DNA from: an uncultured Fidelibacterota bacterium
Lineage (GTDB): Bacteria > Fidelibacterota > Marinisomatia > Marinisomatales > TCS55
Assembly: GCA_902615915.1 (NCBI GenBank)
Contig: CACMQQ010000006.1
Coordinates: 23,624-87,623 of the forward strand
Reading direction: 5' to 3'
DNA: 64,000 nucleotides
The number at the start of each line of letters is the position of its first letter. The stretch's first letter is position 1. Positions 1 through 64,000 of this stretch are shown one piece after another. A model generated the notes under the pieces. It saw only the letters and a program-made list of their open reading frames with translations, was not told where the DNA came from and did not search any database. The position numbers were made by a program, and so were the translations under genes.

Positions 1-1724
1 ATGTTGATAATGATGTTCAAAATGGAAGAACCTATTATTATGCATTAGTTGCCTACGATCACGGGGATGAGGAAAAGGATATTTTCCCGTCAGAGAATTC
101 AAAGTTCATTTCAGTTTTACCAACTGGTGAAATTATCACAGATCAAAATACCGCATATATCACTCCTACATCATCTGCAGCAGGTTATTCGCTCAATGAT
201 ACAATCAAAACAAAACATCAAGGACCTGGCACGGGTTCTCTAAAAATAAATATAGTCGACGAACAAGCACTAACTGGACATCAATATCAAATAGAATTTT
301 ATGATACTTCCAATGATGGCATAGACAATGATAAAGATTGGGATGTGGCCACAGACGACATTGGAAGTGATGGTTTGTCAAATACCAACGATATGGATGG
401 ATCGGAAGGAAACGGATTGCCAGATATTGGCGAGCCTAACTTTGATTGGACAGATAACGAAGAATACACTCCCATTACAACTCACTACAGCGTTAAAGAT
501 CTTGAAACCAATTTTGACTCATTCACACCAAATGATACTTTTTTTGTAGCGCTAAACAAAAAAAATCTTATATCCAGCAGCATTGAACTTAAAAATAGCA
601 CAGGTTTTGTGATCCCTAGCTCTGATTACGAAATTGATACTAAGCTTGGTAGAATAAGAGCAAGCAAAAGCGGTTCATTGGGCTCTGATGAACACACCCT
701 TTCATTTCAATACTACCCAATATTTTTTAATCCATACATACAACAATCTATTTGGAATGACCCTTTAAAACTTCCTTATGTGACAGAGAGGAGTGACACA
801 GATATTTTTGATGGGCTATCAATTGAATTTAACAACGATTGGTTTATCACCTCTGATGATGAAAATACCTATTGGTGGACAACTGAAGATAATGTTGAAT
901 GGAAAAGAAATGATGGTGAAAATACCTACTTCTTTATTGTAAGCGCTACTGACCTTGACACAAATTTTGACGGAAAGGTTGATTTAAGAGCAATTAGAGT
1001 ACCAAATAAATATGCAGTGGTTTTTTCAGACAGGGACGATTTTGGAAGATCTTATATTTCACTTAACAACTTATTACCTGGCAATAAGACCAATTTTAAG
1101 GTTATGAATTTGACAGATAACATTGAAGTACCTTTCTTTCTTTTTGATTATCCTTTAGGAGAGACAGGAAAGATTAATTCAGGCGACTACATATATTTTT
1201 ATGATAAAGATTCACTTGGAATTGATAGATATACCTGGAACATAACTTTTACAAAAAGACAATCCCAAGAAGCAAATACTGAGTTTACTTTTGGTAATGG
1301 CGACACGTTATTTATTGATTTTTCTAAACCTTTTCGAAATAGCGATACATACTCCTTCAATGGACCAAAACCTGATGTCAATATACCGTTAGTTTCAAAA
1401 GAAATGGATCAAATCAAAGTTGTTCCGAACCCTTACATTGTAGGGCACCGGTTTGAGTCCCCTCTCCCACCAGGCATTACTAGTGGCAGAGGGTCGAGAA
1501 AAGTAGAATTTCAGAATCTACCCTCAAATGCAAAGGTCCATATATACACCTCTAGAGGCCAGCATATTCGCTCTCTTCAGCATGATGGTGGACTCTTTAG
1601 TGGAACAATTATCTGGGACCTAAAAACAAAAGAAAATTTGGATGTTGCTTTTGGTGTTTATTACTATATAGTCGAATCTGAATTAGGTGGAAAGACCTCG
1701 GGCAAATTAGCGGTGATTAAATGA
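1..1724 (+). CDS. Large secreted/surface protein, 3' part only (5' end outside window), with VVPNPY-type C-terminal sorting (T9SS-like) domain
   Basis: Frame 3 is open from the window start (VDNDVQNGRTYYYALVAYDHGDEEKD...) through the listed 459-aa ORF. It matches the 12971..16423 protein in motifs (VDNSVMNGRTYYYGLVAYDYG; ...VVPNPY...; ...GVYYYIVESELGGKTSGKLAVIK). Confidence 0.85.
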   Translation, partial: VDNDVQNGRTYYYALVAYDHGDEEKDIFPSENSKFISVLPTGEIITDQNTAYITPTSSAAGYSLNDTIKTKHQGPGTGSLKINIVDEQALTGHQYQIEFYDTSNDGIDNDKDWDVATDDIGSDGLSNTNDMDGSEGNGLPDIGEPNFDWTDNEEYTPITTHYSVKDLETNFDSFTPNDTFFVALNKKNLISSSIELKNSTGFVIPSSDYEIDTKLGRIRASKSGSLGSDEHTLSFQYYPIFFNPYIQQSIWNDPLKLPYVTERSDTDIFDGLSIEFNNDWFITSDDENTYWWTTEDNVEWKRNDGENTYFFIVSATDLDTNFDGKVDLRAIRVPNKYAVVFSDRDDFGRSYISLNNLLPGNKTNFKVMNLTDNIEVPFFLFDYPLGETGKINSGDYIYFYDKDSLGIDRYTWNITFTKRQSQEANTEFTFGNGDTLFIDFSKPFRNSDTYSFNGPKPDVNIPLVSKEMDQIKVVPNPYIVGHRFESPLPPGITSGRGSRKVEFQNLPSNAKVHIYTSRGQHIRSLQHDGGLFSGTIIWDLKTKENLDVAFGVYYYIVESELGGKTSGKLAVIK

Positions 1725-2719
1725 ACAAAATTGCTTGTCTAATTCTAATGCTAACAACGTCCCTTTACGCTCAATCGAAAGTTGGAAGTTCTGCTGCGGC
1801 TTTTCTTGGATCAGGGGTCGGTTCTAGGGCCATTGGAATGGGAGGTGCTTTTTCAGCTGTAGGTGGAGATGCGTCAATACTCTACTGGAATCCTGGTGCG
1901 ATGGCTAATATAAAAAAATCTGAGGTCCTATTATCCAAAGCAAACTGGTTGGTTGAAAGCGATCTCAACTACATTGCTTCTATAATTAAGCTTGAGAAAG
2001 GTAGAAGTTTTGGTGGATATTTAATGCAATTGGATTATGGCAGAGAAGAAATAACAGATTTAAATAATCAAAATGGCACTGGGCAATATTGGACCGCAAT
2101 GGATTACGTTCTAGGTTTGGGTTTAGGGTCTAAGCTTTCAGATAGATTCTCTGTTGGCGCTGTAGGAAAATTTATTTCGCAACGTATCCATTATACATCT
2201 GCTTCAACCTTCGCTTTGGATCTCGGACTTCACTATAAAACCAAAAATGATAAGGTTCGCATAGGTATGTCAATCGCTAACTTTGGACCCGACATGGCTA
2301 TGGATGGCAAAGATTTATTCAAGAAAATAGATATCGATCCTGAAAACTCAGGCCACAATGAATCTTTGGTGGCAAAATTAAAAACCGATCCTTGGCCATT
2401 GCCTTTATTTTTTAGAGTTGGCACAGCGATAAAAATAATTAATACTGATTTACTTTCAGGTACGCTTGCAGTTGATACTTTTGTCCCTAGCGATGATGTT
2501 GAAATTATCAATATTGGATTTGAATTCACTATTCTTGAGCGTTCTAATGTTCAACTTGGGTATAAAGGGCTTGGAAACCCGTCGAGTGAGGAGGGGTTCA
2601 CATTTGGCGCTGGCACCATGTTCTATGCAGGTGGCTTTGATGTTAGACTAGACTATTCTTTGCGGACCTTTGGACTTTTTGGAAACATATCGAATTTGTC
2701 GTTGTCGTTTGTTTTTTGA
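1721..2719 (+). CDS. PorV/PorQ-like outer-membrane beta-barrel protein
   Basis: 332 aa, signal peptide, 'GVGSRAIGMGGAFSAVGGDASILYWNPGAMA' typical of the PorV/FadL-like family; start overlaps the preceding stop (ATGA). Confidence 0.85.
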   Translation: MNKIACLILMLTTSLYAQSKVGSSAAAFLGSGVGSRAIGMGGAFSAVGGDASILYWNPGAMANIKKSEVLLSKANWLVESDLNYIASIIKLEKGRSFGGYLMQLDYGREEITDLNNQNGTGQYWTAMDYVLGLGLGSKLSDRFSVGAVGKFISQRIHYTSASTFALDLGLHYKTKNDKVRIGMSIANFGPDMAMDGKDLFKKIDIDPENSGHNESLVAKLKTDPWPLPLFFRVGTAIKIINTDLLSGTLAVDTFVPSDDVEIINIGFEFTILERSNVQLGYKGLGNPSSEEGFTFGAGTMFYAGGFDVRLDYSLRTFGLFGNISNLSLSFVF

Positions 2720-2845
2720 AGCTTAAATGCCATTTTTTCCTTTTATTTAGATGCATTTTGGTATAGGTTCTTAACTAAATTTCTCACCATTACACGTATG
2801 AATTTGGGGGAAATCATTTTTTTAAATAACTAAGGAGAGAGTTAA

Positions 2846-5458
2846 ATGAAAAAATTGTTATCAGTTTTTTTTCTATTTACCGTATCCCTATCTGCTCAAA
2901 AATATGTTGGCAACATACTAAAGAATTCCAACTTTGACTGTGTTACCGATTCATGCCAAAATGTTTGGGAGCGATACAGGAGTACAGGTGGAGATGCTAA
3001 TAGAGCTTTTGAAAAAAAAGGCGATATCATGTACGCTTCCCAAAGGAAGTATCCATCCTATTGGGGAAGTCATGGATTAAAAATATGGGGTCATTTCAAT
3101 GGATCAAATAATGAAAGTAGTCATTTTCAAACCTTTCAAGATGTTCCAGTTGGAAAGCAGGTTACTGTCTCAGGCGTAACCATGACCTATAACGAAGATA
3201 GGATTACCGGGGGTAACCAGGCATTCTTATTTATTAAATTTTTCGGAGATGGATATTCATTCATTTCTGGAGCTTTCTCTGATTCACTTGATAAAGACTC
3301 TCCAGCAGATAAATGGATACCACTGCATGCAAACGCCACTGTTCCCTCAGGTACTAAATACACGCAAGTTGGGATAGGGTATTACCAAAATGCTAACGAC
3401 GGTGCGGGTGTTTATTTTGATGACATGGTATCATACATCGGAGACACCAGAGTTCGTATTGAAGTTAATACTTCGCACATTCAAGGGATCTCACCAAGAA
3501 AACTTGGGTCCATGGTTGATTTACGCGGAGGTTCAGTTGGAACAGGTACTGGTGTTATCGCAAATCCAGCATGGGGACCTGGAACAAATTTGAAAAGTGC
3601 TGGTGGTGATAATTGGAAAATGGATATTGCATTAGATAATAACCTTGTATATGATTTTAAATTTGGTGGTCATATTCCTAATCTAGACGGCACCATTTCA
3701 GGCTATTGGGAAAATGACTTGCCTGGTGCTAACTATTCTGGTGATAACTTCAAAATGGATCTATCTTCAAACACAGAAACTTCAAAGACAGTTACGCACT
3801 ATTTAGGTAGAGGACCAAGCAATGACACTCCACCTTACACTGCAAACGCTGATTCTATTGATGTATTCTTTAGAGTAAATATGTCCAATAATCTTGATTT
3901 TAATCCAGCTACTCAAAAAGTTCACATGGCTGGTGACCTAGAATCCGAAATGACAGGTGGTGGAGACTGGTCACATGGAATTGTCATGACAGATCTTGGT
4001 GGCGGTTTTTATGGTTACCATTGGAAAGGTGCAAAAAATGCAGACGCACCTGTTACATTGAATTATAAATTTACATTAGGCGATTGGAGTGGAACACATG
4101 AAGACGGGCTAACAGGGCCTGGTATAGTTGGTGGCAATAGGCAAGTAATTGTTAATAGCGATACAACCATTCACTGGGTATGGTACAATAATAATCCTCC
4201 ATCTCCTTTCACAGCCTCATCTAAGGTTCCATCTTTAACATTTAGAACCAATATCGGTCAAGCAATTGCCAATAATGGCTGGAAAGATGGTGATTTATTG
4301 CTTGTTAAGTGGGGATACGGCAGAACAGCAGATAAAGTTTACGTTGATACACTAACCGCAGGTGTAGGTGGTGACTACCAAGCAACTATTGCCCCAACAG
4401 ACAGTCTTCCAGTAGATTCAAAAATTGGTATGTATTATCAATATTATCGAAGCTCAGGTGGCAGCGATTCTAGAGAAATCTTCTTTAATTTTGATACAAC
4501 ATGGAAAGATGTTTCCCTACAAGAAAGAAGATGGACTACTGTGACTGGAGGAGCCCCAGCAACAATTGTGGATTATGTTCCTTCAAAAATACATGGCAGA
4601 AGATTGCCTGTCTTCCAAAACTCAACTAAACTAGATGCAAATGCTGCTGATACCGATAGTTTGCTCGTTACATGGACTGTCGATCTTAGACCTGCCTACT
4701 ATCAGCTACTATCTTATGGAAGCGATACTGCAGATTCATTGAAAGGAATCCAAGGAGCAAAAACACTGTACTATAGTGATAGAGATAGCCTATTCAAGTG
4801 GGGTGTATGGATGAATGGTCCAGCGATCGGCGGATGGAATATTAGAGGTGCTTGGGGATCAGGTTTGCGCACAGATAGTTTAGCTATGATGCATGATGAC
4901 GGAACCCATGGAGATGCTACTGCAGGTGATTCAATTTATACGGTACAGTTCAAATACCAGAAAAATTCTACCAATGTTGGAATGGAATTCAAGTTTGGTA
5001 TTAATGGAGAAGACAATGAATCCGGTTTTGGATTAAATCATATTGAAAATATTGATTCAAACAATCCAACCGTTGCATCACAATTTGGTTCAATCAATCC
5101 AAATCGATACAATGCTTGGAACTTTGACAAAGGTGCACCAGGAACGCTAAGCGTTGAAGAGTTGGTAGGCGTACCAGATCAGTTTGAACTATCAAACAAT
5201 TACCCCAATCCATTCAACCCAACTACCAGTATTAACTTCAATATTCCTATTGCCTCGGAAGTTGTATTAACAATATACAATATTACTGGTCAAGAGGTTG
5301 CTAAGATACATAACGGGTATGCACAAGCTGGTTCATACAAAGCGGTATGGAATGGAATGGACAACCTTGGTAACAAAGCACCGAGTGGAGTTTATTTCTA
5401 TGAATTAAAAGCAGAAAATCACTTTCACAAAGTGAAAAAGATGACTTTATTGAAATAG
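2846..5458 (+). CDS. Large secreted multi-domain protein, probably carbohydrate-binding, with NYPNPFNPTT C-terminal sorting domain
   Basis: 870 aa, signal peptide, jelly-roll/CBM-like N-terminus, repeated beta-rich domains, C-terminal 'LSNNYPNPFNPTTSINFNIP...SGVYFYELKAENHFHKVKKMTLLK'; strong RBS (aaggagagag). No catalytic motif recognised. Confidence 0.8.
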   Translation: MKKLLSVFFLFTVSLSAQKYVGNILKNSNFDCVTDSCQNVWERYRSTGGDANRAFEKKGDIMYASQRKYPSYWGSHGLKIWGHFNGSNNESSHFQTFQDVPVGKQVTVSGVTMTYNEDRITGGNQAFLFIKFFGDGYSFISGAFSDSLDKDSPADKWIPLHANATVPSGTKYTQVGIGYYQNANDGAGVYFDDMVSYIGDTRVRIEVNTSHIQGISPRKLGSMVDLRGGSVGTGTGVIANPAWGPGTNLKSAGGDNWKMDIALDNNLVYDFKFGGHIPNLDGTISGYWENDLPGANYSGDNFKMDLSSNTETSKTVTHYLGRGPSNDTPPYTANADSIDVFFRVNMSNNLDFNPATQKVHMAGDLESEMTGGGDWSHGIVMTDLGGGFYGYHWKGAKNADAPVTLNYKFTLGDWSGTHEDGLTGPGIVGGNRQVIVNSDTTIHWVWYNNNPPSPFTASSKVPSLTFRTNIGQAIANNGWKDGDLLLVKWGYGRTADKVYVDTLTAGVGGDYQATIAPTDSLPVDSKIGMYYQYYRSSGGSDSREIFFNFDTTWKDVSLQERRWTTVTGGAPATIVDYVPSKIHGRRLPVFQNSTKLDANAADTDSLLVTWTVDLRPAYYQLLSYGSDTADSLKGIQGAKTLYYSDRDSLFKWGVWMNGPAIGGWNIRGAWGSGLRTDSLAMMHDDGTHGDATAGDSIYTVQFKYQKNSTNVGMEFKFGINGEDNESGFGLNHIENIDSNNPTVASQFGSINPNRYNAWNFDKGAPGTLSVEELVGVPDQFELSNNYPNPFNPTTSINFNIPIASEVVLTIYNITGQEVAKIHNGYAQAGSYKAVWNGMDNLGNKAPSGVYFYELKAENHFHKVKKMTLLK

Positions 5459-5477
5459 AAATATCTTTTACTTTTTT

Positions 5478-5513
5478 TAAAAAAAGGTCTGGCATTGTCA
5501 GGCCTTTTTTTTT
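5478..5513 (+). terminator. Intrinsic terminator after the 870-aa protein
   Basis: aaaaaaaggtctg-gcattgt-caggccttttttttt: A-tract/GC stem/T-tract directly after the stop codon. Confidence 0.8.
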
Positions 5514-5552
5514 GTATTTTATTGCTCATACAAGGGGATATATTTTAGTAAA

Positions 5553-6596
5553 ATGAAAAATTTTAAATTTATTACGTTTTATATAATATTTTTAATAGTA
5601 AGCTGCGAAGACACCGATCAAAATGATGAAAATAAAAATGAGATTATTGATGAGCAGCCCACCATACCCTGCCTGAAAGCTAATCTAGACTGCCAGCGCA
5701 CTATCGAGCTCATTGATGAACAGAGCTTCACTTTTGACCTTTTTTCTACACATCCTCTTGACAGCGTAATGCAAGTTAAAAATGCTATTATTTTTGTTCA
5801 TGGCAGAGAAAGAAATTCTAACGAATATTTTAAGACTATGGTTTCTGCCATTGAGTCTTTGGAGCAAACAGAAAATGTTGCAGTTATTGCTCCAAAATTT
5901 AAAAACGAGGAAGATGTATATAAAGATACTGATATTTATTGGTCCTATCTTGGATGGAGGTATGGGAATAATTCCCAGCCAAGCTCTAACACAACAAGAC
6001 ACAGTTCGTTTGCTGTTATTGACACGCTAGTCACTAAGCTTACAAATAGAACTCACTTTCCAAAAATGGAAAAAATAATTATTGCTGGTCACTCAGCAGG
6101 GGCACAATTTTCACAATTGTATTCTGCTGGAAATGATTTGGACGGCAAGTTAAATAATATATCCATGAGCTATTGGATTGCTAATAGTCAATTTTTTCTT
6201 TATACAAATGAAAACAGATGGTCAAAATCAATTTCAGATTTTTCAGTTCCAACTTCATGCTCAAATTATGATGAATATCCTAGAGGGCTCATTGATAAAA
6301 ATACCTATATGAATTCAAACTCAAATGTTCAGATTATTAATAACTTATCAAGAAATGTTACGCTTCTACTTGGAGAGGAAGATATAACGAGCTCACTACT
6401 GACAACTACCTGCTATGCTACTCTACTTGGTGATAACCGATTTGACAGAGGTTCAAAATATTTTCAATTTCTCAATAAATATTATCCTGAGCACAATTAT
6501 AAGAAAGTTACAATTCCTACCGCTGGTCACGATAGAAATGAAATATACTTATCGACTGCAGGTTTAAACTTTATAAATAATGAAATCATTAAATGA
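5553..6596 (+). CDS. Alpha/beta-hydrolase-like lipoprotein (putative esterase)
   Basis: Lipobox 'IFLIVSC', 'IIFVHGRERNS', nucleophile elbow 'GHSAGAQ', late 'AGHDRNE' His motif. Confidence 0.7.
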   Translation: MKNFKFITFYIIFLIVSCEDTDQNDENKNEIIDEQPTIPCLKANLDCQRTIELIDEQSFTFDLFSTHPLDSVMQVKNAIIFVHGRERNSNEYFKTMVSAIESLEQTENVAVIAPKFKNEEDVYKDTDIYWSYLGWRYGNNSQPSSNTTRHSSFAVIDTLVTKLTNRTHFPKMEKIIIAGHSAGAQFSQLYSAGNDLDGKLNNISMSYWIANSQFFLYTNENRWSKSISDFSVPTSCSNYDEYPRGLIDKNTYMNSNSNVQIINNLSRNVTLLLGEEDITSSLLTTTCYATLLGDNRFDRGSKYFQFLNKYYPEHNYKKVTIPTAGHDRNEIYLSTAGLNFINNEIIK

Positions 6597-7648
6597 ATTT
6601 TAGGTTAATATCAAAAAAAAACCCTGACGTTATTAATATATTATCATTCGTCATTTTTTTCATTCTTTCATGTGATTCTACTGAATCAATACAACCATTG
6701 GAACAGAATAAAGTTGATCCTTTCATTCAAAACAAAAAGATTGCCAAAACAATCAATTTAGGAAATGCACTCGACGCTCCTAATGAAGGTGAATGGGGCG
6801 TAACATTGGAAGCTGAGTATTTTCAAATAATAAAATCAGCGGGTTTTTCAGGTATAAGATTGCCTATCAGATGGTCTAATCATACCCAAGCTAATGCACC
6901 ATTCACTATTGATGAAAATTTTTTTAAACGAGTTGATTGGGCTGTTCAAAATGCATTAGATAATAATCTTGCCATAGTTATAAACATACATCACTTTGAA
7001 GAGATTTTCTCCGATCCATTAGCATTTAAACAGAAACTATTAAGCCTCTGGGAACAAATAGCTCGACACTTCAAAGATTATCCAGATGATATTATTTTTG
7101 AAATGCTCAATGAACCGCACCAAAAACTAACATCTGAGATTTGGAATGAATTTATAGCAGAAGGGATATCTTTAATACGAAAGATAGATGATAAACGAAC
7201 TCTGATGATTGGGCCTGCTAATTGGAATAGCATTAATAGTTTAAGTACCTTAGAGATCCCCAATGTTGAGAATCTAATAATAACCGTTCACTATTACAGT
7301 CCTTTTGAATTTACACATCAAGGTGCAAGCTGGGTCGAAAATTCTGATCGCTGGATGGGTACTACATGGGATGCTACAAATACGCAAAAAGAATTGATAG
7401 ATAAAGATATTGCCATGGTAAAAGAATGGGGTATTAGAAATAATAGACCGATATTTATTGGAGAATTTGGAGCCTACAGTAAAGCGGATTTTAACTCTAG
7501 ATTTCGATGGACGGAGTATATGGTACAAGTCATGCAAAAAAATGAAATATCTTGGTCATATTGGGAGTTTTGTTCTGGTTTTGGAGCATGGGATCAACAA
7601 ACAAAAAAATGGAATGAACTACTTTACGCGCTAATTCAACCTAACTAA
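6593..7648 (+). CDS. GH5-like glycoside hydrolase lipoprotein (endo-beta-glucanase)
   Basis: Lipobox 'FILSC'; GH5 motifs 'GFSGIRLPIRWSNH', 'VINIHHFEE', 'FEMLNEPH' (acid/base), 'IFIGEFGAY' (nucleophile), 'WSYWEFCSGFG'. Confidence 0.88.
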   Translation: MNFRLISKKNPDVINILSFVIFFILSCDSTESIQPLEQNKVDPFIQNKKIAKTINLGNALDAPNEGEWGVTLEAEYFQIIKSAGFSGIRLPIRWSNHTQANAPFTIDENFFKRVDWAVQNALDNNLAIVINIHHFEEIFSDPLAFKQKLLSLWEQIARHFKDYPDDIIFEMLNEPHQKLTSEIWNEFIAEGISLIRKIDDKRTLMIGPANWNSINSLSTLEIPNVENLIITVHYYSPFEFTHQGASWVENSDRWMGTTWDATNTQKELIDKDIAMVKEWGIRNNRPIFIGEFGAYSKADFNSRFRWTEYMVQVMQKNEISWSYWEFCSGFGAWDQQTKKWNELLYALIQPN

Positions 7649-9622
7649 CTATCTAACGATAGTAAATTTTTCTTTAATTAATCTTCTGCCGTCTCCAATG
7701 CTCATTAGATAAATTCCACTCGATATAAATTCACCATTTAGAGATCGGCCATCCCAAACAAATTGATTTTCACCTACTTTACCATCAAATGAAGTTTTAA
7801 AGATTTCTTGCCCTTTTAAATTGTAAATAATCAAAGAAATATTCTTAGGATTAAGACTTTCAAATTTTATATAAAGTGATCCAAATGTAGGGTTTGGAGA
7901 TATAGAGTGGGAGTATATCCCTTCTCCTTTTAATGAAGCTTCAGACTCAATTTTTAACATTTTAAGGTTAGACCCTCCTCTTGCTATTAAAAGGGTAATT
8001 GAATTTTGACCTTTAGATAAATTTACGGTTCCAAGATCGGTTTCTGTCCAAACATTATAATCTCCAGTAATAGGCAATTCAGTATTCTCAATTAGTATTT
8101 CATTGTTCATCCTAATGGATACTACCCCTGAAGTATTTTCTGATGAAGATAGCAATTTAAAGGTGTAATCATCATTTTTTAAAACATTGAAAGTATATTT
8201 TAAAAATTCTCCATCCTTGGTATGACTGATGTGATAATCAGATATGGATTGATCAGTCGATGTCTCAATATCTACTCCATCGTTTCGATAGCTCCATCCC
8301 AAATTCCAAGGTTTAAAATCAGGTCCAGTATTTCTGTAATCTGCTATATCATAATCAAAGTATGCAATTCCTTGCGCGCCAATATCATAGTTTACCAAGG
8401 AAAGTTCACCAGGTATATTGTAAATGTCGTAAGGGATATTCTTTATCTTGTAATTATCGTCAAGCAAGGAAGCAACAACGCCTTTTTCAACTTGACAATT
8501 TTCAATCTTTAAATTTTCAAGCATATTATTTAACCCTAGCATAGACTTTTCTAGAGACGGCTTAGGGGCTGTTCCACTCCAATAGTCCAATATTTCTCTA
8601 TAAACAGGATCCATCATCGATATCAAAGGTCCTTTAATACTGCCAATTTTCTTGTGGTTCCACCAAGCCCAACCAATATCAAATGTCTCCATCAGCGAAC
8701 GAACTTCCATAAACCATTCATTGGAGTTTTCACCAACCTCACCGAGCCAAAGAGGCCTATTGGATCTATTGCGTAATTCTAAAAGATAATTGATTGTTTG
8801 TATAGTAGGCTTGGAGAAAACCATCCATGAATAATAGTGAAAGGCCCATGCCATATTATCATCGAAAGCAGGTTCAGAATCTTCAAATGCCCTTGACCAC
8901 CAATTGCCATTGACGAACAGTATTCTTTTGTTATCGTGCAATCTGATCTTATCTCTCATTCTCCTCTGAATTTCTCTGACTGCTTTTCCGTCACCATGAA
9001 CAGGTTCATTTAAAAGGTCGTACCCACCTACCCATGGTGTATCTTTGTATCTTTTTGCGATTTCACCCCAAATTTCTACAGCCCAATCTTGATTTTTTTT
9101 ACTGATCCATAGCCTTGCAACACCATCCGAGTCAGCATTATGATCTTGGCTTTGCGATCCTGGTGCAACATGCATATCCAGGATAACATAGATTTGGTTG
9201 TTTGCACACCAACTGATCAAGCTATCCATTATAGCAAAACCTTCTTCATTGTAGGAACCAAGATCTGAACTTAATGCCTTATAATGAAATGGAAGTCTTA
9301 CAGAATTAAACCCCCATTCTGCCAACTGATCAATATCTTTTCTATTTAAAAAGTGTTGCTCATATCTTTGAAAGAAAACTTTTGCTGAATCAGGACCAAT
9401 CAGATTTGTAATTTTGTTTTCTATATCTGTAGGAGATCCAGCACCTGGGGTTTGAAGCATGTACCCTTCTCTAACTAACCAACCACCTAAACCCATCCCT
9501 TTGAGGATAATTTTCTCACCCTCGCTCGTAAAAATGTATTTTCCCGCCGAACGCAAATAGGATGCATGTGCTGAATTAGTAATAGCTAAAAATAAAAATA
9601 TCTTAATTAATACTTTTTTCAT
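7649..9622 (-). CDS. GH5-like beta-glucanase with CBM6-like domain and C-terminal sorting domain
   Basis: 657 aa, signal peptide; 'GFNSVRLPFHYKAL', 'YDLLNEPVHGDG', 'LWLGEVGENS'; CBM6-like segment ~aa 400-560; tail 'SISPNPTFGSLYIKFE...SGIYLMSIGDGRRLIKEKFTIVR'. Confidence 0.85.
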   Translation of the reverse strand: MKKVLIKIFLFLAITNSAHASYLRSAGKYIFTSEGEKIILKGMGLGGWLVREGYMLQTPGAGSPTDIENKITNLIGPDSAKVFFQRYEQHFLNRKDIDQLAEWGFNSVRLPFHYKALSSDLGSYNEEGFAIMDSLISWCANNQIYVILDMHVAPGSQSQDHNADSDGVARLWISKKNQDWAVEIWGEIAKRYKDTPWVGGYDLLNEPVHGDGKAVREIQRRMRDKIRLHDNKRILFVNGNWWSRAFEDSEPAFDDNMAWAFHYYSWMVFSKPTIQTINYLLELRNRSNRPLWLGEVGENSNEWFMEVRSLMETFDIGWAWWNHKKIGSIKGPLISMMDPVYREILDYWSGTAPKPSLEKSMLGLNNMLENLKIENCQVEKGVVASLLDDNYKIKNIPYDIYNIPGELSLVNYDIGAQGIAYFDYDIADYRNTGPDFKPWNLGWSYRNDGVDIETSTDQSISDYHISHTKDGEFLKYTFNVLKNDDYTFKLLSSSENTSGVVSIRMNNEILIENTELPITGDYNVWTETDLGTVNLSKGQNSITLLIARGGSNLKMLKIESEASLKGEGIYSHSISPNPTFGSLYIKFESLNPKNISLIIYNLKGQEIFKTSFDGKVGENQFVWDGRSLNGEFISSGIYLMSIGDGRRLIKEKFTIVR

Positions 9623-10451
9623 AAACCCTTACATAATCTACCAGCATTTTTCTTGGAAAGTTTGTACTATTATCTGGATTTCCAGGCCAATCACCCCCTA
9701 CTGCAATATTAATTAATAAGTGAAATCTTTGATCAAAAGGCCATGTCTTGTAGTTCCCTTGTTGATCGTTTTCAAATAAAAAATATTGCACATCATCAAT
9801 AAAAAAAGAGATCTTATCCTTATCCCAAATTATAGAATAAACATGAAACTCAGTGTCGACATTTGCAATTTTTCTAGCTGATGATCTTTGCGTATTTATC
9901 TTATGATTATACGCTTCTGTATGCACACTTCCATGCACAACTCCAAGATCATAACCAACATGCTCCATAATATCAATCTCACCACTAGATGGCCACCCAC
10001 CAAAAAGCCAATCTGTAGGTAGCATCCAAATTGCGGGCCAAATTCCCTGCCCGCTTGCCACTTTTGCTTTTACTTCAATTCTTCCATATTTCCAATCACC
10101 TTTACCATAGGTTCTGAGTCTTGCAGAACTGTAATATCGCAATCCTTTGGATGATCCAATGCCTTGAGGAACTACCTGGGCTTTTAGAATGAGATTCCCA
10201 TTTTCAACATATGAGTTGGAGTCTGAATCGGTATAAAATTGTAATTCATTATTGCCCCATCCGTGCCCCCCTATCTCACGAGACCATTTTGTTAAATCTA
10301 AAGAATCTTTATCAAACTCATCTTGCCATACTATATTCCAACCCTCAATTTCCCAATCATTTGTTTCCTTATTTTGGCTAACCATCTCTTCTTCAGAGCA
10401 AGCAAAAAAGAAAAAACATACTGTAATTATAGAGTTTAATTTGTTAATCAT
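9603..10451 (-). CDS. GH16 family beta-glucanase (laminarinase-like) lipoprotein
   Basis: Lipobox 'FFFFACSEEE'; catalytic 'GEIDIMEHVG' (ExDxxE); 'WQDEFDKDSLDLTKW', 'GIWPAIWMLP', C-terminal 'MLVDYVRVYE'. Confidence 0.93.
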   Translation of the reverse strand: MINKLNSIITVCFFFFACSEEEMVSQNKETNDWEIEGWNIVWQDEFDKDSLDLTKWSREIGGHGWGNNELQFYTDSDSNSYVENGNLILKAQVVPQGIGSSKGLRYYSSARLRTYGKGDWKYGRIEVKAKVASGQGIWPAIWMLPTDWLFGGWPSSGEIDIMEHVGYDLGVVHGSVHTEAYNHKINTQRSSARKIANVDTEFHVYSIIWDKDKISFFIDDVQYFLFENDQQGNYKTWPFDQRFHLLINIAVGGDWPGNPDNSTNFPRKMLVDYVRVYEKSIN

Positions 10452-11911
10452 TAGCGAGAAATTTTTGAACCATAATCAATATAACTGTCATCTGTGAAAG
10501 CTGGAAAACTTGGAACGATGACCGGATAAGGTACGTTACTTTGAGTTGCAAACATATCAACATTTGAAATTGAAATTTCCTCAAACATATCCATATCTAT
10601 CTTAATCAAAGAGCTGTGTTTTATTTGTAATTCATCGATGAGTGGTTTGAGCTTTTCATGGACATTATCCGAAGATTCAAATTCGCTTATTTTTAATGCG
10701 GCATATTGAAATGCATAAAAACTATCAGACCACAATTGTTCATTTAAAATAACGGAGTCATCCTCATCAAGTTTCATTTCATAAGCTTTTTGGGTTAAAT
10801 AGTAATCTTGAACAAAATCGATGATAGCTAATTTTAATTGACTTGGAAATTCCTGAGTAGACATCTTTCTTTTTCTGAATACTAATGGATGGGAAAGGAT
10901 AGACTCCTCAAACTCTTTTATTGTCCAGTTTTCTTGATTAATACTAAATAGTGGCAATTTTTTAAAGTCTTCACCTAGAGGTTCTAGTTTATCAATTTGT
11001 AATATTTCTGAATCCTCAAAAAGTGCCTTTGAAACAGCTGACTCCCTTTCCTTTTCGGAAGTGAAATACCTTTTGGCCAAAGACTCTGCATATTTAGGGA
11101 AAACCTTATCATCCAATAACAAAGACTTACCCTTCATAACATCACCTACAAGTTCGGAATACAAACGTAATGCTTTTCTTTCTTTCAATGTTCTAGACAC
11201 TGATTCAATTCGATCTTCAATGGATTTTTTAGTAATATCAACATTATCCTTCCATCCTTTTATTTTCATAACAAATGATGATCCATCATTCAGTTTGATT
11301 GGTCCAAAGACTTGGTTAACAGAAACATCATCACCAGAGAATAATAAATTATCTATCGTTTCATCATTTGAATCAATCCAATTAACTTCTCTTTCAGGAA
11401 TACTGCCCTTAAATGCGTATTTATATATTTGATCGATCTCTAATCCTCTATCAATTGCGCTTGCTACAGAATCACTAAATTCACCACCAGGAAAAGAAAA
11501 ATAGTTTACTTCGTAGGTTCTACCAGCCATTTTATAATAATGCTGAATTTCATCGTCAGTTAATTCTACTTTTGAAAAAGCATGTTTAAAATAAAGCAAT
11601 TGTCTCATCGCTTGTTCTTTTCTTCCTTTTAAATAACTATCTAAAGATGCAATATTCTTTGATGCCCTGATGTTTTCAGATTCAAGTGCTAATAGTTTTT
11701 CAGCGATAAGATTGTTTAAAATAATTTTTTTGTGATAGTATAAATTTCCCTTACAAAAGATGGGGCGAATTGTATATTCTGCTCTATTTAAAAAGTCTCT
11801 TTTAGTTATAATTCTATTTCCAACTTTTGCAAGAATTGAAAAGTCTTCTGATACATTACTGCGGTTTTCACAACTAACAAATAAATAAAAAAGGATTAAA
11901 AACCGGATCAT
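10451..11911 (-). CDS. SurA/PpiC-like periplasmic peptidyl-prolyl isomerase/chaperone, lipoprotein
   Basis: 486 aa, 'FYLFVSCENR' lipobox, 'LAKVGNRIITKRDFLNRAEYTIRP', 'LTDDEIQHYYKMAGRTYEVNYFSFPGG', 'FGPIKLNDGSSFVMKIKGWKDN'. Confidence 0.6.
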   Translation of the reverse strand: MIRFLILFYLFVSCENRSNVSEDFSILAKVGNRIITKRDFLNRAEYTIRPIFCKGNLYYHKKIILNNLIAEKLLALESENIRASKNIASLDSYLKGRKEQAMRQLLYFKHAFSKVELTDDEIQHYYKMAGRTYEVNYFSFPGGEFSDSVASAIDRGLEIDQIYKYAFKGSIPEREVNWIDSNDETIDNLLFSGDDVSVNQVFGPIKLNDGSSFVMKIKGWKDNVDITKKSIEDRIESVSRTLKERKALRLYSELVGDVMKGKSLLLDDKVFPKYAESLAKRYFTSEKERESAVSKALFEDSEILQIDKLEPLGEDFKKLPLFSINQENWTIKEFEESILSHPLVFRKRKMSTQEFPSQLKLAIIDFVQDYYLTQKAYEMKLDEDDSVILNEQLWSDSFYAFQYAALKISEFESSDNVHEKLKPLIDELQIKHSSLIKIDMDMFEEISISNVDMFATQSNVPYPVIVPSFPAFTDDSYIDYGSKISR

Positions 11912-11924
11912 CGGTTAAGAAAGT

Positions 11925-12974
11925 CTAAAAACTAAAACTGACCGTATAAGAACTTAAGTCGCCAAAAACTCCCATAGTGCGATGCGAATAATCGAGTTGG
12001 ATAGATTGATTGTTCATCAAGTTTATTTTTAATCCTCCACCTAAAGTCATTCCAAATTGAGAATCAACCATAAAAAGCGACTTATAACCCCCTCGAACGT
12101 AAAAACTACCTTGGCCTGCAAGTTTCAACTCATATTGAGCACCAATGTTCACATATTCAGAGTTGTTATTAGGATGAACTGCATCAATGGCTAAAATTAA
12201 CCTGTGCATATCTGTTAACAATGGCTTAAGACCAACACCTATTCTAAAGAACAATGGAAGTTCCCATTGACCAGGCCTGAACTGACCAGGTACATCAGCA
12301 AAATTACCATCCTCAAAAGGTGCAACGTCAATTGGATTTAAAAGATCAATACCATCATACTGCAATCTGGTTCCATAATTAGAAATACTCATTCCAATCC
12401 TCAAACCGTCTTCTGCTTCACCAGTAGGGGATAGAAAACTAGTGTTGACAATTGAACCTAAATCCAATGCAAACGCAGTTGCGGAAGAGTGCCAAATTTT
12501 TGATGATACCAATTTAGCGGTCGCACCAAATGAAAATGATTCTACTATTTTCCTAGAAAAGGTAACGCCTGCACTAAATTCATTTGCGGTAAATTTTTCT
12601 CCCGTACCATCTTGTTGCGCCATAGTGGTCACATCCATATCTCCATATCCCATTTGAGTAATACTAAGCGCGAAAGTGCCAATCCTGTTTAGATATATGG
12701 ATGCACCAAAATACATCATATTAATATCTAAAATCCACGGTTGAAGCATAAATGAGGTCTCATTTTTGTTGACAAATGCTAATGCGGCAGGGTTCCAATA
12801 AACCGATGAAGGTCCTTGGGCAAAAGTTACCCCAGCATCTCCCATTGCAGTATTGGCGCTTCCCACTCCAATTTCTAAAAAGTTTGCTGACGTTGAGCCA
12901 TAACGATTAATAGTCTGGGAAGATGCTGTAGACATACAGATTAAAAGACTAATTATTAAGAATAATCGTTTCAT
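11925..12974 (-). CDS. PorV/PorQ-like outer-membrane beta-barrel protein (paralogue of 1721..2719)
   Basis: 'FLEIGVGSANTAMGDAGVTFAQGPSSVYWNPAALAFV', 'SFGATAKLVSSKIWHSSATAFALDLG', C-terminal 'QLDYSHRTMGVFGDLSSYTVSFSF'. Confidence 0.87.
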   Translation of the reverse strand: MKRLFLIISLLICMSTASSQTINRYGSTSANFLEIGVGSANTAMGDAGVTFAQGPSSVYWNPAALAFVNKNETSFMLQPWILDINMMYFGASIYLNRIGTFALSITQMGYGDMDVTTMAQQDGTGEKFTANEFSAGVTFSRKIVESFSFGATAKLVSSKIWHSSATAFALDLGSIVNTSFLSPTGEAEDGLRIGMSISNYGTRLQYDGIDLLNPIDVAPFEDGNFADVPGQFRPGQWELPLFFRIGVGLKPLLTDMHRLILAIDAVHPNNNSEYVNIGAQYELKLAGQGSFYVRGGYKSLFMVDSQFGMTLGGGLKINLMNNQSIQLDYSHRTMGVFGDLSSYTVSFSF

Positions 12975-15900
12975 TTTATTACTGCAAATTTTCCTAGTTT
13001 TTCATCACCCGTGACAGATGACTTAACATGGTAAATATACATGCCTGCTGCAATTTCTAAACCTTCTCGAGTTAACATATCCCAATGAATTGATCCTCGT
13101 TCTGGTGAATTATTCACATTAATCTCATCAACAAAGACTCCGCTTACAGTATAAATTGATATAACTGATTGAGCTGGAATATTTGTAAAAAGCAATCGCC
13201 TTCTTTGATTAAGAAACTGATTTGAAACAGCAGGCTCCATAACATTTGATGCAACATAAGGATTTGGCACCACCTTTATATCTTTCATCTTGAGCTTAAG
13301 TGAATCAGCATTCAACTCATCAAATGTTTTTACTGTAAATTTAAAGTTATCATTTGTGAAAAATGGCCGTTTGAATTTGACTCTAAATACATCATCAGCT
13401 TTAGGGTATGTGGCGCTTGAAGCAAGAGTAAGATCAATGACAAAAACAGTGCCAGCCCATTTTTTATCAGAGGTTAAACCCCCAACTAAGATACGATCCA
13501 CTGAAGAATCAAAGTCGCCGCTTTCATCCACATCATGGACCACCAAGTCCATCATTTCATAAGATCCATCATTTTTTAAAATTATGTTGTTTTTAACTAC
13601 AAAATTAAATGACTGAGCTAATAGTAATTGATTGAATGGTATCTGTTGGTCTAGTTCGTCTCTAATACCCGATTTATTAATCGTTTGGGTCGTGTAAGCA
13701 GTTTGATCAAAAGTAAACATAACATCATAATCCCATGGCATATAAGCTGATTCACGAAGCGATGGTAAAACTCGCATAATTCCAGATCCTTGTACCCAGC
13801 CAGAATTAACATAATCATAAGCAGGGGATATAAAGGGCTGGTTAATAATCAGCTGTAATCCATCAAAAATATCTGTCTCAATTGCAACTTCATCATTTAA
13901 ATACCAAAAACCCAATGAATCATTTTCAACCAAGTTACTGCCAGTAAATTTCTGAGGGGTTTCACTATAAATCAAACTACCTGAAGATGTGTTATAGACA
14001 TTTATTTCGCTTGTTGAGTAACGAATTCCATATTCATAATTTGGAATCGTATCAATTGTATCAACACCAAAAACAACACTGTACTGATTGTTGGATGTTA
14101 GGCTTGATTGAGCCAAAATCACAGGTTCGATAGTGCCACCGCCAGTTAGATTATTTTCGTCAACTGTAAGCTCAGGGGAGCGATAACCAGCAGCTGGTTT
14201 TGTAGGAGTTACGATTGCCACATTTTTGCCTATCGACCTAACATCTTCTGCTTCATCTAGTTCTATTACCACATTATTCTCAGATGGAGCTATACCAGGA
14301 CCAATATTAGGAGCACCATAATCATAGGCTACTAGACCATAATAGTAAGTTCGCCCATTCATGACAGAATTATCTACAAAAACATGGGTTAAGCCGTTGT
14401 CGGTCCCAAGGTTATATGCGACTCCATTAATTAGGCCAAAATCTGTAAAACCATATCTACCATCCTTAATATCGCATTGAAAGATTGGCTTCATAAATGT
14501 TGGAGTACCATAACCATCGGTTATCACCTCAGCATCAGAAAAATATTTATCTGTTGCTCTGAAGAGCTTATAACCTTCAAAATCATTCACATTTCCCAAA
14601 AAAGGATCTCTGGTTTTGGTATCAGAAATATTATCCCAAGAGAGTACTACTTTGCCGTCACCTGGTGTTGCAGTCAACGTAGGCATTTTTGGCGGCTGGG
14701 CAAATCTGTAGTCCTTCTCGTAAATAACTTGAACAATAGACTTCAATTGGTACAAAGATGGAGCAGTATGCTCGCTAGAATTCAGACCTTCTAATGGATC
14801 AAAGGAATGTAATTCGGCCATCGAAATTCTTTCGGTTTGGCCTTGATAAAGGGGAAATGGACCCGATGCAAAAACTTCAATAAGGTTAGATATATTATCG
14901 ATATATACCTCTAAAACTTTCTCACCAATAAGCTGCCACATGGCTTCATCATTTTTAAACCACCACGTATCGCTTGAGGAGGCATGACTTGGAACTGGAA
15001 ACAAACGAAAAGCGGTCAATCCAATCATATCAGATTCTGATACATCCGTTTCTGCAAAATTAGGCTCAGAGCCAACACCTTCCTTGTAATCGGGTCTATG
15101 ATTACCCTCACCCTCATCAGGGCCAGTATAATTTAATTCTCCTGGTCCAACTCCATCCAGGCCAATATCATCACCAAAATACTCTGAGGCTTGGTAAATA
15201 CCGTCACCATTCAAGTCTTCTCCATCTTCCCAGTCCTGATCTTCATCAGCATCCCAGTGCTCTTTCAAATCACTTTCTTCAAGTTTATAAAATGAAAGGA
15301 AGTCTTGCAAATTGCTTATTCCTTCCGTTGGTCCAATTTTATTAACCGCAATATTATCACGCTTCTCATCAACGAGACCGTCTTGATCATTGTCTATTCC
15401 ATCGTAGGGCACCCCAGGGCTCTCTAAGTAAGCAAAACCCATCGTACCTGTTGGCAAACCACCAGCGCCAATGCCATTGATATCCCAAGAATAGGACATG
15501 TCTAATTTTGTATCAAAAAAAGCAAGTTCATCACTGCCATCATTACCAATCGCATTATCCGCCCAATAACCAAAAGCCACTTCTGTAAGATCATAATCTG
15601 AAATATTTGCAATGTTATACTCCCAAAAGATAGCGTCACGAGCCTGAGGGTTGTTCCATTGGAATCCGCGAGCCTCTACTCTAATTCCTAATCCACCCCA
15701 AGGTTTGCCTTTACCAATGGTTACATCATCTTTTAAATCGCCGATATTTTTACCCTTTCTTGGGTAATATCTCACTCGATCTCCCAATTCAAGATATTCT
15801 TGATCTTGGGCATCATTTGCTACAAAATATGTCTCCATATCAGCATAAATCACACCTCTTCCAAATCTACCATCCCACTCACCTTGCCATTTTGTTTGAT

Positions 15901-16423
15901 TTCCAACAGAGGGCCATCCGTTCAATGGCCATGAATTGGGACGATTACTCATAGCAGGATACTCGCCCGTTTCGTTAAAATAACCAAACACAGGATAGAG
16001 TCCGTACTCAACTGTTCCTGTAGGGTCTACATCCATTTCTTCTCTGTAGCTCGTTTGAAGATAATATAGTTCATGTAGATCTTTTCCAGCTGCTATAATA
16101 GTTGTATCAGTTATCACTTCACTATCAATTAAGTTATTGGGGTCATCCTTGATGTAAACTTTTGCACCTATTAATAAACCTATACCATCAACCATTTTTA
16201 AACCATTTAAATTGTTGGGCCATCTAGATACATTGGACTTAGGCCAATCTGAAAGCTCGGTGGTATTTCTAAAATAAAGAAACACTCTGTTGCCTGTCAT
16301 ATAGCCTTCTCTTTCAGCAGCAATATCACCAGCAGGATCTTCAGGGCCTTCATATACTCTTCCTTGGCCAAACAAAAAGGTTAGGCTGAAAAAGAAAAAT
16401 AAAATTTTAATAATTTTTATCAA
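12971..16423 (-). CDS. Giant secreted protein with Ca-binding-like and FnIII-like segments and VVPNPY-type C-terminal sorting domain
   Basis: 1150 aa, signal peptide; 'DGIDNDQDGLVDEKRD'; 'TPGDGKVVLSWDNISDTKTRDP...FEGYKLFRATDKYFSDAEVI' (FnIII-like); 'IKVVPNPYVASN...GMYIYHVKSSVTGDEKLGKFAVIK'. Start overlaps the preceding stop by ATGA. Confidence 0.88.
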   Translation of the reverse strand: MIKIIKILFFFFSLTFLFGQGRVYEGPEDPAGDIAAEREGYMTGNRVFLYFRNTTELSDWPKSNVSRWPNNLNGLKMVDGIGLLIGAKVYIKDDPNNLIDSEVITDTTIIAAGKDLHELYYLQTSYREEMDVDPTGTVEYGLYPVFGYFNETGEYPAMSNRPNSWPLNGWPSVGNQTKWQGEWDGRFGRGVIYADMETYFVANDAQDQEYLELGDRVRYYPRKGKNIGDLKDDVTIGKGKPWGGLGIRVEARGFQWNNPQARDAIFWEYNIANISDYDLTEVAFGYWADNAIGNDGSDELAFFDTKLDMSYSWDINGIGAGGLPTGTMGFAYLESPGVPYDGIDNDQDGLVDEKRDNIAVNKIGPTEGISNLQDFLSFYKLEESDLKEHWDADEDQDWEDGEDLNGDGIYQASEYFGDDIGLDGVGPGELNYTGPDEGEGNHRPDYKEGVGSEPNFAETDVSESDMIGLTAFRLFPVPSHASSSDTWWFKNDEAMWQLIGEKVLEVYIDNISNLIEVFASGPFPLYQGQTERISMAELHSFDPLEGLNSSEHTAPSLYQLKSIVQVIYEKDYRFAQPPKMPTLTATPGDGKVVLSWDNISDTKTRDPFLGNVNDFEGYKLFRATDKYFSDAEVITDGYGTPTFMKPIFQCDIKDGRYGFTDFGLINGVAYNLGTDNGLTHVFVDNSVMNGRTYYYGLVAYDYGAPNIGPGIAPSENNVVIELDEAEDVRSIGKNVAIVTPTKPAAGYRSPELTVDENNLTGGGTIEPVILAQSSLTSNNQYSVVFGVDTIDTIPNYEYGIRYSTSEINVYNTSSGSLIYSETPQKFTGSNLVENDSLGFWYLNDEVAIETDIFDGLQLIINQPFISPAYDYVNSGWVQGSGIMRVLPSLRESAYMPWDYDVMFTFDQTAYTTQTINKSGIRDELDQQIPFNQLLLAQSFNFVVKNNIILKNDGSYEMMDLVVHDVDESGDFDSSVDRILVGGLTSDKKWAGTVFVIDLTLASSATYPKADDVFRVKFKRPFFTNDNFKFTVKTFDELNADSLKLKMKDIKVVPNPYVASNVMEPAVSNQFLNQRRRLLFTNIPAQSVISIYTVSGVFVDEINVNNSPERGSIHWDMLTREGLEIAAGMYIYHVKSSVTGDEKLGKFAVIK

Positions 16424-19089
16424 AAATTCATTCCCAGTGAAAATTTAACGAGGCGAGGTGTCGAGTACATTGAAGGATTTTGTACTCTATCTAAATAGTC
16501 ATTGAAATCGCTTCTATGTCCGGCAAGGTCAGTATCTTTGATAACTGCAGTATAAGCTCGTCCAGTTTGAGAATTCACAAATTCTTCGTTGAGCCTGTCG
16601 AAGAGATTGTAGACAGCTAAGCGCATGTTCAAAACATAATCTTTAAATATAGGCAAATTGTAATATGTCATTAAATCAGCAGAAAACTTTGCAGGCCTAT
16701 AATCATTATTAGGATAAAGATTGATTCTAGATAGCCTGCTTTCTTCGATAGGTGAAAAACTATAAGGAGACCCTGAATTATAATAACCAGTTATAGATCC
16801 TCCAAATGCACCCATGTTATACGCTAAAGTTGCATTAAGGGTGTGTCTTTGATCCCAGCTCATCGGTATAAACCTATTTACCGGGTCCATGCTGGCACCC
16901 GATCTTGAAAAGGTCTGTTGCGGATTATCAGCATTGCCTTTTGTATATTGTAAGGTATAATTAACCCAAGCTGATATTGGTCCAGAATGTGCATCAAGCT
17001 TAACTTCTAACCCTCTTGCATTGCCATAATCCTTATTGCTATACAAACCATATTCTATTTGATTATAAGTACTTATAACTTTGGTGCTTAACAAATTATA
17101 TATATCTCGATAAAATAATGAAACTTCTAAGCCGGTCCCCGGTGTCAGCTCTTGCCATAATCCAAGCTCATATGTAACAGTTTTTTCAGCCTTTAATTCT
17201 GCGTTACCCATTGTTGTTGAGTAATCATTTGGAGCTATTAAAAAAGAATTGTTTTGATATAGAGAATACATGGAGGGCATTTGAAAAAAATGTCCATAGC
17301 TAAAATGTAAAACAGCTGCATTTCCAAGTTGATAAGCTAAACCAAATCTCGGACTAATTTGCACTTGGGGTTCAGCATTAGGGTAATTAGACATCATTGA
17401 GTCTGGTAAACTTAGCTGATTTGCAGGATTCCTTCGGTCCGATGGCATCTTAGTGTTTGGATCAAAGCGATCGTAACGTAATCCAAAATTTATTACCATT
17501 GCATCAAATTCCATCTTGTCTTGCATGTAAAAGGCTATTTCTTTAGGGGCGACTTTATAAACATCTCCATACAGGGTGGAATCACCAAAGATCTTGGGTG
17601 CATAGAGAGTTGCCTCATCAGCAGTTCCAAAGTATTCATTTCTTATTTGATGCCAGGCATTATCAATTTGATAATTTGTCATATTAAAGCCAGTTTTAAT
17701 GCTGTGGTTTTTGTTAACCTGCCAATTGAAATCAAACTTTAGATTTACATTATCAATAGTTCTTTCTTCATGGTTTTTTTCCTGACCACCTGTAAAAAAA
17801 CCAGGACCAAAACTTTCAAGATATTTATCATGAACATAATTGCTATCCAATGGATTTTCATAAAGATAGCCCCCTGAATAATTTTTGGTACTTGATATCT
17901 TCAAATCATAAAACATAGTGTTAGTTAGTAAATGGTTCCATTGAAAAGTAAAAAAATTGGTTTTACCATAACCAGCACCCATTCCATCCGGATTGTATTT
18001 AAATGCATGATTATAGCCATGGCCCTCATCCTGATCAATGGACATCATTGTTGCAAAACGGATTTTATCAAATAAGTGAAAAGAAAGTTTTCCCAATATG
18101 GTAGTTCCATAATAACGATTCATGCTCACATAAGAAGAATCACCTGTATTTTGAGTTACCCAAGACAATGGATCATCACTGTAGTAATTGCTTTGATCCG
18201 TAACGTTAAATCTTCTTATTCCATTTAAATGATTCCTATTAACTTGGTCTCTAACATTAAAGAAGAAGTGAATTTTATCTTTTAGAAGAGGACCGCTTAA
18301 TTGAAATTTGTAGTCTTGATTTCTATTAAATACTAAATTATCTAAACCGACGAAAATATCAGAATTACCTGTAACATATTCAGAAAACCCGGATGAAAAC
18401 GAGCCTTCGAATTTATTCGAACCATCTTTGGTTATTGCATTTACTACACCACTCATTGCTCTTCCATATTCAGCATTAAATGTACCTGTTATAACTTCTA
18501 AATCTTCTACGGCTTCAGGTTCAAGCTGTATAGTGGATGAAGAACCACCGAATACTTCATCAACCTGAACTCCATCAATTAGATACGTTACTTCAGTATT
18601 TCTACCGCCTCTAAAATTGCCATTAACGACTCCCGCCTGCATTCCAACAACTGCTCCAATGTCTTCAATGGGCAGTTTTTGCATTTGATCAGAAGAAATA
18701 TTTTTAATGGTTGAGGTTTGGTCCTTCTTTGTTGTGATTGCATCAACTTCTACAATGACAGTTTCACCTTGTATCACAGTCGATTCTAAGTTTGCATCAA
18801 TAGTAGTAGTTCTGTTGACTGACACTCTTACATTCTCAAGCCTTAGTTGTTTATAGCCAATCATATCCACAACAAGAGTGTAAGTGCCTGGTTTTATATT
18901 GATTATGTAGTAAGAACCATCCAAGTCTGTTGCAGCACCAAAAGCTGTGTTTTGGACTATAACATTAGCTGCAATTAAAGGCTCATTTGTATCTGCATCT
19001 TTTACTACGCCTGATATTTTACCAGTTGTCTGAGCAAGAGACAAAGAAGCGAAAATAATGAATGATAATATTTGTTTTATTTTTTTCAT
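16420..19089 (-). CDS. TonB-dependent receptor with N-terminal carboxypeptidase-regulatory-like domain
   Basis: 889 aa; 'GKISGVVKDADTNEPLIAANVIVQNTAFGAATDLDGSYYIINIKPGTYTLVVDMIGYK', plug 'GVVNGNFRGGRNTEVTYLIDGVQVDEVFGG', 'EYGRAMSGVVNAITKDGSNKFEGSFS'; barrel C-terminus. Confidence 0.93.
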   Translation of the reverse strand: MKKIKQILSFIIFASLSLAQTTGKISGVVKDADTNEPLIAANVIVQNTAFGAATDLDGSYYIINIKPGTYTLVVDMIGYKQLRLENVRVSVNRTTTIDANLESTVIQGETVIVEVDAITTKKDQTSTIKNISSDQMQKLPIEDIGAVVGMQAGVVNGNFRGGRNTEVTYLIDGVQVDEVFGGSSSTIQLEPEAVEDLEVITGTFNAEYGRAMSGVVNAITKDGSNKFEGSFSSGFSEYVTGNSDIFVGLDNLVFNRNQDYKFQLSGPLLKDKIHFFFNVRDQVNRNHLNGIRRFNVTDQSNYYSDDPLSWVTQNTGDSSYVSMNRYYGTTILGKLSFHLFDKIRFATMMSIDQDEGHGYNHAFKYNPDGMGAGYGKTNFFTFQWNHLLTNTMFYDLKISSTKNYSGGYLYENPLDSNYVHDKYLESFGPGFFTGGQEKNHEERTIDNVNLKFDFNWQVNKNHSIKTGFNMTNYQIDNAWHQIRNEYFGTADEATLYAPKIFGDSTLYGDVYKVAPKEIAFYMQDKMEFDAMVINFGLRYDRFDPNTKMPSDRRNPANQLSLPDSMMSNYPNAEPQVQISPRFGLAYQLGNAAVLHFSYGHFFQMPSMYSLYQNNSFLIAPNDYSTTMGNAELKAEKTVTYELGLWQELTPGTGLEVSLFYRDIYNLLSTKVISTYNQIEYGLYSNKDYGNARGLEVKLDAHSGPISAWVNYTLQYTKGNADNPQQTFSRSGASMDPVNRFIPMSWDQRHTLNATLAYNMGAFGGSITGYYNSGSPYSFSPIEESRLSRINLYPNNDYRPAKFSADLMTYYNLPIFKDYVLNMRLAVYNLFDRLNEEFVNSQTGRAYTAVIKDTDLAGHRSDFNDYLDRVQNPSMYSTPRLVKFSLGMNF

Positions 19090-19111
19090 TTATGGAAGAA
19101 TAAAGTTTACA

Positions 19112-19143
19112 AAAAATGGGGCGACAAAGTCGCCCCATTTTTA
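19112..19143 (-). terminator. Intrinsic terminator downstream of the 1083-aa secreted protein
   Basis: AAAAATGGGGCGACAAAGTCGCCCCATTTTT: perfect inverted repeat flanked by A/T tracts between stop (19173) and next start (19089). Confidence 0.9.
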
Positions 19144-19172
19144 TTAATTCCCCCGAAAATTTTAATGAAGAT

Positions 19173-22100
19173 TTATTTCATTAAAATCATTTTTTGAGTT
19201 TTGGTAAAAGTTGGTGTTTCAAGTCTATAGAAGTAAACACCTGAAGACATTGTTGATGCATTCCACATCACTTTATGTCTACCAACTTGCTTATACTCAT
19301 TTACCAAACTTACCACTTCTCTACCTAAGATATCGTAAATCATTAGTTTCGCTGGGCCAGCAATTCCAATAGAATATTCTATGGTAGTAGTTGGGTTGAA
19401 TGGGTTTGGATAGTTCTTTTCTAATGAAAAGACATTAGCAACAATATCTTGCTCGGTTGAAAGCTTATTGCCATCTTTATTGCCGAGGAAGGTATAAGTC
19501 CAAACCTCAGTTGTTTGATGGGCACGATCATTATCGAGCTTAGATAGTGTTGTAATTGCATCCAATCCTGAACCTGAATCATTATCATGGATCAAAAGCT
19601 CAACCGGTAGCCTGTCGCCAACTTTAGGTACATATAATGAGTCAGGTGTTGAGTTGGTTCCAGCACTAGCATCCCATCCAGATACTTTCATTCTTAGACT
19701 ATCTAGGCTAATTCTAAACTCCACTGTGTAGTTAGCTGTTTGTGTGGTTCCATTATTTGAATGGAAGTAGTGACCATCGCCATTTTTAGCAAGCTCGCCA
19801 CCACCATTATCTGAATTGGCGGCACTTTGTGTAAAGTATAGCTTGTAGTCTGGCTTAGCGCCTCTTTTTAAGCTATTATGCTTTGGCCCTCTAGCATCAT
19901 ATAAGCCTAAACACATTTGCAATGCATCGCCTGTCCACCAACCGCCACCTGTGTTAGCTGTATCGCTAATTACAACATTATCAATAATGTCTGCAGCCAT
20001 ATAGAGCATGCTGTCATCCATTGCAATATAAAATTTTCCACCAGTATCATTTGCATCATCGAATGTACCAGCACCACCGCCGGCAGTTGTAACATTTGGA
20101 GTACCATAGGAGTTCTCAGTAGTTCCTACAATGAATGGTACTACATTTGACCATTCAGATAGATCACCATCAGCCTTAAAATCAGTAGGCGCAGTAGGTG
20201 AAACTACAGGGACACCTCTACCAAAATTAGATACAGGTGATGTGCTTGCTGAAACTGTGCTCTTATTACCGTTCTCATCTGTAGCTACCACAGCATAGTA
20301 ATAACTTCTGTTATAGATATTGGATAGCGGTACTAGAATGTCATGATTTGCAGTCTTCTTACCTTCTTGAACACCAAGCTCTACTAGATCAACTTTATTA
20401 TTTGAAGCCAAAGAATCGGCAACAGTATCTGTAAAAGCAACCTCGCTTGCATAAACATCATAAGTCTCACCGGCTTCTCCAGGCACATCATCCCAAACTA
20501 CTGCATTCAAATATTGACCAGGAATGGCTGTAACGCTTTGTGGTTTTGCTGGTGGAACAAAATCAAATACTGGAGAACCAGTCCATACATCAGTCAAGTG
20601 TATAACTTCTCCGTTAAAACCTGTACCTTGTGCAATAAACTGAGCAACCTTAACCTTTGATGTATCAAAACCTGATGAGGTACCATCTCCATAAACAAAG
20701 TCTTTAAGAGGCAGCTTAACTGTTTGCCATGCACCATCAGCTGTTATGCTGAATTCATGGACTAATTTTCCAGAACCAGCTTCAAACTGAAAGCGTGCAT
20801 TTGTTCCAGAATATTTAGCTGTTTTGTATTTGAATTGTAATGTATCAGTGGGCCATTCAAAAGTCATGTTAGCATTGGGACTTAAATTATAGCCATACCC
20901 TGTTACACCCCAATTATAATCACCAAGAGTCCATTTTAGAGCATTAGTAGCTGAAGTTACGCCTGCTCCAGTAACTAGTTCAGCCGCTGAGCCTCCCCAT
21001 GTGAAAGAACCAGCAGAATTTTTAGGTCCTAATGCTTTGCCATTGAATAAGACCAATGGAATTTTTTTCTGACCTTTGAGCATAATATTATCAAATAAAA
21101 TTGTACCACGGGTTCTGTCGCCATCACCGCCACCACCCATGGAAAATTCTATAGACCAACCTTTTATCTTATCGGTATCAAGTCTTTCATTGCCTGCAAT
21201 TCCTGCCCAGCCAGTTCTATTAAAAGCTGTTGGTGCACCAAATTCACCAGGGTTATTTATAAAAGGAATAGTAATAGTTTTCCAACCACCTGTTGCTGAA
21301 TCAGTAATGCCAGGGGCAAATGAATAATAATACTCACCTAATGCTTGACTACCAGTATAATCATGAGCTCCATCAATAGTACTGTATTCAATTAAGTTAA
21401 ATCTTACAGTAATGCTGCTGGATTGAGTAGCAACGCCAGCGGAATCGACATAATATTGATAAGATAAAGAATCGTATTGAGACCAATCATATATACCGTT
21501 CAAAGTGTCGGGATGCATGTGTTGTAACTTAACATAGCCGCCCCAACCTTCTGTATCATGGGTAGAATAATCTACTCTCATGTAACCATTTGAATAAGAA
21601 ACGTTCGCGTAGGAAGAGTCTTTGCCAGAGCTTCCTTGGTGCTCAAAATGTCCACCCTCAGTTTCATTTGTCGCTTCATCGCCACCAGTGTTGGCCCAAT
21701 ATTGCCAATATGTGGTGTCTTTTGGAAAATCAGCTAAAGAATTGATGACAGGCTTAGCATCCTGGGTCCATGTCCCTGCAGGAATAGTCCTGATGGGCTT
21801 ATCATCAGTAGCTAGGGTACTTTTCCAAACAGTACCATTGAAATTTGTATTGATTGCATTGGGACTACCTTTTCCAGAGCTGATACCCCAAAAACCATCA
21901 CTGTTGTCACCGCCAACATTGTTTTTTGAAAAATCTTTTAATTCCAATGAAGGACCGGTGCCATCATGACCAGAACTAGAAGTGCCCCAACCATTGCCAG
22001 AACCAGATCCATCATCATAATCAACACTGTCAACAGTGACTGAAGAAGAATTAACCAAAGTGATATCTTCACCAGAATTACTTAATGCACCGTTATCGGA

Positions 22101-22424
22101 TCCTCCCCAATCAAAATGAGGGTCAAACCCATTATCAGCTTTAAAACGCACACTATCTCTTGCGAGTATAACGTATGCTCCAGGAGCTATAGTAGCACCA
22201 CTAGGAAAGGTAAAAGTTATACCTTCAACAATTTTCCAGCCACTCATATCTACTGATTCTTGCCCTGCATTAAAAAATTCTATCCATTCACCGCTATCAT
22301 CTGTGTCTGATGCGCCATTGACCTCATAATACGGATTGTACATGATTTCATTAATAACGACCTGTGAATAGGATAACGATACTGTAAATATGGTTAAAAA
22401 TAAAAATCTTAACGTTTTTTTCAT
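19173..22424 (-). CDS. Large secreted protein: lamin-tail-like domain, CBM-like domains, CBM9-like domain, NYPNPFNPTT C-terminal sorting domain; no catalytic motif seen
   Basis: 1083 aa; 'VVINEIMYNPYYEVNG...GEWIEFFNAGQESVDMSGWKI' (LTD); 'DGDLSEWSNVVPFIVGT...LYMAADIIDNVV' (CBM9-like); 'LEKNYPNPFNPTTTIEYSI...SGVYFYRLETPTFTKTQKMILMK'. Confidence 0.85.
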   Translation of the reverse strand: MKKTLRFLFLTIFTVSLSYSQVVINEIMYNPYYEVNGASDTDDSGEWIEFFNAGQESVDMSGWKIVEGITFTFPSGATIAPGAYVILARDSVRFKADNGFDPHFDWGGSDNGALSNSGEDITLVNSSSVTVDSVDYDDGSGSGNGWGTSSSGHDGTGPSLELKDFSKNNVGGDNSDGFWGISSGKGSPNAINTNFNGTVWKSTLATDDKPIRTIPAGTWTQDAKPVINSLADFPKDTTYWQYWANTGGDEATNETEGGHFEHQGSSGKDSSYANVSYSNGYMRVDYSTHDTEGWGGYVKLQHMHPDTLNGIYDWSQYDSLSYQYYVDSAGVATQSSSITVRFNLIEYSTIDGAHDYTGSQALGEYYYSFAPGITDSATGGWKTITIPFINNPGEFGAPTAFNRTGWAGIAGNERLDTDKIKGWSIEFSMGGGGDGDRTRGTILFDNIMLKGQKKIPLVLFNGKALGPKNSAGSFTWGGSAAELVTGAGVTSATNALKWTLGDYNWGVTGYGYNLSPNANMTFEWPTDTLQFKYKTAKYSGTNARFQFEAGSGKLVHEFSITADGAWQTVKLPLKDFVYGDGTSSGFDTSKVKVAQFIAQGTGFNGEVIHLTDVWTGSPVFDFVPPAKPQSVTAIPGQYLNAVVWDDVPGEAGETYDVYASEVAFTDTVADSLASNNKVDLVELGVQEGKKTANHDILVPLSNIYNRSYYYAVVATDENGNKSTVSASTSPVSNFGRGVPVVSPTAPTDFKADGDLSEWSNVVPFIVGTTENSYGTPNVTTAGGGAGTFDDANDTGGKFYIAMDDSMLYMAADIIDNVVISDTANTGGGWWTGDALQMCLGLYDARGPKHNSLKRGAKPDYKLYFTQSAANSDNGGGELAKNGDGHYFHSNNGTTQTANYTVEFRISLDSLRMKVSGWDASAGTNSTPDSLYVPKVGDRLPVELLIHDNDSGSGLDAITTLSKLDNDRAHQTTEVWTYTFLGNKDGNKLSTEQDIVANVFSLEKNYPNPFNPTTTIEYSIGIAGPAKLMIYDILGREVVSLVNEYKQVGRHKVMWNASTMSSGVYFYRLETPTFTKTQKMILMK

Positions 22425-22624
22425 TTTTCCCCTCTCTCCTAAAAATTAAAATTTTTGAAAAAAATTTAGAATTAGATTTAATAAAAATTAGAATAATTAA
22501 TATTTATCTTATGACAATGTATTATTAAATAATTATAATTTCAACAAATTAGAGACTAATAAATTTAGTTTTTATTAATTAATCTTAAGGTTATCATATA
22601 AACAAAGGGGTTTAAACAAATTTT
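22425..22624. promoter_or_regulatory. AT-rich divergent intergenic region, probably bidirectional promoter
   Basis: 200 bp, very AT-rich, between divergent genes starting at 22424 (-) and 22625 (+). No specific box assigned. Confidence 0.5.
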
Positions 22625-24445
22625 ATGAAAATATTTACAAATATATTTGCTTCATTAAGCATTGTACTTTTGTTAGGCGCTTGCTCTAATAGCACTGAAG
22701 CCACAAAGGCAAAGAACATTGCTTTCGTTGATTCTCTAATTTCAAAAATGACACTTGAAGAAAAGCTTGGACAAATGACACAAGTTGATCGTCAATTTTT
22801 AAATGATATTTCTGACATTTCAAAATACGGATTTGGATCTCTTTTAAGCGGCGGAGGGAGCACTCCGGAAGTCAATGAGCCAAAAGCTTGGGCTGAAATG
22901 TATGACAGCTATCAAAAAGAGGCTCTAAAGTCAAGACTTCAAATACCTTTGTTGTATGGAATTGATGCTGTGCATGGACATAACAATGTTGTAGGAGCAA
23001 CTATTTTCCCACATAACATTGGACTTGGCGCTACTAGAGATCCTAAGATTGTAGAAGCCGTTGCTAGAGCAACAGCTCTTGAGGTAGCAGCGACAGGCAT
23101 AGATTGGGACTTTGCTCCATGTCTTGCTGTACCAGACGATTATCGCTGGGGAAGAACATACGAAGGTTTTTCAGAAGATACGGAATTAGTTACTGAACTT
23201 GGCGGAGCCGCTGTAAGAGGTTATCAATCTGCAAATATAAATAATCCTAACAGCGTACTTGCGTGTGCCAAGCATTTTATTGGCGATGGAGGTACATCTT
23301 TTGGAACAGGATTAAACAAATTAATCGATAGAGGAAATTTAGCAGTATCAGAAGATGAGCTTAGAAAAAGACATTTACCACCATTTCAAAAGGCTATCGA
23401 TGAGGGAGTTGCAACATTTATGGCAGCTTACAACACCTGGAACGATCTTAAGTGCCACGCTAATAAGTTTTTGCTCACCGATCTCCTAAAAGAAGAGCTT
23501 GGTTTTAAAGGCTTCGTGGTTTCCGATTGGGCAGCTATTGAAGAAATTCCAGGGGATTATAAATCAGATATCATTACATCAATTAACGCAGGTATAGATA
23601 TGGTGATGGTGCCAGGAGCAGTAAAATTTGGAAACGAATCCTACGAGAACTTTTTAAAGCTATTTAAAGAGTCTGTAGATGAAGGATTGATACCCATGAA
23701 TCGCATTGACGATGCAGTTAGAAGAATACTAATGATTAAAAAACAATCTGGTTTGTTTGAAAGACCGTTTAGCGATCAGAGTCTTTTGACCTACATTGGT
23801 TCACAAAATCATAGACAAATTGCTCGCGAGGCTGTACAAAAAAGCATGGTACTTTTGAAAAATAAAAATGACATGCTTCCGCTTCCAAAGTCAGGAAAAA
23901 AGATTATAGTTGCTGGAAGAGGCGCTGACAACATTGGCATGCAGTCTGGTGGCTGGACGATCAGTTGGCAAGGTGAGATGGGCAATACTACAGACGGTAC
24001 AACCATTTTAGAAGCTATTAGGTCCGCAGTTAATGATGAAACATCCGTGGAATACAGTGTGGACGGCAAAGGAGTAACTGGAGATGTAGCAGTTGTAGTA
24101 ATTGGTGAAAAACCATATGCTGAAATGGAAGGTGATAGGAAAGATCTTAAGATCGCAAAAGAAGATCTTGCTGTTATATCCCGTTTTTCAGATAAAAATA
24201 TTCCAGTTGTGGTGGTCTTACTGTCAGGAAGGCCAATGATAGTTACAGAGGAATTAGACGAATGGGATGGTTTTATAGCTGCATGGCTTCCAGGGACGGA
24301 AGGCGCTGGAGTGGCAGATGTGCTTTTTGGAGATTACAATCCAACTGGCAAATTATCTTTCAGCTGGCCAAAGAATATGGATCAATTCCCTATAAATCCC
24401 GAGGACGATCATTTGTACAAGTTCGGCTTTGGTCTTTCTTATTAA
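22625..24445 (+). CDS. GH3 family beta-glucosidase / glucan exohydrolase lipoprotein
   Basis: Lipobox 'LLLGACSNS'; '[12 protein letters not shown]', '[12 protein letters not shown]', '[11 protein letters not shown]', nucleophile motif '[12 protein letters not shown]', two-domain end '[10 protein letters not shown]'. Confidence 0.95.
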
Positions 24446-24456
24446 AATAATATAAA

Positions 24457-25344
24457 ATGACCCTCAGGCTAGGCATAGATCTCGGTGGAACAAAAATAGA
24501 AGGGATTTTAATCGATGAGCAATTCCAAGTCATTAAAAGAGAGCGTGTCCCCACTCTTAGAGAAGAAGGTTATCAGGCAATACTTTCTAGAATTGTTAAG
24601 CTGGCAAAATCCATTATTAAAGATGTGCCAGATCTTGAAAGCCCTGTAGGTATATGTACTCCTGGAACAATTGAAAGCGAAACTGGACTACTTAAAAATA
24701 GCAATACTGTCTGTCTCATCGGAAAGCCCATTCAAAATGATATGGAGAGGGAGCTTGGAATCCCTGTTGTGATGGAGAATGATGCTAACTGCTTTGCTTT
24801 AGCTGAAGCAACCATAGGTGCAGCAAAAAAATATAATGTAGTTTTTGGAGTAATTCTAGGTACCGGTTGTGGTGGAGGGATCACAATGCTCAGAAATATC
24901 CACCGCGGCGCAAATAGAATTGCAGGCGAATGGGGACATCATTGTTTAGTGCCTGGAGGAAGAGAATGCTATTGTGGAAACAGAGGCTGCACGGAAGCAT
25001 ATATTTCGGGAACCGCTTTGGAAAAAGAATGGTTCGAACTTTCAGGTGAAAAATCCAGAGTGACCGACATTATTGATAGCGGTAACTACAAGAATCATCC
25101 TGAATGGAAAGAAAATTTCTTAAAGAATTTTGGCAGAGGTCTAGCAAATGTAATTGACATCTTAGATCCGCATGCAATTGTTATTGGTGGGGGCTTATCT
25201 AAAATAGACTTTTTATATACTGAAGGAAAAGAATCTGTCTATAAGGAGACATTTAGTAAGATAGTTAGAACGCCAATTCTTAAAAATAAACTTGGGGATT
25301 CAGCGGGTGTTTTTGGCGCGGCTATGCTTGCTGATATATATTGA
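24457..25344 (+). CDS. ROK family sugar kinase (glucokinase/fructokinase-like)
   Basis: 'LRLGIDLGGTKIEGILID', 'GTGCGGGI', 'GEWGHHCLVPGGRECYCGNRGCTEAYISG' ROK zinc-binding signature. Confidence 0.92.
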   Translation: MTLRLGIDLGGTKIEGILIDEQFQVIKRERVPTLREEGYQAILSRIVKLAKSIIKDVPDLESPVGICTPGTIESETGLLKNSNTVCLIGKPIQNDMERELGIPVVMENDANCFALAEATIGAAKKYNVVFGVILGTGCGGGITMLRNIHRGANRIAGEWGHHCLVPGGRECYCGNRGCTEAYISGTALEKEWFELSGEKSRVTDIIDSGNYKNHPEWKENFLKNFGRGLANVIDILDPHAIVIGGGLSKIDFLYTEGKESVYKETFSKIVRTPILKNKLGDSAGVFGAAMLADIY

Positions 25345-25607
25345 AGTTTTCAAAATGGATATATAATCTTGGTTTTGAGGAATATATAGTAATTTTTTTT
25401 CTATTTATTCTAAGTATAGCCATATCTTTTCAATCTATTAAACTAGTAAATCTCTGGAACAAAAAAATCAATAACGATAATAAATTTTCTAAAGAATTTA
25501 GAGCAAGCCCAATTCCCTTATTTGGGCTAAGTATCATTGTTTGTACTATTTTATTTTTTGTATTTGGAGATTTCTTAGTGAATCTTTTAAAAGAAAAAAT
25601 GAATTAA
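25341..25607 (+). CDS. Small membrane protein (two predicted TM segments)
   Basis: 88 aa, TTG start overlapping upstream stop (TTGA); two hydrophobic stretches. Confidence 0.55.
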   Translation: MKFSKWIYNLGFEEYIVIFFLFILSIAISFQSIKLVNLWNKKINNDNKFSKEFRASPIPLFGLSIIVCTILFFVFGDFLVNLLKEKMN

Positions 25608-26456
25608 CTATTTTTTCTTCTTTCTTCTCATGTTTAATAATTTCCAAGCAGTTTGAGGCACTTTTTCAAGCTCATTAAATTGTCCAGCTCCTTTAAGCCA
25701 TTCACCCCCATCAATCGTAACTACTTCTCCGTTTATGTAACTTGCCTGATCACTAATTAAAAAAGTTGCAAGATCGGCCAATTCAATATGCTCTCCCATT
25801 CTTTTCAATGGAATTCGGTTTTTCATTTTCTTTTCAATACCTAATCCAGGAGGTGCCAATCTTGACCAGGCGCCCTTTGTGGGAAAAGGGCCAGGTGCAA
25901 TAGCGTTTGATCTAATGCCGTACTTTGCCCATTCCACTGCTAGAGATCTAGTCATAGCAAGGACTCCAGCTTTAGCACAAGCAGATGGGACTACATACCC
26001 AGATCCAGTCCATGCATAAGTTGTGACAATATTTAAAATGACTCCATTTTTCATTTTCCTCATGTGTTTTCCAAAAGACTGCGTACAATGAAAAGTGCCG
26101 TTTAAGACAATTTCAACAACGGTTTTAAAGGCATTTGAACTAAGATTTTCAGTTGGGCTTATGAAGTTTCCAGCAGCATTATTAATTAAGATATCAATTT
26201 TTTTAAAAAGGCCAATTGCTCTTTTTGCCATATTTTCAACTTGTTCTGGGTCTCTTACGTCACATGGTATAGGTAATACATCTACTCCATGCGATTTTAA
26301 CTCTTCAGATGTTTCTTGAATGACCTCTTTTCTCCTGCTTGTAATGACCAGATTGGCTCCTAATTCAGCAAACCGGTTTGCCATGGACTTACCTAGGCCA
26401 GTACCCCCACCCGTTATAACAATTGTTTTTCCTTTAAATAGATCACTTTTAAACAT
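25608..26456 (-). CDS. SDR family oxidoreductase, 2,4-dienoyl-CoA reductase-like
   Basis: 'GKTIVITGGGTGLGKSMANRFAELGANLVITSRR', 'LINNAAGNFISPTENLS', 'YINGEVVTIDGGEWL'; the NNAAGNF variant resembles the DECR clade. Confidence 0.88.
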   Translation of the reverse strand: MFKSDLFKGKTIVITGGGTGLGKSMANRFAELGANLVITSRRKEVIQETSEELKSHGVDVLPIPCDVRDPEQVENMAKRAIGLFKKIDILINNAAGNFISPTENLSSNAFKTVVEIVLNGTFHCTQSFGKHMRKMKNGVILNIVTTYAWTGSGYVVPSACAKAGVLAMTRSLAVEWAKYGIRSNAIAPGPFPTKGAWSRLAPPGLGIEKKMKNRIPLKRMGEHIELADLATFLISDQASYINGEVVTIDGGEWLKGAGQFNELEKVPQTAWKLLNMRRKKKK

Positions 26457-26481
26457 GTTTAATATTAATTCTTATTCAAAC

Positions 26482-26510
26482 AAAAAACCCCTCAAAATGA
26501 GGGGTTTTTT
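26482..26510 (-). terminator. Intrinsic terminator for the 26529..27977 gene
   Basis: AAAAAACCCCTCAAAATGAGGGGTTTTTT perfect hairpin directly after the stop. Confidence 0.92.
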
Positions 26511-26528
26511 GAATATTAATTGATACTA

Positions 26529-27977
26529 TTAATAATTGGTTCCATTGCCATCATCACATGGTGGAGGAGTTACTATAGCTCCTGTGTCTGGCTCACCCTC
26601 TCTTAATATGGTAACGCTTCCATCTTCATTCATAGCAAAATCATCAGGCATTAACCAGCGTTCCTGTCCATCTGGTGTTGATACCATTATGGATCCATCC
26701 ATGTCATTTGTCATAAAGACACCACAATCCCCTTGCTGGCCTCGTCCACATTCATCAACCGCCATAGCAATAGCACCAAAAACTTTTCCGGGATCCTGCT
26801 CGCCAGATTCAACTGCAGCCATCATAGCATCTTTTCCAACTTGTACGCACTCATTCCAACTCTCTTCATCATATTCACCGCTTTGTTGAGCTTCTTCTTT
26901 AGATACAGACTCTCCAGCATCAAATGCTGCTTCAAAACTCCCAGTTTGGTCGTATGTTGTGAAGAAAGCTTCTTGCACTGCTGGACTTGGGCCACTAGGT
27001 CCTGTCATACCATCATGATCGCCACCTTCATGGTGCTGACCACCTTCATGATCGCCACCTTCATGGTGCTGACCACCTTCATGATCGCCACCTTCGTGGT
27101 GCTGACCGCCTTCATGATCGCCACCTTCATGATCGCTTTTTTGGTAGCCATCGCAATCACAATTGACATCATTTCCATCAGCATCTTGTGTCCATACTCC
27201 AAATTCATCATCGCTACCTTCGACCATATATCTATCATGACCGCCACATAGAGCTAAACAATTACCATCAAAATGGTTCTTACCGACTGGGGGACCACCT
27301 TGATGATGCTGACCATCTTCATGATATTCTCCTTCGTCTCCTTCTTCTGCCTCATCACCGTACATAGCTCGCATTACTTCGCCAAAAGCTTGACCCGGGT
27401 CCATACCGTTTTGCATAGACTCATTGAAAACCTGCTGAGCTTGGGCTTTTTGCTGTTCAAATTCTTGCTGAGCATATTCATCCCATTGACCACCATCTTC
27501 TTCAATATCTTGCTTAGCAACTTCCATTGCGGCTTCTGCAGCAGCATCAAAAGCTGACTGTGGATCTTCATTAGATTTTATTGCAGTGAAAAAAGCTTGT
27601 TCTTCCGGTGGAAGATCACCAGAACATAGTTGTGCTGCGAACATGGTTGCACCAAAGACATCTCTTGCTTTGTCTTCCATGTTATCAGCTTGTGAATATT
27701 GTATCGCTTCTTGCATCGCCTGAAAAGCTTCGTTCTTGCACTTTTCCCATTCTTCAGCATCATAATCTGGATCATTAGCTTCGGCATCTGCTTTAGCAAC
27801 TGCTTCAGCTGCATTGAATGCGGCATCAAAATTGCCCTGAGTCTGCTGAAGAGTTTGAAAAAACTCTTGAGCGCCTGGTGGCATATCTTGCTCATCATGA
27901 TCATCTGCAAAGACACTATTAAATAATACTAACGATAGGGTTAACGCCCCAGTTAGCATTTTTTTTGTTAACTTCAT
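26529..27977 (-). CDS. Secreted acidic repeat protein: three ~85-aa helical repeats plus His/Gly/Asp/Glu tract; function unknown
   Basis: 482 aa, signal peptide 'MKLTKKMLTGALTLSLVLFNSVFA', RBS AGGAGGATGAAATG; repeats at aa ~33-119, 123-205, 331-411; (GGDHEGGQHHE)x3 at aa 285-317; Cys-containing segments. Confidence 0.85.
   Translation of the reverse strand: MKLTKKMLTGALTLSLVLFNSVFADDHDEQDMPPGAQEFFQTLQQTQGNFDAAFNAAEAVAKADAEANDPDYDAEEWEKCKNEAFQAMQEAIQYSQADNMEDKARDVFGATMFAAQLCSGDLPPEEQAFFTAIKSNEDPQSAFDAAAEAAMEVAKQDIEEDGGQWDEYAQQEFEQQKAQAQQVFNESMQNGMDPGQAFGEVMRAMYGDEAEEGDEGEYHEDGQHHQGGPPVGKNHFDGNCLALCGGHDRYMVEGSDDEFGVWTQDADGNDVNCDCDGYQKSDHEGGDHEGGQHHEGGDHEGGQHHEGGDHEGGQHHEGGDHDGMTGPSGPSPAVQEAFFTTYDQTGSFEAAFDAGESVSKEEAQQSGEYDEESWNECVQVGKDAMMAAVESGEQDPGKVFGAIAMAVDECGRGQQGDCGVFMTNDMDGSIMVSTPDGQERWLMPDDFAMNEDGSVTILREGEPDTGAIVTPPPCDDGNGTNY
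27021..27119 (-). repeat. Tandem 33-bp coding repeat x3 (GGDHEGGQHHE)
   Basis: gccaccttcatggtgctgaccaccttcatgatc: two identical copies and one with two substitutions; a partial copy follows. Confidence 0.92.
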
Positions 27978-28101
27978 TTCATCCTCCTCGATGATTATCG
28001 CAATCCAGCAATGTATCTGGACTTATAAATTTTTTTACAATTAAATTGTAAAGAATCAATATAATATAAAAGTACAATATAACGTGTGATTAAACTCACA
28101 G

Positions 28102-30225
28102 TTATTTTTTATTTTTTAACAATCTACCAATTTCGGCGGTTTGGCGGTTAAATTCCTTATCAAAAGCAGAATAATAACTATTTATCTCATAAAAATATCT
28201 TGCGGCTTGACGGTCCACAACAAAAGGGCCTTGCCTCAATACTCCTGGAGAAGGAAATAAGATTTCTACGCCAGGTCTAAAATATTGAAGAGACAGTTCT
28301 AAATCTGGATTTAAATCTAGTAATTTTTTTAGAATCAATACCTCGTAAAGTCTTCTTTCGTATTTATCTAATTCATCTTTTGTAATTAAGATAGTAAATA
28401 CATCTTCAGCAGGACTACTGCCCAATTTATTTAGTCGAGCTAATTCATTTTTAAAAGATTCGTTCATTTGTATGTAATTAACTTTAGCAGAAGGTCTCAC
28501 AAATGGCTTTTCTAAAGTAGCTTTGCCTCTAACTGAATATGTAAGCTTTAAGGCTTTTCCATCAGGTATATTTTCAATATCTGGGGCAAGTGGCTCAACC
28601 TCAAATCCCGCTGGGTCATCCGATGATTCTTTAAAATAGATGACTTTTTTAGGATCAATATATTCGAAATAATTAGTTCTATTAATAATATCTAAAAGCA
28701 TTTTCTTAACTAAAACGGCTTCTCCCGGTATTTTCCCTTCAAGTAAGCTTTTATAGGGCTCTTTCACCAATAAAGTTTTATCAGTCAATACCCTATTATC
28801 GACCTCAGCTATGATATTTTGAAAAACTGGGCTTTCATTTATAAATGAAAGATCAAATACATCTTCTCTTTTGACTCTGTAAGAATTGGGAAACGAAAGA
28901 TTATCAACCTGATCAAACCGTTTATCATCTTGAGGAATGACTCTACTGAAATTATCTTCCTCTTCAGTGATAACGTGAGGCGTTATTACTACAATTACCT
29001 CTTTCTTTGCATCTTCGGTTCCACGAACTGAAAAGAAAAGTTTTAAAAACGGAATTTGAGAAAGCAAAGGAACCCCGCCGGTATTCTTGCTATCTTTCTC
29101 ACTTATAAGTCCACCTATTATAAATGGGGTATTATTAGCAACGCGAACAAACGATTGAACTTTTCTATTATTGATTATCGGTGCAGATTCAACATCTCCT
29201 CCCGTTGCACCAATTCTTTCTTCTGTATCGCTGATAATTGTCTCAACTTGAATGGTAACGCGCGCACCGTTCTCACTAATCCTAGGTCTTAAATTCAAAA
29301 CAATACCAACTGGCACGTAATCCACTCCACGACTAGTAGAAATTTGAGTGTCCGTAACCTTTACAATGGGGATTTGCTGGCCGATTTGAATTCTTGCTTG
29401 TCTGCCATCCAAAACAAGGACTGATGGCTTAGATAAAATATTTGCAGCTTTATTACTAACTAAGGCCTCGATATTTGCTCTAAAATTAGCGCCACTGCCT
29501 AAAAGAGTTCTGTCTAGGACCATCGTAAATGGAGATATTGATCCTCCCTCTGGAGGAGGAAAGTCTGCTGTAAAACCTGGTGCAGCGCTAGAAAAATCAA
29601 CTCCTAATTCATCCAGTTTATCCGAATTTATTTCTAATACTAAAGCTTCAATAGCGATTTGACTAGCAGGAACATCAATCTTATTTTGAATAAGATCAAG
29701 TAATTCTGCGTATGAACCTGTATCCCCTGGTTTATGACCAACCATTAATCTTTGTAGTGGTTCACCGCTTGTGGTATTATTTAAAACAACCCCGCCCAGA
29801 TCTACACCCAAAGGAGTGCTCTTAGAAGACTTTTTGCTTGTGCTTTTTTCAACCAAAGATATTGTTTCCGTATCTGGTAATTTTATTATAACAGGTAGTG
29901 CTCCTGGGGCATCCAAACTTGCAGGTTTATTAGAAAAGACAGGGGTAAAATTATTTTCACCAGCAATTTCACCTTTAGTGGATCTGTATTCAACTACATA
30001 ATAACCCATTGTTTTTAGTGTTGCTAAGGCACGGTCAGTTTGAATATAGCTTAACTTTATCACTTTGTATTCAAGGCTGCGTAACGATCCTGCAGGACCT
30101 GTAGGTAGATTTGATGGTCTAATAACAGGGGTCGGGGGTCTTCTTAATGCAGATGATGGAGGTCTTTGTTGGCCTGAAACAAAATCAAATATGAAGATAG
30201 TAATAAGTAAATATGGATATCGCAT
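28102..30225 (-). CDS. Secretin family (type II/III secretion or type IV pilus-like) protein with long C-terminal extension
   Basis: 'AIEALVLEINSDKLDELGVDFSS', 'NILSKPSVLVLDGRQARIQIGQQIPIV', 'GIVLNLRPRISENGARVTIQVETIISD', 'TPFIIGGLISEKDSKNTGGVPLLSQIPFLKLFFSVRGTEDAKKEVIVVITPHVI'. Confidence 0.9.
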   Translation of the reverse strand: MRYPYLLITIFIFDFVSGQQRPPSSALRRPPTPVIRPSNLPTGPAGSLRSLEYKVIKLSYIQTDRALATLKTMGYYVVEYRSTKGEIAGENNFTPVFSNKPASLDAPGALPVIIKLPDTETISLVEKSTSKKSSKSTPLGVDLGGVVLNNTTSGEPLQRLMVGHKPGDTGSYAELLDLIQNKIDVPASQIAIEALVLEINSDKLDELGVDFSSAAPGFTADFPPPEGGSISPFTMVLDRTLLGSGANFRANIEALVSNKAANILSKPSVLVLDGRQARIQIGQQIPIVKVTDTQISTSRGVDYVPVGIVLNLRPRISENGARVTIQVETIISDTEERIGATGGDVESAPIINNRKVQSFVRVANNTPFIIGGLISEKDSKNTGGVPLLSQIPFLKLFFSVRGTEDAKKEVIVVITPHVITEEEDNFSRVIPQDDKRFDQVDNLSFPNSYRVKREDVFDLSFINESPVFQNIIAEVDNRVLTDKTLLVKEPYKSLLEGKIPGEAVLVKKMLLDIINRTNYFEYIDPKKVIYFKESSDDPAGFEVEPLAPDIENIPDGKALKLTYSVRGKATLEKPFVRPSAKVNYIQMNESFKNELARLNKLGSSPAEDVFTILITKDELDKYERRLYEVLILKKLLDLNPDLELSLQYFRPGVEILFPSPGVLRQGPFVVDRQAARYFYEINSYYSAFDKEFNRQTAEIGRLLKNKK

Positions 30226-30722
30226 TATCTTGGAACCACTAGCTTTATGGGCAATGATACATTAAGCCCATCAAATGAAGCAGTAATCAAGCCATTTTCC
30301 TTATAATTATAATAATAACCACCTGAGCTAGTACTGTAAGTTGATGTAGGCACAAAGGAAGCTAAAACCTCAAGTCTAGATTTTGGTTCATCGCTTATAG
30401 ATGAAACACTAAAACTGGATGATGAAACTACACCGTAAGAATGCATATCAAGCGTCCCGCCAACTGCATCCATCTTCATCAACATTGTCACTGCAGATGA
30501 TAATGAGTCCTTATGGACCCTTCGATCTAAATATACTGTAACCTTTGAAACGCTATTTAAATAGACTATATCGGGATTGATCTTTAAGGTTAATTCAAAG
30601 TTATCATTTTTAGCAGTATCTTTCTTTTCTGGTTCTAAAATATCGTTACTGCAAGAAATTGAAAAAAGACCAATTAAAAAATAAAGAATATTTTTTCTAA
30701 GAATATTGTTTATGGCTAACAT
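30225..30722 (-). CDS. Putative lipoprotein, secretin-linked
   Basis: Internal Met start gives 'MLAINNILRKNILYFLIGLFSISCSND' with lipobox; stop overlaps the secretin start by one base. Confidence 0.6.
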   Translation of the reverse strand: MLAINNILRKNILYFLIGLFSISCSNDILEPEKKDTAKNDNFELTLKINPDIVYLNSVSKVTVYLDRRVHKDSLSSAVTMLMKMDAVGGTLDMHSYGVVSSSSFSVSSISDEPKSRLEVLASFVPTSTYSTSSGGYYYNYKENGLITASFDGLNVSLPIKLVVPR

Positions 30723-30917
30723 GTAAAATTTGAATATTATATAATATAGCATTATATGAACAATATACTTTACATGGAATAGATATATCATCTTAAATAA
30801 TTTTACAAAAAATAATAAATACTATATAAAAGACGTTCTGTGTTAAAATCTAACGATGATATTTAACAAAGTATTTACTAATTATCATTAATGCAAAATT
30901 ATTGAAATAACAAATAG

Positions 30918-31340
30918 ATGCCAGAAGATAAAAATAAAGAGGAAAACTTTAACCTAAGCGCGCAAGATAAGCTTTCAGTAAATAGCTTATACAAGTGGTC
31001 AAAGTTTGTATCAATATGCACTATTGTGCTAGGCTCTATCACTTCTGTATCGATTTTTTTCTTAGCTATTCCAACCGCAATAATAGGCATAATTACTATT
31101 GTTATGGGTGTAAAACTTAATATAGCATCTAATCATTTACGTTACGCTATACAAGTTAACAGTAAAGAAAGTATTTTCATTGCCGCTGATCATTTGAGAC
31201 AATACTTTACTTTCAATGGAATTATAATCATAATTAGTATGATTTTTTTTATCATAATTGCTGTAATTATTTCTCTGTTTGCAGGAGCAATAATTGAGAT
31301 ATTTAATCAAAGTGGATTTGACTACACCATTAGCATTTAA
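30918..31340 (+). CDS. Membrane protein, DUF5362-like
   Basis: 140 aa with soluble N-terminus and two TM hairpins; family call from memory only. Confidence 0.55.
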   Translation: MPEDKNKEENFNLSAQDKLSVNSLYKWSKFVSICTIVLGSITSVSIFFLAIPTAIIGIITIVMGVKLNIASNHLRYAIQVNSKESIFIAADHLRQYFTFNGIIIIISMIFFIIIAVIISLFAGAIIEIFNQSGFDYTISI

Positions 31341-31364
31341 GACCAAATTAGAAAATAGATAAAA

Positions 31365-34300
31365 TTGAAAACTCTAAAAAAAATTGTCAATATTAAACCT
31401 GGTGAAGGAAAAATGGTTCTTCTATTTTTCCTATTTTCCTTCTTTGTGGTTGCAATGGGTCTTGTTGCCAAAACTGCAAGAGATGCATATTTTTTAACCG
31501 ATTACGACAAAAGCTTGCTTCCGCTGATGTTTGTTGTTATAGCAGTAATCATTGCACCTTTTTTGGTAGTTTATACTAAAATATCAAAAAAAATCCCTCA
31601 GAAAACTTTATTTGTATTGACTTGCATAATTTTCGCTTCGACCTTTATAATGCTTCAGCCTGTAATGACTGGGTTTATCATTCCTTTGACCTATGTTTGG
31701 GTTGAAATAGTTGTAGCTGTCATGCTAATTCAATTTTGGACCATTGCTGGAGAATCATTCCAACCTCAACAAGCAAAGCGATTATTTGGCATTGTCGCTG
31801 GTGGGGGGTCGCTCGCCGTAATGCTCATTGGCATTAACTTAAAACCATTTGTTGCCTATTTTGGATCGGGCATGCTTCTTTTTCTAGCAGCTTTCTTTCT
31901 TGCTGTAGCTACCATATTAGGGATTAATTGTCTTAATTACATTCAAAACGAATCAACATCAAAGCCGCTAAAGAACAAAGCAAAAACAATAAAAAAGAAA
32001 AAACAAGCTGATCCTTTCATTGTGGGAATCGGTAGCATCGTTGCTTTTTCAGCAGTAGTAACTGTTCTTGTCGACTACCAGTTCAAGATTATGGCGAGTA
32101 GTGCATACCCAGATTCAAGTGACCTTGTTTCTTTTTTTGGAACATTCTATGGCATATCAGGCGCAATGTCCATCATTATGCAGTTTTTCATCACCGGTCC
32201 AATTCTATCACGATTCGGTATCTTGATAGGTTTATTAATTCTACCATTTTTTCTCATTGCAGGTTCAGCATCATTTTTTCTTGCCCCCATGGTCTTAAGC
32301 GCAAGTTTTGCTAAATTTTCTGATCAAACTTTTAAATTCACAATCAATAGTTCTTCATTAGAGCTTTTGTGGCTACCTGTTCCAGCTAATATTCGCAAAA
32401 CTATAAAACCTCAAATTAGTGGAACTGTAAAATCAGTTGCTGAGGGTGTAGCAGGACTTGGGACTTTCTTTCTTGTAAAATTCATTGAACTGCAATTTTT
32501 GAGCTTGATATCTATTGGAGCTATAGCAATATGGATTCTTACTGCATTCAAAGTAAAAACGAATTATGTCAAACAACTTCAAACAGCGATAGCTAAAAGA
32601 GAGATTAATTTTGAAGAGCTAAATATTGATGTTCAGGACGCTGCAATGGTTAAAACCATTGAAGATACGTTAAGCTCAAATGATGAAATAAAACAATTAT
32701 TCGCATTAGAGATAATTGATGGCCTTTCACTTTCTCCCTGGAAGAAAACAATAAAAAAACTTTTTAATAATGGATCAGTGGAATTAAGAAAACGAATTTT
32801 AGAGTTATCATGGGATGAAATTGATATTATAGCTGACGAGGACATCATTCAAGCTATCCACAGAAACGATAATGTTTCCCCGGACGCCATTATTGCTGCT
32901 GGAAAAAGAAGAATTGAAAAAACATATCCAGATATTGAAAAATACTTAACTAATAAAAATGAAGAAATCGTTGCCGCATCAGCAGCCTCAATTTTATTCA
33001 TTAATACAGGTCCAATTGTCGAAGCAGAAAAAATACTCAATGATTTAATCTCTTCCTCTGATGAAAAAACTGCTGGAATAGCACTTAGAAGGCTCACTGA
33101 TAACAAGACAATCTTAACAAACAAAAAATTGATAAAATTTCTCAAATCTAATAGTGATTACATAAGCAATGTAGCCTTATCCATTGCTGAAAAAAGACAA
33201 GATGAAGAATTAATTCCATCTATCATGTCAAATCTCAATCTTCCTAAAACGGCACTTCAGGCACGACAAACTCTAAAAAAGTATCAAGATACAATGATTA
33301 TTGATCATTTTGAAAAGTCACTATCAACTGAGGAAACAAAGCGAAAGCTATATCTTGGTATTTTGTACGCTATCAGGGAATATCCATGTGATAGATCTAA
33401 AGAGATACTACTTAGTAAAATGGATGATGATGATCAAGAAGCATACAATGAAATTGTTAATTCTTTAATTGCTATTGCTCGATTGCATCCCATTCATGAG
33501 AAAAAACTTGAGGATATTTCAAACAAAATACAAACTACTGCAAACAAACTTTATTACAATTACGAACTGATCAAGCTGCTTCCAGGTAATGAGCAAAGTT
33601 TTTTGATGAAAGATTACTTAACCAATGAAATTCAAAATACGCTTCCTACTTTACTAAAACTTGGTGTTATGGATAAACCTCAGACCCCTATAGAATCATA
33701 TATCAATACAATCAGAACTGGTGATAATGCCAAGCTGCCATTTCTTCTAGAGTTCTTTGAAAATATTTTCTCCAAAAGAGAGCGCGCTGTGATTAATCCC
33801 CTAATTGAAAAAATAAGCATTGAGGAAAGAAGTGATATTGGCCATGAATATTTTGACAATTTACCTAAAGATCTGGACAAGGAAATCTCAAACCTTATCT
33901 TTTCAAAAAACAAATGGGAATCTGCAATATCATTAGATTATTGTATTCAATCAAACAAGGAAGAGATTTTGAAAAATTTAAAATGGGAACAATTGCCAAG
34001 ATCAAGAGCAAATAAAGAAATTATTATGAGAATAGCCAAAGACAAAGACTCCCTAAAAAAGCTTGTTCCATCAAAGCTATTTGAAACAAATTCAAAGGAA
34101 TTAACCATGTATTCAACATTAGAAAAAACGATTATCCTTAAATCTGTTGAGCTCTTTAAATCTATACCTGCTGAAAACCTATCAAAGGTTGCCCAAATAA
34201 CTGAAGAGGTTAAATACAGCAAAGATGAGCCCATCTTCTCAGAAGGTGATTATGGTGACTCTCTCTTCATTGTTGTAGATGGTGAGGTTAAGATACATAA

Positions 34301-34535
34301 AGGTAAACAGGAGCTGGCTTTACTTAAAAAAGGAGCATGTTTAGGTGAGATGGCTCTTTTGGACGATGAACCAAGATCGGCAGATGCAACAATAACAGAA
34401 GAGTCAACCTTGTTTAAAATTGAAAGAGAGGGTTTCTATGAAGTAATGGCAGGACAATCCGTTATTATGCAAGGCATCATAAAACTTCTAACCGGCAGAC
34501 TTCGCGTGGCAAATGAAAAATTAATGTCAAAATAA
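31365..34535 (+). CDS. NTT (ADP/ATP translocase)/MFS-like membrane domain + HEAT-like repeats + C-terminal cyclic-nucleotide-binding domain
   Basis: 1056 aa, TTG start; N-terminal ~10-12 TM region 'KTARDAYFLTDYDKSLLPLMFV...ESFQPQQAKRLFGIVAGGGSLAVMLIG'; helical HEAT-like middle; C-terminal 'PIFSEGDYGDSLFIVVDGEVKIHKGKQELALLKKGACLGEMALLDDEPRSADATITEESTLFKIERE'. Confidence 0.83.
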   Translation: MKTLKKIVNIKPGEGKMVLLFFLFSFFVVAMGLVAKTARDAYFLTDYDKSLLPLMFVVIAVIIAPFLVVYTKISKKIPQKTLFVLTCIIFASTFIMLQPVMTGFIIPLTYVWVEIVVAVMLIQFWTIAGESFQPQQAKRLFGIVAGGGSLAVMLIGINLKPFVAYFGSGMLLFLAAFFLAVATILGINCLNYIQNESTSKPLKNKAKTIKKKKQADPFIVGIGSIVAFSAVVTVLVDYQFKIMASSAYPDSSDLVSFFGTFYGISGAMSIIMQFFITGPILSRFGILIGLLILPFFLIAGSASFFLAPMVLSASFAKFSDQTFKFTINSSSLELLWLPVPANIRKTIKPQISGTVKSVAEGVAGLGTFFLVKFIELQFLSLISIGAIAIWILTAFKVKTNYVKQLQTAIAKREINFEELNIDVQDAAMVKTIEDTLSSNDEIKQLFALEIIDGLSLSPWKKTIKKLFNNGSVELRKRILELSWDEIDIIADEDIIQAIHRNDNVSPDAIIAAGKRRIEKTYPDIEKYLTNKNEEIVAASAASILFINTGPIVEAEKILNDLISSSDEKTAGIALRRLTDNKTILTNKKLIKFLKSNSDYISNVALSIAEKRQDEELIPSIMSNLNLPKTALQARQTLKKYQDTMIIDHFEKSLSTEETKRKLYLGILYAIREYPCDRSKEILLSKMDDDDQEAYNEIVNSLIAIARLHPIHEKKLEDISNKIQTTANKLYYNYELIKLLPGNEQSFLMKDYLTNEIQNTLPTLLKLGVMDKPQTPIESYINTIRTGDNAKLPFLLEFFENIFSKRERAVINPLIEKISIEERSDIGHEYFDNLPKDLDKEISNLIFSKNKWESAISLDYCIQSNKEEILKNLKWEQLPRSRANKEIIMRIAKDKDSLKKLVPSKLFETNSKELTMYSTLEKTIILKSVELFKSIPAENLSKVAQITEEVKYSKDEPIFSEGDYGDSLFIVVDGEVKIHKGKQELALLKKGACLGEMALLDDEPRSADATITEESTLFKIEREGFYEVMAGQSVIMQGIIKLLTGRLRVANEKLMSK

Positions 34536-34539
34536 TATC

Positions 34540-34848
34540 TTAATCTTTTTTCGGCAGTATCTTTTCTTCAATATTCTTTATTGTGTTTTCTTTCATCTTT
34601 TCCGTTGCCTCACTCGTAGATTTTTTCACGTTCTCAACACCACTTTGTAAATTTTCTTTTATATCATCTAAAGAAACCTCTTTACCGCTCCATATAGAAT
34701 AAGCTATCCACAAAATAAATAATGCACTAAATACCAATACTATTTTCAGGAGTTTTTTTAAAACGCCAAGGAGGATGATAATTGAAAAAACAACTGCTAT
34801 GGCCAGATAAATTGGTTCATTTGAAAGGGTTTCAATTAAGTTTTCCAT
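34540..34848 (-). CDS. Hypothetical small membrane protein with amphipathic C-terminus
   Basis: 102 aa; TM segments then 'LQSGVENVKKSTSEATEKMKENTIKNIEEK'. Confidence 0.6.
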   Translation of the reverse strand: MENLIETLSNEPIYLAIAVVFSIIILLGVLKKLLKIVLVFSALFILWIAYSIWSGKEVSLDDIKENLQSGVENVKKSTSEATEKMKENTIKNIEEKILPKKD

Positions 34849-34851
34849 TGA

Positions 34852-35781
34852 CTACTTCTTGTTCATCCTCTTTAATTTATTGCGATTTATTCTACCTGTT
34901 CTATTTTCGTACTCATTGATCAAGCTCATAATACGGGGATCATCCGGTAAAGAAAGTTTCATAGTGTCGACTCTTCCTTCCTTTTTAGAAACATTTCCAT
35001 TGCTAAAAGAAATTTTTACTATTCCAATTTGATAGCCAGATTTTCCTGCTTGAACGACTAAAGTATTATTGAACTCTTCAGGTGACTCAAATAGAGATTG
35101 GCTATGGGACCCAACAATAAGGTCAACATCTTTTAATTTTTTTGCCATCTCAACATCTTTATCAGCGCCTTGGTGAGTTAACAAGACAACTATGTCAGTT
35201 TTGTTTTTTAATTTATTCAGTTCGCTATTTATTTCTTGGTAAGGGTCCATTAGATCGATCTTTTCCTTTATTTCTTGAGGATAATATTTAATTGCATATT
35301 CATCCAAGATTCCAATAATTCCCACTTTCAAGCCATTGCGATTGACAATAATGGATTTAACACTTCGCTCTGTTTTTAGATTAGTGCTAACAATCGATTT
35401 ATCCATAATATCAACAAACTGTTTAAGTTGTTTTTGATCCATCGTTATCTCTTGATCCCCTAATAAAATAGCATCATAAGGAAGTAAATTGTATGCTTCA
35501 GCCATTAAACTATCTTTCAAAAACTGCTTGCTCATTGTAAAGATATCACCCGAATCAACTAATATCGAATTAGGGTTTTTTTGCATGAATTCTTTAACAA
35601 AAACAGAACGTTTTTCAACTGCACCATAGGGCTTATCAGGGCAATAACAATTCTCAAGTGCTCCATTGGTGTTGTTGGTGTGAAGGATATAAATAACTTT
35701 TTCTTGGGCATGCAAACCCATAGAAAGGATCACTAAAAGACTTTTGAAATGAATTTTAATTAGTTTTATCAATTCCAACAT
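34852..35781 (-). CDS. 5'-nucleotidase/UshA-like metallophosphatase (N-terminal domain only), exported
   Basis: 'VIYILHTNNTNGALENCYCPDKPYGAVEKRSVFV', 'ILVDSGDIF', 'LLGDQEITMD', 'IVVLLTHQGADKDVEMAKKLKDVDLIVGSHSQSLFE'. Confidence 0.8.
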   Translation of the reverse strand: MLELIKLIKIHFKSLLVILSMGLHAQEKVIYILHTNNTNGALENCYCPDKPYGAVEKRSVFVKEFMQKNPNSILVDSGDIFTMSKQFLKDSLMAEAYNLLPYDAILLGDQEITMDQKQLKQFVDIMDKSIVSTNLKTERSVKSIIVNRNGLKVGIIGILDEYAIKYYPQEIKEKIDLMDPYQEINSELNKLKNKTDIVVLLTHQGADKDVEMAKKLKDVDLIVGSHSQSLFESPEEFNNTLVVQAGKSGYQIGIVKISFSNGNVSKKEGRVDTMKLSLPDDPRIMSLINEYENRTGRINRNKLKRMNKK

Positions 35782-35798
35782 CCTTAAAATTCAACGTA

Positions 35799-36407
35799 AT
35801 GAAGTATTTAATCAAAACATTTTTATTCATTTCTATAATTTTTGCTCAATACCCAGCTGACACACTATTAATATTGCCTTCGACAAGTAAAATTGAGAGA
35901 ATGTTGATCAGTCCAATCTCAAAATGGCAGAGGATTTCTTATGGTTCGCCTGAAATGAATTGTCAATTTTTTCCTAGCTGCTCACAATACGGAGCAATAG
36001 CTATCAATGAAAAAGGCCCTATTCTAGGATTGCTTGCTACATCTGATAGAATAATTAGGTGCAATCCTTCAGCAATGAAAACCCACTCAATGATTGTTGG
36101 TGGTTTTTATCAAGATGGAAGAATAATTGACATGTTAAAACCTGAGTATATAAATGATGAAAAATCACCTGTCGTTGCTGGTATATTATCAATAGTGCCA
36201 GGCTTAGGAAGAATATATTCCAAAAAATATACTGATGGGCTTTTTGGCTTTTTATTAACCTCAGTAGCTTATCAAACTGCTATAAGGAGTAATAAGAAAA
36301 ATTCTATTTTAGCTCCCTTTTTTATCTCTGCTGCTGTAGTACTTCATGGAGGTGAAATATATGGCTCTTATAGATCAGCAAAATATTATACTTCAAAAAA
36401 AAATTAA
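35799..36407 (+). CDS. YidD-like domain fused to C-terminal membrane domain
   Basis: 'CQFFPSCSQYGAIAINEKGPILGLLATSDRIIRCNPSA' matches the YidD signature; followed by 'SPVVAGILSIVPGLGRIYSKKYTDGLFGFLLTSVAYQTAIRS...' hydrophobic region. Confidence 0.72.
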   Translation: MKYLIKTFLFISIIFAQYPADTLLILPSTSKIERMLISPISKWQRISYGSPEMNCQFFPSCSQYGAIAINEKGPILGLLATSDRIIRCNPSAMKTHSMIVGGFYQDGRIIDMLKPEYINDEKSPVVAGILSIVPGLGRIYSKKYTDGLFGFLLTSVAYQTAIRSNKKNSILAPFFISAAVVLHGGEIYGSYRSAKYYTSKKN

Positions 36408-36417
36408 CTATTAGGCC

Positions 36418-36786
36418 TTGATTAAAAAAATATATTATTTATCCATCATAACTACACTATCATTTACTGCTATCCTTTTTTATTTAAAAAAAGAAATATA
36501 CATGATCATTTTTATGGGCGCTTTTATTCCTATTTTAACAAGTTATCTCAATATTAAAATAATTGATTTTATATCCTCAAAGTATGATCATCAAATCACT
36601 GTTAAATTCAATGCAGCGCAATTTTTTATTAAATCTATATTTGTAATTTCACTTATGTTTATTGGCATTAAGGAATTAGAATTAAATATTCCTATTTTTA
36701 TCAGTTGCCTGTGTTCGATATGGTTCATCTTTCATATAATGGAAGGTTTTTATACAAATTCGTTAATAAAAAAAAATAATAGCTGA
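36418..36786 (+). CDS. Hypothetical integral membrane protein
   Basis: 122 aa, TTG start, four hydrophobic segments. Confidence 0.45.
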   Translation: MIKKIYYLSIITTLSFTAILFYLKKEIYMIIFMGAFIPILTSYLNIKIIDFISSKYDHQITVKFNAAQFFIKSIFVISLMFIGIKELELNIPIFISCLCSIWFIFHIMEGFYTNSLIKKNNS

Positions 36787-36834
36787 TAATGCATTTTATT
36801 ATAAAAATTTTATAATGTTAAATTAATAGCATTG

Positions 36835-36906
36835 GGTGGATTAGTTTAACAGGCAAAACAGGGAACTCGTAATTCTCAAAAACCAGTTCAAGTCTGGTAT
36901 CCACCT
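36835..36906 (+). tRNA. tRNA-Thr (anticodon CGU)
   Basis: Hand-folded cloverleaf: GGTGGAT/ATCCACC acceptor (7 bp), TA, D-stem GTTT/AAAC with loop AACAGGCA, anticodon stem GGGAA/TTCTC with loop CTCGTAA, variable AAAA, T-stem ACCAG/CTGGT with TTCAAGT loop, discriminator T; CCA not encoded. Confidence 0.78.
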
Positions 36907-36965
36907 CATTAAGATTGTAGACAGTTAAAATTTACATGAATTACAAATTGATTAGGAGATAAATA

Positions 36966-37334
36966 ATGGATACTAATTTAGCATTAACAATTATTGGTTC
37001 AGTTTTGACCGTTATTGGTGTTGTCTTTATTGCTATACCAAAAGTTGTAAATGAGAAAACTATAGATGGCCTTCCTACCGAAGCGGTTAATATTGCAGCT
37101 GTATTTCGTTCAGCCAATGGTGGTCTAGGTTTAGCTTTGGGAATGGTAGCGATTTACTCCAGAAATCTACCATCTGAGTATGCTGAAACAGTCCTCCTTT
37201 CTTTAGGCACAGGTTTTATTTTAGTAAATTTAGCATTATTGTCTGGAAAAAGATTTGAAGATGAACTACCTGTTCCACCTATGATCATTTTTCTTATTCT
37301 TACATTTATAGCTTATTACTCAGCGTTAGGTTAA
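36966..37334 (+). CDS. DUF4345-like small membrane protein
   Basis: 122 aa, four TM segments, RBS 'taggagat'; family from general resemblance. Confidence 0.55.
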   Translation: MDTNLALTIIGSVLTVIGVVFIAIPKVVNEKTIDGLPTEAVNIAAVFRSANGGLGLALGMVAIYSRNLPSEYAETVLLSLGTGFILVNLALLSGKRFEDELPVPPMIIFLILTFIAYYSALG

Positions 37335-37419
37335 ACAGAATTAAGAAAATCCAACGTCAATAGTTATTAATTCAAAGTTGGTTTTTCCCTAGTATTCACT
37401 TAAAATAAATCACCCTGAA

Positions 37420-38412
37420 CTACAGACAAGGGGGTGAACCACCGCCACGTAGTTCGTCACAACGCACACCGCTCTTATGTGATATGAGGTACCAGCCTCC
37501 ACCATAATTCCGATCTACTTTTGAATTATTAAAAAGTCTTAACTGATGGTATTCATGTGAGCAACTATCATCCAAACATGTTGAGTGGATTTCTACTTCG
37601 ATAAATACTATATCTCCAGAAAATGAGGTGTTTTGGTAGAAGTTTAATGTTTTGCATTTACCCTCGTAGTCTTCTTCCGGATCATAATCATCTCCACATG
37701 TTTTGTAGGTATAGCCTTTGAAGTTTGGATCGACTATATAGCTGCCATCTTTGTAAATATTTTTTTCATACTTTTCCAATGTTGAGGTTGAAAGAGAAAA
37801 AAATCCATTTTCGCTAAACAGAAAAGTGGCTACTAAAACTGGATCACTATCAAAATTCTTAATTGCTTTAGGGCTTAGTTTTTTTGTCAAAATAAGATTA
37901 TTAAGTGAAGCAAGACTTTCACCAAAACCTGATTTTTCATATTTAGATAGTTCTAATTGTCTCCCTTGATATTCCTCAAAGTATGATTCATCGACAATAA
38001 TATCTTCTATCTTTAGAGGTTCGCCTAAAATTCTTCGACTGTCCTTATCATTTTTAAGCAAAACAAGAGGGTTAGCTAGCCTGTTTCCATTAATCAAAAT
38101 CCTATTTCTATCATCGAGAAATTCCAAAATATAAACGCCTCCATCCCAATAACTCCCCTCTGAAGCAATTAAGCTTCGCAATTGGAGAGATTTGTCATTC
38201 TTATCGCCTCTTCCGAAAAGATAAAAAGATGTATTATCATACCTATTATCGTAATAATGCATGTAAGCCCTAACCCCTTTGTTATCGTAATAGATTATAA
38301 TGTCTGCGCCATTCTCACTTATTTTGCCAATGTTTTTCATTGCGCCATAATAGTCTTGAGAAATAAGCAGACTAAAAAAAATTTGACATAAAATAAATGT
38401 TATTTTAATCAC
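37420..38412 (-). CDS. Hypothetical secreted protein
   Basis: 330 aa with signal peptide 'MIKITFILCQIFFSLLISQ' and Cys pairs near the C-terminus; no family recognised. Confidence 0.6.
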   Translation of the reverse strand: MIKITFILCQIFFSLLISQDYYGAMKNIGKISENGADIIIYYDNKGVRAYMHYYDNRYDNTSFYLFGRGDKNDKSLQLRSLIASEGSYWDGGVYILEFLDDRNRILINGNRLANPLVLLKNDKDSRRILGEPLKIEDIIVDESYFEEYQGRQLELSKYEKSGFGESLASLNNLILTKKLSPKAIKNFDSDPVLVATFLFSENGFFSLSTSTLEKYEKNIYKDGSYIVDPNFKGYTYKTCGDDYDPEEDYEGKCKTLNFYQNTSFSGDIVFIEVEIHSTCLDDSCSHEYHQLRLFNNSKVDRNYGGGWYLISHKSGVRCDELRGGGSPPCL

Positions 38413-38468
38413 ATCTAATTCCTTTATTTTTCAGTATTTTAAAATAAATTTTAGAAAAAATTATAAAT

Positions 38469-39092
38469 ATGCTCAGAAAAATAATAGCAATAACCCTAGC
38501 GAATATTTTACTTTTTAGTAATTTAACAGCTTTTACTATTAAAAATGAGACCATAGCGGTCTTTGATTTCATTGGAAATGATATTAATAGCAACACTGCT
38601 CGCACGCTATCTGACCGTTTGAGAATTGAGCTTGTAAAATATAATTTTATTAATGTTTTAGAAAGAAACAGGATTGATGCAATATTAGAAGAGCAAGCTA
38701 TACAGATGAGTGGATGCGTCGATGAGTGTTTGGTTGAGGTCGGAAGATTGCTAGGAGCTACCTCTATAATAACTGGTTCTATCGGCAAAGTCGGAGATTA
38801 TTATACGATTAATGCAAGGAAGATAAACGCTACCACAGGAAAGCTTGAAAACGCCTTTGGGTATGATAGTAAATTAGGTATCGAAAGTTTATTGGTTAAT
38901 GGTATGAATGAAGTAGCCTATCAAATAGTATATGGAGAAAAATTATCTAATACTTTACAAGTCATACCTAAGGAACCAATTGATCCTGTAGAGTTAATGA
39001 TGGGGGGAATATTTTGTATCACAGGGGGGATTATAATCTGGATAATGGTTCTTGTAGTTCAGATAGCTGTGGATGTTTCTGGAGATTTATGA
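38469..39092 (+). CDS. CsgG/LpoB-like periplasmic protein with C-terminal TM segment
   Basis: 'IAVFDFIGNDINSNTARTLSDRLRIELVKYNFINVLERNRIDAILEEQAIQMSGCVDECLVEVGRLLGATSIITGSIGKVGDYYTINARKINATTG'. Confidence 0.7.
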   Translation: MLRKIIAITLANILLFSNLTAFTIKNETIAVFDFIGNDINSNTARTLSDRLRIELVKYNFINVLERNRIDAILEEQAIQMSGCVDECLVEVGRLLGATSIITGSIGKVGDYYTINARKINATTGKLENAFGYDSKLGIESLLVNGMNEVAYQIVYGEKLSNTLQVIPKEPIDPVELMMGGIFCITGGIIIWIMVLVVQIAVDVSGDL

Positions 39093-39188
39093 AATTTAGA
39101 TGAAATAGGTTTTTCATCTTGCTAAGCTCAGGCTTTTACCTGCTCAGAGTGATTAGTTCTAAACGATGAGTGAGGAGTTAATTATAAT

Positions 39189-39593
39189 CTAATTATGGGA
39201 AAAAAATTCTACCTTCTTTTTTATTTTTTCATTTAAACTAGCTTCAACAGGGCAGGCCTTAGCAGCTCTTTCTAATTTCTTTTTTTCTTTATCAGATAAT
39301 TTTGATTTAAAGAACAATTTTATTGTGATGCTTTCAATCATCCTTGGACTGCTACTCATAGTTTTCTCAACTTCAGCAGTAGTTCCATCGATATTTATAT
39401 TATCTCTTTTTGCCACTATGCCCATTATTGTTAACATGCATGAGGCTACTGATGTAGCTACTAGATCACTTGGAGCAAATGCCTCCCCCTTACCATTGTT
39501 GTCAATAGGAGCATCGGTAACTATAACATCACCAGATTGAATATGAACCGCTTCTGTTCTTAAGTCACCTTGGTAGGTTACTCTTGAGATCAT
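39189..39593 (-). CDS. OsmC family protein
   Basis: 'GKGEAFAPSDLVATSVASCMLTIMGIVAKRDNINIDGTTAEVEKTMSSSPRMIESITIKLFF...AAKACPVEASL'. Confidence 0.88.
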   Translation of the reverse strand: MISRVTYQGDLRTEAVHIQSGDVIVTDAPIDNNGKGEAFAPSDLVATSVASCMLTIMGIVAKRDNINIDGTTAEVEKTMSSSPRMIESITIKLFFKSKLSDKEKKKLERAAKACPVEASLNEKIKKKVEFFSHN

Positions 39594-39601
39594 TTATTTG
39601 A

Positions 39602-40018
39602 CTATTCTATGCTTAGGAGATCTATCTCAAAAATTAGAGTGGAGTTTGCTGGTATAGCTCCCATATTTCTATTTCCATATCCCATGCTAGGAGGAATAGT
39701 TAATTTTCGTTTTCCACCAATTTTCATCCCAATAAGTCCATCATCCCATCCCTTGATCACTTGACCAGCTCCAACGGTAAACCTAAATGGAGACCTTCCC
39801 GGATTCAATGACGAATCAAAAACATTGCCATTGGTTAGTTTTCCCGTATAGTTGACATTTACAATATCATATTGTTTTACCTCAGCTCCTTCGCCAACAA
39901 CAAGATCTTCTATAACTAATTCTCCTGACATATTATTATTTTCCTTACTACATCCTACAAATAAAACCATTAAAGCTATTGCAGGTATTTTCCAGTTTAG
40001 TTGCACGATTAACTCCAA
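39602..40018 (-). CDS. FKBP-type peptidyl-prolyl cis-trans isomerase lipoprotein
   Basis: 'LFVGCSKE' lipobox; 'VNVNYTGKLTNGNVFDSSLNPGRSPFRFTVGAGQVIKGWDDGLIGMKIGGKRKLTIPPSMGYG'. Confidence 0.94.
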   Translation of the reverse strand: MELIVQLNWKIPAIALMVLFVGCSKENNNMSGELVIEDLVVGEGAEVKQYDIVNVNYTGKLTNGNVFDSSLNPGRSPFRFTVGAGQVIKGWDDGLIGMKIGGKRKLTIPPSMGYGNRNMGAIPANSTLIFEIDLLSIE

Positions 40019-40184
40019 AATTTGTGTGTAAAGTTTACATCAAAAGATGTTTTGAATTAGCATTAATTTACAGCAATAATTCATGGAAACAATTTTCATC
40101 AGCCTCGCGTTACATATTTACATCGCTTAATTCGAGGTTGAGCACTAATTTTTTAATAAAAAGAGATTATACTAGTAACGCGAA

Positions 40185-43100
40185 ATGAAAACCAAAGTAA
40201 TATTTTCAATTTTTTTCATTATGACAGCTCATTTTGCGTTTGCTGAGGAGAGACTACGACTTGAAAAAGCCGATCTTCTTGAGAATGTTACTGTCAATGG
40301 GGTTTCCATGCAATACCTTAAAGGAAACGTTATTTTTCGAAAAGGAGAAATGGTATTAAAATGCGATTGGGCTCGTTTTAATAGAAAAACTGAACAAAGC
40401 TTTTTATATGGAAATGTTTCCACTCAAAAAGATGTTCAAAGAATGACCTGTGATTCGCTTTTTGTCGACTCTCCAAAAGACCTTATGATTGCTTACAGCA
40501 ATGTTGATTTTGTTGATACGACTTACAGCTTAAATTCAGATATGCTTCACTATTTTTCAGAATTGGATAGTGGTTCAGCAACTGGAAATGCAATACTTAT
40601 CCAAGACAAACAAACCATAAAAGGAGATGCAATAGAATACAAGGAGAATGAGCTAAATGGTGGTGTGTCATATATTTCTAGAGGCAATGTAGAGATCATT
40701 GAAGATGAAAGATTGGCGATTTGCGGTGAAGCTATATATAATAGAGAAGGCGGAAAGACTGTTTTGCGTATAAATCCTTTAATAAACGACGGTGATCAAA
40801 AAATCTCTGGAAGTGAAATCTTTCTCCAATATGAAGAGGAAGAATTAAAGGAAATTTACATTCCTGAAAAGGCGCAAGCACAAACTATTTCTAGCGGCAT
40901 AAGAGAAACAATCAATGTAATAGATGGTGACTCTACAACGAGCCAAGAACCGTTGAGTTTTTCAGATGATATGACAGGATCTATATTGAGGGGATTTTTT
41001 AAAGATGGCGAACTAGATTCCGTTAGGCTTGAAGGAATGGCAACTACGCTGTATCACATTTTTGAAGACTCTATCTATCAAGGTAACAACAGAGCATCAG
41101 GTGATACCATTGTCCTCAAGTTTGGAGAAGATGATTTAGAATCGATATTTATTAGTGGTGGTTCTGAAGGAACCTACACGCCCGATAGTTTAGGCTCTGA
41201 CATTGATGGAAAAGTAGTTTATCAATCCGATAAAATTAAATACAATATGCAAAATGAATCAACAGACCTTCTCGGTGAAGCAAATATCGATTATACAGAT
41301 ATGAATCTTAAAGCTGGTTTTATTAATGTAGCGTGGAGAAGCAATATATTAAAAGCATTACCTTCATCAGATAAAGATTCAACTATAACACCATTCAGAC
41401 CTACCATGATAGAAGAAGGAAATGAGCCGATGGTTGGAGATACAATGATTTATAATCTCGACTCGCAAAATGGTAAAGTTATAAGAGGCAAAACTAAAGC
41501 CGATGATGGATACTATCACGGTAAAGAAATCCGAAATCAAAATATGGATATTTTCTATATTGATGATGCCATATATACAACCTGCGAATTAGAAGAGCCT
41601 CATTTTCATTTTGATATGAATAGGATGAAGATGATCAACAACGACAAAGTTGTCGCACGACCTATCGTTCTTTACATTGCTGACATTCCTATTTTTGGTC
41701 TACCCTTTGGCGTCTTCCCTCATCAAAAAGGACGAAGACATTCAGGTTGGATCATGCCTTCCTATGGAACTGACAATCGATGGGGTGGGTATATCAATGG
41801 TTTAGGTTATTATTGGGCCATTAATGATTATTTCGATACGAAACTAACCGCAAGTTTTTATGATAGAGATGGAATCACACTCAGATCGCAGAACAACTAC
41901 TCTAAAAGATATGCTTACAATGGTAGTTTTGATCTCGAAACTAAACAAAGGTTCTCAAGCTCAACTCCAGCAGCTGACAGAGATATTTTTAATCTAGGCA
42001 GCAACAAACAAAGTGATTATGTATTAAGATGGAATCACAGGCAAAAGCTTAGAAACAACCAGAGCGCATCAGTTAATGCAAGTTATTATTCTAGTGGAGA
42101 CTACAATAGACGAACTGGCCTTGAACAACAAAAACGATTAAATCAACAGGCAGTCTCAAATGCAACCTATTCAAAAAGGTGGCCTAAATCTCGAAATAGC
42201 CTAAGTGTAAATTTATCATCGAGAAGAGATTTAATGGCTAAAGAAAAAGTCGATCCCAATTCTGTATTCTACATCAACCCTTCACGATCAGATCAACAAA
42301 TAAATATTGCAAACAATACATTTCCACAGCTAGCATTTTCTCATTCTCAAAGGGCATTATTTCCAACCAAATCCAAAAATAAAAAATGGTACAATAATAT
42401 AAACTATAATTACTCGTCTAGATTTACCAATAACATGAAACAATATTATGAATCTGAAACCTATGCAATAGATGATTCTACAAACAGTTACAGATGGAAA
42501 AATAATTCCGATGGAACTTTACTGACTGAAACATTCTCTGATTATATTTTTAGTCATAGTTCTGGCATGAATATGTCAGCAAAGGTATTTAAATATTTCA
42601 ATATATCCCCCAGCCTTTCCCTTAAATCAGATTGGTTGAATCGTTCATTTGAAGGTCAAGCAGATTCATCTGGAACTATACTAAAGAACGAGGTCAAGGG
42701 ATTTGCCACCAGAACTACAGGATCATTCAACATCAGTATGAATACACAAATATATGGTTTGCTTCCAACTAAAATTGGCAAAACTGAAGCAATTCGTCAT
42801 GTCATATCACCCAGCATAGGATACTCATATCGCCCTGATTTCTCAAAAGATGTTTTTGGCTTCGATCCTGGGTATTATCAAACAATACAACAAGACAATG
42901 GCGAAATAGCATATTTTGATAGATTCTCCGGCACACTTGCTGGTGGGACTCCTAGAGGAGAAAGCCAAACCCTCAACCTTTCTGTAAATAATATTTTTCA
43001 AGCAAAAGTAGTTGATGATGATATTGAAAAAAAGATTGACCTATTCTCATGGAGGTTTAATACTGGAAAAAACTTTGTATTGGAACAATTTCAATGGAGC

Positions 43101-43769
43101 AACATCAATTCCTCAGTCAGAGCAAATGTTAGTAAAAAATTAAATTTAGATTTTTCTATGACACATGATTGGTATGATTTTGATAAAGATAAAAATATCC
43201 GAATTAACAAATTTAAATCGGTCAACGGATTGCCAGCTCCAAGATTAATTAATGCTCGATTTTCAACAGGATTTAGATTTTCCGGCAAAAGGAATAACCC
43301 TATCCTAAACCAAGAAGAGACTTTAATTACAGAAGATACAACCGCTTACGAAGAAAGGGTCGATGGTGCAAACTTGGCAAGATCATTGAATGAAAAAGAC
43401 CAAAAAGGAAATATTAATGCAGGCAACCTATGGACTAGCTCTGCAAGTTTTAGTTTTTCCTATAATAATGCGAACCCTAACAATCCTCAAAAGACTTTTT
43501 GGATGTCAACCAATTCGACAATTCAAGCAACTAAATTTTGGCGCATCCAATACAATGCTAGATTTGATTTAATAAACCAAAACTTGGTAAGCCATACTTT
43601 TTCTATTTACAGAGATCTGCATTGCTGGGAAATGAGTATTAATTGGACACCAAATGGGTATGCATCAGGTTTGTATTTAAGAATAAATGTCAAATCACCA
43701 AGCCTCAAGGACCTTAAGTTTGAACAAAGGGGCGGTACATTTAGCAGACCATCACTATTTGACCGTTAA
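40185..43769 (+). CDS. lptD: LPS-assembly protein LptD (OstA-like N-terminus, beta-barrel C-terminus)
   Basis: 1194 aa; repeated OstA-like jelly-roll motifs; 'VARPIVLYIADIPIFGLPFGVFPHQKGRRHSGWIMPSYG', long barrel region. Confidence 0.88.
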   Translation: MKTKVIFSIFFIMTAHFAFAEERLRLEKADLLENVTVNGVSMQYLKGNVIFRKGEMVLKCDWARFNRKTEQSFLYGNVSTQKDVQRMTCDSLFVDSPKDLMIAYSNVDFVDTTYSLNSDMLHYFSELDSGSATGNAILIQDKQTIKGDAIEYKENELNGGVSYISRGNVEIIEDERLAICGEAIYNREGGKTVLRINPLINDGDQKISGSEIFLQYEEEELKEIYIPEKAQAQTISSGIRETINVIDGDSTTSQEPLSFSDDMTGSILRGFFKDGELDSVRLEGMATTLYHIFEDSIYQGNNRASGDTIVLKFGEDDLESIFISGGSEGTYTPDSLGSDIDGKVVYQSDKIKYNMQNESTDLLGEANIDYTDMNLKAGFINVAWRSNILKALPSSDKDSTITPFRPTMIEEGNEPMVGDTMIYNLDSQNGKVIRGKTKADDGYYHGKEIRNQNMDIFYIDDAIYTTCELEEPHFHFDMNRMKMINNDKVVARPIVLYIADIPIFGLPFGVFPHQKGRRHSGWIMPSYGTDNRWGGYINGLGYYWAINDYFDTKLTASFYDRDGITLRSQNNYSKRYAYNGSFDLETKQRFSSSTPAADRDIFNLGSNKQSDYVLRWNHRQKLRNNQSASVNASYYSSGDYNRRTGLEQQKRLNQQAVSNATYSKRWPKSRNSLSVNLSSRRDLMAKEKVDPNSVFYINPSRSDQQINIANNTFPQLAFSHSQRALFPTKSKNKKWYNNINYNYSSRFTNNMKQYYESETYAIDDSTNSYRWKNNSDGTLLTETFSDYIFSHSSGMNMSAKVFKYFNISPSLSLKSDWLNRSFEGQADSSGTILKNEVKGFATRTTGSFNISMNTQIYGLLPTKIGKTEAIRHVISPSIGYSYRPDFSKDVFGFDPGYYQTIQQDNGEIAYFDRFSGTLAGGTPRGESQTLNLSVNNIFQAKVVDDDIEKKIDLFSWRFNTGKNFVLEQFQWSNINSSVRANVSKKLNLDFSMTHDWYDFDKDKNIRINKFKSVNGLPAPRLINARFSTGFRFSGKRNNPILNQEETLITEDTTAYEERVDGANLARSLNEKDQKGNINAGNLWTSSASFSFSYNNANPNNPQKTFWMSTNSTIQATKFWRIQYNARFDLINQNLVSHTFSIYRDLHCWEMSINWTPNGYASGLYLRINVKSPSLKDLKFEQRGGTFSRPSLFDR

Positions 43770-43798
43770 TTAAAATTGTATAAAATCAAGTACTTACA

Positions 43799-45052
43799 AT
43801 GAAGACCAAATCAATACAATCAATCAAAGGAACACAGGATATCCTTCCAAGTGAAGTCCATTTTTGGCAAGAAATGGAACGTAAGATATTTGAAGAAATG
43901 GCGCTTTTTGGGTTTAGTGAAATCCGCACCCCCGCTTTTGAAAATACTGACCTTTTTTCAAGAAGCGTTGGAGAACAAACAGATATTGTATCTAAAGAAA
44001 TGTATACCTTCGAAGATCGCAGTGGAGGCAGTCTAACATTAAAACCTGAAGCAACCGCATCAGTTGTTCGCGCTTTTATCCAGCATAATCTTGATAAAAT
44101 CAATACTCTCACTAGGCTTTTTTATATTGATGCATTATTTAGAAGAGAAAGACCGCAAAAAGGGCGCTATAGACAATTTCACCAATTTGGTGCAGAGCTA
44201 TTTGGCTCAGAACATCCAGAGGCTGATGTAGAGATTGTCTCGCTTGCATCATCAATCTTCAAATCAATTGGAATAAATGAAATTACTTTAAAGATAAACA
44301 CCATTGGTTCAAAGAGCGCAAGAGACAATTACAAAATTGAATTGAAAAGATTTCTTAAACCCCATTTTAATAAACTTAGTGAAGCAAGCAGAGAAAGATT
44401 TGAAAAGAATCCTTTAAGAATACTTGACACCAAGAACTCGCAAGAGCAAGAAATCCTATCAAATGCACCTCAAATATTTGAATATTTATCAGAATATGAT
44501 AAAGCTCATTTTTCTGATGTTGAAATGCATCTTAAAGATTTAAATATCAACTTTGAATTTGATCCTTACCTTGTAAGAGGTCTTGATTATTATAATAGAA
44601 CTATATTTGAATTCATCTCAAACGATATTGGTTCTCAAAATGCAATTTGCGGGGGAGGAAGATATGACTCTTTGGTAAGTCAATTAGGAGGTAACGATAC
44701 GCCTAGTATTGGTTTTGCAGCAGGGATGGAAAGGATTTTACTGGCTATTTCAAAGAAGGAAAGGGCAAAAAGTATAGATTGCTATATAGTTTGCATGGGG
44801 AACAAAGCACAAGATTGGGTATTAAAATGTGCAAATAAATTACGCTCTACGAGATTCTCAGTGTGTTTTGACTTGCTTAAACGTTCACTTAAATCTCAAA
44901 TGAAAGAAGCGAATAGATTGAATGCAAAGCACGCTATCATAATTGGAGATAGTGAAATAAAAGATAATAAATTTCAAGTAAAAAATTTAGACACTGGTAA
45001 ACAGCAAGAAGTTGCATTCGAACATTTAACTAAGTATTTTAAAAATTTATGA
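43799..45052 (+). CDS. hisS: Histidyl-tRNA synthetase
   Basis: 'IKGTQDILPSEVHFW', 'ALFRRERPQKGRYRQFHQFGAELFG', 'LVRGLDYYNRTIFEF', 'CGGGRYDSLVSQLGG', 'GFAAGMERILLAI'. Confidence 0.97.
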   Translation: MKTKSIQSIKGTQDILPSEVHFWQEMERKIFEEMALFGFSEIRTPAFENTDLFSRSVGEQTDIVSKEMYTFEDRSGGSLTLKPEATASVVRAFIQHNLDKINTLTRLFYIDALFRRERPQKGRYRQFHQFGAELFGSEHPEADVEIVSLASSIFKSIGINEITLKINTIGSKSARDNYKIELKRFLKPHFNKLSEASRERFEKNPLRILDTKNSQEQEILSNAPQIFEYLSEYDKAHFSDVEMHLKDLNINFEFDPYLVRGLDYYNRTIFEFISNDIGSQNAICGGGRYDSLVSQLGGNDTPSIGFAAGMERILLAISKKERAKSIDCYIVCMGNKAQDWVLKCANKLRSTRFSVCFDLLKRSLKSQMKEANRLNAKHAIIIGDSEIKDNKFQVKNLDTGKQQEVAFEHLTKYFKNL

Positions 45053-45097
45053 TTAATAAGCACTTAACTTTATAAAAAAACACAATAATTTTTAATC

Positions 45098-47620
45098 ATG
45101 GTAAACATTAATTCAAAACCTCTTTTAATTGTAGAATCTCCATCAAAGGCAAAAACGATATCAAAATACCTTGGTGGAGAATATAATGTGATAGCTAGTG
45201 TTGGTCATATCAAGGATTTACCTAGAAAAGAGATCGGAATCGATATTGAAAATGATTTTTCTATGGTTGAAGATGTTTTAGAGGACAAAAAAGAGTTTGT
45301 CAAAGAATTGAGATCTATGGCCAAAGGCACAAACAAGGTTGTTATCGCCACTGACCCTGATAGAGAAGGAGAAGCTATCGCCGCTCATATTGCAAGCGAA
45401 GTAGATAATGAAAAAATAAGTAGAGTACAATTTACAGAGATTACAAAAGAAGGAGTTGATGAGGGCATGAACAATCCCCGTCAAATTGATAAGGATCTTG
45501 TTGAAGCTCAAACTGCCAGAAGAATCATAGACAGACTAATAGGCTATAAAATATCCCCAGTTCTTTGGAGTACTTTAAAAAAGAATATGAAATTTGTGAG
45601 TGTGAACTTGTCAGCTGGAAGAGTGCAATCAGCAGCACTTAAAATAATGATAGAAAGAGAAAGATTGCGCCAAGCATTCAATTCCGCAACATATTATGAC
45701 ATAATTGCTTCATTTAAAAGCGGTAACACCGAATTTAATGCTTTATTGAGTAAAATTGATAATAAACGAATAGCAGTTGGAAAAGATTTTGATCCAAATA
45801 CTGGTAAATTGAATAACAAAGATGTAATCCTCTTGACAGAGTCGCAAGCTAGTACGCTAATTAAAGAACTTGATAATGGCAATTGGACTGTAACAAATGT
45901 TGAAGAAAAGATTGTTAACTCCAACCCAAAACCTCCATTCACTACTTCTACCTTACAGCAGGAGGCAGCAAGAAAATTAAGATCATCAGCTAAAAAGACA
46001 ATGCGCGATGCACAACAATTATATGAAAAGGGTTTTATTACTTATATGAGGACTGATTCTACATCCCTTTCTGAAGAAGGGATAAATGGTGCAAGAAATT
46101 TAATTTTAAAAAAATATGGGGATGAGTATCTACCTTCAACTTCAAAAAGATACAGCACCAAAGTAAAGAATGCACAAGAAGCGCACGAAGCGATCAGACC
46201 TGCTGGAATTAACTTCGCTACTAGAGAAAAAGTTCAACAATCTCTTGATAATGATACTGCCAGGCTTTACGATCTGATTTTAAAGAGAACACTCGCTTCC
46301 CAGATGAAATCTGCAAAAATCAAACGCGTTTCAGTATCGATTGAAAATGGCAAAACACTTTTCAAAGCGAATGGAAAAGTCATTTTATTCCCTGGATATA
46401 TGGCAGCTTACGTAGAAAGCTCTGATAAAAGAAATCCATCCCATGATGACCAAGAAACTATTTTGCCACCGCTTAAGCAGGGCGAACTATTGAATTGTAA
46501 GAGACTCTTGCCCAATGAACACCAAACTAAGCCACCCGCACGATTTACCGAAGCATCTTTGGTTAAGGAGTTAGAATCTAAAGGAATTGGAAGGCCGTCT
46601 ACTTGGGCTAATACGATCGATACAATTGTTCGAAGAACCTATGTTTTGCGAAATCAAGGCAAACTTACCCCCACTTTTCTTGGAATGGCTGTAACTCAAT
46701 TACTGGAAAACCATTTCAATAGCTTAGTTGATAGCAAATTTACAGCTGAAATGGAAAATAGGCTCGACGCTATTTCTCGCGGAGAGCTCGATTCCATACC
46801 TTTCATGAAAGATTTCTACTTTGGCAATAAAGACAATATTGGTTTAGAAAAAATGCTAGATGAGCAAATTGATATTGGAAAAGCTTGTTCGGTCCAACTG
46901 ACCATCGATGAAGAGCCTATCGAAATTCGAGTGGGTATGTATGGTCCTTTTGTCAGAAAAGGTGAAGTCCGAAAATCAGTACCAGAGAATGTATTTCTTG
47001 GAGATCTGAACGTTGACAAAGCATTAGATATATTGAACCAAGAAATAAATGAAGAAAAAGAACTAGGCACTGATAAGGAAACTGGAGAAGTTGTTTTTTT
47101 GAAAAATGGACCTTATGGACCCTACGTTCAATTAGGTGAATCAACAAAAAGAAAGGCTATCCCTAAAGGAACTAATTCTGAAGAGATAAATTTAGATTTT
47201 GGACTTAGATTGTTAGCACTTCCTCGAATATTAGGAAAACACCCAGAAACTGGGCAAGATGTAAAAGCTGACTATGGAAGATTTGGTCCTTATGTTTCAG
47301 CAGGTAAAGGAAAAAATGGTAGAATTCCGCACAATATGAGCCCTCTCACCATTGAGCTTGACCAGGCATTAGAACTCATAGGTAAAAAAACTTCTGGCCC
47401 TCAAGATATTCGAATAGTTGGTGATCATCCGAAAACTGGCGAGTCTCTTGTTTTAAAAGAAGGTAGATATGGTCCCTATATATCTGATGGTAAAGTAAAC
47501 GCTTCCCTTCCAAAGGACAGTAGCGTTGAATCTTTATCTTTAAAAGAAGCTGTGCAGATCATTGATAAGAAAAGAGCTGCTCCAAAGAAAAAGAAAAAAA
47601 GAAAAGCTAAAAAGAAATGA
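45098..47620 (+). CDS. topA: DNA topoisomerase I
   Basis: 'LLIVESPSKAKTISKYLGGEYNVIASVGHIKDLP', 'ATDPDREGEAIAAHI', 'GFITYMRTDSTSLSEEGI', C-terminal 'GPYGPYVQLG' repeats and Lys-rich tail. Confidence 0.97.
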   Translation: MVNINSKPLLIVESPSKAKTISKYLGGEYNVIASVGHIKDLPRKEIGIDIENDFSMVEDVLEDKKEFVKELRSMAKGTNKVVIATDPDREGEAIAAHIASEVDNEKISRVQFTEITKEGVDEGMNNPRQIDKDLVEAQTARRIIDRLIGYKISPVLWSTLKKNMKFVSVNLSAGRVQSAALKIMIERERLRQAFNSATYYDIIASFKSGNTEFNALLSKIDNKRIAVGKDFDPNTGKLNNKDVILLTESQASTLIKELDNGNWTVTNVEEKIVNSNPKPPFTTSTLQQEAARKLRSSAKKTMRDAQQLYEKGFITYMRTDSTSLSEEGINGARNLILKKYGDEYLPSTSKRYSTKVKNAQEAHEAIRPAGINFATREKVQQSLDNDTARLYDLILKRTLASQMKSAKIKRVSVSIENGKTLFKANGKVILFPGYMAAYVESSDKRNPSHDDQETILPPLKQGELLNCKRLLPNEHQTKPPARFTEASLVKELESKGIGRPSTWANTIDTIVRRTYVLRNQGKLTPTFLGMAVTQLLENHFNSLVDSKFTAEMENRLDAISRGELDSIPFMKDFYFGNKDNIGLEKMLDEQIDIGKACSVQLTIDEEPIEIRVGMYGPFVRKGEVRKSVPENVFLGDLNVDKALDILNQEINEEKELGTDKETGEVVFLKNGPYGPYVQLGESTKRKAIPKGTNSEEINLDFGLRLLALPRILGKHPETGQDVKADYGRFGPYVSAGKGKNGRIPHNMSPLTIELDQALELIGKKTSGPQDIRIVGDHPKTGESLVLKEGRYGPYISDGKVNASLPKDSSVESLSLKEAVQIIDKKRAAPKKKKKRKAKKK

Positions 47621-48048
47621 AATTGCTACTTACACTTTTTTTAACATTTGCGATCGATATTTTTGGCGAGAGCGACAATAATGAACTCATAATTGACGTA
47701 GAAAAAAGTCTCATGGCGGTATGCTGTTACAGCGGAACAGTGTATGATCATGGAAATAAAGAAATGGAAGAGCAGATAGTCCGTTTCGTGAATCAGGGAA
47801 AATCGAAAGAAGAGATTTTGAACTTCTACACAGACAGATATGGAGAAAAGGTTCTCGCCCTACCAAAAACTGAAGGTTTTAATTTATTTGCATGGATTGC
47901 GCCAATGATGATAGCTGTTTTAGGATTCACTATAATAACCGTATATATAAACTCTAAAAATGATGTTGAAGAAAATTTAGAATTTTCAAAAGACAATTCT
48001 ATCGATTACAGCGATCAAATAGAATCTGATCTGAAAAATCTAGATTGA
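47617..48048 (+). CDS. CcmH-like cytochrome c biogenesis protein (CCYSGTV motif)
   Basis: 'EKSLMAVCCYSGTVYDHGNKEMEEQIVRFVNQGKSKEEILNFYTDRYGEKVLALPKTEGFNLFAWIAPMMIAVLGF'. Confidence 0.78.
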   Translation: MKLLLTLFLTFAIDIFGESDNNELIIDVEKSLMAVCCYSGTVYDHGNKEMEEQIVRFVNQGKSKEEILNFYTDRYGEKVLALPKTEGFNLFAWIAPMMIAVLGFTIITVYINSKNDVEENLEFSKDNSIDYSDQIESDLKNLD

Positions 48049-48053
48049 CTAAT

Positions 48054-49382
48054 ATGAGTATTGAAAAAATAGTTTCACTCTGCAAAAGGAGAGGGTTTGT
48101 TTTTCAAAGCTCTGAAATTTATGGAGGATACGGCGCTGTCTATGATTATGGTCCACTTGGGATTGAGTTAAAGAATAAGATATCCCAACTATGGTGGAAA
48201 TCGATGACCCAACTTCATGATAACATCGTAGGTCTAGACAGCGGAATATTGATGCATCCAAAGATTTGGAAAGCATCTGGTCATGTTGATGCATTTAATG
48301 ATCCTTTAGTCGATTGCAAGCAATGTAAAGCTCGTTTTAGGTCGGATGAATTAGTTAGCGAAGAAACTTCCGCAACAGACTGGTCATCTCTTCAGTGCCC
48401 AAAATGTGGAACAAAAGGAAGCTTAACAGAGCCCAGGCAATTCAATCTAATGTTCAAGACTCATATTGGACCCATTGAAAATGAATCAAATACCGCATAC
48501 TTAAGACCAGAGACCGCTCAAGGTATCTACGTTAATTATCTATTAACACAAAATGCTATGCGACTTAAAATTCCATTTGGCATTGCACAAATAGGCAAAG
48601 CATTTCGAAATGAGATCGTAGCGAGAAATTTCATTTTCAGAACACGCGAGTTTGAGCAAATGGAAATGCAATATTTCATTAAACCTGAGAATGATGATAA
48701 ATCAATGGAATATTGGAAAAATGAAAGATATAATTTCTATTCGCTGATCGGAATTGATTCTAATAAAATTCGACTAACCGAACATGGGCCTAATGAATTA
48801 GCGCATTATGCGAAGGAAGCTTGGGACATTGAATATAAATTTCCCTTTGGATGGTCAGAAGTTGAGGGTATACACAATAGAACGGACTTTGACCTTCGGA
48901 TGCATCAAGAGCATTCAGGGAAGAAAATGGAGATCTTTGATCAAGAGAGCAATCATAGATATTTGCCTTATATTATTGAAACTTCTGCTGGTTTGAATCG
49001 AATGATGCTATCGGTATTATCAAATGCATTTTGGGAGGATACAGATAACAACAGAATCGTAATGAAATTGCATCCAAAAATCGCTCCTGTGACCGCAGTC
49101 GTGTGCCCTCTCACTAAAAAAGACGGGTTACCTGAAATAGGTAAAGCAATTATTGATATTCTAAAGCCTAATTTTAAGATTATTTATGACCAACAAGGAT
49201 CGATTGGAAAACGTTATTATCGTCAAGATGAAGCAGGAACACCATTTGGAATTACAGTAGACCATCAATCAAAGGAAGATGATACCGTAACCATAAGAGA
49301 CAGGGATACTCAAACTCAAGAGCGAATAGAAATAAGCAATCTTTTAAAAGTCATGAAAAGAAAAATAGAGGATTATACATGA
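48054..49382 (+). CDS. glyS: Glycyl-tRNA synthetase (class II, dimeric type)
   Basis: 'RRGFVFQSSEIYGGYGAVYDYGPLGIELKNKI', 'LRPETAQGIYVNY', 'FRNEIVARNFIFRTREFEQMEMQYF', 'PYIIETSAGLNRMMLSVL'. ATG at 48054 preferred over TTG at 48045. Confidence 0.96.
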   Translation: MSIEKIVSLCKRRGFVFQSSEIYGGYGAVYDYGPLGIELKNKISQLWWKSMTQLHDNIVGLDSGILMHPKIWKASGHVDAFNDPLVDCKQCKARFRSDELVSEETSATDWSSLQCPKCGTKGSLTEPRQFNLMFKTHIGPIENESNTAYLRPETAQGIYVNYLLTQNAMRLKIPFGIAQIGKAFRNEIVARNFIFRTREFEQMEMQYFIKPENDDKSMEYWKNERYNFYSLIGIDSNKIRLTEHGPNELAHYAKEAWDIEYKFPFGWSEVEGIHNRTDFDLRMHQEHSGKKMEIFDQESNHRYLPYIIETSAGLNRMMLSVLSNAFWEDTDNNRIVMKLHPKIAPVTAVVCPLTKKDGLPEIGKAIIDILKPNFKIIYDQQGSIGKRYYRQDEAGTPFGITVDHQSKEDDTVTIRDRDTQTQERIEISNLLKVMKRKIEDYT

Positions 49383-50134
49383 GAAACAAACATTTAAGTT
49401 TTCGTTCAGGCAACCCAGCGCTAAACGCAAATACTTTTGCAAGCTATGCTAGTAAAGGGTCACAGACAATGACCATTATGGGCACCGTTAACAAAACTGC
49501 CTTAGCTTTACTTCTTCTGATTACAACGGCGCTATTTACTTGGAACTTACCTGCAGGTGATCCTAGAGCCAGTGGCTTGATGGGCTTAGGTTTCATTGGC
49601 GGTTTCGTACTTGCAATTGTAACCGCATTTAAACACTCTTGGGCAAGATTTACTGTGCCCCTTTATGCATTATTACAGGGTCTAGCTCTTGGGGGCTTGT
49701 CAAAAATATTTGAATCAATGTATCCTGGAATCGTTAATCAGGCTGTAATGCTCACATTTGGCACACTTGGCTCTTTATTATTAGCATATAAATCGGGACT
49801 AATTAAAGCAACTGAAAATTTTAAACTTGGAGTTGTTGCTGCTACTGGGGGGCTCTTCTTTGTTTATCTGCTCAGCTGGATCCTTGGTTTTTTTAATATT
49901 GCAGTACCAATTATCAGCTCTAATTCAAACATGGGGATTCTCTTTAGTGTTGGAGTTGTTGTTATTGCTGCTTTAAACCTTGTTCTAGATTTTGATTTCA
50001 TTGAAGAAGCATCTGAAAAAGGAGCACCAAGCTATATGGAATGGTATGGGGCTTTTGGTCTATTGGTAACATTAATATGGCTTTATCTAGAGATTTTGCG
50101 TCTTCTTGCTAAATTATATTCAAGAAGAGATTAA
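49379..50134 (+). CDS. Bax inhibitor-1/YccA-like membrane protein
   Basis: 251 aa, seven TM; 'RSGNPALNANTF', 'ALNLVLDFDFIEEASEKGAPSYMEWYGAFGLLVTLIWLYLEILRLLAKL'. Confidence 0.87.
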   Translation: MRNKHLSFRSGNPALNANTFASYASKGSQTMTIMGTVNKTALALLLLITTALFTWNLPAGDPRASGLMGLGFIGGFVLAIVTAFKHSWARFTVPLYALLQGLALGGLSKIFESMYPGIVNQAVMLTFGTLGSLLLAYKSGLIKATENFKLGVVAATGGLFFVYLLSWILGFFNIAVPIISSNSNMGILFSVGVVVIAALNLVLDFDFIEEASEKGAPSYMEWYGAFGLLVTLIWLYLEILRLLAKLYSRRD

Positions 50135-50159
50135 TTTTTAATAAAATAGGACTTTAGCT

Positions 50160-50684
50160 CTGAAGAAAAAATTAAATTGGAACAGACTTACCCGCAAAAC
50201 ACATTACTGGGGATCTTTTATAATTTTTCTTCCCATCTCAATTGTGCTTATAACGGGAATTCTTTTACAATTAAAAAAGGATGTAGATTGGATTCAACCA
50301 CCGACAATGATCGGAGAGAATATTCAAAATCTGTCTCTATCCTTTGATAAGATTTTAGATATATCTAGCTCTGTAGGTGAAGCTAATATTAGCTCATGGG
50401 AAGATGTCGATCGATTGGATGTTCGTCCTAATAAAGGAATTGTAAAGGTCAGAGCTAAAAACAACTGGGAAATACAGATCGACACCTTTACAGGCGAAGT
50501 CATCCAAACTGCTTACCGACGATCAGATATAATTGAAAAGCTACATGACGGTTCTTGGTTTAACGACAAAATAAAACTTTGGGTATTTTTTCCATCGGGA
50601 GTTATTTTATTGGGATTGTGGTTGACAGGCGTATACATGCTGATAAGGCCGTATTATGTAAAATTAAAGCGAAAGATGAATTAA
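50160..50684 (+). CDS. PepSY-associated membrane protein (start uncertain, possibly CTG)
   Basis: Open frame extends upstream of the listed GTG to an in-frame stop at 50142; 'LKKKLNWNRLTRKTHYWGSFIIFLPISIVLITGILLQLKKDVDW...WEIQIDTFTGEVIQTAYRRSDIIEKLHDGSWF...LWLTGVYM'. Confidence 0.68.
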   Translation: MKKKLNWNRLTRKTHYWGSFIIFLPISIVLITGILLQLKKDVDWIQPPTMIGENIQNLSLSFDKILDISSSVGEANISSWEDVDRLDVRPNKGIVKVRAKNNWEIQIDTFTGEVIQTAYRRSDIIEKLHDGSWFNDKIKLWVFFPSGVILLGLWLTGVYMLIRPYYVKLKRKMN

Positions 50685-52217
50685 ATGAAAAAAGTGTTTC
50701 TATTTCTTTTCATTTTCGCGCTTTCGTGCTCAGAAAATGAATATGATTTTATAATTGAAAATGGTTTAATAATAGATGGAAGTGGGCAATCTTCTTATAT
50801 TGGTACGATCTATGTAAAAAATGGCAGGATTGCACACCTTGAAAAAAGTCTTTCAAATGTAAAAGCAAAGAAAAAAATAGATGCTACAGGAAAAATTGTT
50901 AGTCCAGGTTTTATTGATATGCATACCCACTCTGAAAGAAATAGTTTAGATCATCCTTTGATTGAAAATTATTTACAACAAGGTGTTACAACTATGGTTG
51001 GTGGAAACTGTGGCAGCTCCCCGTTTCCTATTAATGATTTCATTGATAAAACCCAATCAAAAGGCATAGGGCCCAATTTGGCTCTCCTTATTGGTCATAA
51101 CACTATTCGCAAAGAAGTTATGGGAACAGAAAATCGACTTGCTAACGACGATGAACTTGAAGATATGAAAAAATTAGTTGAAAATTCTATGAAAGAAGGT
51201 GCCTTTGGCATGTCTCCAGGTTTAAAATATATACCTGGAGCATATTCTAACACTGATGAGGTTGTAGCTTTAGCTAAGGTGGTCTCTAAAAATAATGGGT
51301 TTTATGCAACACATATGCGCGAAGAGGGGGTTAGCGGTTTAATCGAGTCAGTTGAAGAAGCTATAAATATTGGAAGAAAGGCATCCATCCCGGTGCAAAT
51401 TTCCCATCACAAAGCCGTTGGCCAACCCATGTGGGGACAATCAACACGTACTCTCCAAATGGTTGATGACGCTATAAAGGAGGGGATTAACGTAACAGTT
51501 GATCAATATCCCTATACTGCTACGAGCACAAGCTTAACAATTATTTTCCCTGCATGGTCATTGTCTGGAGGTCATGCAGCGCTGAAAAAAAGACTTATCG
51601 ATAAGAAAGATAGAAAAAAAATAAAGGAAGGCATTATTTGGAATATTGTCAATGATAGGGGTGGTAGTGATCCAGCTAGTATTGTTATTTCAGACTACTC
51701 GCCAAACCCAACATTAAATGGAAAAAATTTAGCTGAGGTTACGATGATAAATGGTTTAAACCCTACTCCATCCAATGCAGCAGAGGTTTTGATGGATATG
51801 GTTTATGTAAGCAATGGTAGGGGGATATATCATTGTTTAAGTGAACAGGATGTAGAACAAATTATGAAACATCCGCTTGTAATGCATGCTTCCGATGGTG
51901 GTACAGTTCAATTTGGCAAAGCCAAACCCCACCCTAGAAACTATGGAACCTACCCAAAAATATTAGTTGAATATGTCAGAGACAGAAAAATTTTAAGTTC
52001 AGAAGAGGCGATCAGAAAAATGACCAACCTGCCCGCTTCAGTCTTAGGATTAAAGGACAGAGGTTTGATTAAAGAGGGCTATTGGGCAGACATTGTTATA
52101 TTTGATGCTAACAAAATCAAGGATAATTCTACTTGGGATGAGCCACATCAATATCCATGTGGCATTGATCTTGTGATGGTAAATGGTAATATTTCTCTAG
52201 AAAAAGGGGTAGCTTAA
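50685..52217 (+). CDS. N-acyl-D-amino-acid deacylase (D-aminoacylase) family amidohydrolase, lipoprotein
   Basis: Lipobox 'IFALSCSEN'; 'YDFIIENGLIIDGSGQSSYIGTIYVKNGRIAHL', 'SPGFIDMHTHSE', 'GGNCGSSPFP', 'VMHASDGG', 'GYWADIVIFD'. Confidence 0.9.
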   Translation: MKKVFLFLFIFALSCSENEYDFIIENGLIIDGSGQSSYIGTIYVKNGRIAHLEKSLSNVKAKKKIDATGKIVSPGFIDMHTHSERNSLDHPLIENYLQQGVTTMVGGNCGSSPFPINDFIDKTQSKGIGPNLALLIGHNTIRKEVMGTENRLANDDELEDMKKLVENSMKEGAFGMSPGLKYIPGAYSNTDEVVALAKVVSKNNGFYATHMREEGVSGLIESVEEAINIGRKASIPVQISHHKAVGQPMWGQSTRTLQMVDDAIKEGINVTVDQYPYTATSTSLTIIFPAWSLSGGHAALKKRLIDKKDRKKIKEGIIWNIVNDRGGSDPASIVISDYSPNPTLNGKNLAEVTMINGLNPTPSNAAEVLMDMVYVSNGRGIYHCLSEQDVEQIMKHPLVMHASDGGTVQFGKAKPHPRNYGTYPKILVEYVRDRKILSSEEAIRKMTNLPASVLGLKDRGLIKEGYWADIVIFDANKIKDNSTWDEPHQYPCGIDLVMVNGNISLEKGVA

Positions 52218-52245
52218 AAAAGATTATATGGAAAGGTCTTAACAC

Positions 52246-53952
52246 ATGCTAATTAAAAAATCACTAAAAAATCTCATGTTGGTTTTTTTGGTCATTATAT
52301 ATTCATGCGAACGTGACCAGCCCGTTTTTGGGGAGAATGGCATGGTTGTTTCGACTAGCAGTCAAGCATCACAAGTGGGGATTGATATTATGAAAGCTGG
52401 AGGAAATGCAATCGATGCGACTGCGGCAGTAGGGTTTGCATTAGCTGTAACATCATCATCAAATGGCAATATTGGTGGGGGTGGTTTTATGACTGTTAAA
52501 TTAGAAAACGGAAACTCATTTACTTTAGATTACAGAGAAATGGCTCCAAAAGCTGCAAGCAGAAATATGTATCTTGATCGCGATGGAAATGTTATCAAAG
52601 GTAAATCAAGATATACACACTTTGCTGCTGGTGTACCTGGGTCTGTAGACGGTTTGTTGAAAGCTTGGAGAGACTATGGATCTGGAAATATTTCAAGGGA
52701 ACAATTATTAGACCCCGCAATAAATTTAGCTGAGAATGGATTCAAGCTATCTAAATACGAAGCAGAGCGTTTTAATAAAAATAAAGATAGGCTCAGTAAA
52801 CACCCTGAAACCAAAAAAATCTTTACAAGAGATGACAGAAAATGGAAAGAAGGGGATTTGTTTGTACAAAAAGATTTAGCTAATACCCTTAAAAGAATTT
52901 CAAAAAATGGGAGAGATGGATTTTACAAAGGCGAAACAGCCGACTTAATTGTAAAAGAAATGGAGTCTGTTGGAGGCTGGATAAATTATAATGACCTAGA
53001 CAACTATGTTTCAAAATACAGAGATCCCGTAAAGGGCTCTTTTATGGGTTATGATATATTATCCATGGGGCCACCTAGCTCAGGGGGCTTGTTAGTAATT
53101 CATATGCTAAATATGCTTGAAAAAGTAGTTGAGCAAAAAGGTTCTGAATTTGATCTATCTTATAACTCTGTTGATTATATACATACTTTAACAGAGTTAG
53201 AACGAAGAGCATATGCTGACAGAACTGAGCATATGGGAGATTCAGATTTTTGGAATGTGCCACAAAGCATGTTCTTGTCAAGAGATTATGCAAAAAACAG
53301 ACTTCAAGATATTGATTTTAACAAAGCGACATCCTCTAAATCCGTTGATCACGGCAATCCTTACGCTAGCCAAAGTGAAGAGACGACTCATTATTCTATT
53401 GTAGATAAAAAAGGTAACGCAGTATCAGTAACTACCACCATAAATGCGGGTTATGGAAATGGAATAACTGTAACTGGTGCAGGCTTCATTTTAAATAATG
53501 AGATGGATGACTTCTCAAGCAAGCCCGGAGAACCAAATATGTTTGGCCTACTTGGCAATGAGGCAAATGCCATAGAACCTATGAAAAGACCTCTTAGTTC
53601 AATGACGCCAACTATAGTACTAAAAGATGATGCTCCTTTTTTAATTCTAGGTTCACCAGGCGGTTCAACGATCATAACAACTGTAATGCAAAATATTTTG
53701 AATGTTATTTTGCACGACATGAATATCAAGGATGCTGTTTCATCGCCAAGAGTTCACTCGCAGTGGCTACCTGATATGATTTTTCATGAAAAAAATGGAT
53801 TGAAAAATAGTACTGTATATAAACTGAAGAAGATGGGTCATGATATTAGAATGAGAAGTTCAATTGGTGAGGCAAATGGAATCATGATCAATGAAAAAGG
53901 GTTTTGGGGTGGAGCGGATAGTCGCGGTGAGAATACTGCTATAGGCTATTAG
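52246..53952 (+). CDS. ggt: Gamma-glutamyltransferase, lipoprotein
   Basis: 'VVSTSSQASQVGIDIMKAGGNAIDATAAVGFALAVT', 'GNIGGGGFM', catalytic 'ETTHYSIVDKKGNAVSVTTTIN', 'PLSSMTPTIVLKDDAPFLILGSPGGSTI'. Confidence 0.95.
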   Translation: MLIKKSLKNLMLVFLVIIYSCERDQPVFGENGMVVSTSSQASQVGIDIMKAGGNAIDATAAVGFALAVTSSSNGNIGGGGFMTVKLENGNSFTLDYREMAPKAASRNMYLDRDGNVIKGKSRYTHFAAGVPGSVDGLLKAWRDYGSGNISREQLLDPAINLAENGFKLSKYEAERFNKNKDRLSKHPETKKIFTRDDRKWKEGDLFVQKDLANTLKRISKNGRDGFYKGETADLIVKEMESVGGWINYNDLDNYVSKYRDPVKGSFMGYDILSMGPPSSGGLLVIHMLNMLEKVVEQKGSEFDLSYNSVDYIHTLTELERRAYADRTEHMGDSDFWNVPQSMFLSRDYAKNRLQDIDFNKATSSKSVDHGNPYASQSEETTHYSIVDKKGNAVSVTTTINAGYGNGITVTGAGFILNNEMDDFSSKPGEPNMFGLLGNEANAIEPMKRPLSSMTPTIVLKDDAPFLILGSPGGSTIITTVMQNILNVILHDMNIKDAVSSPRVHSQWLPDMIFHEKNGLKNSTVYKLKKMGHDIRMRSSIGEANGIMINEKGFWGGADSRGENTAIGY

Positions 53953-53953
53953 T

Positions 53954-54739
53954 CTAAATTCTTTTAATTAATTTGTAAATCAACTTTGTCATATCTTTGG
54001 ATGATTTGTTTGCAACACTAACTACTTCATTGTGATCTAAAGATTTATCAATAATTCCTGCAGCCATGTTTGTCATGCATGAAAGGACCAATGCATCCAT
54101 CTTTAATCTACCTAACTCAATTACTTCAGGAACAGTGCTCATTCCAACGGCATCGCCGCCTAGCCTGATTAGCTCCTGAACCTCAGCTGGAGTTTCATAG
54201 GATGGTCCTTGAGTCCAGCAATATACCCCCTCATTTAATTTAATTGAACATTCTTTAGCGCTTTCTTTGGCTTTTTTTATTAAGTCACTATTATAAAACG
54301 GCAAACCTTTCCAAATCGTTGGGTCTTTATAACCGTTTCTATATGTGCAATCCATATGGCCATTTATAACTATTAATTCTCCAGGTTTAAATGAACTATT
54401 AAGAGCTCCAGAAGAATTTGTTATAATTATTTTTTGTATGCCCAATTCGTAAAAAACCTTTACTAAAGAAACCACTTCATGAAACGAATAACCTTCATAA
54501 TAATGAAATCTACCTGATGCAATTATAACTTGAATGTCTTCCAAGTATCCAACCACTATTTTCCCATCGTGACCCAAAACGGTTGAAATAGGAAATCCAT
54601 TTAAATCTTGATATGGAATTTCTATCGTATTCGTTAATTCATTTGATATAGAGCTTAATCCAGATCCTAATATCATACCTAAATTTCCAGAAAAACCGGA
54701 TTTTTCAACAATTAACTCAGCTAATGAAGGAAAATGCAT
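53954..54739 (-). CDS. Purine-nucleoside phosphorylase
   Basis: 'LGMILGSGLSSI', 'GRFHYYEGYSFHEVV', 'ITNSSGALNSSFKPGELIVINGHMD', 'GVYCWTQGPSYETPAEVQELIRLGGDAVGMSTVPEVI'. Confidence 0.95.
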   Translation of the reverse strand: MHFPSLAELIVEKSGFSGNLGMILGSGLSSISNELTNTIEIPYQDLNGFPISTVLGHDGKIVVGYLEDIQVIIASGRFHYYEGYSFHEVVSLVKVFYELGIQKIIITNSSGALNSSFKPGELIVINGHMDCTYRNGYKDPTIWKGLPFYNSDLIKKAKESAKECSIKLNEGVYCWTQGPSYETPAEVQELIRLGGDAVGMSTVPEVIELGRLKMDALVLSCMTNMAAGIIDKSLDHNEVVSVANKSSKDMTKLIYKLIKRI

Positions 54740-54744
54740 TTAAC

Positions 54745-55779
54745 CTACGTTTTTAAAGCCAATTGACCGCATCCTGCTTCAATACTAGTTCCTTTGCTCC
54801 ATCTAACAGTCACAATAAAAGGATAGTCACTTAATTCGTTGACAAAAGCGTTAATAACTTGATTGCTGGGCCTTTTGTAAGCTCCATCTATTTCATTGTA
54901 TGGAATGATATTTAACTTGCATGGCAAAAACTTTAAATGATTTGCCAGTCTTTTTGCATCATCTACTGTATCATTAATGTCTTTCAATAGTACATATTCA
55001 AAGGTGATAAATCTTCTTATTTTTTTATAATAATAATGAGCTGAGGAAATTAGATCCTGAATAGGATATTTTTTAGTAATTGGCATAATCTTTTTTCGAA
55101 TTTCGTTTGTTGATGCATTCATGCTGATAGCCAACTTAAACTTATAATTATCGTCAGCTATTTGTTTTATTTTGCTTGAAATCCCAGCAGTTGAGATAGT
55201 TATTTTTCTAGAACCTATATTGAATATATCTTTAATTCTACAAGCAGCTTTAATAACATTTTTGTAATTCAAAAAGGGCTCACCCATCCCCATAAAAACA
55301 ACATTGGAAATTCTTTTATTTGATATTTTTTGCAAATAAATGATTTGACTAATGATCTCAACTTCGTTAAGATTTTGTAAGAATCCCAAAGAAGCAGTCG
55401 CGCAAAATTTACAATCTAGTGCGCACCCAGATTGGCTAGATATGCATACAGTATTTCTTTTTTTAGTAGGCATTAAAACCGATTCAATTTTATTTCCTTT
55501 CATAGTTTGCATAATGAACTTTTGAGTCATACTATCATCTGCTTTGGAACTCGCAATAATTTTTAGAGGGTATAATGAGTTAGTCTTTTCAAGTTTTTCA
55601 ATCAAGCTTAAAGGGAAATTTTTCATCTCTCTCCAGTTAGAAACATGATTTTTAAAGACCCAATTATTGATTTGACTCAACCTGTATTTTTTTTCATTTA
55701 AATTTGATAAAATATCTATTTGATCCTTTTCGTTAAGCTCGATAAAGGATTTTTTATTTACTAAGGAAGAGACTTTCAT
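54745..55779 (-). CDS. rlmN: 23S rRNA (adenine(2503)-C(2))-methyltransferase (radical SAM)
   Basis: 'CISSQSGCALDCKFCATASLGFLQNL', 'VVFMGMGEPFLNYKNV', 'RKITISTAGI', C-terminal 'GCGQL'. Confidence 0.96.
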   Translation of the reverse strand: MKVSSLVNKKSFIELNEKDQIDILSNLNEKKYRLSQINNWVFKNHVSNWREMKNFPLSLIEKLEKTNSLYPLKIIASSKADDSMTQKFIMQTMKGNKIESVLMPTKKRNTVCISSQSGCALDCKFCATASLGFLQNLNEVEIISQIIYLQKISNKRISNVVFMGMGEPFLNYKNVIKAACRIKDIFNIGSRKITISTAGISSKIKQIADDNYKFKLAISMNASTNEIRKKIMPITKKYPIQDLISSAHYYYKKIRRFITFEYVLLKDINDTVDDAKRLANHLKFLPCKLNIIPYNEIDGAYKRPSNQVINAFVNELSDYPFIVTVRWSKGTSIEAGCGQLALKT

Positions 55780-55877
55780 TTATTTTTGATTTATTATCAT
55801 ATGAATTACATTACCATTGTTTAGACATTTTTAGACACGTAATTTTAACTGTTTTTAAAAATAAAAAAGGCTTTTAA

Positions 55878-56858
55878 ATGAATAAAGGTAATGATAATGA
55901 AACCATCAAGAAACTAGCAAAAGTTAAGGAGCTATTTTTTCTTGAGGTTGAGAAAACGATAATAGGACAAAAAGATGTACTAAATCACATCCTAATTTCA
56001 TTATTATGTAATGGCCACATTCTCCTAGTAGGAGTTCCAGGTCTAGCGAAAACACTAATGATTAAAACTCTTGCTAAAATGTTAGATTTAAATTTTAATC
56101 GTATACAATTTACGCCTGATTTAATGCCCAGCGATATAACTGGAACTGAGGTGATTGAACAAAATCGATCTACAGGAAAACGTTCTTTTAAGTTTTTTAA
56201 GGGACCAATTTTTACTAATATTTTACTAGCGGACGAAATTAATCGTACACCCCCTAAGACTCAATCAGCTTTGCTAGAGTCAATGCAAGAAAAAAGGATA
56301 ACCTATGGTGGAAAAAATTATGAATTAGATTTACCATTTTTTGTTCTTGCAACGCAAAACCCAATCGAACAAGAGGGTACGTACCCTCTTCCTGAGGCTC
56401 AACTTGATAGATTCATGTTTAATATCATGGTTAACTATCCTACTAGAAATGAAGAAGTTTCAATTGTAAACAGCACAACATCAAATATTGATATCAAACA
56501 TAAACCAATAATGACAAAAAAAGACATTATTGAGTTTCAATCCTTTATTCCAAAAGTGCCAATCGCAGAAAGTGTAGTTGAGTTTGCAGTTGACCTTGTT
56601 AATTCTACGCGACCTAGCAATAAATCTTCATCATTTGCTAAAAAATGGATTGAATGGGGGGCTGGGCCTAGAGCATCCCAGTATCTTGTCTTGGGAGCAA
56701 AAGCCAAAGCACTGCTTGATGGAAAATCATCTCCAAGCATCAAAGACATAAAATCTCTTGCTCTGCCAATACTAAGGCACAGGATTATACCAAATTTTAA
56801 TGCTGATGCTGAGGGCATGAAAGTAGAAGATATTATAAATGAGCTTTTAAAATCATAA
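55878..56858 (+). CDS. MoxR family AAA+ ATPase
   Basis: 'GHILLVGVPGLAKTLMIKTLAKML', 'RIQFTPDLMPSDITGTEV', 'LLADEINRTPPKTQSALLESMQEKRIT', 'ATQNPIEQEGTYPLPEAQLDRFMF'. Confidence 0.96.
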   Translation: MNKGNDNETIKKLAKVKELFFLEVEKTIIGQKDVLNHILISLLCNGHILLVGVPGLAKTLMIKTLAKMLDLNFNRIQFTPDLMPSDITGTEVIEQNRSTGKRSFKFFKGPIFTNILLADEINRTPPKTQSALLESMQEKRITYGGKNYELDLPFFVLATQNPIEQEGTYPLPEAQLDRFMFNIMVNYPTRNEEVSIVNSTTSNIDIKHKPIMTKKDIIEFQSFIPKVPIAESVVEFAVDLVNSTRPSNKSSSFAKKWIEWGAGPRASQYLVLGAKAKALLDGKSSPSIKDIKSLALPILRHRIIPNFNADAEGMKVEDIINELLKS

Positions 56859-56859
56859 A

Positions 56860-57753
56860 TTGAACAAAGCAAAAAAATATTTTGACCCTAAAACAGCTGC
56901 AAAACTAAGCAATGTACCACTTAGAGCTAGGTTGGCTGTTGAAGGATATTTAATTGGTCAACATAAGAGTCCATACCATGGTTTCAGTGTAGAATTTTCT
57001 GAACATAAAGCCTACGGAATTGGTGACGAGATTAAACATATTGATTGGAAAATATTTGGTAAAACTGACCGTTATTATGTTAAAAGATTTGAAGAAGAAA
57101 CTAATCTTCGATCATACATTTTATTAGACACCAGTAGATCTATGGGATTTGGAAATGGCTCAATTGATAAAATTACGTATGGAGCTTTTCTAAGCACAGC
57201 ATTATCCTATTTAATGCTAAAACAAAGAGATTCTGTCGGGTTGGTACTTTTTAATGATAAAATAACAAAATTTTTACCTGGCAAAGCATCGAAATCTCAC
57301 CTTAACATAATCATGAACACCCTTGATAAAATTGAGCTTGGCAATAATACGAAGATAAAACCTATTTTAAATCAAATGGCAGAACGAATAAAAAAAAGGG
57401 GATTAGTAATACTTATATCAGATTTATTAGATGATCCTGATGAAATAATGAAAGGGCTCAGCCATTTCAAGCATAATAAGCAAGAAGTAATAGTATTTCA
57501 CATTTTAGATAAAAAAGAGTTTGATTTCGACTTTAAAAAAAGAACAAAGTTTATAGATATGGAAACAGGTGAAACAATAACAACCGACCCTTGGCATATA
57601 CGTGAATCCTATAAAGAGCGGTTTGACTTATATCAGAAAAAATATAAACTAGGTTGCCGAAAACAAAAAATAGATTACGTTCCGCTTTTTACAGACCACC
57701 CCATAGATAATGCCTTAAGTGAATACCTAAAGAAAAGAAAAAAGACTTATTAA
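56860..57753 (+). CDS. DUF58 domain protein
   Basis: 'GQHKSPYHGFSVEFSEHKAYGIGDEIKHIDWKIFGKTDRYYVKRFEEETNLRSYILLDTSRSMGFG'; TTG start right after the moxR-like stop. Confidence 0.93.
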   Translation: MNKAKKYFDPKTAAKLSNVPLRARLAVEGYLIGQHKSPYHGFSVEFSEHKAYGIGDEIKHIDWKIFGKTDRYYVKRFEEETNLRSYILLDTSRSMGFGNGSIDKITYGAFLSTALSYLMLKQRDSVGLVLFNDKITKFLPGKASKSHLNIIMNTLDKIELGNNTKIKPILNQMAERIKKRGLVILISDLLDDPDEIMKGLSHFKHNKQEVIVFHILDKKEFDFDFKKRTKFIDMETGETITTDPWHIRESYKERFDLYQKKYKLGCRKQKIDYVPLFTDHPIDNALSEYLKKRKKTY

Positions 57754-57756
57754 AGT

Positions 57757-58860
57757 TTATTTTTGATTTTCCGCTGAGATATTCATTTTATAATCTATAA
57801 GCTTAAGTGCTTTTGCGTACTGTTCTTGATTATCAGTATCAATTTCGTTCAAAGATCTTAATTTAGATCTTGCTTTTTTATACCACCTCTCAGCTTGAAA
57901 ATAGTCTTTTTTGAAATTTTCTTCAGTTCCGTTAAAATATTTATCACCTAGTTGCTCATATAAAGTCGCCATTCCTAAAAGCGCTTCAAAATCTTCTTCA
58001 TTTAAATAATAAGCTTCTTCAAAAGCAATGTCTGCATCGTTGTAATTATTCAACTGCATGTTTAAGACTCCAAGATTATAATAAAGGTCAGCTTTTCTGT
58101 TCTTATCTTGTTCACTTTCGATTGCAGATTTAAAAGTTTCAATAGACTTTTCTTTTTGATCATCCTCGTAGTAAAGCATTGCTAGTTGCCTAATTGCATC
58201 TGAATTGGCTGGATCAATGCTGATAGCTTTTTCAATATATTCTATGGCTGATTTCTTCTCACCAGTTAAGGCAAGGATTTGACCTAGACTATAATTAGGT
58301 TGAAAGTCGTTAGGCGATGCATCCAACGCTTTTTGTGCGCTTTCAATTGCCATCTGATTATTTCCTGCCTCATAATATGAATTTGCTAAAATAAGATATG
58401 TTTCGTTAGAAAGCGGGTCAATCTCAATAGACTCCTTAAATAAAGTTATTGCTTCATCCAAAAGTGATTTATCATTACTTGCTTTAAAGTCATTATATCT
58501 CCTAACAGCATTATTGTAACTTTCAGTCCAAAACATATTTCTATAGTTTTTGGTGACCTCAGAAATTGGTCTTCCATTTTGTACTCTAGCTGCAGGATTA
58601 ATGGCAAGTGCCTTGTCAAACATCTCATTCATTTTCTGCCACTCTCTTTTCTTAGAGTGGACATAATAACCAATATCTACCATTACAGCTGCATTTTCAG
58701 GTTCTACTTCAAGGGCTTTAAAAAGATACTCCTCAGCTTTAGCCCAATCTTTGTCTTGGATAGCAACTTTTGCAGTACTGTATTCAACAGATGATCCACA
58801 TCCAACTATAAGTATTAAAGATGAAAATAAAATAAAAAATAATTTGCTATTGAAGAACAT
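57757..58860 (-). CDS. TPR-repeat lipoprotein
   Basis: Internal start 'MFFNSKLFFILFSSLILIVGCGSS' with lipobox; repeated TPR motifs. Confidence 0.88.
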   Translation of the reverse strand: MFFNSKLFFILFSSLILIVGCGSSVEYSTAKVAIQDKDWAKAEEYLFKALEVEPENAAVMVDIGYYVHSKKREWQKMNEMFDKALAINPAARVQNGRPISEVTKNYRNMFWTESYNNAVRRYNDFKASNDKSLLDEAITLFKESIEIDPLSNETYLILANSYYEAGNNQMAIESAQKALDASPNDFQPNYSLGQILALTGEKKSAIEYIEKAISIDPANSDAIRQLAMLYYEDDQKEKSIETFKSAIESEQDKNRKADLYYNLGVLNMQLNNYNDADIAFEEAYYLNEEDFEALLGMATLYEQLGDKYFNGTEENFKKDYFQAERWYKKARSKLRSLNEIDTDNQEQYAKALKLIDYKMNISAENQK

Positions 58861-58919
58861 TAATCCCTCGATTTTTATTAAAGTTATAGTGTTTAAATTA
58901 GACACCCAAATTGGCTCAA

Positions 58920-59825
58920 TCAAGAACTTAGAGTGGAATATAAGTTAGATTTTCTATCTTCTAATTCTTCCTCTGAAACATTTAATATGCAACTTGTACC
59001 AAACCCCTCTACGCAGAATGAAGCCATTGCAGAGCCGTTTACTAATGAATCAGACAAAGTGCCACCTTGCGCTAAAGTTGAAATAAATGCACCACCAAAG
59101 ACATCTCCTGCTCCAGTTGGATCAACAACATTAACTTTATATGCACCAATCTTTATATTTTCTTCGTTGCTAAATAGCTCTGCTCCCTGACCTCCTTTTT
59201 TAACCACTACTATCTTTAGACCAAGATCTAAAAATATTGATGCTGAATCATAAATAGTCTTTTTCCCGCTAAGTAAACTAGCCTCACTTTCATTAATGAA
59301 AAGTATATCGGACGAAGAAAGCACATTATGCAGACTATCTTTAGCGATATCAATCCAAAGATTCATTGTATCAATTGCAATTATTTTGTTCGAATTCAAG
59401 CTTTGATCAATAACGAGTTGCTGTAAGTCTGGGTGTATATTGGCTAAAAAAATATGAGAATGATTTTGATTGCTTTTTGATAAAACAGGCTTAAAATCTT
59501 CAAATGCGCCTAAATCTGTAAATAATGTTTCTCTGTCATCCCAATTTTTTAAATATTTACCACCCCAACTAAATGTTTTACCCTTTGAAATAATTAAATC
59601 GTCAAGATTATTTGAATATTTTTTAAAAATTTTCTTACCCTCTTTTGGAAAATCGTAACCTACTATTCCAACAATAGAAGTCGGTACATTTTCACCTGAA
59701 ACTACAAGCGAATACGTTGTTGAACCGCCCAAGATATTCTTGCGACTATCAAATGGCGTTTCTATTGAGTCAATAGCTATTGATCCAACAATTAATAATG
59801 TATTATTTTGCATTAAAATCTCCAA
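58920..59825 (-). CDS. PfkB family carbohydrate/nucleoside kinase
   Basis: 'LIVGSIAIDSIETPF', 'NILGGSTTYS', 'DPTGAGDVFGGAFISTLAQGG' PfkB signature 2. Confidence 0.9.
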   Translation of the reverse strand: MEILMQNNTLLIVGSIAIDSIETPFDSRKNILGGSTTYSLVVSGENVPTSIVGIVGYDFPKEGKKIFKKYSNNLDDLIISKGKTFSWGGKYLKNWDDRETLFTDLGAFEDFKPVLSKSNQNHSHIFLANIHPDLQQLVIDQSLNSNKIIAIDTMNLWIDIAKDSLHNVLSSSDILFINESEASLLSGKKTIYDSASIFLDLGLKIVVVKKGGQGAELFSNEENIKIGAYKVNVVDPTGAGDVFGGAFISTLAQGGTLSDSLVNGSAMASFCVEGFGTSCILNVSEEELEDRKSNLYSTLSS

Positions 59826-59894
59826 TTATTAACATATATGCTGATTAAAGTTAAATACTTGCTGCAATAAAATTCGTCATGTAATTTCAAACCT

Positions 59895-60668
59895 ATGTCA
59901 CTGAAAACCTACGCCATAATTACAGATGTTCACGGAAATTCATCGTCTTTAAAAGAAGCAATAAAAATAATTAATAAAAGAAGTGATGTTGATCAAATCA
60001 TTTGCTTGGGAGATTATTTTGCTCTTGGGCCTGACCCAATGGGCTGCTATCAGTTACTTGAATCGCTTTCAAATTGTATTTTCCTTAGAGGAAATCACGA
60101 GCGATACCTTATCGAAAATCTTTGGACACATGAACGGCCAAACCTTGAAGGAATGTCTCCTGATGACCCAATATGCAAAGAAATAGTTCAAAATGAAAAA
60201 TGGACAGCAGAAATGATAGGAGAAAAAGGTAGAAATTTTTGTAACAAAACACGAATTGCAGAAAGACAAATTATTGAAGATACACTAGTTGAATTTACTC
60301 ATGCATGGTATCAGAGAGATGAGATACCTCCTACAATGGATGAAGCTATTGCATGGAAAAATCATATTTTAAAAGCTAACAATAAAATTAAGCACTTTAT
60401 TTTTGTACATGGACATACCCATTTACCAAGAAAAGAAGAAAAAGAAAATTTAAAAATTTTATGCCAGGGTGCAACTGGACTACCTTTTGATGAAGACCCC
60501 AGAGGGTCAATTGCTTTTTTAAAAATTGGCAGGAAATTTAATTGGGAAATCGTTCGATATGAATATGACAGAAAAAAATCTATTGATATGTTAGAAGATA
60601 TCAAGCCTCCATTTTATAAAAATCTTCAAAATACTATTCGATACGCCACTATCAGGAATGATATTTAA
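59895..60668 (+). CDS. Metallophosphoesterase family protein
   Basis: 'AIITDVHGNSSSLKEAI', 'IICLGDYFALGPDP', 'FLRGNHERYL', 'FVHGHTHLP'. Confidence 0.93.
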   Translation: MSLKTYAIITDVHGNSSSLKEAIKIINKRSDVDQIICLGDYFALGPDPMGCYQLLESLSNCIFLRGNHERYLIENLWTHERPNLEGMSPDDPICKEIVQNEKWTAEMIGEKGRNFCNKTRIAERQIIEDTLVEFTHAWYQRDEIPPTMDEAIAWKNHILKANNKIKHFIFVHGHTHLPRKEEKENLKILCQGATGLPFDEDPRGSIAFLKIGRKFNWEIVRYEYDRKKSIDMLEDIKPPFYKNLQNTIRYATIRNDI

Positions 60669-60694
60669 TTAAGTAAGAATTATTCATTATTAAT

Positions 60695-61810
60695 ATGGCT
60701 TATTTTGACAACAGCGCAACTACTCCGATTCATCCTGATGTTGTTAAAGCTATGAATGATTCGAACACTTTACATTTTGGTAATCCATCTAGTGTACATT
60801 CTAAAGGCAGAAAAAGCAAAGCACTGATCGAAAATTCACGTACTGAAATAGCAAAATGTATAGGGGCTCAATCAGAAGAAATTATTTTTACAGGCAGTGG
60901 TTCTGAGAGCAATAATATGATTCTTTGGTCAATGCTTTATAACAATAAAAAGCATGTTATAACATCATCTATCGAGCACCCTGCTATTACAAAAGTTTTA
61001 ATTAGTCTTGCTAAATTTGGAATAAGTTTTACGGAATTGCCTGTTGATAAATACGGTATGGTCGATCCAGACACGCTACTCAAAGCAATAAGAAAAGATA
61101 CTGGCTTAATAACGATCATGATGGTTAATAACGAGATAGGAACTGTTCAACCAATAAGTGAATTAGCGTCTATTGCAAGCGAACATAATATCCCATTCCA
61201 CTCAGACACAGTCCAAGCGCTAGGCAAAATTCCATTATTAGTTAATGAACTAAATTGTGATTTTTTAAGTTTCTCTGCTCACAAATTCTACGGACCTAAA
61301 GGGGTTGGCTTTTTATATAAAAAGAAATTAAAAGAAATTAAATCTTTAACTATTGGAGGTAGCCAGGAAAGTGGTTATCGCGCAGGAACGGAAAATATTT
61401 CCGGCATTGTAGGGTTGGCGGTTGCAACTAAATTAATTAGAGAAAATTTACCTAAACGTATAGAACACTTGAAACATCTTGAAAAAAGATTTAAAGAAAA
61501 TTTAAAAAATATAAATTCTAAGATTTTTTACAATGGTCATCCTAAGATACGCGTCCCTGGCCTAATTAGCATGACTATTCCTGGATATCGTAGCGATATT
61601 ATGATGGCAAAATTAGATAGGGAAAATTTAGAAGTTTCAAGCGGATCCGCGTGTGGCTCTGGCTCAATAAAACCATCAAAGGTCTTGCGAGAGATAGGCC
61701 ATAAGGATAATATTAATGTTTGTACACTCAGAATCAGCTTTGGTAGAGACAATTCTTCAGAAGATGTTGATCGACTTGCAAATGCAATGATTAGTATAAT
61801 TAATGAGTAA
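60695..61810 (+). CDS. Cysteine desulfurase (NifS/IscS-like)
   Basis: 'AYFDNSATTPIHPDVV', 'HFGNPSSVHSKGRKSK', 'FSAHKFYGPKGVGFLY', 'SGSACGSGSIKPSKVL' catalytic Cys loop. Confidence 0.95.
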   Translation: MAYFDNSATTPIHPDVVKAMNDSNTLHFGNPSSVHSKGRKSKALIENSRTEIAKCIGAQSEEIIFTGSGSESNNMILWSMLYNNKKHVITSSIEHPAITKVLISLAKFGISFTELPVDKYGMVDPDTLLKAIRKDTGLITIMMVNNEIGTVQPISELASIASEHNIPFHSDTVQALGKIPLLVNELNCDFLSFSAHKFYGPKGVGFLYKKKLKEIKSLTIGGSQESGYRAGTENISGIVGLAVATKLIRENLPKRIEHLKHLEKRFKENLKNINSKIFYNGHPKIRVPGLISMTIPGYRSDIMMAKLDRENLEVSSGSACGSGSIKPSKVLREIGHKDNINVCTLRISFGRDNSSEDVDRLANAMISIINE

Positions 61811-62879
61811 GCCTATAATTGTCGGTATTAGCGGCGGCGTTGATAGTTCAGTTTCAGCTTTTACACTAAAAGAAAAAGGGTATGAAATAGAATGCATCTT
61901 TATGAAAAACTGGGATGGAAATGAAGAATCTTGCACATCAGAGGAGGATTATAAAGACGCCTTGTTGGTTTGCGATAAAATTGATGTACCATTAAGAACG
62001 GTAAGCTTTGCTAAAGAATATTGGGACAATGTTTTTCAATACTTTCTATCTGAACATTCAAAAAATCGAACACCTAATCCAGATGTAATCTGTAATAGGG
62101 AAATTAAATTCAACTCTTTTTTAAATTATTCTATTGATCTTGGAGCAAAAAAAATAGCAACTGGTCACTATGCACAAATTAATAAAAAAGATGGACTGTA
62201 CACTCTCCATAAAGGCAAAGATAATACAAAAGACCAAAGTTATTTTTTATGCTCTCTAAATCAGAAAGCTCTATCTAGAAGCATATTTCCTATAGGCGAT
62301 ATCTCTAAAGATAGAGTTAGGCAAATAGCCAGAGATAATAATCTTCTAAATCATTCAAAAAAAGATAGTACTGGAATATGTTTTATAGGAGAGCAGGCGC
62401 ACTTTAAAAAATTTTTGAAAAAATACATTCCTGAGAAACCAGGTTTAATAAAGACCTCAGATGGAATTGCTTGTGGTCAACATGATGGCTTGATGTATTA
62501 CACAATTGGACAGAGAAAAGGGCTGGGAATAGGTGGCGGGTATGGTTCTAGCGAGCTACCATGGTTTGTTGCTGATAAAAATATTGAAGAAAATGTTCTT
62601 GTGGTTGCTCAGGGTCATGATCATCCGGCTTTATATCATTCTACCTTAACAGTATCTAATTTTAATTGGATATCGGGCACGCCCTCAAAAAAAAACAGCT
62701 TGACAGCAAAGATCAGATATCGCCAAAATGATCAAAATTGCAATATCGATGTCTTAAGCAAGGATAAAATTTATATCAAATTTGATGAACCACAATTTGC
62801 AATAACGCCTGGTCAATTTGCTGTTTTGTATGATAATGATGAGTGTCTGGGGGGAGGAATTATTGATGACAGAAAATAA
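61803..62879 (+). CDS. mnmA: tRNA-specific 2-thiouridylase
   Basis: 'IIVGISGGVDSSVSAFTLKEKGYEIECIFMKNWD', 'TPNPDVICNREIKF', 'ATGHYAQI', 'DQSYFLCSLNQ', 'STGICFIGE', 'YTIGQRKGLGIG'. Confidence 0.96.
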   Translation: MSKPIIVGISGGVDSSVSAFTLKEKGYEIECIFMKNWDGNEESCTSEEDYKDALLVCDKIDVPLRTVSFAKEYWDNVFQYFLSEHSKNRTPNPDVICNREIKFNSFLNYSIDLGAKKIATGHYAQINKKDGLYTLHKGKDNTKDQSYFLCSLNQKALSRSIFPIGDISKDRVRQIARDNNLLNHSKKDSTGICFIGEQAHFKKFLKKYIPEKPGLIKTSDGIACGQHDGLMYYTIGQRKGLGIGGGYGSSELPWFVADKNIEENVLVVAQGHDHPALYHSTLTVSNFNWISGTPSKKNSLTAKIRYRQNDQNCNIDVLSKDKIYIKFDEPQFAITPGQFAVLYDNDECLGGGIIDDRK

Positions 62880-62924
62880 AAAAATGTTTGGAACTAATAT
62901 AGGCATTTATTAGTATTTTTTACT

Positions 62925-63389
62925 ATGAGATTGCTAATTAAAACTACCTTGACCATATTGCTATTTTTTAATTTTTCTTATTCACAATTTAAAAATAGTA
63001 TAAAGTCCAACAAAATACCAGTTAACTCAAAAGGATTATCTCATGCTCAAGCAGCTTCTTTTCTTAATTCAAATAGATTTTCTTTGAATCAAAATTTTGG
63101 AATGAGCATGACAAGCTTCAATGGCCAATCTATTTCAATTGGAACATATTCAAATCAAGTAGAATATTTTATAAAGGACAATATGCGTTTAACAACAAAC
63201 ATTGGAATATCCTATCCAATGAGTGGCTCATCTCCATTGATGCAAAGTAATTTTATGAGCCCTAAGATATTTTATGGCGCAAATTTTGATTATAAAGTAA
63301 GCGAAAATATGTTATTTAATTTTTCGATAAATAACTACCAATTCAATACAAGTCGTTTTTCAAATAATATTTACAACTACAGTAGATAG
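62925..63389 (+). CDS. Hypothetical exported beta-rich (outer-membrane?) protein
   Basis: 154 aa, signal peptide; alternating beta-strand pattern; no family recognised. Confidence 0.6.
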   Translation: MRLLIKTTLTILLFFNFSYSQFKNSIKSNKIPVNSKGLSHAQAASFLNSNRFSLNQNFGMSMTSFNGQSISIGTYSNQVEYFIKDNMRLTTNIGISYPMSGSSPLMQSNFMSPKIFYGANFDYKVSENMLFNFSINNYQFNTSRFSNNIYNYSR

Positions 63390-63394
63390 CTAAA

Positions 63395-63946
63395 GTGGCA
63401 AAGATCAAGCGGAATAAATCTCCAAAGTCCTTAATATCAAAAAATAAAACCCAATCTAGTAGTAAAATTTTAAATGGTGGAATTGCTTTAATGGCAATTT
63501 TCCTTGTAGGGTTTATTTTTTCTTTTTCAACCAAGATAATTCAAAATGGAGATATTGATAAAGTTCAATTTCCTGCTATGTCCATTTCTGAATCAGCTGA
63601 GGAAATATATGAATCTAACCCCCTACTTGACATTGATATCGAGATTCTAAATGGTTGTGGTGAGCCGGGCCTCGCTGCTAAATTTTCTGACCTGTTAAGA
63701 AAAGAACGCATTGACGTAGTTAGATCAGAAAACGCAAATCATTTTGATTACGAGAAGACAATTTTAATTCAACGTACTGAAAATGTAGAGGGAATGAAAA
63801 TTGTAGCCAAAGCATTAAATCTAGATATAAATGACAAAAATCAGGTAATCACGCTTGTTGATTCAGATCTTGATGTGGACCTTACTCTCATAGTTGGTAA
63901 GGATTATCGAAACATTCCAGCTATACGGCGCTACATAAGTAATTAA
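63395..63946 (+). CDS. LytR C-terminal domain-like protein, single-pass membrane
   Basis: GTG start, one TM, then 'IDIEILNGCGEPGLAAKFSDLLRKERIDVVRSENANHFDYEKTILIQR' typical of the LytR_C domain. Confidence 0.78.
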   Translation: MAKIKRNKSPKSLISKNKTQSSSKILNGGIALMAIFLVGFIFSFSTKIIQNGDIDKVQFPAMSISESAEEIYESNPLLDIDIEILNGCGEPGLAAKFSDLLRKERIDVVRSENANHFDYEKTILIQRTENVEGMKIVAKALNLDINDKNQVITLVDSDLDVDLTLIVGKDYRNIPAIRRYISN

Positions 63947-63947
63947 T

Positions 63948-64000
63948 TTGATAAAAAAGACTAAAGCCGCTGATGATCTAACAGCGCAGATAGTAGAGCT
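63948..64000 (+). CDS. Partial ORF truncated by window end (identity not determinable)
   Basis: TTG start 'LIKKTKAADDLTAQIVE...' runs off the window; a ribosome silencing factor would fit the neighbourhood but 17 codons do not show it. Confidence 0.3.
   Translation, partial: MIKKTKAADDLTAQIVE

Follow-up and report, generated by a model that had tools for sequence, protein, structure and literature searches.

A recurrent gene triad of a TonB-dependent receptor, a giant beta-rich protein and a PorV-family barrel in Marinimicrobia and related bacteria

The 64-kb stretch of DNA analysed in this work (the window) encodes, one after the other, a TonB-dependent receptor (T), a giant protein (G) and an outer-membrane barrel of the PorV/PorQ family (P). 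This triad is real and widespread, it recurs without SusD across the phylum of the source organism and in related groups, and its members are inherited as units. Bacteroidota import polysaccharides by the SusC/SusD pair. On balance we favour the view that the triad is an outer-membrane import module, which in these phyla plays the part that SusC/SusD has in Bacteroidota, with G sitting on its own barrel P as the substrate-binding partner of T at the surface. The association of a receptor with a surface partner and that of a T9SS-type (type IX secretion system) tail with a PorV-family barrel are each known already, separately; we found no description of the triad in the open-access literature searched.

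The locus and the recurrence of the triad

The open reading frames of T, G and P were found on the minus strand at the coordinates which the earlier note had given (Table 1), and the Pfam matches of T bear out its identification as a TonB-dependent receptor. The three genes belong to a minus-strand run with small gaps or overlaps, in the order T9SS-tailed surface protein, T, G, P, SurA-like protein, GH16 and GH5. The overlap of stop and start codons is 4 bp at both the T/G and the G/P junctions, as had been noted; the sequence ATGA, previously ascribed to both, holds for G/P, whereas the T/G overlap reads TTGA because the start codon of G is TTG, and ATGA is thus ruled out there. Scans for promoters and terminators gave nothing above chance level. 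In the functional sense the locus is a polysaccharide utilization locus (PUL), a receptor being encoded together with CAZymes and surface glycan binders (GH16, GH5, GH3 and the SGBP/CBM9 protein). The SurA-like protein has no Pfam match itself, its relatives match SurA_N and Rotamase domains, and homologues with at least 30% identity occupy 18 of 36 positions directly after P, i.e. about half of the triads. It may be a dedicated periplasmic chaperone.

Table 1. Features of the triad locus and of the second triad of the same contig (window positions unless a locus is named)
Feature	Position	Strand	Basis
T, TonB-dependent receptor, 889 aa: CarboxypepD_reg-like N-terminal domain, plug, barrel	16420..19089	-	PF13715, PF07715, PF00593
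G, giant protein, putative surface protein, 1150 aa, TTG start	12971..16423	-	ORF; AlphaFold2 model
G N-terminal domain (N-domain), residues 22-578, compact, beta-rich	14690..16360	-	AlphaFold2, Foldseek
G FnIII-like module, residues about 576-735	14219..14698	-	sequence pattern; FnIII arrays among top Foldseek matches of whole model
G C-terminal domain (CTD), residues 1046-1150, VVPNPY ... GKFAVIK, PorZ/PorU-like T9SS CTD	12974..13288	-	tail/profile comparison
P, PorV/PorQ-family outer-membrane barrel, 349 aa	11925..12974	-	NF033709
SurA-like protein, 486 aa, possible lipoprotein, gene after P	10451..11911	-	matches of relatives
GH16 (beta-1,3-glucanase type)	9603..10451	-	PF00722, E 2e-26
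GH5-CBM35 protein with T9SS tail	7649..9622	-	PF00150, PF18099, PF18962
T9SS-tailed surface protein with LTD, SGBP_B-type xyloglucan-binding and CBM9 domains, first gene of the run	19173..22424	-	domain search
GH3, divergent neighbour	22625..24445	+	PF00933, E 1.8e-77
Second-triad receptor, after GH97, outside the window	L005:12654-15437		
Second-triad giant, 3' end in the window; full gene 1306 aa, L005:15427-19347	3..1724	+	
Second-triad PorV-family barrel, 4-bp overlap with its giant	1721..2719	+	

The earlier note had made recurrence a check of its proposal, and the triad does recur. Giants were found in 185 of the 198 genomes of the phylum; the closest named loci, as judged by the giant (73-78% identical), are from Marinimicrobia (Neomarinimicrobiota), the group to which the organism belongs, so that it falls outside Bacteroidota proper. 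T, G and P occurred together in every one of 20 loci of the phylum that were picked across the whole range of giant identity, from 96% to about 36%. Their order was contiguous T-G-P in 18 loci; in one (L073) an additional ORF separates G from P, and another (L069) reads T-P-G-G. A scan of GTDB genomes yielded 80 giant loci from groups including Neomarinimicrobiota, Calditrichota, KSB1 and Ignavibacteria/Melioribacter. Among the 42 scan loci with enough flank T was present within three genes in 40, P in 40 and both in 38, and 13 of 47 G/P junctions of the scan were 4-bp overlaps. Ten genomes behind the scan loci have many giants each; nine of them, from related groups, supplied 20 more regions, in all of which the triad was complete; and in the phylum of one Melioribacteraceae genome giants (E <= 1e-100) occurred in 61 of 149 genomes. 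It should be added that these samples partly overlap, 78 distinct triads being left once near-identical giants were removed, and that they show G accompanied by T and P, not the converse, because every sample began from a giant. In one KSB1 and one Caldithrix genome tandem giants with a single barrel were also seen, arranged as GGG-P and P-GGG (L105:282-12263; L110:931-12576).

The source genome has a second triad on the same contig, whose giant was found by searching the genome with G and is about 35% identical to it. This triad straddles the start of the window, with its receptor and most of its giant just outside. Its neighbours are GH97 and GH13 genes and those of the first triad GH16, GH5 and GH3, thus one genome carries two triads near different glucan enzymes.

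Absence of SusC and SusD from the triad loci

T is not a SusC according to the curated model. On the SusC/RagA model TIGR04056 it scored 51.8 bits vs. the cut-off of 368, and the other triad receptors scored reached 56-88 bits, all below the cut-off, whereas three receptors from SusD loci, which served as positive controls, passed it with 455-737 bits. SusD was found in 37 of 149 genomes of the phylum. Ten of the phylum's SusD loci were inspected: in all ten a SusC-type TonB receptor of about 1000 amino acids is encoded immediately before SusD, and in all ten G and P are absent. A profile HMM of the phylum's SusDs, made from these loci, had no match in 102 sequences of triad regions and none in 20 further ones. 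The earlier statement that no SusD is present at the locus was therefore confirmed, and it extends to every triad locus searched. Since the SusD loci are without G and P, and the triads without SusD and SusC, the two systems are alternatives within the same phylum and the same genome. The source genome itself has one ordinary SusC/SusD pair, on another contig (L170:7467-11975, G000:C3).

That a SusD is concealed inside G is ruled out by Pfam, profile and fold searches. The Pfam SusD families do not match G, and SusD is absent from the 50 best PDB fold matches of the whole G model and of the N-domain alike. The SusD fold is alpha-helical and TPR-like; the AlphaFold2 model of G, compared by Foldseek, is rich in beta structure and contains no SusD/RagB fold.

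The triad shares with SusC/SusD (RagA/RagB) a TonB receptor with a CarboxypepD_reg-like N-terminal domain and the gene of a surface protein, as we read G, directly after it, and operons that include glycoside hydrolases and surface glycan-binding proteins. It differs in that T is not SusC, in that a third protein, P, is added, and in that G, a beta-rich protein roughly twice as large as SusD, lies outside the SusD family and carries a T9SS-type CTD.

The giant protein and its barrel

G belongs to no family in Pfam or NCBIfam, and no catalytic family was found in it in either collection. PDB sequence searches with G and with its N-domain gave nothing useful, and comparison with a library of viral structures returned generic FnIII-type matches only. 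The AlphaFold2 model of whole G, computed with 61 relatives, is confident and mostly beta (pLDDT 86.8, pTM 0.74), with residues 22-578 folded into a single compact domain (pLDDT 92.3, pTM 0.92). The best Foldseek PDB matches of this N-domain are dextran dextrinase (GH15), cyclic glucan synthase and phosphorylases (GH94), GH116 and copper amine oxidases, which have the supersandwich fold in common. The best of these matches is weak and partial (E 4.6e-6, TM about 0.3), thus it is a lead towards carbohydrate binding and not proof of it. For the whole model the best match is PorZ (E 1.2e-7, probability 1.00), a local one only (TM 0.09), followed in the list by FnIII arrays and PorU, so the FnIII-like segment seen in the earlier note has the support of the fold search. 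The acidic stretch at residues 341-470 may be Ca-binding-like, a reading taken from the sequence only. The N-domain, the FnIII-like part and the last 100 residues are highly conserved, and a large variable middle, at about 750-1050, is poorly conserved.

The VVPNPY sorting tail described earlier turned out to be a PorZ/PorU-like CTD that stays below the curated cut-off for type A: on TIGR04183 (T9SS type A CTD, cut-off 23 bits) whole G scored 18.1 and the CTD alone 21.5 bits. Of the 56 CTDs of the family 55 match the PorZ tail and 50 the PorU tail, compared with 35 that match the generic type A tail. The PDB matches of the CTD are PorU (6za2) and PorZ (5m11), and comparison with type A tails by hhalign gave 94%, at the level of remote homology. 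As the PorU and PorZ models also match other tails in the same genome, the resemblance is suggestive, not exclusive. CHU_C, the type B CTD, was detected in one of 19 giants only, at E 0.015, which does not make these tails type B. In the ten giant-rich genomes from the scan (G198-G207) the CTD type of the giants (profile positions about 1025-1135) also ends many other proteins, often of about 700-750 amino acids, and these stand-alone occurrences possibly represent an unnamed subtype of T9SS tails.

P is, as the earlier note had it, a PorV-like barrel: it scored 199.9 bits on NF033709 (PorV/PorQ family, cut-off 90), and its family profile matches the PorV structure 6h3i with E 1.2e-22. It lies below the equivalogs NF033710 and NF033711, which define PorV or PorQ proper (94 vs. 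250 and 89 vs. 220 bits). The organism is T9SS-positive, the SprA translocon and a PorU sortase (528 bits vs. a cut-off of 420) being encoded in the same genome. Two more PorV-family barrels of the genome adjoin proteins with a T9SS/FlgD-type tail (L025:898-5043, G000:C21; L027:7116-9724, G000:C11), an M6-like inactive metalloprotease and a 558-aa protein. Since these barrels are also paired, combinations of a barrel with a tailed protein seem to be general in this genome.

It is useful to compare G and P with known pairs of the T9SS. In Porphyromonas gingivalis the barrels PorV and PorQ hold PorU and PorZ on the surface (PMC5562754), and the tail of PorZ is uncleaved (PMC8545088). The triad likewise pairs a protein bearing a T9SS-type CTD, which we take to be a surface protein, with a PorV/PorQ-family barrel, and its CTD is nearest to the tails of PorZ and PorU. 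Unlike PorU:PorV and PorZ:PorQ, it is multi-copy and operonic with a TonB receptor and glycoside hydrolases, and G and P fall under the equivalog cut-offs of PorU, PorZ, PorV and PorQ. In Flavobacterium johnsoniae type B substrates need a shuttle barrel encoded directly downstream (PMC12618676), and cognate pairs of type B CTD and PorP-SprF sit in adjacent genes (PMC12618676, PMC9143113). The layout of SprB-SprF, a type B CTD with a PorP/SprF shuttle, is the same as here, the gene of G being followed by that of the barrel; the differences are that P is of the PorV and not the PorP family, that the CTD is type A-like and that a TonB receptor belongs to the set.

Co-inheritance and interpretation

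Over 52 triads the distances of the three proteins were strongly correlated (T-G 0.96, G-P 0.89, T-P 0.92), values which vertical descent alone could yield. As a control, triads were shuffled only within genomes (1000 shuffles). The triad nearest by T was also the nearest by G in a fraction of 0.667, vs. 0.119 after shuffling (maximum 0.424), and for P and G the fraction was 0.364 vs. 0.081 (maximum 0.303). Because the agreement exceeds that of the within-genome shuffles, the three proteins of a triad are passed on together, with T-G the tightest pair. Partial co-divergence was then resolved along G for 78 triads. Residues 20-340 gave 0.42 with T after removal of P and the rest of G (5-95% range of subsamples 0.32-0.55), by far the highest value, and none with P (-0.02), and the partial value with P was largest for the CTD, at 0.25 (range 0.18-0.32); since the pairs of a distance matrix are not independent, these values are a contrast inside one protein and not a significance test. 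Equal 100-residue windows of G agree with this: the T signal peaks at 121-270 and rises again, less strongly, at 821-970, and the P signal climbs only from about 920 to the end. This pattern would be expected if the N-domain touched T and the tail sat on P.

In the import module that we favour, T would perform the TonB-dependent import of oligosaccharides. G would be exported via the T9SS and located outside the cell, where its CTD would remain on its own barrel P, like PorU on PorV and PorZ on PorQ; we propose that P therefore anchors G beside T. The N-domain would pack against T and present or gate the glycan, which the other T9SS-tailed surface proteins and the glycoside hydrolases of the operon would bind and cut. 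Surface location, both contacts, carbohydrate binding and import are what we infer from the data presented above. The earlier idea that the giant takes the place of SusD at the receptor is in part supported, by the mutual exclusion with SusCD loci, the co-inheritance and the co-divergence of the N-domain with T. Of the proposed lid or shuttle made of giant and barrel, P is better read as the dedicated T9SS-type shuttle or anchor of G than as part of a lid. We would give about even chances to a broader reading, taken as a whole: a second, independently built class of TonB-dependent glycan importers over several FCB phyla, a receptor-lid-anchor complex whose lid, in place of SusD, would be a giant secreted by the T9SS. 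This giant, with its supersandwich-like N-domain, would be held non-covalently by its own PorV-family barrel, and several parallel versions of the complex per genome would serve different substrates.

The main features of G and P could also be accounted for if they were an adhesin or surface-binding protein and the T9SS shuttle that serves it, like SprB-SprF, co-regulated with T and standing outside the import complex, G concentrating the glycan like an SGBP. Adjacent genes for substrate and shuttle are a known T9SS pattern (PMC12618676), and the other PorV-family barrels of the genome have tailed partners as well, but we regard this arrangement as rather unlikely, as it does not go well with T-G being the tightest co-inherited pair and with an N-domain that co-diverges with T and not with P, and the operon already has a separate SGBP-like T9SS protein. 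That G is an enzyme or a PorZ/PorU-like accessory factor of the T9SS, and not the partner of T, appears very improbable: no catalytic family was detected, several giants occur per genome, each with its own receptor, and the genes of PorU and SprA lie elsewhere in the genome, even though PorZ is the best match of the full model and the N-domain resembles supersandwich domains of GH15, GH94 and GH116 enzymes.

The last alternative concerns the substrate. From GH16, GH5 and GH3 the substrate of the locus described here is probably a laminarin-type beta-glucan; for the sister locus the probable substrate is an alpha-glucan. GH genes are not dominant or consistently adjacent at distant triads, so glycan import may not hold for all triads, and around distant relatives the triad may serve other nutrients. 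The triads could then be a general uptake module, importing different nutrients by locus with G as the specificity subunit, and glucans only here and in close relatives. Such a module would fit the large variable middle region of G and the fact that genomes of other phyla each hold many paralogous triads, in which GH neighbours are often lacking. We nevertheless consider it improbable, because close relatives cluster strongly with GH16 (23 of 58 proteins at positions +2/+3 after P) and with CBM9 proteins (of 36 proteins encoded before T, 18 have CBM9 and 24 a T9SS tail). It differs from the glycan import module in breadth, not in mechanism.

If the import module proposed here is true, it would show T9SS-type anchoring barrels in a new use, and would allow a direct test of the need of a TonB receptor for a surface partner. 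As PULs are usually recognised by their SusC/SusD pair, any phylum relying on the triad would have its glycan uptake overlooked. For Marinimicrobia, which are abundant in the ocean and for the most part uncultured, the triad would offer a way to learn which glycans are taken up.
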